Virus record (IMG/VR): IMGVR_UViG_3300008450_000215 | Span: 1 to 33,725 of that record | From: a virus | Strand: one strand, 5' to 3' | Length of the DNA stretch: 33,725 nucleotides | In this document: positions 1 to 33,725 of the stretch, piece by piece | How the letters are laid out: every line of letters starts with the position of its first letter | Position numbering within the stretch: position 1 is the stretch's first letter | Notes under the pieces: model-generated | Told to the model about the DNA's origin: nothing | Seen by the model: only the letters and a program-made list of their open reading frames with translations | Database searches by the model: none | Position numbers and translations under genes: made by a program

Positions 1-1
1 T

Positions 2-115
2 TACATCTCCCGCGAATTAAATCGCTCCAACCAACGCAAGTGGGTCGCTGCCGTGCGAATGCTCGGTGACAAGTGGCTGCTCGCGCAATCAGTAGATCGT
101 AAGGAAACCGTATGA
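2..115 (+). CDS. 3' end of a small phage protein (partial)
   Basis: Frame 2 is open from the window edge to a TGA at 113-115 and encodes 37 residues, including KWVAAVRMLGDKWLLAQ. The stop overlaps the ATG of the next gene in an ATGA junction (112-115), the spacing used throughout this module. Basic residues and paired tryptophans in an amphipathic helix look like real protein rather than chance. The N-terminus lies outside the window, so no function is assigned. The fragment is too short for an ORF-length cutoff. The alternative is that it is non-coding leader for the next gene, but the start/stop overlap argues against that. Confidence 0.6.
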   Translation, partial: YISRELNRSNQRKWVAAVRMLGDKWLLAQSVDRKETV

Positions 116-438
116 AAGTAACCATAGCCGAGCGCATATTTAACATCGTGCGCGACACCCCGGGCCTGACCGAGGAAAATATCCATGAGATTCTGTCCGC
201 GGATATCAAATACAAGACCGTGTCCGGTAAGTCCTTGATTTACAGGATGCTCCGCGCCAAGTTTCTCCGCAAGGACAGGAACGGAAAGTTTTTCACGCAC
301 ATTGATACGTACAAGCCGCTGCCTGCGTACAAACCAAAGCGCAAGAAGCCTGTCTTGGTAGAGGCGGCGATGGCACAGCCAGTTACGGGAGGGTTCCTCG
401 GTGGACTCGGACGACGCATCAGTGCTTACTTTAGGTAA
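112..438 (+). CDS. Small winged-helix-like phage protein
   Basis: This 108-aa basic protein probably binds DNA or RNA. Residues 1-65 have the rhythm of a winged helix. A first helix (IAERIFNIVRDTPG) is followed by LTEENIHEIL, a candidate recognition helix (SLIYRMLRAKFLRKD) and a short wing (RNGKFFT). Residues 70-80 are lysine/proline rich and the tail carries a glycine-rich turn. The ATG overlaps the upstream stop, and its own TAA shares an A with the next ATG (TAATG at 435-439), so translation is probably coupled. Its place at the head of the early genes would suit a regulator or replication accessory factor, but that is inference. I do not recognise a named family. Confidence 0.75.
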   Translation: MKVTIAERIFNIVRDTPGLTEENIHEILSADIKYKTVSGKSLIYRMLRAKFLRKDRNGKFFTHIDTYKPLPAYKPKRKKPVLVEAAMAQPVTGGFLGGLGRRISAYFR

Positions 439-659
439 TGGCGAGGATTACTCAAGGTTTTCCATGCCCCCAGTGCGGGGCATGGACGAGGGTGTTAGAG
501 ACGCGGAAGGGCGTAAGGAAACGGGAGTGCGGGAACTTGCACCGTTTCTTTACCGAGGAGAAAGTCCTTGGCCCTTCAAATATCAAATCAAAGGAGAGTG
601 AAGATGGCGTTAATCTGGAGATGCGCGACACAAGCGGCGAGGGATTCGCTACGGAATAG
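438..659 (+). CDS. Small zinc-ribbon protein (NrdR-ribbon-like)
   Basis: This 73-aa protein has a CPQCG knuckle at residues 10-14, a basic stretch (ETRKGVRKRE), and C31/H35 followed by RFFTEE. The order resembles the N-terminal zinc ribbon of NrdR-type regulators (CPxCG, then a basic loop, then C-x-x-CG-x-RFTT), except that the last ligand appears to be histidine. The ATP-cone that makes a true NrdR is absent, so a regulatory role on nucleotide reductase should not be assumed. A nucleic-acid-binding role is the most that can be inferred. The last 18 codons overlap the next gene (604-659), so the tail may be poorly constrained. Confidence 0.7.
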   Translation: MARITQGFPCPQCGAWTRVLETRKGVRKRECGNLHRFFTEEKVLGPSNIKSKESEDGVNLEMRDTSGEGFATE

Positions 660-795
660 AACTCCCATCGAGGAGATTCTCAGGGCGACAGGCACAGGCT
701 GGGAAATCCCCGAGGGGTTCGAGCCACCCGAGGACATGACGGCAAAAGAACTGGCGGTGTGGCTACGCGAAGTGGCAAGGCCATGCGTACTCTAG
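604..795 (+). CDS. Small hypothetical phage protein
   Basis: This is a 63-aa acidic protein beginning MALIWRC, with a PEGFEPPEDMTAKELAVWL segment. I chose the ATG at 604 over an in-frame start at 568 because AAGGAGAG at 591-598 sits at ideal distance upstream. The 568 start would also deepen the overlap with the zinc-ribbon gene. It overlaps that gene by 56 bases in a different frame. No motif suggests a function. The ribosome-binding site and the non-random composition support it as a real gene. Confidence 0.6.
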   Translation: MALIWRCATQAARDSLRNRTPIEEILRATGTGWEIPEGFEPPEDMTAKELAVWLREVARPCVL

Positions 796-944
796 TATTT
801 GTTTTTACGTTGTCACTCTGGCTCTACGCCTGTTCGCAGCCGCTCGTGGAAGATGAGGATGATGTATTCGAGTGCGATCTGAGTAAAGACGGGAAGTTTC
901 TTGTTTGCCACGAACGCAAGCGAACGGAAACGGCTGGTAAGTAA
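783..944 (+). CDS. Small exported or lipoprotein-like peptide
   Basis: The 53-aa product starts MRTLVFVFTLSLWLYAC, a short positive N-region plus a hydrophobic core ending in a cysteine, as in a lipoprotein signal. The box reads L-Y-A-C; tyrosine at -2 is unusual, so lipidation is uncertain. The mature part is acidic (VEDEDDVFECD) with two more cysteines. An in-frame GTG at 759 would add a basic N-terminus; I prefer the ATG because the signal then starts correctly. The gene overlaps the previous one by 13 bases. Possible roles are superinfection exclusion or a spanin-like outer-membrane protein. It is far from the holin/endolysin pair, so neither is supported by position. Confidence 0.5.
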   Translation: MRTLVFVFTLSLWLYACSQPLVEDEDDVFECDLSKDGKFLVCHERKRTETAGK

Positions 945-985
945 TGGACTGACCGCCCTGTTGGGTGGCCTGAAAGGAGTAAGAC

Positions 986-1198
986 ATGACTGACGCTAAC
1001 GCCGTACAAGTGGGAGGCTCCCACTACAAAGACAAAAGCATCCAGCCGTGGGATTACATCGTACAGAACGAGATCCCATATCTGGAGGGGAACATTATTA
1101 AGTACGTCAGCCGCTGGCGCGACAAGGGCGGGGTCGATGATCTCCGCAAGGCGCAGCACTACTTGACCAAGTTAATCGAAACGGAAATAAATAAGTAA
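986..1198 (+). CDS. DUF3310 protein
   Basis: This 70-aa protein matches the DUF3310 family pattern common in phages: VGGSHYKDKSIQPWDYI, then the core GNIIKYVSRWRDKGGVDDLRKAQHY. The family has no firmly established reaction; some databases label it a nucleotide-kinase-like protein. It is typically found among early/nucleotide-metabolism genes, which fits this position. The length is typical for the stand-alone domain. AAGGAGT at 974-980 provides a ribosome-binding site with good spacing to the ATG. It is the last gene before a structured non-coding stretch (1199-1360). Confidence 0.9.
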   Translation: MTDANAVQVGGSHYKDKSIQPWDYIVQNEIPYLEGNIIKYVSRWRDKGGVDDLRKAQHYLTKLIETEINK

Positions 1199-1293
1199 GG
1201 GGCGGGCTCATTTCGTCAGAGACAGACATGGCCTAGTAGATGTAGTTAATCTCTGATGGCAGCACCCCCGCCCCGCAGTTTTCGGGTGCTGCC
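1199..1293 (+). promoter_or_regulatory. Structured intergenic RNA element (candidate)
   Basis: The 162 bases between the DUF3310 and VRR-NUC genes hold no credible ORF but have strong folding potential. An 8-bp all-GC helix pairs 1199-1206 with 1267-1274. Inside it, 1214-1222 pairs with 1250-1258 (9 bp, one G-U) and 1226-1229 with 1240-1243. Separately, 1258-1267 pairs perfectly with 1284-1293 (10 bp, GGCAGCACCC/GGGTGCTGCC). The loop of that hairpin contains most of the 3' strand of the first helix. The two are therefore either alternative states, as in an attenuator, or partners in a pseudoknot. No clear T-tract follows 1293. The helices are seen directly; the function is inference. Confidence 0.5.
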
Positions 1294-1360
1294 GCTCTCT
1301 TAGCTTGGGGCAGGCAAGCAATCTACTCATCCTGCCACCCCCAATTCAACAAGGACTCAC

Positions 1361-1654
1361 ATGGCACAAACGCCTGAAGGGCGCGTCAAGGCTGCGTGTG
1401 TTGCAGTCATCAAGAAGCATGACGCTTACTATTTCTTCGCCGCAGCCAATGGCTACGGCAGGGCCGGGATACCGGACATCATCGTGTGCTTCAGAGGATT
1501 CTTTCTGGGCATCGAGTGCAAGGCAGGGAAAAATACTACGACTGCTTTGCAAGAGCGAGAGATCGCTCACATCCACCGCGCAGGCGGTTCCGCAATGGTT
1601 GTCCGTGAGGACGGCATTGATTTGTTAGACAACTGGTTCGAGGAGAGGAAATGA
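1361..1654 (+). CDS. VRR-NUC domain nuclease
   Basis: This 97-aa protein is a minimal VRR-NUC (PD-(D/E)XK superfamily) nuclease, a fold found alone in phages and fused in FAN1-type enzymes. The active-site set is visible: GIPD at 36-39 (D39), then a strand ending in I-E-C-K with E52 and K54, and Q64 in the following helix. The G-Y-G-R-A-G-I-P-D lead-in is typical. Family knowledge suggests a metal-dependent structure-specific nuclease, such as a Holliday-junction or flap resolvase for replication intermediates. The spacing to the start (AAGGA just upstream) is acceptable. It is directly upstream of, and translationally coupled to, the next small gene. Confidence 0.9.
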   Translation: MAQTPEGRVKAACVAVIKKHDAYYFFAAANGYGRAGIPDIIVCFRGFFLGIECKAGKNTTTALQEREIAHIHRAGGSAMVVREDGIDLLDNWFEERK

Positions 1655-1944
1655 TGGATAAGGAAGCATTGTTGAATAGAGCGCAACTGAGTTTGCAGTT
1701 GGCTAGTAACTTGGAAAGTTTTGATGACGACGAACAGATACAGTGTCTGAAGTTGTTCACCATGATCACCATGTGTTTTTTGAAGGGTAAGGACACCAGC
1801 GGCGTGCTGCTGCTCCGCATAAAGGACACGCTCACCGTGGCGGGTATGAACGCCGAAGAGCATGAGGCTGAAGAGTTGGTCTACTCCGCAGCCAATGCGT
1901 TCGTGGACTCACATCAACGCCAACACACAGGAGAGACGCATTGA
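1651..1944 (+). CDS. Hypothetical phage protein before DNA polymerase
   Basis: This 97-aa, mostly helical acidic protein begins MMDKEALLNRAQLSLQLASNLE and has no motif I recognise. AGGAGAGG lies just upstream, and the tandem ATGATG at 1651 overlaps the stop of the VRR-NUC gene. Its own TGA (1942-1944) overlaps the TTG start of the polymerase, so the three are likely co-translated. A helical bundle that assists polymerase or nuclease is possible but purely positional inference. Confidence 0.7.
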   Translation: MMDKEALLNRAQLSLQLASNLESFDDDEQIQCLKLFTMITMCFLKGKDTSGVLLLRIKDTLTVAGMNAEEHEAEELVYSAANAFVDSHQRQHTGETH

Positions 1945-3908
1945 GCAGGCCATACGACAAGATACTTGCCATCGACTTCGAGACTCGATGGGACAGCAAG
2001 GACTACACGCTCTCGAAGATGACCACCGAGGAGTACATACGAGATGAGAGATTTCGAGCGTTCGGTTGCTGCTTCCATGAATATGGGAGTGACGGACCAA
2101 TTGAATGGGTTCGAGGAGAGTACCTACCTGCGTTCTTGGCAGACATCGACTGGGGACGAACCGCTGTACTTGCACATAACGCCCAGTTTGATATATCGAT
2201 CCTTGAGTGGCGATACGGCATCCGCCCCGCATTCATCTTCGATACGCTGTCAATGGCTCGCGCTCTACGTGGCGTGGAGGTTGGCAATTCCCTCGCGAGA
2301 CTCGCAATCGCTTTTAATCTTCCCGAAAAGGGGAGAGCCGTACATTCAACAGACGGGCTCAGCGAACTGGACGCAGAGATCTCTTTCGAGTTGGGGGAAT
2401 ACTGCAAGCACGACGTATTTCTCTGTGAGCAAATATTTGGAAGACTTGTCGAGGGATACCCCGTCAAAGAACTTCGACTGATCGACCTGACGCTGAAGAT
2501 GTACACGCGCCCCATGCTGGTACTAGATGAGGAGATGTTGATGGATGCGTTGATGGAGGAGAAAGAGAAACGTGAAGAACTCCTTCAGAAATGTGGCGTG
2601 GATGAGGCTGCGCTTGCTTCAAACCCTCAATTCGCGGCCATCCTTGAGAGGCTCGGAGTACCGCCGCCTCAAAAAGTCAGCAAGACAACGGGCAAACAAA
2701 CACTCGCGCTCGCTAAAAATGATGCAATGTTTCAGGCGCTGCTCAACTCCGACAACGAGGATGTTGCCCTGCTATGCGAGACTCGCCTTAAAGTTAAATC
2801 CACTACTGAGAGAACACGAGCGCAAAGGTTTCTGGACATTGCAGCGCGTGGCACGCTTCCTGTTCCGCTGACCTACTACGGCGCTCTGTCTGGGCGGTGG
2901 ACTGCCAGCAAGGGCAGCGCCATCAATATGCAGAACCTCAAGCGGGGGTCGTTCCTACGCAAGGCCATCATGGCCCCCGAGGGGCATCAGTTGGTGGTGG
3001 GGGACTTGGGGCAGATCGAGCCACGTGTGCTGGCGTGGCTGGCTGACTACGACGACCTGCTGGACATCTTCCGTTCAGGCGGCGATCCATACGCGCAGTT
3101 CGGCGCACAGATGTTCAACACCCCGGGCCTGACCAAAGACTCTCACCCAGATCTACGGCAGTCGGCCAAGTCCGCGCTGCTGGGCTGCGGGTACGGCATG
3201 GGGTGGGCGTCGTTCGCTGCTCAGTTGTTGACTGGCTTCCTCGGAGCCAAGCCCGTGATGTACGACAAGGTGTTCTCCAAGCAGGCGGGAGTTTCCTACG
3301 CGAAGGCGCACAAATTTGTGCATTCAGCCGAGACCGTCAAGAAGATGGAGGAGATTCCCCACACCTGTTCGGAACAGGAACTGCTCATCCATTGTTTTGC
3401 AGCCAAGGCGATCATCGACAAGTATCGCAAGACCGCTTGGCCTGTCGTGACGTTCTGGAATCTATGCAACAACCTGATCGAGGACAGCCTGTACGGGGGC
3501 AAAGAGTACGTCCACAAGTGCGTGACCTTCCGCAAGGGTGAGATCGAGTTACCCAGCGGGATGAAGTTGCTCTACCCTGACTTGCAGCACAGCGTGGACG
3601 AGCAGGGGCGGTTGCAGTGGACGTATGGCCCTGACCGTGTTAAGCTGTACGCGGGAAAGATAGTGAACAACGTCACGCAGGGCGTAGCCCGATGCGTGAT
3701 GACGGATGGGATGCTGCGCGTAGCCAGACGATATCCAGTTGTTGGGACGGTGCATGACGAACAAATCGTCTGTGTGCCAGATGCGGACGTTGACTTCGCC
3801 AAGACATGGGTCTTGGAGCAGATGACTGTCGAGCCGAAATATATGCCGGGGATCCCTCTGGCCGCTGACGGTGGCGCGCACCGTAGGTATGGACTAGCTA
3901 AAAACTAG
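1941..3908 (+). CDS. Family A DNA polymerase with 3'-5' exonuclease
   Basis: This 655-aa replicative polymerase is of the Pol I/T7 type. The N-terminal DEDD proofreading domain shows D12-x-E14 (AIDFET), D84 (HNAQFD) and Y154-x3-D158 (YCKHD). The polymerase domain shows motif A at 355-362 (D-L-G-Q-I-E-P-R, against the usual D-Y-S-Q-I-E-x-R), motif B at 406-419 with R406, K410, Y418 and G419, and motif C HDE at 605-607. Aligning motif B to E. coli Pol I puts L414 at the F762 position. The start is TTG, supported by AGGAG at 1929-1933 and seven bases of spacing. No 5'-3' exonuclease domain is present. The flanking nuclease, helicase and primase genes fit a self-encoded replisome. Confidence 0.95.
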   Translation: MSRPYDKILAIDFETRWDSKDYTLSKMTTEEYIRDERFRAFGCCFHEYGSDGPIEWVRGEYLPAFLADIDWGRTAVLAHNAQFDISILEWRYGIRPAFIFDTLSMARALRGVEVGNSLARLAIAFNLPEKGRAVHSTDGLSELDAEISFELGEYCKHDVFLCEQIFGRLVEGYPVKELRLIDLTLKMYTRPMLVLDEEMLMDALMEEKEKREELLQKCGVDEAALASNPQFAAILERLGVPPPQKVSKTTGKQTLALAKNDAMFQALLNSDNEDVALLCETRLKVKSTTERTRAQRFLDIAARGTLPVPLTYYGALSGRWTASKGSAINMQNLKRGSFLRKAIMAPEGHQLVVGDLGQIEPRVLAWLADYDDLLDIFRSGGDPYAQFGAQMFNTPGLTKDSHPDLRQSAKSALLGCGYGMGWASFAAQLLTGFLGAKPVMYDKVFSKQAGVSYAKAHKFVHSAETVKKMEEIPHTCSEQELLIHCFAAKAIIDKYRKTAWPVVTFWNLCNNLIEDSLYGGKEYVHKCVTFRKGEIELPSGMKLLYPDLQHSVDEQGRLQWTYGPDRVKLYAGKIVNNVTQGVARCVMTDGMLRVARRYPVVGTVHDEQIVCVPDADVDFAKTWVLEQMTVEPKYMPGIPLAADGGAHRRYGLAKN

Positions 3909-3917
3909 GAGAGGCAA

Positions 3918-4304
3918 ATGCATGAAGGACTGGCACTAGGCCACGCAAGGGCAGACGATGCGGCTATGCACGCAGGGGATAGCTGGGTATCTATGGCTAT
4001 CGAAGCGTTTAGATCGCACGCAACTGTAAACCAGTGGTTTACAACAGAGGAGGTTAGGCAGGCATTCCCAGACTTGCCTAAGCCGCCTGACAAGCGTGCG
4101 TGGGGGGCAGTGCCCCGCCTTGCACAGAGAGAAGGACTTATCGTGCCACACGGTTGGGTACGCGCCAACAGCCCGACAGTTCACGGAATGGTTGTAACCC
4201 TGTGGGAATCAAGAATACACAAAGGAGAAGCAAATGGTAGAAGTGATTATCGACTACGCGTACCCATGCATGATGGCCGAGAATGCGCTCAGAAAAGTGC
4301 ATGA
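3918..4304 (+). CDS. Small phage protein, winged-helix-like
   Basis: This 128-aa protein has a conserved-looking core: WVSMAIEAFRSHA, then FTTEEVRQAFPDLPKPPD, KRAWGAVPRLAQREGLI, and TLWESRI. Proteins with this pattern recur in proteobacterial phages next to replication genes and probably adopt a winged-helix fold. I recall them only as hypothetical proteins. A good ribosome-binding site (AGGAGAGG, 3907-3914) precedes the ATG. Related proteins usually end near the W-E-S-R-I segment; here the frame runs about 25 codons further, overlapping the next gene from 4234. That tail is therefore probably dispensable. Confidence 0.7.
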   Translation: MHEGLALGHARADDAAMHAGDSWVSMAIEAFRSHATVNQWFTTEEVRQAFPDLPKPPDKRAWGAVPRLAQREGLIVPHGWVRANSPTVHGMVVTLWESRIHKGEANGRSDYRLRVPMHDGRECAQKSA

Positions 4305-4434
4305 CCATATGTTGCATGGAAACTTCGATGCGGCTATCGAGGAATCCATGAAGGTTTTGGTGGAAGCCAAGATCATGTTGAACTCAATCAAAGAGATGAA
4401 AGGAAGGTCAAATGCTGATACCCAAGAGCTTTGA
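4234..4434 (+). CDS. Small helical hypothetical protein
   Basis: This 66-aa protein starts MVEVIIDYAYPCMMAE and contains two predicted helices (ALRKVHDHMLHGNFDAAIEE and MKVLVEAKIMLNSIKEM) like a short coiled hairpin. AAGGAGAAG directly precedes the start, and the same strong ribosome-binding sequence recurs before 7524. It overlaps both neighbours (71 bases upstream, 23 downstream). No function can be assigned. Confidence 0.6.
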   Translation: MVEVIIDYAYPCMMAENALRKVHDHMLHGNFDAAIEESMKVLVEAKIMLNSIKEMKGRSNADTQEL

Positions 4435-4711
4435 GTTGGGTGACCGCACGTACACCGTGCTGGTATTGCCCACTATGGAGAAGCGTGGTGTCATGGGCGC
4501 TACGTACTTCAAGTCGGCTCGCATCGAGATCGGCAAGAAGAGCAAGATCACAGGCATGGCGTACAAGCAAGAAGATGTCGATGACACCTTCTGGCACGAG
4601 TTAACCCACGCCATCCTCAACGACATGGGCAGCAGCCTTGATCGTGACGAGGAGTTCGTGATTGCCTTCTCCAAGCGTCTTGCTCAAGCCGTGAGTACCG
4701 CCAAACTATGA
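4412..4711 (+). CDS. HEXXH zinc metallopeptidase-like protein
   Basis: This 99-aa protein has a W-H-E-L-T-H motif with H62, E63 and H66 as zinc ligands and catalytic glutamate. An acidic D-R-D-E-E-F segment (77-82) is likely to carry the third ligand. The arrangement resembles the minimal ImmA/IrrE- or SprT-like gluzincin fold found in phage accessory genes. Some family members cleave repressors or process DNA-protein crosslinks; which applies here is unknown. The N-terminus (MLIPKSFELGDRTYTV) forms plausible beta strands. Its stop overlaps the start of the Cas4-like nuclease (4708-4711), which suggests coupled expression with DNA-processing enzymes. Confidence 0.75.
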   Translation: MLIPKSFELGDRTYTVLVLPTMEKRGVMGATYFKSARIEIGKKSKITGMAYKQEDVDDTFWHELTHAILNDMGSSLDRDEEFVIAFSKRLAQAVSTAKL

Positions 4712-5379
4712 CCAAGAATGTTACGTGGTCGCATTCAGCCCTCAAGGATTACGAGGGCTGTGCTCGGCGGTATCACGAGGTGAAGGTACTGAACAAGTAT
4801 CCGTTCACCGATACCACGGCAACGATATACGGGAAGGAGATGCACAAGTCGATTGAGGACTTCATCAAGGACGGCACGCCGCTCTTGCCTCAGTTTGCTT
4901 TTATTCAGCCCGTGATCGACGCCACCATGTCCAAGTCCGGGAGGAAGTACGCCGAGTATGAGATGGCGCTTACCAAGGACTTGCGGCCATGTAACTTCAA
5001 CTCACCTGATCGGTGGGTGCGGGGCATCGCTGATCTGATCATCATCAACGACGAGAACCTGACCGCCCGTGTGGTGGACTGGAAGACAGGTAACAACAAG
5101 TACCCCGACAGGGATCAGTTGCGCTTGATGTCGCTGATGGTGTTCGCCCACTTCCCACACATACGGGAAGTGAAGTCGGCGTTGTTGTTCCTGCTCAAGG
5201 ATGATATGGTCACCCACAGTATGGCGCGAGAAGAAGCCGAGGCTGAGTGGTGGAAGTACCGCGAACGCACGGCCAAGCTCGAAGCAAGTTACGCCAACGA
5301 TGTATGGAACCCCACGAGGACACCGCTATGCGGATGGTGTCCTGTGAAAGACTGCGCCTACAACACAAAAAGGAACTAG
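4708..5379 (+). CDS. Cas4/RecB-like PD-(D/E)XK nuclease with Fe-S cysteines
   Basis: This 223-aa protein has the full RecB/Cas4 nuclease signature. C18 is in an early YEGCARRY segment and H46 in YGKEMH. D109 is in GIADLI, D124 and K126 in VVDWKTG, and Q137 lies in the following helix. C208, C211 and C216 (CGWCPVKDC) with C18 make the four ligands expected for a 4Fe-4S cluster, as in Cas4 and AddB-type enzymes. Family knowledge points to DNA end resection or exonuclease activity in recombination. No CRISPR array or cas1/cas2 lies nearby, so a replication/recombination role is more likely than adaptation. Its ATG overlaps the previous stop. Confidence 0.9.
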   Translation: MTKNVTWSHSALKDYEGCARRYHEVKVLNKYPFTDTTATIYGKEMHKSIEDFIKDGTPLLPQFAFIQPVIDATMSKSGRKYAEYEMALTKDLRPCNFNSPDRWVRGIADLIIINDENLTARVVDWKTGNNKYPDRDQLRLMSLMVFAHFPHIREVKSALLFLLKDDMVTHSMAREEAEAEWWKYRERTAKLEASYANDVWNPTRTPLCGWCPVKDCAYNTKRN

Positions 5380-5381
5380 AA

Positions 5382-5645
5382 ATGTCACTTATTAAACCAT
5401 ACGAGCCCTACTTTGATGCCCCCCATCAATGTCACGTATGCAGCGCGCACGTTGCTTTAGATGACGTTGCTGTGGTTCACGACGGATATGTTAGGGCGCG
5501 TTACCAAGATGAAGATTACGGTTCAATAGTTCTACACACTTGGTGTGCGACTGTACTTGCCATGCGCCTTATTTACGATGCAATGAGTAACGAACGCTCA
5601 GTGGATACACCGCAGCGTCCGATTGAGCGTCTTCGGAGAGACTGA
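5382..5645 (+). CDS. Small zinc-knuckle-like hypothetical protein
   Basis: This 87-aa product begins MSLIKPYEPYFDAPHQCHVC. C17/C20 and H52/C55 form a plausible C-x2-C...H-x2-C zinc site enclosing an acidic, aromatic segment. The frame is open further upstream to 5247, but that part lies inside the Cas4-like gene. The ATG at 5382 follows AAAGGAAC (5369-5376) and sits two bases after the upstream stop codon, so I use it. The C-terminus is basic (PIERLRRD). No family is recognised; nucleic-acid or protein binding is a guess. Confidence 0.65.
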   Translation: MSLIKPYEPYFDAPHQCHVCSAHVALDDVAVVHDGYVRARYQDEDYGSIVLHTWCATVLAMRLIYDAMSNERSVDTPQRPIERLRRD

Positions 5646-5646
5646 C

Positions 5647-5883
5647 ATGGCAAAGGCTAGAGACTACAAAAAGGAATACCAACGCGATCTCCAGACTGGC
5701 AAGTCTGGCCCCGGGTCAGCGCAAAGTGAGCGCCAACGCGCACGCCAAGCGTTTGATGCCAAGGGTGTTGACCGTGCGGGGAAGGATATTGATCACATCA
5801 AACCGCTACGCAAGGGGGGTAAGTCCACTCCCGGAAACTTGCGGCTCCGCAGTAAGAGCGCCAACCAAGGCGACAACAAGTAA
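5647..5883 (+). CDS. Small HNH-like endonuclease
   Basis: This 78-aa highly basic protein has a DIDHIKPLRKGG motif (D49, H50), then N64 and N73 in NLRLRSKSANQGD. This is the D-H...N...N pattern of the HNH beta-beta-alpha metal fold. The N-terminal zinc-binding cysteines seen in many HNH proteins are missing, and the protein is short, so it may be a minimal nicking enzyme or a decayed homing-type nuclease. CGGAGAG at 5635-5641 and six bases of spacing support the ATG at 5647 over an in-frame start at 5623. In many phages HNH proteins act with terminase; here the neighbours are recombination enzymes. Confidence 0.75.
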   Translation: MAKARDYKKEYQRDLQTGKSGPGSAQSERQRARQAFDAKGVDRAGKDIDHIKPLRKGGKSTPGNLRLRSKSANQGDNK

Positions 5884-5894
5884 ATGAGAGAGCA

Positions 5895-7454
5895 ATGCAA
5901 ATACTCGATAACAAGGCACTAGTATTCAAAACCAGAAACCCCGACAAGTACAACATCATTCCCAGAAGTAAAGCCGTCAAGCGTGACGACGGCGGATATG
6001 ACGTTGCCGTCTTCTGGGGATTGGATGAAGTCAGGGTACTGAAAAATCTGGGGGTCAAGAATGTTCCCTCACCCATCACAAAGAAGTACGACTGGCCCGG
6101 GCGCTATATACCGATGGCCCACCAGATCGAGACAGCATCCTTCCTGACGATCCACCGTCGAGCGTTCGTGTTCAGCGAACCGGGAACAGGCAAGACGCTC
6201 TCAGCGTTATGGGCAGCGGACTACCTGATGAAACGCAAGGAGATCAGGCGCTGCTTGATCCTTTGCCCCCTATCGATCATGCAGTCGGCGTGGGTACAGG
6301 ACTTGAGCAACAGCGTGTTGCACCGCAGCATAGTTATCGCCCATCACCCCAAGGCAGCGCGGCGCATCGAGATGCTCCAAGAGGACTTCGAGTTCGTGGT
6401 CGTCAACTACGAAGGGCTTGACCTGATCGCAGACGAGATCAGGAACGACGGACGCTTTGATCTGGTTATCGTAGACGAGGCAAACGCTTACAAGACGATA
6501 ACCACTCGTCGCTGGAAAGCATTGGCGGGGATCCTCAAGCCTGATACGTATCTGTGGATGATGACTGGCACGCCAGCATCGCAGTCGCCTGTCGATGCGT
6601 TCGGTCTGGCTAAGTTAGTCAATCCATCAGGCGTTCCCAAGTTCCTGACAGCGTGGCGCGATCTGACCATGAACAAGATCACCAGCTTTAAGTGGGCTCC
6701 GAAAGCCAATGCGCCTGACCTAGTGTTCGATGCGCTACAGCCAGCGATCCGGTACACCAAAGAGCAGTGCCTCGATCTGCCGCCAGTTACCACAGTCTCA
6801 CGAAACGTCCCTCTCACGCCCCAGCAAGCCAAGTACTACAACCTGCTCAAGGATCAGATGATGATTCAGGCGGCGGGAGAGGTAATCAGCGCGGTCAACG
6901 CCGCTGCTGGAGTAAGCAAACTGCTTCAGATCAGTTGCGGGGCAGCGTACACGGATGACAAGGGTGTGGTCGAGTTCGACGCCACGCCGAGGCTGACGGT
7001 GCTGGAGGAGATCCTCAACGAGACGAGCCGCAAGGTTCTGATCTTCGCCATGTTCAGCAGCAGCATCGCCGCCGTCCACGCTCACCTACTCAAGCGGGGG
7101 ATTGCCGCCGAGGTGATTCAAGGCAGCGTCACTCCCAACAAGCGTAGCGACATCATCCGCAGGTTCCAGCACGAGAAAGAGCCACGAGTGTTGGTCATGC
7201 AGCCGCAAGCATCAGCCCACGGCATCACGCTCACCGCTGCCGACACGGTGGTTTTCTACGGCCCCCTGATGAGCGTCGAGCAGTACGTACAGTGCATCGC
7301 CCGCTCAGATCGCAAAGGCCAGACCTCTGACAAGGTCACCGTCATACACATCCAAGGCTCGCCCATCGAGAAGAAGATGTTCAGAGCGCTCGCCCAAAAG
7401 GTGAGCGACCATTCGCTGCTCACGCAGATGTTCGATGAAGCAATAAAAGATTGA
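5895..7454 (+). CDS. SNF2-like superfamily 2 helicase/ATPase
   Basis: This 519-aa two-domain SF2 ATPase has an SNF2-like pattern. Motif I is E-P-G-T-G-K-T (95-101), motif II is D194-E-A-N, and motif III is T-G-T-P at 224-227. Motif V lies in SAHGITLTAADTVVF, and motif VI is Q466-x3-R470-x2-R473-x-G-Q476. A Q-motif-like MAHQIETASFL (74-84) precedes motif I. The D-E-A-N form departs from the common D-E-A-H/D-E-x-H. Family members translocate on or remodel DNA; phage versions are assumed to support replication or recombination. The N-terminal 60 residues are extra and of unknown role. It follows the HNH gene by 11 bases. Confidence 0.9.
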   Translation: MQILDNKALVFKTRNPDKYNIIPRSKAVKRDDGGYDVAVFWGLDEVRVLKNLGVKNVPSPITKKYDWPGRYIPMAHQIETASFLTIHRRAFVFSEPGTGKTLSALWAADYLMKRKEIRRCLILCPLSIMQSAWVQDLSNSVLHRSIVIAHHPKAARRIEMLQEDFEFVVVNYEGLDLIADEIRNDGRFDLVIVDEANAYKTITTRRWKALAGILKPDTYLWMMTGTPASQSPVDAFGLAKLVNPSGVPKFLTAWRDLTMNKITSFKWAPKANAPDLVFDALQPAIRYTKEQCLDLPPVTTVSRNVPLTPQQAKYYNLLKDQMMIQAAGEVISAVNAAAGVSKLLQISCGAAYTDDKGVVEFDATPRLTVLEEILNETSRKVLIFAMFSSSIAAVHAHLLKRGIAAEVIQGSVTPNKRSDIIRRFQHEKEPRVLVMQPQASAHGITLTAADTVVFYGPLMSVEQYVQCIARSDRKGQTSDKVTVIHIQGSPIEKKMFRALAQKVSDHSLLTQMFDEAIKD

Positions 7455-7462
7455 AGGAGGGG

Positions 7463-7490
7463 TTGCACACACTTTCGTTCCATGTAGAAT
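7463..7490 (+). promoter_or_regulatory. Candidate sigma70-type promoter
   Basis: The 69-base gap between the helicase and the next gene contains TTGCAC (7463-7468) and TAGAAT (7485-7490) separated by 16 bases. The -10 box matches consensus at five of six positions; the -35 box matches only at the TTG. AAGGAGAAG follows before the ATG at 7524. This is the longest gap inside an otherwise overlapping stretch, so a new transcript start here is plausible. It is a pattern match only. Confidence 0.4.
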
Positions 7491-7523
7491 GTCAAACGCT
7501 AGACAAAACCACAAGGAGAAGCA

Positions 7524-7925
7524 ATGACTGATGAACTCGTGCCAATGGACAAATTGGCAAAGATCTACCGCAAAATCAGGACTGAGATCGAGACGCTTAC
7601 CAAGGTCTACGACACTCAGGTCGAGCAGCTTAAGCTGCAACAAGACGCGCTCAAGAGCGCCATGAAAGATCAGATGCAAGCGCTGGGTGTGACTTCGGTC
7701 AAGACCGAGCAAGGCACTGTCGTCATGTCGGTCAAGACGCGGTTCACCACGAACGACTGGGATTCGTTCAAGAAGTTCGTGGCTGAACAAGACGCCCTCG
7801 ACCTGTTCGAGCGGCGCATCAACCAGACCAATATGAAGGTCTTTCTCGAAGAAAACCCCGGGGTCGTACCGCCCGGGCTGAACTCCAATTCGGAGTACGA
7901 CATCTCTGTACGCAAGCCAACTTAA
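7524..7925 (+). CDS. Conserved phage replication-module protein, function unknown
   Basis: This is a 133-aa protein. Residues 8-55 are a long helix of coiled-coil character (KIYRKIRTEIETLTKVYD...LKLQQDALKSAM). A beta-rich middle follows (VTSVKTEQGTVVMSVKTRF), then DWDSFKKFVAEQDALDLFERRIN and NPGVVPPGLN. Proteins with this order recur in podovirus and siphovirus replication regions as hypothetical proteins. The coiled-coil start is superficially like Gam, but the family is distinct as far as I can tell. A strong AAGGAGAAG ribosome-binding site and a candidate promoter lie upstream. Pairing with the next gene suggests a DNA-metabolism partner role, by inference. Confidence 0.75.
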   Translation: MTDELVPMDKLAKIYRKIRTEIETLTKVYDTQVEQLKLQQDALKSAMKDQMQALGVTSVKTEQGTVVMSVKTRFTTNDWDSFKKFVAEQDALDLFERRINQTNMKVFLEENPGVVPPGLNSNSEYDISVRKPT

Positions 7926-7934
7926 GGAATCAAT

Positions 7935-8894
7935 ATGAGTAACGTAGCACTGTTCAACCCCTCAAGCATCCCGGCATTTGCACGGGCAGCAGGGCTCTCG
8001 GATGTCGCCAAGGCGCTGGCTGGTAACAGCGGCAGCGGCGGTAAGCGCATCTCCATCAAGGGCGGCGTGTTTCGCCTGATGGCTGACGGCAAGGAAATCG
8101 CCGCCATCGACGAGCGCTTTCTCGATGTGGTCATCGTCAAGGCAGCGGCCAAGGTCGCCCGGATCTTCTACATGAGCAAGTACGACCCAGAGGCCGCAGC
8201 CGCTGCGCCCAACTGCTGGAGCACGGACGGCGACAAGCCTGACGCAGGCGTCAAGGAGCCACAGTCGAAGACTTGCGCTTCCTGCCCACAGAACGTGGCG
8301 GGTTCCGGTAATGGTCAGAGCCGCGCTTGCCGCTACCAGCAGCGTCTGGCAGTGGTTTTGGAGAACAGCATCGAAGGGGATGTTATGCAGTTGGCGTTGC
8401 CCGCAACGTCGATCTTCGGGAAAAGCGAGAGTGACAATCACCCACTCCAAGCGTATGCTTCTTGGCTCCTCAATCAGAGTGTGGATCCTGCAATGGTTGT
8501 GACGCGGATGAAGTTCGACACGAAGGCAGAAGCGCCCAAGTTGTATTTCAAAGCCGTGCGCTGGCTGACCGATGACGAGTACGCCGTTGCTGCCGAGAAG
8601 GGCAAGTCGTCAGAAGCCATCAAAGCTGTCGCGCTGAACGTCTCGGCAGTAGACGGCGTGAAGCCTGCCCCACTCAATCTGGGTGGAACTAAACCCAAGG
8701 CTGCGCCAGTAGTCGAGGAAGAGGAGGAAGAGGCTCCAGCCCCTGCGCCCAAGAAGGCAGCGGCCAAGCCCAAGGCTGAAGAGCCTGCCGAGGAGCCAGC
8801 CGAGCCAGCGGTTCGCAAGGCAGAAGCCAAGCCATCCGCCGTCCCTCCCAAGAAGAGCTTGGCCGACGTAGTGTCCGACTGGGACGACGAGTAA
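7935..8894 (+). CDS. Putative ssDNA-binding-type protein with acidic tail
   Basis: This 319-aa protein has three parts. Residues 1-90 are a beta-rich N-terminus (RISIKGGVFRLMADGKEI). C94, C114, C117 and C132 form a probable zinc site. The third part is a long, disordered Ala/Pro/Lys/Glu tail (about 240-310) that ends S-D-W-D-D-E. An acidic C-terminal tip after a flexible linker is the hallmark of SSB and T7 gp2.5-type proteins, which recruit partners through it. The fold of the core is not one I can match, so the SSB role rests on architecture and on position between helicase and primase genes. AAGGA precedes the ATG at good spacing. Confidence 0.7.
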   Translation: MSNVALFNPSSIPAFARAAGLSDVAKALAGNSGSGGKRISIKGGVFRLMADGKEIAAIDERFLDVVIVKAAAKVARIFYMSKYDPEAAAAAPNCWSTDGDKPDAGVKEPQSKTCASCPQNVAGSGNGQSRACRYQQRLAVVLENSIEGDVMQLALPATSIFGKSESDNHPLQAYASWLLNQSVDPAMVVTRMKFDTKAEAPKLYFKAVRWLTDDEYAVAAEKGKSSEAIKAVALNVSAVDGVKPAPLNLGGTKPKAAPVVEEEEEEAPAPAPKKAAAKPKAEEPAEEPAEPAVRKAEAKPSAVPPKKSLADVVSDWDDE

Positions 8895-8906
8895 CTAGAA
8901 AGGTTT

Positions 8907-9002
8907 TGGGGAAGTAGTGGCGCGGCGGGTTAGCGCCGCCGCAGGAAGTTGGACTTCATTGGTTGCAATAAACACTGCTTCATGTGCTCCACTGCTTCCC
9001 CA
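8907..9002 (+). promoter_or_regulatory. Structured leader RNA with 14-bp closing helix (candidate)
   Basis: Between the stop at 8894 and the ATG at 9013, bases 8907-8920 pair with 8989-9002 over 14 bp with a single G-U. The helix encloses 68 bases. Inside are a 6-bp GC hairpin (8922-8927 with 8934-8939, loop GGTTAG) and a 5-bp hairpin (8945-8949 with 8953-8957, loop TGG). This gives a multibranch junction ending 10 bases before the ATG of the HTH gene, which itself lacks a ribosome-binding site. It is not a tRNA: there is no T-arm or acceptor arrangement. An in-frame GTG at 8917 lies inside the first strand. Pairing is seen directly; the role is inference. Confidence 0.5.
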
Positions 9003-9012
9003 TCCCACACAT

Positions 9013-9291
9013 ATGCCTTACTCACAAAAGACCATTAACGCGATAGCCAACTGCCCCAAGACGCTGGGTAACCAGCTAGGGCGGTGGGCCATCAATCGCG
9101 ACTTCTCCGTCGTTCGCATAGCCAAGGCGCTGGGGGTTACCCGCCAGACTGTTTACAACTGGTTCTTGGGCGGGGAGATTTTCCCTGCCTACACGCAACG
9201 CGCCGAGATGCTGCTGAACATCCTCAAGAACACACCGACTGCCGACGAGGCATGGAGACTGATATGCAAAGAGTACGATCTGAAGCCGTAA
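9013..9291 (+). CDS. Cro/C1-like helix-turn-helix protein
   Basis: This 92-aa product has a clear helix-turn-helix: FSVVRIAKALGVTRQTVYNW, with the recognition helix VTRQTVYNWF. Helices typical of small Cro/C1-type DNA-binding proteins flank it. The frame is open upstream to a GTG at 8917 preceded by GGGGA. The extra 32 residues from that start look non-native (A/S/P/C rich) and overlap a strongly structured leader, so I prefer ATG 9013 although it has no visible Shine-Dalgarno. The structured leader suggests controlled translation. It could regulate the early operon or act as a replication-origin binder. No divergent promoter or partner repressor typical of a lysogeny switch is visible. Confidence 0.75.
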   Translation: MPYSQKTINAIANCPKTLGNQLGRWAINRDFSVVRIAKALGVTRQTVYNWFLGGEIFPAYTQRAEMLLNILKNTPTADEAWRLICKEYDLKP

Positions 9292-9452
9292 CGCGGGATG
9301 AACTTCGTGAGCGGATGGAGAGATTTGCCAGCCTAGACATGGATCTTTCGCCAGAGGAATCAAAGCGGCTTGCTAACTGGATCGAAGACTATATGGACGA
9401 GCTAGGCAAGAGAAACCCAGAAGACCCACGCCAACTGCGCCTGTTCGACTGA
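9264..9452 (+). CDS. Small charged hypothetical protein
   Basis: This 62-aa charged helical protein (DELRERMERFASLDMDLSPE, then LANWIEDYMDELGKR) ends PRQLRLFD. The start at 9264 is supported by GGAG at 9255-9258; an ATG at 9252 is possible but has poor spacing. It overlaps the HTH gene by 28 bases. The C-terminal Q-L-R-L-F resembles clamp-binding peptides (QxxL/F types), which would suit a replication accessory protein, but this is a weak short-motif match. No family is recognised. Confidence 0.6.
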   Translation: MQRVRSEAVTRDELRERMERFASLDMDLSPEESKRLANWIEDYMDELGKRNPEDPRQLRLFD

Positions 9453-9468
9453 CCCGCTAAGGACCGAC

Positions 9469-12405
9469 ATGAACCCGCTTGAGTTTCTAGCGGTTGTTTT
9501 GCCGTCTCCGCAACACGGGTTGTATTGCGCGGCAGAGCTATCCACAGTAAAAAAAGAACACCTATTCGTCACAGACCTCAATGAAATCTATCCTGCCGTA
9601 GACAACTGGGTATCGGACAACAAGAACGCATACTTCGCGCTCTCTACATTCGTCAAGGCGGGTAAGCGCACCGCAGCCAACGCTCGATACATCCGGTCAT
9701 TCTTTATCGACATGGATGGGTACGCCTCGAAGAAACAAGCAGCGTTAGCACTCAGCGCGTTCCTTTCTGCTACTGGTCTGGAGCAGTTCGGGCGTCCGTG
9801 GATCGTTGGCTCCGGTGGTGGGCTGCACTGCTACTGGCCGCTGCAAGATGACATCCTCATCGATGACTGGAAGCCGATTGCCGAGAACCTGAAGCGCTTG
9901 TGCAAGCAGGAGAAGCTTGCTATCGACATGACGGTGACGGCAGACTCAGCGCGGGTTCTGCGTATCCCCGGCACGCTCAACTTCAAAGAGAAGTACGGCG
10001 AGCCCCGCCATGTGGTGCTGCTGTCGGAAGGCAGCATCTTCGACTTCAATCTGCTGGGCGAGTTCATCACCAGCAAGCTGACCGCGCTTCCTCCAGTCGC
10101 GGTAACGCCAGCGCTTAATCTGTTGGGTGAACGCCCCAAGTCCCTGCCCACAGCGACTGCGGTCAAGATGTTCGAGAACTCCACGACGAGTTTCAAGAAG
10201 ATCCTCAACGCGACTAAGGCGGGTACTGGGTGCGCTCAACTTCAGCACTACGTCGAGAACGCTGCGGAAGAAGGCATGGAGCCAGCGTGGCGTGGTTGGT
10301 TGAGCATCGCCAAGGTCTGTACGGATGGGGACAAGGCGGTCAGGTGGCTGTCCAAGTTACACCCCTACGATGAAGACCGGATGCACGCCAAGCTTGCCCA
10401 GATCAAGGGGCCGTACCCCTGCACCAAGCTGGAGAGCGAGAACCCGGGCCTGTGCCATACCTGCCCACACTTCGGCAAGATCACCAATCCGCTGGCGCTA
10501 GGGCGTGAGGTAGCGCTTGAGACCGAGGAGAAAGAGATCGAGGTCGTGCTGCCGTCAGACAGCCCGTCGATCCCTGATGAAGTCGTCAAAGTCATTCGTC
10601 CCACGCCACCCAAGGGGTTTGCCTACGGGGCCAATGGCGGCATCTACATGGAGAAGACCGACGAGGATGCTGCCGGGAATAAGGTCAAGCGCCAGATTCT
10701 GCTGCTGCCGTTCGATCTGTTCGTCGTGGACATTCTCAACTGCCAAGGCGTACACACCGTCCACATGATGGCGGTCAAGCCCAAAGAAGGCGTGCTCCAG
10801 ATCATGCTGCCGCAGCGTGCGGTGGTCAGCAAGGACGAGACGGTCAAGGCGCTGGCCGAGCAGAACATCATCGCAGCCATCGGGTCAGGCAACGATGTAA
10901 ACCTGTTCGCATACGTCAGGCAGTGCGTGGAGGAAGCCAGTAGCGGCAAGGCTCCCATCAAGGTTCCATCAAGCTACGGCTGGCAGGAAGACGACACGTT
11001 CGTCTACTCCGGGCGCATCTATTCCAAGAAGGATCCGCTCACCGTCCCCATGAAAGAGTTGCAGAATCAGAACGCCTACACCAAGCCTGCGGGGACCATC
11101 GAAGGCTGGCGGGAATGCATCAATCTTCTTATCCGCAAGAAGATGTATAGCCATCTGGCTATTATGTTGGCAGGAGCTTCGGCCCCACTGATGCGCTTCA
11201 CTGGCCTGTACGGGATGACGTACCACTGCGGCTCGACGGAGTCGGGCACGGGCAAGTCGCTGGCGCTGGAAGCCGCCGCATCTATCTGGGGTCACCCAGT
11301 CCGCTACCGCACAGGCAAGGGGACATCGCCTGTTGCCATGCAACAGCGCTTGGGGCTGCTGGGCAACATTCCACTGATCACTGATGAGATCACCAGCAAG
11401 AATCGCAAGGACTTCGAGTGGTTCCCCGAGTTCTTGCTGGACATGACCGAGGGTCAGGGCAAGGAGCGCATGGAGTCTGGCTCCAACAAGGAACGCCTGA
11501 ACCTGTCTACGTGGATGACGGTGGCGATCATGTCCTCGAACACCCACGCTGTTGATAGTTTGACAGGTGGACGCAAGCACGCAGCCGAGGGTGAACTGCG
11601 CCGCCTGTTGGAATTTACATGGACTGAGGTTCTAAAGTGGGAGCCACACGAGATCGAGATCATCAAATCCTTGCAGCATAACTACGGTGTGGCAGGTCAC
11701 ATGATGGTCGATTACATGGCGAAGAATGTTGACCTGTTGAAGACGATGGTTCCTGACTGCGCTCGGCAAATCTTCAAAGACTTCGGGGCTACGAACGACG
11801 AGCGGTTTTGGGTGGGCAACATCGGGGCGGCGCTCGCTGCGGGGATCTTGTTCAATAAGACTCATGCAGGGATTATCGAGCTACCCATGCGCGAGATCAT
11901 GAACACATTCAAGGAGTGTGTTGAGAATATGCGGATCAACATCAAGGGCAGTGCGCGTACCGCCGAGGATGTACTGAACGCCTATACCCGCGACAACTAC
12001 GGCAAGATGATCGTGGTGCGCTACGACGACGCGCTCAAGCGTTTGATTACTACGCTTGGGGAGGAGAGGGAGGTCGATCAGTCGCTGACGCGCTCATCCA
12101 TCATGGGGCGGGTGGAGCACGACGTTACCCCAGAGCACATCGATTACTACATCGAGGAGGGGATGCTCAAGGCGTACTGTGCGTCGATGAGCTTCGGCTA
12201 CACGGACTTCAAGCGGCAACTGGCCGATATGTTCGTGGTCACGCATATGCCCAAGAAGAACATGACCTCGAAGACCAAGGGGCCGCAGATGCGCGTGGCT
12301 GCGCTGAAGATCAGCCGCAGGAAGACCACCATGCAGGAAGACGACGAGGGCTCAGAACTGATCGGAGGCGATGGTGAAACTGCGGATCCACTATCCGTGG
12401 ACTGA
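9469..12405 (+). CDS. Primase-helicase (AEP-like primase plus DUF927-type ATPase)
   Basis: This 978-aa fusion probably lays primers and unwinds DNA at the fork. The N-terminal archaeo-eukaryotic-type primase region shows D81-x-D83 (FFIDMDGY), S115...H120 (GSGGGLHCYWPL) and D153 with R162/R165 (ADSARVLRIPGTLN). A cysteine cluster at C318, C329 and C332 may bind zinc. The C-terminal ATPase has a Walker A motif (G588 to S597, S-T-E-S-G-T-G-K-S) and Walker B with D639/E640 (LITDEIT), inside a region resembling DUF927 helicase-like proteins. AAGGA before the ATG supports the start. With the family A polymerase and SNF2-like helicase it would complete a replisome. No DnaB- or T7 gp4-type helicase is present, so this is the main helicase candidate. 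Confidence 0.85.
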   Translation: MNPLEFLAVVLPSPQHGLYCAAELSTVKKEHLFVTDLNEIYPAVDNWVSDNKNAYFALSTFVKAGKRTAANARYIRSFFIDMDGYASKKQAALALSAFLSATGLEQFGRPWIVGSGGGLHCYWPLQDDILIDDWKPIAENLKRLCKQEKLAIDMTVTADSARVLRIPGTLNFKEKYGEPRHVVLLSEGSIFDFNLLGEFITSKLTALPPVAVTPALNLLGERPKSLPTATAVKMFENSTTSFKKILNATKAGTGCAQLQHYVENAAEEGMEPAWRGWLSIAKVCTDGDKAVRWLSKLHPYDEDRMHAKLAQIKGPYPCTKLESENPGLCHTCPHFGKITNPLALGREVALETEEKEIEVVLPSDSPSIPDEVVKVIRPTPPKGFAYGANGGIYMEKTDEDAAGNKVKRQILLLPFDLFVVDILNCQGVHTVHMMAVKPKEGVLQIMLPQRAVVSKDETVKALAEQNIIAAIGSGNDVNLFAYVRQCVEEASSGKAPIKVPSSYGWQEDDTFVYSGRIYSKKDPLTVPMKELQNQNAYTKPAGTIEGWRECINLLIRKKMYSHLAIMLAGASAPLMRFTGLYGMTYHCGSTESGTGKSLALEAAASIWGHPVRYRTGKGTSPVAMQQRLGLLGNIPLITDEITSKNRKDFEWFPEFLLDMTEGQGKERMESGSNKERLNLSTWMTVAIMSSNTHAVDSLTGGRKHAAEGELRRLLEFTWTEVLKWEPHEIEIIKSLQHNYGVAGHMMVDYMAKNVDLLKTMVPDCARQIFKDFGATNDERFWVGNIGAALAAGILFNKTHAGIIELPMREIMNTFKECVENMRINIKGSARTAEDVLNAYTRDNYGKMIVVRYDDALKRLITTLGEEREVDQSLTRSSIMGRVEHDVTPEHIDYYIEEGMLKAYCASMSFGYTDFKRQLADMFVVTHMPKKNMTSKTKGPQMRVAALKISRRKTTMQEDDEGSELIGGDGETADPLSVD

Positions 12406-12586
12406 GTTAGATCCGGGCGACGGGTTCTTCATCCCGTGCCTAGACCCCGCTCACATTCGAGAGATGGGACTGCGTGAAGCGTACAAGATGAGGATGATGA
12501 ATGCCCGGGCGATCCCGGGCATTCGTGACGAGCTTATTGGGGTTTGGTTTTATCTACAGCTTGGCGCATCTGAGCCGAGTACTTGA
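12371..12586 (+). CDS. Small conserved hypothetical protein at the module end
   Basis: This 71-aa protein starts MVKLRIHYPWTELDPG and continues GFFIPCLDP, REMGLREAYKMRMMNARAIPGIRDELIGVWFY. It looks like a genuine small phage protein that often follows replication genes, but I know no function. GGAGG at 12364-12368 is too close to the ATG; a GTG one codon on (12374) has better spacing and is a likely alternative start. It overlaps the primase-helicase by 35 bases. Its last 53 bases overlap the convergent giant late gene. The hairpin at 12500-12523 is inside it. Confidence 0.65.
   Translation: MVKLRIHYPWTELDPGDGFFIPCLDPAHIREMGLREAYKMRMMNARAIPGIRDELIGVWFYLQLGASEPST
12500..12523. terminator. Perfect 10-bp hairpin at convergent module junction
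   Basis: Bases 12500-12509 (AATGCCCGGG) pair perfectly with 12514-12523 around a CGAT loop. The structure is the same on both strands. It starts 10 bases past the stop codon of the giant - strand gene and lies within the last codons of the last + strand gene. The position fits a late-operon or bidirectional terminator. Neither strand has a good T-tract after the stem, so intrinsic termination would be weak. It may instead protect transcript ends. Confidence 0.4.
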
Positions 12587-15500
12587 TCTTCGCCTGACGA
12601 ACTTCATCCAGCTTAGAGCGCTTTTCTTCTGGTGATAGGTTGGATGCACGTATGGCGTTTTCATACTGCGTGAGTTCCCGGATCGTTGAGATGTACTCGC
12701 CAGCAACTTCCGACATCATGTACTCGTTGCCACGCTTAGCAATAAGCTCCTTAGCATCGGAAACTAAGCCCTTATTGATAAGCCCTTCTACCGTCTTGTC
12801 GATCTTCTGGATCTCCAGCATATGCTCGTACATATCGGTGATGATGCCGCCCGCATCGTTGGGCTGGAACGCCCCGCCGATCACAGGCATTTCAGACAAG
12901 CGCTTGTACGCTTGCTCTGGCCCTGTCTGTCCTTTGGCGGGCACGCCTGAACTGACTGCTTGTAGCAGCGCCAAGCCCATCGTCCCGGTGTAGCCCTGCA
13001 CCAGATACTCCAGCATGATTGGAGAGACATTAAGCCCAGAGGCAATGTACTTGGCGATCTCCGTGGTGTCAGCGCGGAACTGCGCTTCGGGCAGCATCTG
13101 CTGCTCTTGGCGGCTGAGGATGTCGCGACCTGTGTAGAACGACCTGCCCAGCCCCGCCTCGATGGCGGGCTTCATTGCCTGCGGGATGCCATACGAAGAG
13201 CCGCCCGGGATAAGTGACTTGAAGATCGTGAAGAACGCTTTCCCCGCCTCTTCGCCGCCATGCTCGGCGGCTATTATGTTCACTATTGCTTCAGGCAGCG
13301 CCTTGAAGATGTAGCCGATTTCAAACGGGATTGGCATCCTAAGCGGTTCGTCAATGCCCGGGATACGGATAAACCAACTGGCGTACTTCTGGTCAGGCGT
13401 GGCGTTTTTGTATGCCTCATCGTCCTGCATCGCTGCGGCGTAGGTCATAGAGATTCCCGCCACCAGCAGGCCACGCGCCATGAGTTTCTCTTGAATCTTG
13501 AGACGCTCATTAAACGGAAGCTGCCCACGGAACGCCTTGTATAGCACGTTCATCGACTGGATCTGCGCGTTAAAGAACGGGATTAGCGAGTTGGCGAGGT
13601 GGATACTGGGAGATGAGCCGCGCTTGTTGAAGTTCATGGACTCCAGCGCCATGAGCGTGGCTTCCATCTCGGACAGCCCTTGCTTGATGTAGCTGTTGTA
13701 TTGAGCGCGGCGGGTAAGCGCATCGGCCTCCATGCTCACAGCTTGAAGTTTGCTGACAGCTTGCGTCCACGAGGTCTTGTCATCTGCGATGTCTTGCAGG
13801 ATCTTGGTCAGGTCTTCTGATCCGCCAGTAAAGATCTGTCCACCAGTGATACCCCGACGCTCCAGCGTGTCCTTGGCTGCGCCGTTGATTTCCTTCAGTG
13901 CCCCCATGACAGGCGTGAAGTCAGCGCCAGAAAGGATCGGTGCAGCCAGTGAGTCTCGGAACAACTGCTTGGCGATATACAGGGGGGATACGGTGATCGT
14001 CTTACGCAAAATGGTGGCAGGGAACGCCAGTAACCGTCCTAGCCCCGACAACTGCACGGGGATGCCTTCCATCCCCTTGACGAGAATGTCTGCATCAATA
14101 CCGACTGTGTCGGTGTCGATCATGGCCGCAACATCTTCTCCGTCTTGGCGGAACTTGACGACGTTCGGCCCCGCCATATTCTTGCTACCGATCTTGGCGA
14201 GCTTCATCGCCACGAGTTCCATGACGCTGTTCTTGGTTGCCAGATTTCGCAGCGCCATGTCTGTGAGCAGGTTCGTGTTCTGCACGGAACTGGTCATGAA
14301 GTCCAAGATCGCAGTGTCGCCACCAACAAGCTCTTGCAGGTACGGCTGGCTGGCAATGCTGCCTACACTGATGGGCGTCTCGTTGCCAATGACCATCTCG
14401 GCCACGCCATTGCGTTGGCGATACCAAGGGATGTAGTCGTTTTGCTTCAGCAGTTCTGCGGCAACGTCCTTCTTGATAGCGCCCGCCTGCACGGCAAAGT
14501 TGATCAGCCCCTTGTTGTACTGGTTGTATTCAGCACGCGCACGATCAAAGATTGCCTTCAGCCCGGGCGTTGCAGCAATAGCCTTCATGGCTTGATCAAG
14601 ATCGGCCTGCGTCAAGGCAGTACCGAAATGCAGCGCGGCAAGTCCTTTGTCTTGAGCGCGGATAGCAGAGAGGTACAGTGTGAACAGGCGGTTGACGCCC
14701 TGCCCACTACCGACCATCTTCTTGGCTTCCTTCAGGGTTTCGACAACGCCCTTGAGAGACGGACCTTCCTTGCTCTCGATCAGGAACTCTTTGCCGCCAT
14801 CAGGGCGTGTCTTCTCAACGCGCTGTAGAGCGCCCCTAGAGACGGACTGCGCTACGAAGTTCATGCGTTGGTCGTACATACGCAGGTAGTACATCATCTG
14901 CGTGCCCTTGAGCGCAGGCATGGTCTTGGACAGGCGCTCGAAGCCAGCGAAGCGGTCTACGATCTTCGTCTCGAACGCAAGCCCTGCGTTGTTCGCTTTG
15001 AGGTTGTCGAACAGGGTTTGATTCTTGGCGATGAACTTGTCGCCAATTGCTCCAGCCGACGCCAGCGTGTCGTTGGCGTATGTTGCGGTAGACCGGAACA
15101 GCGTGCGATTGTCTGTGACGTTTCCTCTGACCGATGCACTCAGCGCGTCATCGATGAGTTGCTGTAGCGGACTCGGGTCCATTCCGCGAATCTGCTTGGC
15201 GAGTTCCGACATACCGAAGCGCTCGGCAATGCTTGCGAACCAGTTACGCATCTGTTGCAGCAGCCCCGGCGGCTTGCGCGTTTCGGCCATATCGGCCAGC
15301 ACTTCTTCAACTATGTGAGCGCGAGTTGCGTCGTCGAGCGCGGAGTCACTAAGTCCGGGGTTCTTCTCCACGTAGTCTTTTCTGTACGCCTCTACGTCAT
15401 CAACGTGCTTCTTGTACCACGATTGCGCTGAACCTCTGATGTCCGCGCTCTGGTCGTAGAGCTTGTTCATCAAGGCGGTGTACTCATTACGATCCATCAA

Positions 15501-18500
15501 GTTTGCAAGTCCCTTGTGGAACAACTCGTGGTAGATCGTCTTCATGCCCTCGACGCCGTCTGCAATGCCGTCACGGAAGAGGTATAGCTGCCCGTTGATA
15601 AGAGCGCCTGCCCTAGTACCTGCCTTTTGCTTCGGGTCAATATCCGTAACGCTATCCAGTACGATGATATTGGCTTTGCCCTTAAGCGAGCGCTCAACAC
15701 TTGCTATGAGTTTGTTTAACTCTGCGGCAGGCATAGGCGTGACAGGAGCCTGACCTTCTACGGTGCGATACTTTCCTTCGACAACAATTTCAGCGGGGCG
15801 CTCTTCATTGCCTGCAACAATTTCTTCGCCTACTACGGCTTCTTTACCCGCCGCCTTAACCCCCTTGAGCTTGTTGTATCCTTGTTCCGCAGCAGTGTCT
15901 TTCTTCTTAAGGCTTTCAGGAGCCTTAAGCGCACTGACAACTTTCTGCTGCTGCTTACTTAACTCTATGCGTTCTTTATTAGCAACTTTTCTTCGAGCAA
16001 GCAAATCTTTCTTTGCGGTGGCCTGACGCTCTTTACCCTCAACGCTAGTGGAGGGATTTTTCTCAATGTACTCCAAGGCGCGATCAATGTCGGCAATATC
16101 TAGGCGTTTGGTAACAAGCTCGTCAAGCACGCTACGTGAGACGCCTTCCGCTGGCCGCAAAGAAATTTTTACATCTTCTTTTTTGCTCCTGCGTTCATTT
16201 TCCAGCGTTGTGTAATCTGCACCTTTACTTTGATATAGGGTGTCTTGCTGCTTTCGTCTAGCAGCTATTTGAAATAGGGTGAGGTTTTCTCCACCCGTAG
16301 CAGGCGCTTCGCCCTCTTCCAGCGCTGCTTGTTTATTGGCGTCAACTTCTTTCTGACGAGCTACCTGTGCAGCTTTCTTTTCTTTAGGAGTGAGCTTAAC
16401 TACCTTTTCTCGTTCTAATCCAACTGGCAGCTTTCCTTCTTGGATAAGGTTGCTTAACCATTCGTCTTTTATGTACGCTTGTTCAAGTTCGGCAAATACC
16501 TTGGCCTGCCCCTTAAAAGTAAGTGGCTTTTTGCTGGCTAGGCGATAGGCTTCCTGATACGCGGCGTCTGCTTTTATTAAGTCAGGCAGGATTTGAGCGC
16601 GTACAGCCCCATCTTTTTCAGCCTCATGTGCAGCTTTAAGTTTTTCGTATGCTTGTTTAAGCGGTTCAATCTCCGCAAAGATGTACTGCCTAGTTCTAGC
16701 ACGTTCGCGCTGAATAGTTTTCTCAAGGGCGGCAATACGTGAGCGATACCCACCAAGCACTTTCAAGGGAGATCTTGATCCCTTACGAATGCTTTCTTCT
16801 TCCCTAAAAATAATCTGTTGCTGGTCAGCGGCAGTAATAACAGGCAGATCGCCGCGATTCTTGGCCTCTCGGCGGAAACGTTCGGACTCTTCAATCGCGG
16901 TGTATTGCTTTCCTTCTTCAGAATTTACTTCTTGAATGCGGCGGTTCTCTTCCGCAATCTCCGCTTCGCGCTTGGCTGCGCGTTCTGCGGCGGCGATGAC
17001 TTCTGCTGCGCGTGCCTTTACTTTGTTTGCTGCCGCTTCAGGATCCTTATTGCTTTCCTCGCGATCAATCAGCGCTTTCTTGAGATCGCCTTCTGCTTTG
17101 GCTGCATCTGTGCGAGCGGTAGTAAGCTCCTTCTGAGCCTTGGCAATTTTTGCGGGTAGATCCCACAAGCGGCTCATTGCACGGAAAGAGCCAAGCTCTC
17201 CTAGTGTCTGCTCCAGTTTCTGCTTTCCGTGAGCAACAGTAAGGTTTGCCTGCTGCACGGCTAAGGCCAGTTCAGCGTATGCCATTTCAGCTTCTACTTC
17301 GCGCAGCCGTGCAACAGTCCTGTCGATCTCTGCTAACAGCAGCGTCTGCTCCTGTGTGGTTAGGTACTTACGCGCCTCGACGGATCGAATCTTCTGGTTC
17401 CGTTCAAGCAGCAGATCATCAATCAAACCGCGTATCTGCATCCGCTCCACAACTCCCTGAGTCATGTTCTCTGCGGTCTTGGCAAGATCCTGTGCAAGCA
17501 GCGGCAGTTCGCCAGATATCTTGGTCAGGTTTCTGCCTGCTTCAGTTGCCTTGGTCCCTAAGTTCTGAGCGTCGGTAAGCGCTGTGAGCTTTTTGCTAAT
17601 CTCTTCAATTTGTGGGCGCAACGCTTCCAGACGCTTCTTTGCATCGGCTTCCGCCCGATCCGCCGCAACCAGTTGTGCAAAGTACTTGCGAACAAACGGG
17701 CTCTTTTGCAGGCGCTCGAATGCAGCGCGATCTTCCTTAACGTAGCCAGTCTCTTTGGGCTGCGCCTTGAACAGGTCTCCCTGCTCAACTGCCGTGTCTT
17801 CTCTACCGTACTTGGCCCGATCAATAAGCTCTTCAAGATCGGCCTGCAACGACAGCGCAGGCGCTTCGTTGGCAGAAAAGAGCGTGTTCTTTGTTCTTCT
17901 CCGGGCAACCTTACGCTCTTGTACAGGCGTCTTCTCTGTGGTGATTCTTTCGCCTTCAGCGGTTCTTGCTCTTGTTTCAAGCGCCGGAATACCTTCACGA
18001 GTGAATTCGCGATACTTTGGCTGCTTGCGGGTATCGATACCCTCTTGGCCGCTCTCGATTTGGGTAAGCTGTCTGTCAAGCAAAGAGTAGAAGCTCTCGC
18101 CAGCAGTGGCTCCCGGCTTCATTGGGCGTGACAGGCTCTCTTCGTTCGCCAACAGTTGCTTGGAGTACTCAAGCGGCTTCTGTAGATTTTTTAGGCGCTG
18201 AGAATTATTGGCATTTTCAAGCGCACTCTTTATGGTCTCGTAAGTCGTTTCCGCTGCATCGCGCTGCTTCTTAAGTGCTTCAATCTTGCCGCTATCGGAA
18301 GTGCGTTTAAGCTGCGTATCTATTTTCTTGATCGCGTCCTTGACCGCCTGAAGTTTCTCTTCGAGCTTTGGAATGCCTGCTTTTTCTTTGGCGGCATCCA
18401 GTTCCTTTTGCATCTTCTTGATAGCTTCTTTCCGCCGTGCAATGCGGTCTTCTTGCGCGGCAGTAAGGAACTGCACCCCGGGCTTCATGCCGGGGGTAGC

Positions 18501-21047
18501 TTCGGTGGTTACTGATACATCACTGGTTGGCAGGTACTGCTCGGCATCCCGCAGCAAGTCATACGCTTCTGGTGACAGATCGTTGCGGACCAAAAGTTGG
18601 GCCAAGCGTTGCTGAAGATCTTCGTAACTCGTGCGGCCTTTTGCGGGAGTCTGGAAGGAGGTAAGCTTGAACTCGCCTGTACCAGCAACACGCCGAGCAG
18701 TTTTCAACTCTTTATCTGCTTCGCCTGTGACGGTTCTGCCTGCTTGATATTTCTCTTGAAGCTCGGCATACGCCGCGTCCATCATCTCTTTAAGCCGCTT
18801 GACCTTTGCTGGGTTTTTGTCTGACTTTTCAGACTCGGCCACATAGGCGCGTTCGATGGCCTGTGCTTTACGACGAAGCGCCGCAAGCTCGGGCTGCATA
18901 GAAAGGTCTTGCTGCATCTGACCAAGAGCAGCAGAGTTATCCTGCTCATCTCGCCCGAATACAGGCTCAAGCTGATATCTGAACTTTTCAGATTCCGGTA
19001 CTGGGCGCTGCCCAATACGTTGCAGCGCTTCTGTCTCCGCGCCTACTTTGGCTTGACGTTCCCTTTCTGGGGCCATCCGAGCGTTGAACTCTTCTTCCGT
19101 TTCTCCCGGCTTCAAGTTCTTAGGACGGCCCAAGTCGAGCGTCTGCTGAACGCCCATCTCTTCAGGGATTGCAAGCTGCTCCAGATCTGTCGGCACTGGC
19201 TTGTTAGGATCTGCCAGCAACCGCTTGAGTTGATCTGTAAGCTTTTGAATCTTTACAAGCTGCTTATCGGCAAAAACGCTGTCATACGCATCGCTCTGCG
19301 CGTTTTCCATCAAAGCGGTTTTTGCTTTGTCCAGCGCTTGCTTGATTGTGTTTGCTTCTGCTCCCGGAACTAGGGAGCCGCCCATCAACTCAAGTTGCTT
19401 GGTGACGTAGGTGTTCTCGTTATCAATGAGCGCCGTGGTCTTTTTGGCCGCAACAAGCGCATCAACATCGCCACTAGCGGCGGCAAGGCGTTCTTTTTCC
19501 TTAGCGTCTGCAAGGATGCGCTCCAACTGTTGCTGCCGTTGGGCAAGGTCTGATGCCGTATCTTCGCTAGGCGCTGTCGCTTGTGCTGGCGGCTCGACGC
19601 CCTCCATCCCGGGCAACATGGGCTGACGGAACGGGCCTGCAAACTCTTCTTGCTGCATTTGAGCAGCTTGTCGTTGGGCAGCAGCAGCTTGTTGTTGGGC
19701 AGCAGCGGCAGCGGCTGCGTCGGCCTGTTGCTGTTGAGCGGCGGCTTGCGCTGCGGCTGCGGCATCCTTATCCGCTTGCATCTTTGCCCGGATTGGAGCG
19801 GTCTCACGCCAGTCGGCAATCGTCTGCTTGTACTCGTCAGACGCCTTCAGATCTTTAAGCTTCTGTTGTGCTTCCTTCTTGGCGGCAATGCCTGCCAGAT
19901 CGGTTGGGTCAACTGTGGCTTTGGAAGCCGCGAGCAGATCTTCAACCTGCTTTTGCAGAGCGATGTACTTAGCGTCGGCTTCTTGAGCAAACTGAGGGGT
20001 CTGCCTCTGAGCAGCGGCAGCGGCTTCAACAGCCTGTTTCTGCTGTGCTAGTTGTTCTTCTTGCTCGGCTTGAGCAATCTGAGCCTGCCGCTTTTCTTCT
20101 TGCTTCTGCTTCTCGACCTCCATGCGAGCGCCGCCGCGCTCGGACAGCCGTCCCACTGCACCCAGTGGGCCAAGCAGCGATGTCCGGTATGCGGTCTCGC
20201 CGTATTCGCTAAGAGCTTCCTCATTAGTGAGAGGCATTCCTGCCTGTGCCCGCTCCAGCATCTGCTGGGCGACTTCGGTTGGGACTTCGGCCAAGACGCC
20301 TTTGCCCGTGCCTTTTGCCAACGTAGTAAGCAGTCTTTCTTCAGCCAGTTTGGCCGCTTTGCCAGTAGCGTCCTTGAGCAGCGCCTTCTCAGGAATGCCA
20401 ACCAGTTTGCTAACTAGACGCCCGCCCAGCGGGATGTAAGTGCCCAGTACGTCAAGCGGTGCTTGGACGGCAGTCGCGGCAAGTGCTGCGTCTCGATCAA
20501 TAGAAATTGGCTTGCCTGCGGCCTCTTGCTCTGCCGCCTGCGTTTCAATGTTTCCACCAAACTGTTGCAGCGCTGAAGGAGCGAGTGCGCCAGCAATACC
20601 ACCAGCAATACCGCCGTATGGCCCCAAACGAGCACCCGCCATAGCACCAGCCCGGGCGCTACCCGCCATTGCAGCGAGGTTAGGGAACTGCTCCGCAAAA
20701 GCAAGCGGGACTTGCCGTGCTACTTCTCCAACAGCGGGGAGTACCCCCCTGCCGTAGGCTTCCTTGACCTTATCAAGACCGATCTGGTCAGCGTACTCGG
20801 TGTTGATACGCTTACCGCGCTCAAGGCCCGCAGCAGCCGCTTCTTCAGGAGAGCCTATAAGCCCTGCGAGGCCAGCGCGTCCTGAACTAAGCGCCGACTC
20901 AAAGCCCTTGCCAAGAGCGGCTCCGAATCCCTTCTTGCCTTCTCCAATCCCTAGCTGGGTTCGGATTATCTCCGCTGCCTTCTCTTTTGGTACGCTGTCT
21001 GGGAATTCTACAGATCGTCCATCAGGAAGCTCGACGGTATAAGGCAT
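12534..21047 (-). CDS. Giant polyvalent/ejection protein with metallopeptidase motif and LPD38-like C-terminus
   Basis: This 2837-aa protein takes a quarter of the window. Residues 1-35 (TVELPDGRSVEFPDSVP) resemble the short N-terminal domain of many internal virion proteins. Residues 124-165 are Gly/Ala rich with GxxxG spacing, as in membrane-inserting ejection proteins. From about 310 to 1750 there are long charged coiled coils, including an Ala/Gln-only tract near 425-465. A domain from about 1765 carries HELFH (H1840, E1841, H1844), a zinc metallopeptidase motif. The last 860 residues, from NRTLFRSTATYAND, resemble the LPD38 domain of polyvalent proteins. Such proteins are packaged and injected with DNA, and protect it or disarm the host. 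Domain naming is from memory; the injected role is inference. Confidence 0.8.
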   Translation of the reverse strand: MPYTVELPDGRSVEFPDSVPKEKAAEIIRTQLGIGEGKKGFGAALGKGFESALSSGRAGLAGLIGSPEEAAAAGLERGKRINTEYADQIGLDKVKEAYGRGVLPAVGEVARQVPLAFAEQFPNLAAMAGSARAGAMAGARLGPYGGIAGGIAGALAPSALQQFGGNIETQAAEQEAAGKPISIDRDAALAATAVQAPLDVLGTYIPLGGRLVSKLVGIPEKALLKDATGKAAKLAEERLLTTLAKGTGKGVLAEVPTEVAQQMLERAQAGMPLTNEEALSEYGETAYRTSLLGPLGAVGRLSERGGARMEVEKQKQEEKRQAQIAQAEQEEQLAQQKQAVEAAAAAQRQTPQFAQEADAKYIALQKQVEDLLAASKATVDPTDLAGIAAKKEAQQKLKDLKASDEYKQTIADWRETAPIRAKMQADKDAAAAAQAAAQQQQADAAAAAAAQQQAAAAQRQAAQMQQEEFAGPFRQPMLPGMEGVEPPAQATAPSEDTASDLAQRQQQLERILADAKEKERLAAASGDVDALVAAKKTTALIDNENTYVTKQLELMGGSLVPGAEANTIKQALDKAKTALMENAQSDAYDSVFADKQLVKIQKLTDQLKRLLADPNKPVPTDLEQLAIPEEMGVQQTLDLGRPKNLKPGETEEEFNARMAPERERQAKVGAETEALQRIGQRPVPESEKFRYQLEPVFGRDEQDNSAALGQMQQDLSMQPELAALRRKAQAIERAYVAESEKSDKNPAKVKRLKEMMDAAYAELQEKYQAGRTVTGEADKELKTARRVAGTGEFKLTSFQTPAKGRTSYEDLQQRLAQLLVRNDLSPEAYDLLRDAEQYLPTSDVSVTTEATPGMKPGVQFLTAAQEDRIARRKEAIKKMQKELDAAKEKAGIPKLEEKLQAVKDAIKKIDTQLKRTSDSGKIEALKKQRDAAETTYETIKSALENANNSQRLKNLQKPLEYSKQLLANEESLSRPMKPGATAGESFYSLLDRQLTQIESGQEGIDTRKQPKYREFTREGIPALETRARTAEGERITTEKTPVQERKVARRRTKNTLFSANEAPALSLQADLEELIDRAKYGREDTAVEQGDLFKAQPKETGYVKEDRAAFERLQKSPFVRKYFAQLVAADRAEADAKKRLEALRPQIEEISKKLTALTDAQNLGTKATEAGRNLTKISGELPLLAQDLAKTAENMTQGVVERMQIRGLIDDLLLERNQKIRSVEARKYLTTQEQTLLLAEIDRTVARLREVEAEMAYAELALAVQQANLTVAHGKQKLEQTLGELGSFRAMSRLWDLPAKIAKAQKELTTARTDAAKAEGDLKKALIDREESNKDPEAAANKVKARAAEVIAAAERAAKREAEIAEENRRIQEVNSEEGKQYTAIEESERFRREAKNRGDLPVITAADQQQIIFREEESIRKGSRSPLKVLGGYRSRIAALEKTIQRERARTRQYIFAEIEPLKQAYEKLKAAHEAEKDGAVRAQILPDLIKADAAYQEAYRLASKKPLTFKGQAKVFAELEQAYIKDEWLSNLIQEGKLPVGLEREKVVKLTPKEKKAAQVARQKEVDANKQAALEEGEAPATGGENLTLFQIAARRKQQDTLYQSKGADYTTLENERRSKKEDVKISLRPAEGVSRSVLDELVTKRLDIADIDRALEYIEKNPSTSVEGKERQATAKKDLLARRKVANKERIELSKQQQKVVSALKAPESLKKKDTAAEQGYNKLKGVKAAGKEAVVGEEIVAGNEERPAEIVVEGKYRTVEGQAPVTPMPAAELNKLIASVERSLKGKANIIVLDSVTDIDPKQKAGTRAGALINGQLYLFRDGIADGVEGMKTIYHELFHKGLANLMDRNEYTALMNKLYDQSADIRGSAQSWYKKHVDDVEAYRKDYVEKNPGLSDSALDDATRAHIVEEVLADMAETRKPPGLLQQMRNWFASIAERFGMSELAKQIRGMDPSPLQQLIDDALSASVRGNVTDNRTLFRSTATYANDTLASAGAIGDKFIAKNQTLFDNLKANNAGLAFETKIVDRFAGFERLSKTMPALKGTQMMYYLRMYDQRMNFVAQSVSRGALQRVEKTRPDGGKEFLIESKEGPSLKGVVETLKEAKKMVGSGQGVNRLFTLYLSAIRAQDKGLAALHFGTALTQADLDQAMKAIAATPGLKAIFDRARAEYNQYNKGLINFAVQAGAIKKDVAAELLKQNDYIPWYRQRNGVAEMVIGNETPISVGSIASQPYLQELVGGDTAILDFMTSSVQNTNLLTDMALRNLATKNSVMELVAMKLAKIGSKNMAGPNVVKFRQDGEDVAAMIDTDTVGIDADILVKGMEGIPVQLSGLGRLLAFPATILRKTITVSPLYIAKQLFRDSLAAPILSGADFTPVMGALKEINGAAKDTLERRGITGGQIFTGGSEDLTKILQDIADDKTSWTQAVSKLQAVSMEADALTRRAQYNSYIKQGLSEMEATLMALESMNFNKRGSSPSIHLANSLIPFFNAQIQSMNVLYKAFRGQLPFNERLKIQEKLMARGLLVAGISMTYAAAMQDDEAYKNATPDQKYASWFIRIPGIDEPLRMPIPFEIGYIFKALPEAIVNIIAAEHGGEEAGKAFFTIFKSLIPGGSSYGIPQAMKPAIEAGLGRSFYTGRDILSRQEQQMLPEAQFRADTTEIAKYIASGLNVSPIMLEYLVQGYTGTMGLALLQAVSSGVPAKGQTGPEQAYKRLSEMPVIGGAFQPNDAGGIITDMYEHMLEIQKIDKTVEGLINKGLVSDAKELIAKRGNEYMMSEVAGEYISTIRELTQYENAIRASNLSPEEKRSKLDEVRQAKIKYSAQMRQAVDKTKPQ

Positions 21048-21057
21048 GGGTCACCTG

Positions 21058-24000
21058 TTATTTAATTGTCCCTGTGGCTGCATCGTACTTAAGCGTGCTG
21101 CCACCTGTTGGGGCTCCTGCGGGAAGACCCGCAGGCATATCGATATTGTACATAGCAAAGGCTTCTTGCAAGAACTCCTTTCTCTTAGCGTCGATCTGCT
21201 CTTTGGTCATATTGAACTTCTCAATTTGGCTAAGGCCACTCTTCCAGTTGTCAAACGCAACATCCCCCGCTTTGACCGCCTGTGCCATCTGCCGAGTGTC
21301 TGAGCCGTAGTACTTGGCTTGCGCTTCATTCAGCTTTGCCTGTGATTGGCGATACTCATCTACGAACTTCTGGCTCTCTTGCTCGCGCTCCAGCTTCTCG
21401 CGATCTTTCTTGCTCAAGAGCGTTGGGAGTCCTGCCTCGCCAAGGATCTGACCGAAGCCCTTATTGCCCGTGTTCTTCGCCAGCATATTGAGACCGAGCA
21501 TCAGCCAATCATCATTGGTAAAGCCCGAGTCCTTCTTCACCGCGTCAGGCGCTACTTCTTTAGTCGCTTCCTTAGTCGCAGCAACAACTTGTTCCTTTTC
21601 CCACTTGCTGAGATCTTCAGCAGGCGTCTCGTCCTTAGTTGGCGCAGGATCATCAAACGTCTCTGGCAGCTTCGCCGCAAGCGCGGCGGCGGCAACCCCC
21701 TTCACTGTTCTAGGAATGGGCTTAACTGCCATCGGAGCCCTTGCTGCTGCGATATTTGCTTCGGTGGCGGTACGGGCTGCGGCTGCTGCGGCCCCTGCTT
21801 CTGTGGCGGCTAGGCCGCTGGTTGCTGCGGCTTTTTCGGCTGCATTTACTTTTGCCGCCGTCCGTGCGTTTGCCTGAGCGTTACTAGCAGCAACAAGCCC
21901 TGAAGGAATCGTTGTTGGGGCGATCAATCTCGGGTCTGTGGGCAACACTCGTTGCGGCCCCATTACGGCTGCTGCTTTTGCCGCATCTGCCGCCGCCACT
22001 GCTTGCTTGGCAGCAGCGGTATCTTGCAAACCTTCTGCTGCTACAACAGCCTTATTGGCTTTTCTCACCTCACCGATTTTGTTGGCTGTGGCAATACCCC
22101 GCCTAGCTATTCCTACACCGCCAGCAGCCGTTCCCACAATGTCAGCAAGAGCGCCAACAGGATCCATTGCCAGCGTTTCTTTAATACCCTGTTCGCTGCC
22201 GTAGCGATCTCGGAAGAATTGCGCTGTTCTGCTTGCTGCTTCTCGTTGTTTTGCTGCGGCTTCCTGTTGTTCAGGCGTACTGTACGCATTGATGGCGTTA
22301 GTCACGCTTTCTGGAAGAGCGTATTGAAGAGCCCCCCCTCCGATATCCATCACGTTCCCGATAGTAGTTAAAGGGTGCGTGACCATCTGCCCAAGGGACG
22401 AAAACAGGTTTCCTGCACTCTCAGGCGCGTTAACAAGTGCTTCTCCGGGGACTTGTGACCAAGTACGTTCTGCGCGGCGGTTGAAGTCTGTTGAGATAGG
22501 CGCTCGGGGTTCCTGTGCTGGCGACGTACCTGCCAACCCTGCTGGTGTAGCGGCTTGTGCGCTGGAGATAACGCCCCCAACAACTTTTTTAAGATACCCC
22601 TGAGCTTCAGGCTTAAGCTGCGTTGGGTTGATATTGCCGTTATTGGCCTTAAGGTGCTTATCTGCGAGCGTTTCCCCGTCGTGATACGCCATTGCTATCT
22701 TGGCGGGATCGCCGTCATACTTATCGTTTAGCGTAGCCATAAGAGTCAACGACGCATCGATGTTCTTATATGGGTCAGTGAAGTCTTCGTCTTTCAAGCC
22801 TAAGCTTCTGCCCGTTTTTTTAACGAGTTGACCGATGCCTGTGGCAGAACTTGTGGGGTTCCGAGCATTTGGGTTATAGCCAGACTCCGTTTGGAAAATA
22901 GAATCTACAAGCCCACGGTCTATACCGAGCACATCCGCTTGCTTAAGCGCGTAGGCTCGGTACGCTTCTTTTGGGTCACCCTTAACGGTGGCTCCTTCCG
23001 CAAACGCTACGATTCCGCCACTAGCCATCTGGGGCATAGGCCCAGCGGGGAGCGCAGCGAGACCTTGGTCCATAGGTTGTTCTTGTGGCATCGCTTGTGC
23101 GCCACGAACCTCTTGCCGATACTGCATCTCAGCCGTAAGGGCTATGATGCGTTCTTGATCTTGGTCCTGCCGTGCCTGTTTCAGAGCGTTGGCTAACTGA
23201 TCGTCGCTGAGGCGTTTCACGTAGCTGGTGATGTCGCCACCGTCAGCATAGCCAACCATGCCGCCTTCCTTGAACAGCCCAGCACCCTTGCCCAACGCGC
23301 CCAGACCACCAAGCGTGGCGAGGTCGTTGCCGCTGTTGTTCTCGTACATCTGGCGCTGGCTCGACGAACCAATCGCAGGGTTCTTGATCAGGTCGCTCAT
23401 GAAGCCCAGTTGCTTGTAGGCATAGTTCTGCTGATCCAAGAAATCTTGGTAGCCGATGTCTGCCGCTTTCTGCGCCTGTGACTGCTGCTGTTGCCCGTAG
23501 ACGTTTTGCAGCTTGTTGATGTCCATGCCCTGCTGGAACTGCTGCCCACCGAGTCGGGACAGAAGATCTGCGGCTTGCTGCTGTGCGGTGTTGCCGTACT
23601 GCGCTTCCTGAATGCGGCGTTGCTGATCGATATTGAACATATTCGCGGCCTGATTGAAGGCATCGCTGTAGCCCTTGGCGTTGATGTCCGCCATGTTCTG
23701 CATCGTGTTCTTCTCTGTCAGCGACTTCTGCAACGCACCGCGAGTACCACCAAATGCGCCCATGCCCACCGCTTTGGCGGCGTTCATATTCTGTGCTTGC
23801 ATACCTGCACTGGCAGCTTCACGCAGTTGCGGAGCCAACGCACCTTCGAGGTACGGGTTCATGTACTGGTTGACGTTCGAGCCCGTGTACTGCTGACCCA
23901 CTGGGCTGTACTGCCCGCTTTGTGCGGCGTATGCAGACCCTAGCCCGATCTGAGGGGCAACCTGCATATTCTGGGCGCTGTTGAACGACTGTTGCTGCAT

Positions 24001-24258
24001 GGGGCTGAACCCTGCAAGCCGCTCACCACCGTACTTGACATACGGATTGCTGTTGATATCAGTGAGCGCAGCCCCCTTAGCGAGAACGTCTTTCGCGTAG
24101 CCACGCGCCCATGCTGGGAGTTCTGCTGTCTGCGTAGTACTAGATGGTTGCTTGCCGCCGCCGCCCCCGTAGATGATGCGCCCACCCGCCACCTTGTGAG
24201 TTGCACTGTCTCCAAAAGGCTCCCCTAAAGCATAAAGAGCGCGGCGGCTGTATTCCAT
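21058..24258 (-). CDS. Internal virion protein with lytic transglycosylase domain
   Basis: This roughly 1066-aa protein starts at the ATG at 24258, preceded by AAGGA at six bases; an upstream TTG at 24264 overlaps the previous stop. The N-terminal third is Gln/Asn/Ala rich (QQQSQAQKAADIGYQ). Residues near 430-540 hold a lysozyme-like transglycosylase: AYALKQADVLGIDRGLVDSIF, TESGYNP with catalytic glutamate about residue 458, then ATGIGQL. Two short EGG.VGYADGG-like motifs precede it. The remainder is Ala-rich and coiled. By analogy to T7 gp16-type proteins it would cut peptidoglycan during DNA entry and may form part of the ejection channel. It lies directly upstream of the giant gene, as ejection proteins usually cluster. 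Confidence 0.85.
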   Translation of the reverse strand: MEYSRRALYALGEPFGDSATHKVAGGRIIYGGGGGKQPSSTTQTAELPAWARGYAKDVLAKGAALTDINSNPYVKYGGERLAGFSPMQQQSFNSAQNMQVAPQIGLGSAYAAQSGQYSPVGQQYTGSNVNQYMNPYLEGALAPQLREAASAGMQAQNMNAAKAVGMGAFGGTRGALQKSLTEKNTMQNMADINAKGYSDAFNQAANMFNIDQQRRIQEAQYGNTAQQQAADLLSRLGGQQFQQGMDINKLQNVYGQQQQSQAQKAADIGYQDFLDQQNYAYKQLGFMSDLIKNPAIGSSSQRQMYENNSGNDLATLGGLGALGKGAGLFKEGGMVGYADGGDITSYVKRLSDDQLANALKQARQDQDQERIIALTAEMQYRQEVRGAQAMPQEQPMDQGLAALPAGPMPQMASGGIVAFAEGATVKGDPKEAYRAYALKQADVLGIDRGLVDSIFQTESGYNPNARNPTSSATGIGQLVKKTGRSLGLKDEDFTDPYKNIDASLTLMATLNDKYDGDPAKIAMAYHDGETLADKHLKANNGNINPTQLKPEAQGYLKKVVGGVISSAQAATPAGLAGTSPAQEPRAPISTDFNRRAERTWSQVPGEALVNAPESAGNLFSSLGQMVTHPLTTIGNVMDIGGGALQYALPESVTNAINAYSTPEQQEAAAKQREAASRTAQFFRDRYGSEQGIKETLAMDPVGALADIVGTAAGGVGIARRGIATANKIGEVRKANKAVVAAEGLQDTAAAKQAVAAADAAKAAAVMGPQRVLPTDPRLIAPTTIPSGLVAASNAQANARTAAKVNAAEKAAATSGLAATEAGAAAAAARTATEANIAAARAPMAVKPIPRTVKGVAAAALAAKLPETFDDPAPTKDETPAEDLSKWEKEQVVAATKEATKEVAPDAVKKDSGFTNDDWLMLGLNMLAKNTGNKGFGQILGEAGLPTLLSKKDREKLEREQESQKFVDEYRQSQAKLNEAQAKYYGSDTRQMAQAVKAGDVAFDNWKSGLSQIEKFNMTKEQIDAKRKEFLQEAFAMYNIDMPAGLPAGAPTGGSTLKYDAATGTIK

Positions 24259-24260
24259 GA

Positions 24261-24686
24261 TCAATCCTTAAAAATCTTCTGGTAGATGACCGACTGAAGG
24301 TCATAGTCCCTAGTGTTTGCAACTCTGCGCCATCCGGGGCGTCCAATGAACTCAATGCCGATGCAGCCAGCGTCTTTTGCGAATCGCTCTGTGTACTCCT
24401 GCATCTTGTCCTCGACAGACTCCATCGTTCCCGGCTCCATAGCGCAGTACTGGATGGTGAGGAACCTCGCCTGCGGGTACTCTTTTATCTCGGTGATGAA
24501 GTGCCCGTAGAACTTCTCTTCGTCGAAGACCACCCAAAGCTGCATCTGGCCTGTGATGATGAACCGGACAATGTCATCAACGGATGAGCGCCCCCCACTC
24601 CACTCTTCAGAGACCTTCAGATACGGCAGCACCGCCGCTACCGCATTCGTGATGTTCCCATTCAGGATGAGCGTGATGTCTTTCAT
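24261..24686 (-). CDS. GNAT-like acyltransferase-fold protein
   Basis: This 141-aa protein has an alpha/beta pattern suggestive of the GNAT fold. Strands LWVVFDEEKFYGHFITEI and ARFLTIQYCAMEP are separated by EYPQ, followed by a helix (MQEYTERFAKDAGC) and strand IGIEFIGRPGW. The canonical R/Q-x-x-G-x-G/A acetyl-CoA loop is not obvious, so catalytic activity is doubtful. GNAT-like proteins of this size are common among podovirus structural and internal-virion genes. Its start overlaps the upstream stop (ATGA, 24683-24686), and its stop is two bases from the next ATG, so it is translationally coupled to the ejection proteins. Confidence 0.6.
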   Translation of the reverse strand: MKDITLILNGNITNAVAAVLPYLKVSEEWSGGRSSVDDIVRFIITGQMQLWVVFDEEKFYGHFITEIKEYPQARFLTIQYCAMEPGTMESVEDKMQEYTERFAKDAGCIGIEFIGRPGWRRVANTRDYDLQSVIYQKIFKD

Positions 24687-25813
24687 GCAGGCATTAGTTT
24701 GCGTGCGTTGGTCTTCTTGGCGACTTGCTTCTTGCCCGTGGTCTTGCTCCGAGCCTTCTGGATGCGGTCCATCATGGCGTAAAGTTGCTTTGCGCCAGCC
24801 GCAGTAGAACCGTTACCCAGTTCCGACACGACACGCGCTGGGATCACGAACTCGCCATCAGCTAGTCGAGCAGGTTGTTTGCCACCAATAACAGCAGGAA
24901 TAGAGTCGGATACTCCATCTCCGGGACCACGAAGAAGACGCCCACCATCTGAGTAACTCCCCAAGTTTGACTGCGCGGAAGCCAGACCTCGCATTACGCC
25001 ACCAGCGGCAGCGTTTACGTACCGTGGTTTGAAGTACTGTTGCCCCCTGCCATACGGATCGGGTTCAGGCGTGGGGTTCGTTGGGTTCGCTTCGTAGGTG
25101 TACTGCTGCCCGGGATCGGAGTCTTCCTCTTCTTCCTTGTACTTGGGCGGGGCCATTGCGTCTGCGATGAATGGCGCTCCTGCGGCTGCGCCAGACATCA
25201 ACGCCTGTTTCGTGCCCCCCATTGCGTTCACAAACGCACTCGGATCACTGACCGCATACTCAAGACCTTTGCTCGCCGTTGCAAAAGGAGCTGCTTCGGC
25301 TCCTGCTTTTGCTGCATCCATTGCGCCAGTTAGCGCCTGTTGCCCCCGCTCTTCAAAAATTGATGACCCGGGCGAGACGATACTGTTTGCTGTTTCTGAC
25401 GCAGTCGGAACCGCCCCTGCCTGCCCAACCGCCGCCCCTGCTTCAGGAGTAAGCGACGACCCTAGACTGGTAAGTCCGCCTGCGATGTTAGCGCCACCAT
25501 AAGCGCCAAGCCCCGCCGTCACGCCCTTCATAACGTCGCCTTTAGCCAGTCCCGTGATTCCACCTACGAGAAATGGCGCGAGAGGGGCCATACCGGGAAT
25601 CATAGCCAGCCCAGCGCCAGCAATTACCGGGAGAATCTTAGACAGGAACCCCGCTTCAAGGAGTCCCGTTTCGGGGTTGATGCTCAGTGAACCGCCAGCG
25701 GCACGAGCAAGTCCTTGCAGGGCGTCTACTTCGCCCCGACCCATGTGAATAAGTTCAGTATCTGGGCCTCGGCCTTGGCTGGCAAGATGGCGAGCAGCGA
25801 GTTGAAGGCTCAT
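24683..25813 (-). CDS. Gly/Ala-rich virion protein, probable ejection protein
   Basis: This is a 376-aa protein. It starts MSLQLAARHLASQGRGPDTE, a phage N-terminus I have seen recur in structural operons. Residues 59-90 are strongly hydrophobic (ILPVIAGAGLAMIPG, then FLVGGITGLA), likely membrane-active. A low-complexity middle has an acidic run (about 227-236). Residues about 289-357 carry a conserved motif with LLRGPGDGVSDSIPAVIGG, ARLADGEFVIPA and GAKQLYAMMDRIQKAR. The C-terminus is lysine rich. The motif is widespread in podovirus-type structural proteins, but I know no defined activity. The neighbours suggest the smallest of three ejection proteins. The start is supported by GAGGAAG just upstream. 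Confidence 0.7.
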   Translation of the reverse strand: MSLQLAARHLASQGRGPDTELIHMGRGEVDALQGLARAAGGSLSINPETGLLEAGFLSKILPVIAGAGLAMIPGMAPLAPFLVGGITGLAKGDVMKGVTAGLGAYGGANIAGGLTSLGSSLTPEAGAAVGQAGAVPTASETANSIVSPGSSIFEERGQQALTGAMDAAKAGAEAAPFATASKGLEYAVSDPSAFVNAMGGTKQALMSGAAAGAPFIADAMAPPKYKEEEEDSDPGQQYTYEANPTNPTPEPDPYGRGQQYFKPRYVNAAAGGVMRGLASAQSNLGSYSDGGRLLRGPGDGVSDSIPAVIGGKQPARLADGEFVIPARVVSELGNGSTAAGAKQLYAMMDRIQKARSKTTGKKQVAKKTNARKLMPA

Positions 25814-25846
25814 GGCTTCCTCACAAAAAGATTGCGGTTGATGTTA

Positions 25847-26179
25847 TCACGCCTTGATTCGTAATGGATAGCTCACAGCTACGCCACCGGAAGTGTCGTA
25901 ATAGATGTCGCCTGATCTAAGAAGCGCAAAATCTACGTCTGTTGGCAGACTGATTTCAACGGCAGAGCTTGTGGGATCTTGCCGACTGCAACTCAGTGCG
26001 CTTATAACGTCAGTTACACCGTTTCGCACTCTTACTTGGGTTGCGGCAACTAGGGGTCCGGGGTTGTCCAGACCGTTAAAGTACTGCCGCAGTATGCTGT
26101 TTAGCATATCCATGTACTGAGCGCTGTACTCTTTAGGAGCCGCAGGGAGTCTAGGGGCGGTTACGTTTTTGACTGCCAT
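25847..26179 (-). CDS. Small structural protein, function unknown
   Basis: This 110-aa protein has a helical N-terminus (EYSAQYMDMLNSILRQYFNGLDNPG) and a beta-rich C-terminus (ISLPTDVDFALLRSGDIYYD). Proteins of this type often sit between gp10-like tail genes and ejection-protein genes in similar phages, and are probably minor tail or accessory virion components. The start at 26179 shares one base with the stop of the upstream gene. A 33-base gap follows before the next gene, the longest in the late operon between 12.5 and 33.7 kb. The function is unknown. Confidence 0.7.
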   Translation of the reverse strand: MAVKNVTAPRLPAAPKEYSAQYMDMLNSILRQYFNGLDNPGPLVAATQVRVRNGVTDVISALSCSRQDPTSSAVEISLPTDVDFALLRSGDIYYDTSGGVAVSYPLRIKA

Positions 26180-28455
26180 TATTTCCTCCGTCCATCTGGC
26201 CTGATATCAATACGAGTGTTACCGAGTTGCCACTGTGTACCTAGCGCCTCAGAACTAACCTTGAACGCCATCTGGCGTCCTCGGATGCGAACGTAGACTT
26301 GCTCAGTAAACTGTTGTACGGTGTACGTCCTTGTCTGTTGATAGTTCTGAGCACTGATGACATCCGGGTTATCGGACACTCCGTAGTCAGAGCCGGGGAA
26401 CGCTCGTGGCCTGACAGTGAACATGGCAGTTGGGTTGTTAACCGTAGACCCGTCAAAGGTCAAGTCAGGGATCAGCCGCCAGACAAACCCGAAGTTGTGC
26501 CCGTCACCAATGTCGAAGTCAGAAGACTGGATGAAGGCATTGATAGGCACTGGAGGGTTTACCGTAGCGTCGTCTGTACCTACTTCTTGATACAGCAAAG
26601 AGCCGTTCGTAGTTCCGTCCAGCGATCCGTAGATAACCGACATAGGAGTGCTACGCAGCGGGCTGTCCAGCCAAGCGGTGCGCCCTTGGTTTTGACCTTG
26701 GTAGTTGTCCCAGTCTCCGTAGGTCCAAGTCTCTTCAAGGAAATCGTAAATGACGTAGCGATCAATCACTGTCGAGTTGGCCGAGCAGTAGAACCACCAG
26801 ACTTCACTGTACCCCTCGTTCGTGCCAGCAAAAAACTGGAACGACTGAGACATATTGATGTCGGTAAACACATACTCTCGCAGGGTACATGGAAGCGTTT
26901 GCACTCGACCAGAGTACACATAGAACTTGTCTACGCCCATCCAGTACGTGATGTTGTTCGCCGTAGTGATTGCGTTAGGGCCAGCAATAGAGATGTTGTC
27001 GCCAAGAATCTGGAAGCCCCACACGTACGGTGGGCCAAGGTACTGCATCGAGTAGATAGCAGAGTCAGTCAGAACCAAAATCTCCTGCCGAGTCTGAATG
27101 GCAGTAATAATTGCAGACCCTTTACTTAGGCGATAGTCGCCAGCTTGGTTTGTTGAGGCGGGCGTCCAGACGTAGAAGCTTTCCTGATCTGACCACCGAA
27201 CTTGCATGGGATCAATGGCTTCCGTAGCGTACACCCCAGTAGGATCGTTTGCGCCAAAGGCAATAACAAAACGAGATGAATCCGAAACCATAACGAAGTT
27301 AACCGCATCAGGGCAAGTGGAATCCACTACTGTAGGAAACGGCAACAAGCCATCCATATCAGACCCCGCCAAAATCTCTATCCCCCGGTCAAAGATATTT
27401 GGGTTAGCGTTAGCCGCCCAGTAGTAAATAGGCCCACCACGAGAGGCGAACACAAGGTTCTCACCAAAGTTAGACTGACTCCACAAGCGCAACTGAAGAC
27501 CAACTCCAAGGCCAGCAGGAGCAGGATCACCCCAACCGGGACCGCCCGCAAAGCTGCCCCACACGCCAGCGCCCCAGCCAACACCCGTGGTAAAGATATC
27601 ACTAGCGGTAGTTATCTGGTATGCGGCGTTCGTAGCGGCTCCACCGTCGCCAACGTCACTCACGGTACACGCTTCTGAGAGCGTGATTATGTAGTTATCC
27701 GCATCTATTTCTGTAACTTGAAACTCTGCGTTTAGCACAGTAGCCGTTATATCGCCGCCCAAAGATGCCGCACTGTCGAACGTAACGAAATCTCCAGTCT
27801 GTACGCCGTTACCTACATCGTTTACGAATACCGTATACCCGCCCACTGCAAGGCCACTAGTGTGCGCTGCGGCAGTAGTACCGTTTACCCCCCGAACGCA
27901 ACCAGAGAGGTTGTTCCCGGATATGAACCCGTAGGTGATCTCCTCAGTGCCGATCAGAACCTTGCCGCCGATCTCAGAAGTTCCGCCAAACGAAGCCCCG
28001 GCAACTACTGGAATGACTGAAGCAAACGAAGTGATGTTAGCGGACAGCGTAGAGAACGCTGGAGTGAACGTAGGTGATGCGGTGGGAACGGGGGCTCCGG
28101 GTCCACTCAACAAACGAATCGGGGTGATGTCGAAGAACGCACCGCCCGGACCATTCTGGATGTAGTATTTAAGGTTCGACCCCAAGGCCAGAAGGTTGTA
28201 ACCGTACAGCGTCACCCAATTCCACATTGCACGGACGGTCCCCCACAAAGTCCCGGTGGGTGGGTAAGCAATTGTCGTAGTAACGTTTTCAATAATTGTA
28301 GATAGTGGGCCGTTATCAATCACCCACCCGCCGATCTTCTCGGGTTGCCCAGAACGGAAACGAACCTTGTTGGACTCAAACCAGCCACCTTCATTGGCGT
28401 ATGAAGTAGCTTCTCGGTTTACTCCGGGTCTGAATACAAGTTTCTGTAGTGGCAT
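26179..28455 (-). CDS. P22 gp10-like tail/DNA-stabilisation protein with inserted modules
   Basis: This 758-aa protein begins with a signature of the P22 gp10-type stabilisation/tail family: FRPGVNREATSYANEGGWF, then KVRFRSGQPEKIGGW. The later part is beta-rich with aromatic repeats typical of tail-tube nozzle proteins (FYVWTPASTNQAGDYRLSKG). It is well over the roughly 470 residues of P22 gp10. Residues about 138-208 (IGTEEITYGFISGN, then GTTAAAHTSG) and 209-281 (NGVQTGDFVTF, then NYIITLSEA) look like two inserted small beta modules seen in other virion proteins. It would sit under the portal and hold DNA in the head. Family assignment is from memory of the N-terminal pattern. Confidence 0.7.
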   Translation of the reverse strand: MPLQKLVFRPGVNREATSYANEGGWFESNKVRFRSGQPEKIGGWVIDNGPLSTIIENVTTTIAYPPTGTLWGTVRAMWNWVTLYGYNLLALGSNLKYYIQNGPGGAFFDITPIRLLSGPGAPVPTASPTFTPAFSTLSANITSFASVIPVVAGASFGGTSEIGGKVLIGTEEITYGFISGNNLSGCVRGVNGTTAAAHTSGLAVGGYTVFVNDVGNGVQTGDFVTFDSAASLGGDITATVLNAEFQVTEIDADNYIITLSEACTVSDVGDGGAATNAAYQITTASDIFTTGVGWGAGVWGSFAGGPGWGDPAPAGLGVGLQLRLWSQSNFGENLVFASRGGPIYYWAANANPNIFDRGIEILAGSDMDGLLPFPTVVDSTCPDAVNFVMVSDSSRFVIAFGANDPTGVYATEAIDPMQVRWSDQESFYVWTPASTNQAGDYRLSKGSAIITAIQTRQEILVLTDSAIYSMQYLGPPYVWGFQILGDNISIAGPNAITTANNITYWMGVDKFYVYSGRVQTLPCTLREYVFTDINMSQSFQFFAGTNEGYSEVWWFYCSANSTVIDRYVIYDFLEETWTYGDWDNYQGQNQGRTAWLDSPLRSTPMSVIYGSLDGTTNGSLLYQEVGTDDATVNPPVPINAFIQSSDFDIGDGHNFGFVWRLIPDLTFDGSTVNNPTAMFTVRPRAFPGSDYGVSDNPDVISAQNYQQTRTYTVQQFTEQVYVRIRGRQMAFKVSSEALGTQWQLGNTRIDIRPDGRRK

Positions 28456-28462
28456 ATATGCC

Positions 28463-28969
28463 TCACATTGAAAGCGCGGTGGCTTTTACTTCTGCAACCC
28501 TACGTTCCCAGCCCTTACCAAACGTGGGCCACGTAGATAGACCTTCTAGGAACTTCAGGCGTTGGGCACAGTAGTTTCTGATGATGGTGTCTGGAGATAC
28601 AGCTAGCGTCATAGCAAGAGTTTGTGGTCCGATGGAGCCGTCTGCTGTAGCACCCAGTGCGGTTTGAAGCCACAGAGAAGCCCTGCGTGCCCCGCTATTT
28701 ACTGCGGCGTCGAAGACACAGTAATCAACCCCGGATGGCAGATTATCGCCCTTAATCCTATTCCAGTACAACTCCTTGTAGAGGGGCTTAACCTTTTCAG
28801 GAGTAAGCGCCCTCATTTCTGCTTCGCCAACGGAGCGGTCAATCCAGTCTTCCCAGACTTCTTGAGTAACTCCCAAGTTTGTCCTCCCTCCCGGATCACT
28901 GGGGTGATTTACGTAACCCCCCTCGTGCTTGATGACGTGGCTAAAGCAAGCATCCCAGTTGGTATTCAT
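28463..28969 (-). CDS. Endolysin, GH108 family
   Basis: This 168-aa peptidoglycan hydrolase matches glycoside hydrolase family 108. HEGGYVNHPSDPGGRTNLGVT carries catalytic E16 and spans residues 15-35, followed by YKELYWNRIKGDNLPSGVDY. A C-terminal half resembles the companion peptidoglycan-binding domain (VNSGARRASLWLQTALG, then DGSIGPQTL). The length is normal for the family. There is no signal peptide or SAR helix, so release should depend on the adjacent holin. Start and upstream stop overlap as ATGA (28966-28969), giving coupled holin-endolysin translation. No Rz/Rz1 spanin pair is visible next to it. Confidence 0.92.
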   Translation of the reverse strand: MNTNWDACFSHVIKHEGGYVNHPSDPGGRTNLGVTQEVWEDWIDRSVGEAEMRALTPEKVKPLYKELYWNRIKGDNLPSGVDYCVFDAAVNSGARRASLWLQTALGATADGSIGPQTLAMTLAVSPDTIIRNYCAQRLKFLEGLSTWPTFGKGWERRVAEVKATALSM

Positions 28970-29451
28970 TTCCTTAGTGCCTCACCTTTTTCCTTGGAGC
29001 CGATAGAGGAGCCAAACCAAAAATTCAAAACAGTAGACACAACCGTGCCCAATATGAAGCCGAGTATGGTGTCGGCAAACCTGACGTTATTCTCTGGGAT
29101 TACGCCGAACGTAATAAAGCCAACGTAGGCTGTTGCGGCAACAGACCAGAACACGGTCAAGTACATCGTGAACCGCTTGGAGAAGATGTCGGACTGCTGA
29201 AGCGCAATCTTCTGCATATCTCTAGCGTCGGCAGTGTTAGCGTATTCCGCTTTGAGTTTGTCCAGATCAATCTGGGCCAACTTGAGCGCAGCGTCGGGAT
29301 CAGCGGAGATGGCTTTGGTGACTGCCTCGACGGTATCTGCTACACCCAGCTTAGAAGCAATAGCCGATACAGCAGCACCCCCCAAGGGGCCAGCAACAGC
29401 AGTTGCAAGAGCAGGGGCAATGCTTCCGAGAAGTTTGAGCAGTTCATTCAT
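28966..29451 (-). CDS. Holin (3TM/GTA-type)
   Basis: This 161-aa membrane protein begins MNELLKLLGSIAPALATAV. An N-terminal Gly/Ala-rich amphipathic or hydrophobic segment is followed by a helical charged middle (DLDKLKAEYANTADARDMQ). Two C-terminal membrane spans then come (FTMYLTVFWSVAATAYVGF and TILGFILGTVVSTVLNFWF) before a basic tail. The plan matches the three-TM holin family first noted in gene-transfer agents. I use ATG 29451, whose A is shared with the upstream stop (TAATG), rather than the start six codons earlier. It would permeabilise the inner membrane for the GH108 endolysin. Confidence 0.8.
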   Translation of the reverse strand: MNELLKLLGSIAPALATAVAGPLGGAAVSAIASKLGVADTVEAVTKAISADPDAALKLAQIDLDKLKAEYANTADARDMQKIALQQSDIFSKRFTMYLTVFWSVAATAYVGFITFGVIPENNVRFADTILGFILGTVVSTVLNFWFGSSIGSKEKGEALRK

Positions 29452-30497
29452 TACGCCGTCCGCTTCCACATATACACAGTGATGTATGGCTGGTAGTTTG
29501 CGTTGACCCCAGTAACACCTGCGTTGTCAACCGTTGGGTTGACTGAGTTGTTGCCCGTAGTAAATGCACCGCCACCGCCACCGTTGGCAAAACTTGTAAG
29601 ACCTACTGTAGCGGCAGTGGCGTTACCGACCATACGATAGTTGTTGTCTCCTCCGTCGCCCTTTTGACGGAAGACTGTCGTACCGCTTGTGATGTTTGAG
29701 CCGCCAGAGTCAATATTAGACGCAATAAAGTGCTGGTGAGCCCCTCCAGCAGGTACTGAGCCTGAGTGCTGGTGGATTGTATTAGACAGCGTGTGATTGT
29801 GGGTTGGAACAACCGAGTCGGCAGAACCGCCAGTTTCTTCTGCGGCATCGAACAGTGGGTTAGCAGCATTAAAGCCGACTGCAACCCTACCCGCACCAAA
29901 CGCCACCCAAGTACCGAAGTTAAACAGCGTACTAGGGTTGGAGCCGTTGGTTGCGTTGGTGTAGATAGAGCCGATAGGGTAGAGCAGTTGCAGCGCGGCC
30001 TGAACGAACGCCGTGGTTGCTATCTGGGTGGTGTTAGTGCCCGGAGCCGCCGTAGCAGCAGTTGGGGTTCCGGTAAGTTCTGAGATTTGCGAGAAGAAGC
30101 TATTGGCATCGCTCCAGACTGCCGCCGTCTGCCCCGCATTGATTACGACAGCCGAGCCTGCGGTAGGCGTAGTGCCGTTGGCTACAGTAGCGTTACGAAT
30201 GGTCGCCGTGTAGATCGTATCGTTGAAGATCGTGTACTGCTTGGAAACCGGAGGGGCAAACACAGTGAAGTTGTTCGCAAACACGGTTGTGATGCGGAGG
30301 ATGGCGTTACGCGCTTCATCCGATGCCCCGTCTAACGCAGTAAGAGCGTAGGTCGCACTAGCAACAGATACGGTTCTGTACCCCGCAATGGAGTCCTCAA
30401 TAATCGTACCGAGGTTCGTGTTCGTCGTGTTACCCCACTGACCAGCCTGATCGCCAGTAGCGATAAGCTCGATACGTAGGTTATTTGAGTAGGACAT
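29451..30497 (-). CDS. Tail fibre/collar-domain protein
   Basis: This 348-aa protein starts MSYSNNLRIELIATGDQAGQ followed by WGNTTNTNLGTIIEDSIAGY, a common N-terminus of phage virion-attached fibres. A glycine/threonine-rich middle leads to a phage tail-collar-like segment, with LYPIGSIYTN near residue 170 followed by GTWVAFGAGRVAVGF. A His/Gly-rich region (VPTHNHTLSN, HQHSGSVPAGGAHQHF) and the terminal YQPYITVYMWKRTA are typical of receptor-binding tips. The H-x-H repeats probably bind metal in a fibrous trimer. The gene is between the small tail proteins and the lysis genes. Fibre identity is well supported; the receptor is unknown. Confidence 0.85.
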   Translation of the reverse strand: MSYSNNLRIELIATGDQAGQWGNTTNTNLGTIIEDSIAGYRTVSVASATYALTALDGASDEARNAILRITTVFANNFTVFAPPVSKQYTIFNDTIYTATIRNATVANGTTPTAGSAVVINAGQTAAVWSDANSFFSQISELTGTPTAATAAPGTNTTQIATTAFVQAALQLLYPIGSIYTNATNGSNPSTLFNFGTWVAFGAGRVAVGFNAANPLFDAAEETGGSADSVVPTHNHTLSNTIHQHSGSVPAGGAHQHFIASNIDSGGSNITSGTTVFRQKGDGGDNNYRMVGNATAATVGLTSFANGGGGGAFTTGNNSVNPTVDNAGVTGVNANYQPYITVYMWKRTA

Positions 30498-30506
30498 TTG
30501 TATTCC

Positions 30507-31043
30507 TTAGACCGTGTAGGTAGGAGGCACTGTAATAACGAGGGAGGCAATTCGATAGACTTCCCCGGAAATAATGTTGATATCGGAGATGGTGAGGTCT
30601 GCCCCGCTACCCGAGAGCCCCACAGTGCCAATAAACTGCTGGGTTATGGGTGTCGTATCTACGTTGGGGTTGGCTTGTTGTGTGCCAATAGCCCAAAACC
30701 ATGTTGCCGTACCGGAAGCAGTAGCTGCATAGTTTGTCGTACTCAACGTAAATTTATTGCCTGTGTACGATGCCGAACCAAAAGTGCTATTTGCGTCAAA
30801 TCCAATTAAAACATCTGCGGCCCCCACGCTATAGCTAGTAAGCCCCGCAAATGAAGTGGGCTTGGTCCCTTGCATAATGTATATGCCAGAGTAGTTGCCA
30901 TAAATGGGGGCGGAAGGGAAGAACGGGAAATAGGCGTTATTTGAGGAATTATTGTATCCACTTCCGCCTGTTTGAAATCCCGGCTGAAACAACAGCGGCA
31001 CTACCACGTTCATTAAACCTTGACTAAGCTCTACGATTGCCAT
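30507..31043 (-). CDS. Tail-associated hypothetical protein A
   Basis: This 178-aa serine/asparagine/glycine-rich protein starts MAIVELSQGLMNVVVPLLFQ and ends in beta strands (SGADLTISDINIISGEVYRI, then LVITVPP). Its plan echoes the next gene upstream in the operon: a short helical start, a central 'GT(Q/K)PT' stretch before a region of about 50 residues, and a C-terminal beta pair near 'SLT/SDI'. The two may be distant paralogs or part of one fibre complex. Aromatic/glycine composition (SGYNNSSNNAYFPFFPSAP) suits an exposed virion protein. No function is recognised. Confidence 0.7.
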   Translation of the reverse strand: MAIVELSQGLMNVVVPLLFQPGFQTGGSGYNNSSNNAYFPFFPSAPIYGNYSGIYIMQGTKPTSFAGLTSYSVGAADVLIGFDANSTFGSASYTGNKFTLSTTNYAATASGTATWFWAIGTQQANPNVDTTPITQQFIGTVGLSGSGADLTISDINIISGEVYRIASLVITVPPTYTV

Positions 31044-31060
31044 GTTGCTATCCTATTAGG

Positions 31061-31573
31061 TTAAGCGATGCCACCAGCGGAGGTGAGCGAAAAGTCTGCT
31101 ATGGTATAAGATGTAGCTGCCGCAATAGTGGTACTAGCCAAACGCAGTGGTGCGGTTCCTGCAATATTAGAAACTGGGACCACTATAAACTTAATGTTTG
31201 GTATTGTAGTTGGGTACGATAAGGGGTCATACCCGTTCGCCCCCCACATGATTGCCCATTCAGCGGTCCCCGCTGCGTTCGATGTTTGCGCGGTGGGCAA
31301 TCCGGTATTAACCAAAGAAACCCCAAGGTCTACTACACCTGCATTGGGCTGATATACGGTTGCGGCAGTTGGTAAATTCAGCAAAAACGTATTGTAGTAG
31401 CTGGGCCAGTTTGCAACTATATCTGCTGCCGTGGGCTGCGTACCCCCGTATATTGTAAACCCCACATCAATAGAAGCTGGAGGCGTGTTGACTGGGTTAG
31501 CACCAGCCAACCCAGTGTTGCACATTGCGTTTATGAACATATTCCTCATGTTCTTTTGAAAAATCACGGCCAT
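31061..31573 (-). CDS. Tail-associated hypothetical protein B
   Basis: This 170-aa protein starts MAVIFQKNMRNMFINAMCNT. It has a beta-rich body: IDVGFTIYGGTQPTAADIVA, then GTAEWAIMWGANGYD, and SNIAGTAPLRL with AATSYTIADFSLTSAGG at the end. I see no catalytic motif. Placement between repeat-containing adhesins and the collar fibre argues for a tail or baseplate-like component. Similar 'GT(Q/K)PT' and closing beta segments in the downstream protein suggest common ancestry, at a level that needs profile comparison to confirm. Confidence 0.7.
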   Translation of the reverse strand: MAVIFQKNMRNMFINAMCNTGLAGANPVNTPPASIDVGFTIYGGTQPTAADIVANWPSYYNTFLLNLPTAATVYQPNAGVVDLGVSLVNTGLPTAQTSNAAGTAEWAIMWGANGYDPLSYPTTIPNIKFIVVPVSNIAGTAPLRLASTTIAAATSYTIADFSLTSAGGIA

Positions 31574-31577
31574 AGTG

Positions 31578-32510
31578 TTACCTACTAAGTGTTATTGGGA
31601 GTGGGATATTTGCTGAACCCGTAAAAGCGTTATACCCACCGCCATACAACGTGATTGGGAGCGGGATATTTGCTGGGCCAGTAAAAGCGTAATATCCCCC
31701 ACCATACAACGTGATTGGGAGCGGAAATGGGAATGGACAAGTTCCCCACACTGGGAAGTAGGCGGGGGTAAGTACGCCGCCATCGTTGAAGTTTGTTGGT
31801 AGCGACGGTATCAGAGGGACGCACCAGCCGCTGATGTCTTGGTCAAAAGTAGACGCATTGTTGAACATGAAGTCCATATTATCAACAAGGTCTGTACTCC
31901 ACGCACTAATGTCTTGGTTAAACGCCGGGGCGCTTTCAAACATTCCCCACATGGTAGTGACAGCCGAGGTATCCCAAACGCCAATAGGCTGGTTGAAAGT
32001 CGTCGCGGTTTGGAACATGAAAGACATATTCGTCAGGTTGCTTGTATCCCAAGCAACTACGGAACTGTCGTTAAAGAGCCCGCTGATACGAACACATCTT
32101 AGCGAAGACGGCAGGTTGTCTGGAACGTATAGGTTGTTAGGACCGCCGCCACTCTCCAACTGGAAGAACAGTAGCCCTAAGCTGTTGTTCCATGCGTTGA
32201 TGCCCTGCAACTCGTTCTGAGCCAGCGTACTAACAGTAGAGCACGTACCCGCCAGCGATACTATGCGTACCCCAGTGGATGCATACGTATGGTTGTACGT
32301 ACTTGGGATCGTAGCCGTTACAAAAGTACCATCGCCCCAGTCAATAATTACATCTAAGGCAGCGACAATGGGGATGGTTCCGTTCTCATCCAGCGAAAGG
32401 CTGACGGTTGTACCCACTAACGTTATGTTGTACTGAAGCAGCAGCCCCGGAGATGGGGGCGTGTCAAGACCACTCCAAGAAACCCGAGCAGCGAACGTCA
32501 TGGTGGTCAA
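31578..32510 (-). CDS. BspA/DUF285-repeat tail adhesin, short form
   Basis: This 310-aa protein is a probable receptor-binding tail protein. Residues about 1-100 form a PKD/Ig-like unit (LDVIIDWGDGTF, then YNHTYASTGVRIVSLAGTC). After a linker there are three 25-residue DUF285-type repeats with the F-N-Q-x-I-x-x-W-x-T...M-x-x-M-F pattern (for example TFNQPIGVWDTSAVTTMWGM). A capping unit ending PTNFNDGGVLTPAYFPVWG follows. The C-terminus has a 20-residue repeat, PLPITLYGGGYYAFTGPANI, occurring about 2.3 times. DUF285 repeats form leucine-rich-repeat-like solenoids known from bacterial surface proteins. ATGA overlap with the longer paralog upstream (32507-32510) indicates tandem duplication and coupled translation. 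Confidence 0.8.
   Translation of the reverse strand: MTTMTFAARVSWSGLDTPPSPGLLLQYNITLVGTTVSLSLDENGTIPIVAALDVIIDWGDGTFVTATIPSTYNHTYASTGVRIVSLAGTCSTVSTLAQNELQGINAWNNSLGLLFFQLESGGGPNNLYVPDNLPSSLRCVRISGLFNDSSVVAWDTSNLTNMSFMFQTATTFNQPIGVWDTSAVTTMWGMFESAPAFNQDISAWSTDLVDNMDFMFNNASTFDQDISGWCVPLIPSLPTNFNDGGVLTPAYFPVWGTCPFPFPLPITLYGGGYYAFTGPANIPLPITLYGGGYNAFTGSANIPLPITLSR
31591..31724. repeat. 60-bp tandem repeat, about 2.2 copies
   Basis: Two adjacent 60-base units (31591-31650 and 31651-31710) differ at only a handful of positions. A third unit begins and stops at 31724. Each starts near GTGATTGGGAGCGGGATATT. They lie in frame in the 3' end of the short DUF285 gene and encode the 20-residue PLPITLYGGG-type repeat. 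Copy number could change by slippage without breaking the frame. Confidence 0.85.
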
Positions 32511-33725
32511 ACGCCCCAGACTGGATAGAAGGCGGGAGTCAGGACGCCGCCAGTGTTGAAGTTAGTGGGCTCCGATGGGATGAGTGTGACGACCCATGCG
32601 CTGATGTCTTGGTCAAATACAAGCGCACCGGAAAACATGGCTGTCATGTCCGAAACAGCCGATGTGTCCCACGAACCAATATCTTGGTTAAAAGCCTCTG
32701 CGCCAGCAAACATGAAGCTCATATTGCCAACTTGAGGCGTATCCCACGCCCCAATATCTTGGTTGAAGACTGTTGCGCTAACAAACATATCTTGCATATT
32801 TTGAACCAGCAATGTGTCCCAAGAACTTAGCGGCTGGTCAAAAGCCGCTGCGTTATAGAACATGGCTCGCATGGTCAGAACTGAAGACGTAACCCAAGAG
32901 TTAATCGGTTGGTTGAAAACAGTGGCGTCATAAAATACATAGGCCATATCTGCAACCAAAGATGTGTCAAATGCAACTGTCCCATTAAATGCAGTTGCCT
33001 CCCTGAACATTTGATTTATATTTGTAAGAGCAACTGTGTTCCATGCGCTTAGATTCTGATTAAAGGCTGTTGCGCCTTGGAACATACTTACCATGTTAGC
33101 GACAGCGGATACGTCCCACGTACCAATAGGCTGATTAAAGGCTGTTGCGTTCGAGAACATATTGCCCATGTTCTGAACAGCAGATGTAACCCACGTACCA
33201 ATAGGCTGATTAAAGGCTGTTGCGTCTTGGAACATGGCGTTCATGGTAAGGCCCGCGCTCGTATCCCAACCACTAATGTCCTGATTAAAGTCTGTTGCGG
33301 TATTAAACATAGCTACAAACAGCTCAACATTAGATGTATCCCAAATACCAATAGGCTGATCGAACGCCGCTGCGCCTTGGAACATACTGACCATATCAGT
33401 AACATTGCCTGTATCCCATACGCTAATGTTCTGGTTGAAAATAGTGCAACCCGCAAACATCTCTTGCATAATGGTAATAGCACTAGTATCCCACGTAGTA
33501 ACATTGACATCGTTAAAGGCGGTGCAATTTTCAAACGAAATCCGTGTAATGTCCGCAGGGAGGAAGTCGGGCACACTAACTAAGTCGGCGGAACTAATAT
33601 ATGCTATTGGTGTAAGCCCAACGTCCCAAGAAGTTATGGCGGTAAATCCATCGACAAGAATCAACTCATCACACGTACCGTAGATTGCAACTGAAACCGT
33701 GCCAGACACGGCGACATAGGTATGA
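32507..33725 (-). CDS. BspA/DUF285-repeat tail adhesin, long form (5' end beyond window)
   Basis: The visible part is at least 405 residues. The frame is open to the window edge, and the first residues, HTYVAVSGTVSVAIYGTC, align with the PKD-like segment HTYASTGVRIVSLAGTC of the downstream paralog. The gene is therefore truncated by the window rather than starting at an internal GTG (33709). The rest is about twelve 25-residue DUF285 units (FNQPIGTWDTSAVxxMxxMF), one shortened by a residue (FNGTVAFDTS), then a cap unit ending PTNFNTGGVLTPAFYPVWG. It is probably a tail spike or adhesin contacting host surface polymers. The repeat number, about 12 versus 3 in its neighbour, is the main difference between the two. 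Confidence 0.8.
   Translation of the reverse strand, partial: HTYVAVSGTVSVAIYGTCDELILVDGFTAITSWDVGLTPIAYISSADLVSVPDFLPADITRISFENCTAFNDVNVTTWDTSAITIMQEMFAGCTIFNQNISVWDTGNVTDMVSMFQGAAAFDQPIGIWDTSNVELFVAMFNTATDFNQDISGWDTSAGLTMNAMFQDATAFNQPIGTWVTSAVQNMGNMFSNATAFNQPIGTWDVSAVANMVSMFQGATAFNQNLSAWNTVALTNINQMFREATAFNGTVAFDTSLVADMAYVFYDATVFNQPINSWVTSSVLTMRAMFYNAAAFDQPLSSWDTLLVQNMQDMFVSATVFNQDIGAWDTPQVGNMSFMFAGAEAFNQDIGSWDTSAVSDMTAMFSGALVFDQDISAWVVTLIPSEPTNFNTGGVLTPAFYPVWGV
33115..33225. repeat. 75-bp-period coding repeats with a 36-bp exact duplication
   Basis: The DUF285 units of the long adhesin repeat with a 75-base period across about 32560-33540. Within them, 33115-33150 and 33190-33225 are identical over 36 bases, including CCAATAGGCTGATTAAAGGC. 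The identity exceeds what protein conservation needs, which points to recent unit duplication or gene conversion. Confidence 0.8.

Follow-up and report, generated by a model that had tools for sequence, protein, structure and literature searches.

A folded 96-nt RNA module as the candidate insert of a split ribosome-binding site in an uncultivated phage

A folded element of 96 nt separates an ssb-like gene from a small HTH gene in the early region of phage record IMGVR_UViG_3300008450_000215 (IMG/VR). Judging from the sequence of this phage and its relatives, the element is best explained, with confidence a little above even, as an RNA module lodged in a split ribosome-binding site that serves the HTH gene. 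The whole record of 33,725 nt, from an uncultivated phage, is referred to here as the window. Its early region, on the + strand, encodes a DNA polymerase A, a PD-(D/E)XK nuclease, an SNF2-type helicase, a 319-aa protein with an acidic tail ending in DDWDDE (7935–8894, + strand, phrog_27714), the HTH protein of 92 aa (9013–9291, + strand, starting at ATG 9013; Cro/repressor-like fold, weak matches) and, after it, a DUF927-containing primase/helicase-like protein. Structural genes lie for the most part on the opposite strand. We infer that the 319-aa protein binds ssDNA, and call it ssb-like, from the company that related elements keep and from its acidic tail; the quality of its structure model was too poor to name a fold. 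The junction had been described as a boundary between transcription units, a description that found no support, as neither a promoter nor a terminator was found on the + strand between 8700 and 9300.

The fold itself is exactly as an earlier note on this DNA had claimed. A closing helix of 14 bp including one G-U pair, formed by UGGGGAAGUAGUGG (8907–8920, + strand) and CCACUGCUUCCCCA (8989–9002, + strand), encloses two hairpins and leaves 10 nt between its end and ATG 9013. RNAfold assigns 8907–9002 an energy of −47.8 kcal/mol (z −4.67), with none of 200 dinucleotide shuffles as low, which upholds the view that complementarity over this range is unlikely to have arisen by chance; z falls to −3.38 when flanks are added. 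The interior holds two clear hairpins on the + strand, one with a GC-rich 7-bp stem that is the strongest of the inner stems (8922–8942) and one reading GAAGU UGG ACUUC (8945–8957), plus two weak ones. The 3′ arm occurs for the most part in two copies: CACTGCTTC is found at 8973–8981 and again at 8990–8998, and in the closing helix the second copy of CACUGCUUC is joined by CCC. When the transcript is ended at 8987 (fold of 8897–8987), the 5′ arm is predicted to pair with the first copy instead (8911–8919 with 8973–8981). The stem is followed by the spacer UCCCACACAU (9003–9012, + strand) and not by the U run that an intrinsic terminator would have after its GC stem. Rfam 15 gave no match at gathering score for the window element or 20 relatives, and no credible match for eight short element loci; hits to MIR408 and P26 (E 0.17–0.33) were below threshold and were taken as chance. 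No tRNA was found at the window element, and none of the known self-cleaving ribozyme cores compared with it by eye fits.

Conservation of the HTH protein is strong from ATG 9013 onwards (MPYSQKT...), and viral contigs hold more than 500 relatives. A start at GTG 8917, raised by the earlier note as a reading that would do away with the element, is ruled out by the two nearest relatives (L001 and L002), whose HTH proteins are 97% identical to that of the window. At their junction an unrelated hairpin of 25 nt, where the window has 96 nt, replaces the whole element and the ATG is conserved; the order is AGAAAGGUUU, the hairpin GGGGCCAGCG.., then GCCCACAU-AUG, so that the same flanks are kept (ctagAAAGGttt-GGGGCCAGCG..GCTGGCCCC-gcccacatATG). 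This replacement suggests that what has to be preserved at the junction is a stem, rather than the particular arms of the window.

The same note had described the ATG as lacking a ribosome-binding site. This holds for the 10-nt spacer, but an SD-like AGAAAGG on the + strand (8897–8903), 5′ of the helix, had been missed. Its first base lies 3 nt past the ssb-like gene's stop codon. The motif is conserved in L001–L005 and is a perfect 7-nt complement of the betaproteobacterial 16S tail CCUUUCU (duplex −8.0 kcal/mol), a tail that we confirmed in a plasmid-collection replicon of Cupriavidus CH34. The match is conditional on the host of the phage having this tail. Two G residues of AGAAAGG pair weakly with the spacer in the lowest-energy fold. 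Two marks of a split site are found here, namely an SD too distant in linear terms (109 nt from ATG 9013) with none at the normal place, and a stable structure between SD and AUG that brings the effective spacing back to about 11–13 nt when the helix is closed.

Relatives carry very unlike elements at this junction: simple GC hairpins, or elements that we divide into class A, class B and class C, the last being the window type. Where the element is absent, the HTH ATG often lies a few nt from the stop codon of the preceding gene. Class C occurs in four other contigs only, with constant flanks and a variable middle; the second inner hairpin lies in the stretch that differs between L003 and L004/L005. 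The arms are nearly invariant in L003, L004 and L005, which retain the first 3′-arm copy and among which one G-C pair becomes G-U. The uncompensated drift of the arms that the earlier note had considered is therefore not seen, and neither is compensatory change; the window subclass shows no covariation because its sequences are too few and too similar.

The two other classes are more informative about pairing. Class A has the scaffold TTC-GGGGGGAAAGCGGATGCT ... AGACGCAGCGAGTACCCCC-ACC around an insert of 22–92 nt. There are 91 different inserts in 135 copies, and the same insert reappears in different surroundings. The outer stem is altered with pairing kept in L042, L031 and GenBank MW202879 (the one clear relative from phage and plasmid records, unannotated at the element), whose E-loop-like GAA/AGUA and GGAUG/ACGCA internal loop belong to a class A scaffold in which both hardly vary. 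Class B is a second scaffold at the same junction whose outer stem also varies with pairing kept. Its inner helices covary, with 99.3% of cells paired (83.7% in shuffles) and 21 double changes (5.3 in shuffles), a signal that collapses when the alignment is slid. Class A inserts taken alone fold better on the sense strand (57 versus 34, p 0.002), which argues for RNA; the comparison is confined to inserts, whole elements being dominated by the constant scaffold. Counts of G-U against A-C on RNAalifold pairs were set aside as biased by folding rules. Since very different elements occupy the same site in relatives, we read the element as a modular insert around which the ribosome-binding site has been adapted.

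Among 122 contexts, the gene upstream of class A is window-type ssb-like in 62, Enc34/Gp2.5-type ssDNA-binding in 9 and a PHROG-annotated ssb in 6; the others are Pam3 gp34-like (6), DDDLPF-type tail (3), DUF3310 (2) or unclassified (34). The stop codon lies a median of 5–7 nt before the element in every upstream-gene class. The elements thus belong to a modular, hypervariable group of intercistronic RNAs, absent from Rfam and anchored a few nt after stop codons. The group to which the window element belongs stands mostly behind ssb-type genes of several unrelated families.

The placement of SDs around class A carries the argument for a split site. With element borders set by class-specific patterns, an SD between element and ATG was found at none of 42 HTH junctions. 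An SD (GGAG/GAGG/AGGA) just 5′ of the element was present in 22 of these 42 and in 4 of 34 other cases, but in 0 of 42 when the following gene brings an SD of its own. The difference between HTH junctions and the rest (Fisher 7e-9; 2e-6 after collapsing by upstream sequence) is drawn from related phages, hence from non-independent samples. Duplex energies with the betaproteobacterial 16S tail followed the same trend (6.8e-7). With the element folded out, the effective spacing is 5–17 nt, as against 21–138 nt of raw distance, apart from two outliers at 27–28 nt in which the SD match falls within ssb codons; spacings of 13–17 nt, seen in many relatives, exceed the usual optimum. Roughly one in two HTH genes that follow an element has an SD on neither side, so the split site is not universal and reinitiation from the upstream gene likely contributes to HTH translation. 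The element type also precedes genes with a normal SD, from which it follows that its primary role is something other than the split site.

Of the three roles offered by the earlier note, translational control fits best, in the form of a split, or accommodated, site and not as occlusion of the start codon. The 30S subunit would dock on AGAAAGG, and the closed helix would take about 96 nt out of its path, placing ATG 9013 some 11–13 nt away instead of 109. HTH translation would then depend on the closed helix, and ribosomes arriving from the upstream stop codon would probably also be needed. In nascent RNA the 5′ arm is predicted to pair first with the near copy (8973–8981) and could then switch to the far copy (8990–8998) once GGGG/CCCC can form. 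Such a switch could delay or tune HTH synthesis.

The early region had been said to hold another such element, and it does, in the form of a covarying pseudoknot at 1199–1293 behind a DUF3310-like gene. It is of the H type, with GGGGCGGG (1199–1206)/CCCGCCCC (1267–1274) interleaved with GGCAGCAC (1258–1265)/GUGCUGCC (1286–1293), and its loop 1 holds a hairpin (1216–1222/1250–1256). After it, at 1309–1339, come a further hairpin (1309–1314/1331–1336) and ACC. All four helices at 1199–1339 have compensatory changes (six double changes, 98.9% paired), among three distinct sequences only.

Further observations concern the relatives. Many class A inserts (e.g. in L140, L152, L105 and L033) contain T-arm-like hairpins (GAGTTCGAATCTC, GTGGTTCGACTCCAC, GTGGTGCAACTCCAC), as if tRNA-like elbows had evolved there or been captured. 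L290 (G006) has two different elements 700 nt apart, one behind an ssb-like gene and one before an HTH gene. Promoter-like TTGACA with TACAGT or TATGAT is found just after the element in L095 and L193. A conserved block, CCCCACCGTACCCCCACC...AACACTGTTT, is shared by four phages (L289, L291, L294 and L299), away from ssb-linked elements. The cultivated Bordetella genomosp. 7 carries a class A element (L201:6480–6542), probably within a prophage, which could serve as an experimental system.

A broader but less probable reading takes the elements as a new class of phage RNA with a conserved scaffold and a hypervariable insert, acting in trans or in processing. The class A scaffold would then read GGGGG/GAAA-GC/GGAUG ... 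ACGCA/GC-GAGUA/CCCCC-RCC, with a sarcin-ricin-like GAA/AGUA, carried behind ssb-type genes in unrelated phages, and the window element would represent a divergent scaffold of this kind with a two-arm switch.

It is rather unlikely that the element serves RNA processing, its terminal stem resembling that of tRNA or 4.5S RNA and being cut behind the ssb-type gene by host RNase P or a different nuclease. The products would be individual messages or a stable small RNA, and HTH translation would be secondary. The ends of class A point this way. The stem is followed at once by R-C-C (R 117/121, C 117/121, C 119/121), and positions −1 and 73 hold bases that tend not to pair (C,A 99; A,G 6; C,G 0), in agreement with the site-selection rule of RNase P (PMC12710915). 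E. coli 4.5S RNA (ffs) has the same ends, GGGGG..CCCCCACC, and the distance from the stop codon is kept across unrelated upstream genes. In L168, where the class A element spans about 2412–2490, a perfect sigma-70 promoter (TTGACA-N16-TATAAT) stops 7 nt short of the first G; a transcript therefore probably starts with this element, and transcription would yield the same 5′ end as the cut. The window element, however, departs from the pattern of an RNase P substrate that class A relatives display, R-C-C 3′ of the stem with −1 and 73 unpaired: its subclass has A-U-C-C, and U8907 pairs with A9002. In most class B members C-1 and G73 could pair, the short hairpins that replace the element mostly lack RCC, and in the 22 split cases a cut at +1 would leave the HTH gene without its upstream SD. 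Nor was the earlier suggestion of an independent small RNA borne out for the window, although the L168 element does follow a promoter.

We consider it similarly doubtful that the element could be exchanged for any strong stem downstream of the stop codon, a hairpin that protects or insulates the mRNA, blocks 3′ exonucleases and sets relative expression, with the HTH protein made by termination-reinitiation and no split SD. The extreme freedom of sequence, the simple GC hairpins that act as replacements and the anchoring to the upstream stop would all be expected, as would the half of HTH genes without any SD and the HTH ATGs close to the upstream stop where the element is absent. Such a hairpin gives no reason, however, for upstream SDs to occur mainly where the next gene has none, for class A to conserve its internal loops or for the inner helices of class B to covary. 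A DNA-level role, as a single-strand initiation site or replication-origin hairpin, is very improbable: the element lies in a replication gene cluster, beside ssb-like and primase/helicase-like genes, and also folds as DNA (z −3.69), but there is no skew switch at 8.9 kb, close relatives have short hairpins instead, one genome can hold different elements (L290), the inserts fold preferentially on the sense strand and the variation of class B pairs passes through G-U on that strand.

If the split-site reading is right, such sites would be a recurrent solution in environmental phages and no curiosity of T4, and large, fast-evolving RNA modules could lie within operons without the following gene being silenced. 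These modules, of which more than 100 copies were found, are absent from Rfam and tied to ssb-type genes of several unrelated families; as a group they are a ready target for asking what a phage RNA with a fixed frame and a hypervariable middle does.

Three known systems invite comparison. Like the STAXI motif, the elements are structured nucleic acids often near genes for single-strand DNA-binding proteins; STAXI consists of two or three tandem pseudoknots (PMC2864571), whereas the window element is a single, helix-closed multibranched domain with no Rfam match, and we do not assign it to that motif. Class A relatives have GGGGG...CCCCC-RCC ends and unpaired −1 and 73 positions in common with RNase P substrates such as the E. 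coli 4.5S RNA precursor, whereas the window element ends in AUCC and has no SRP domain. The arrangement proposed here is that of T4 genes 25 and 38, whose split initiation regions are shortened by structure from 27 to 11 and from 22 to 5 nt (PMC3014915). There, too, SD and AUG are parted by a structure whose folding brings them close again, and gene 25 is likewise intercistronic in a phage operon; on the window's side the likeness is read from sequence. The linear spacing is 22–27 nt in T4, against a multibranched insert of about 96 nt here, and the window-type insert is modular, hypervariable among relatives, placed behind ssb-like genes and duplicated in its 3′ arm. The proposed split site belongs to a known kind. 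Novel features are the size, modularity and hypervariability of its insert, the link to ssb-type genes and the duplicated arm.
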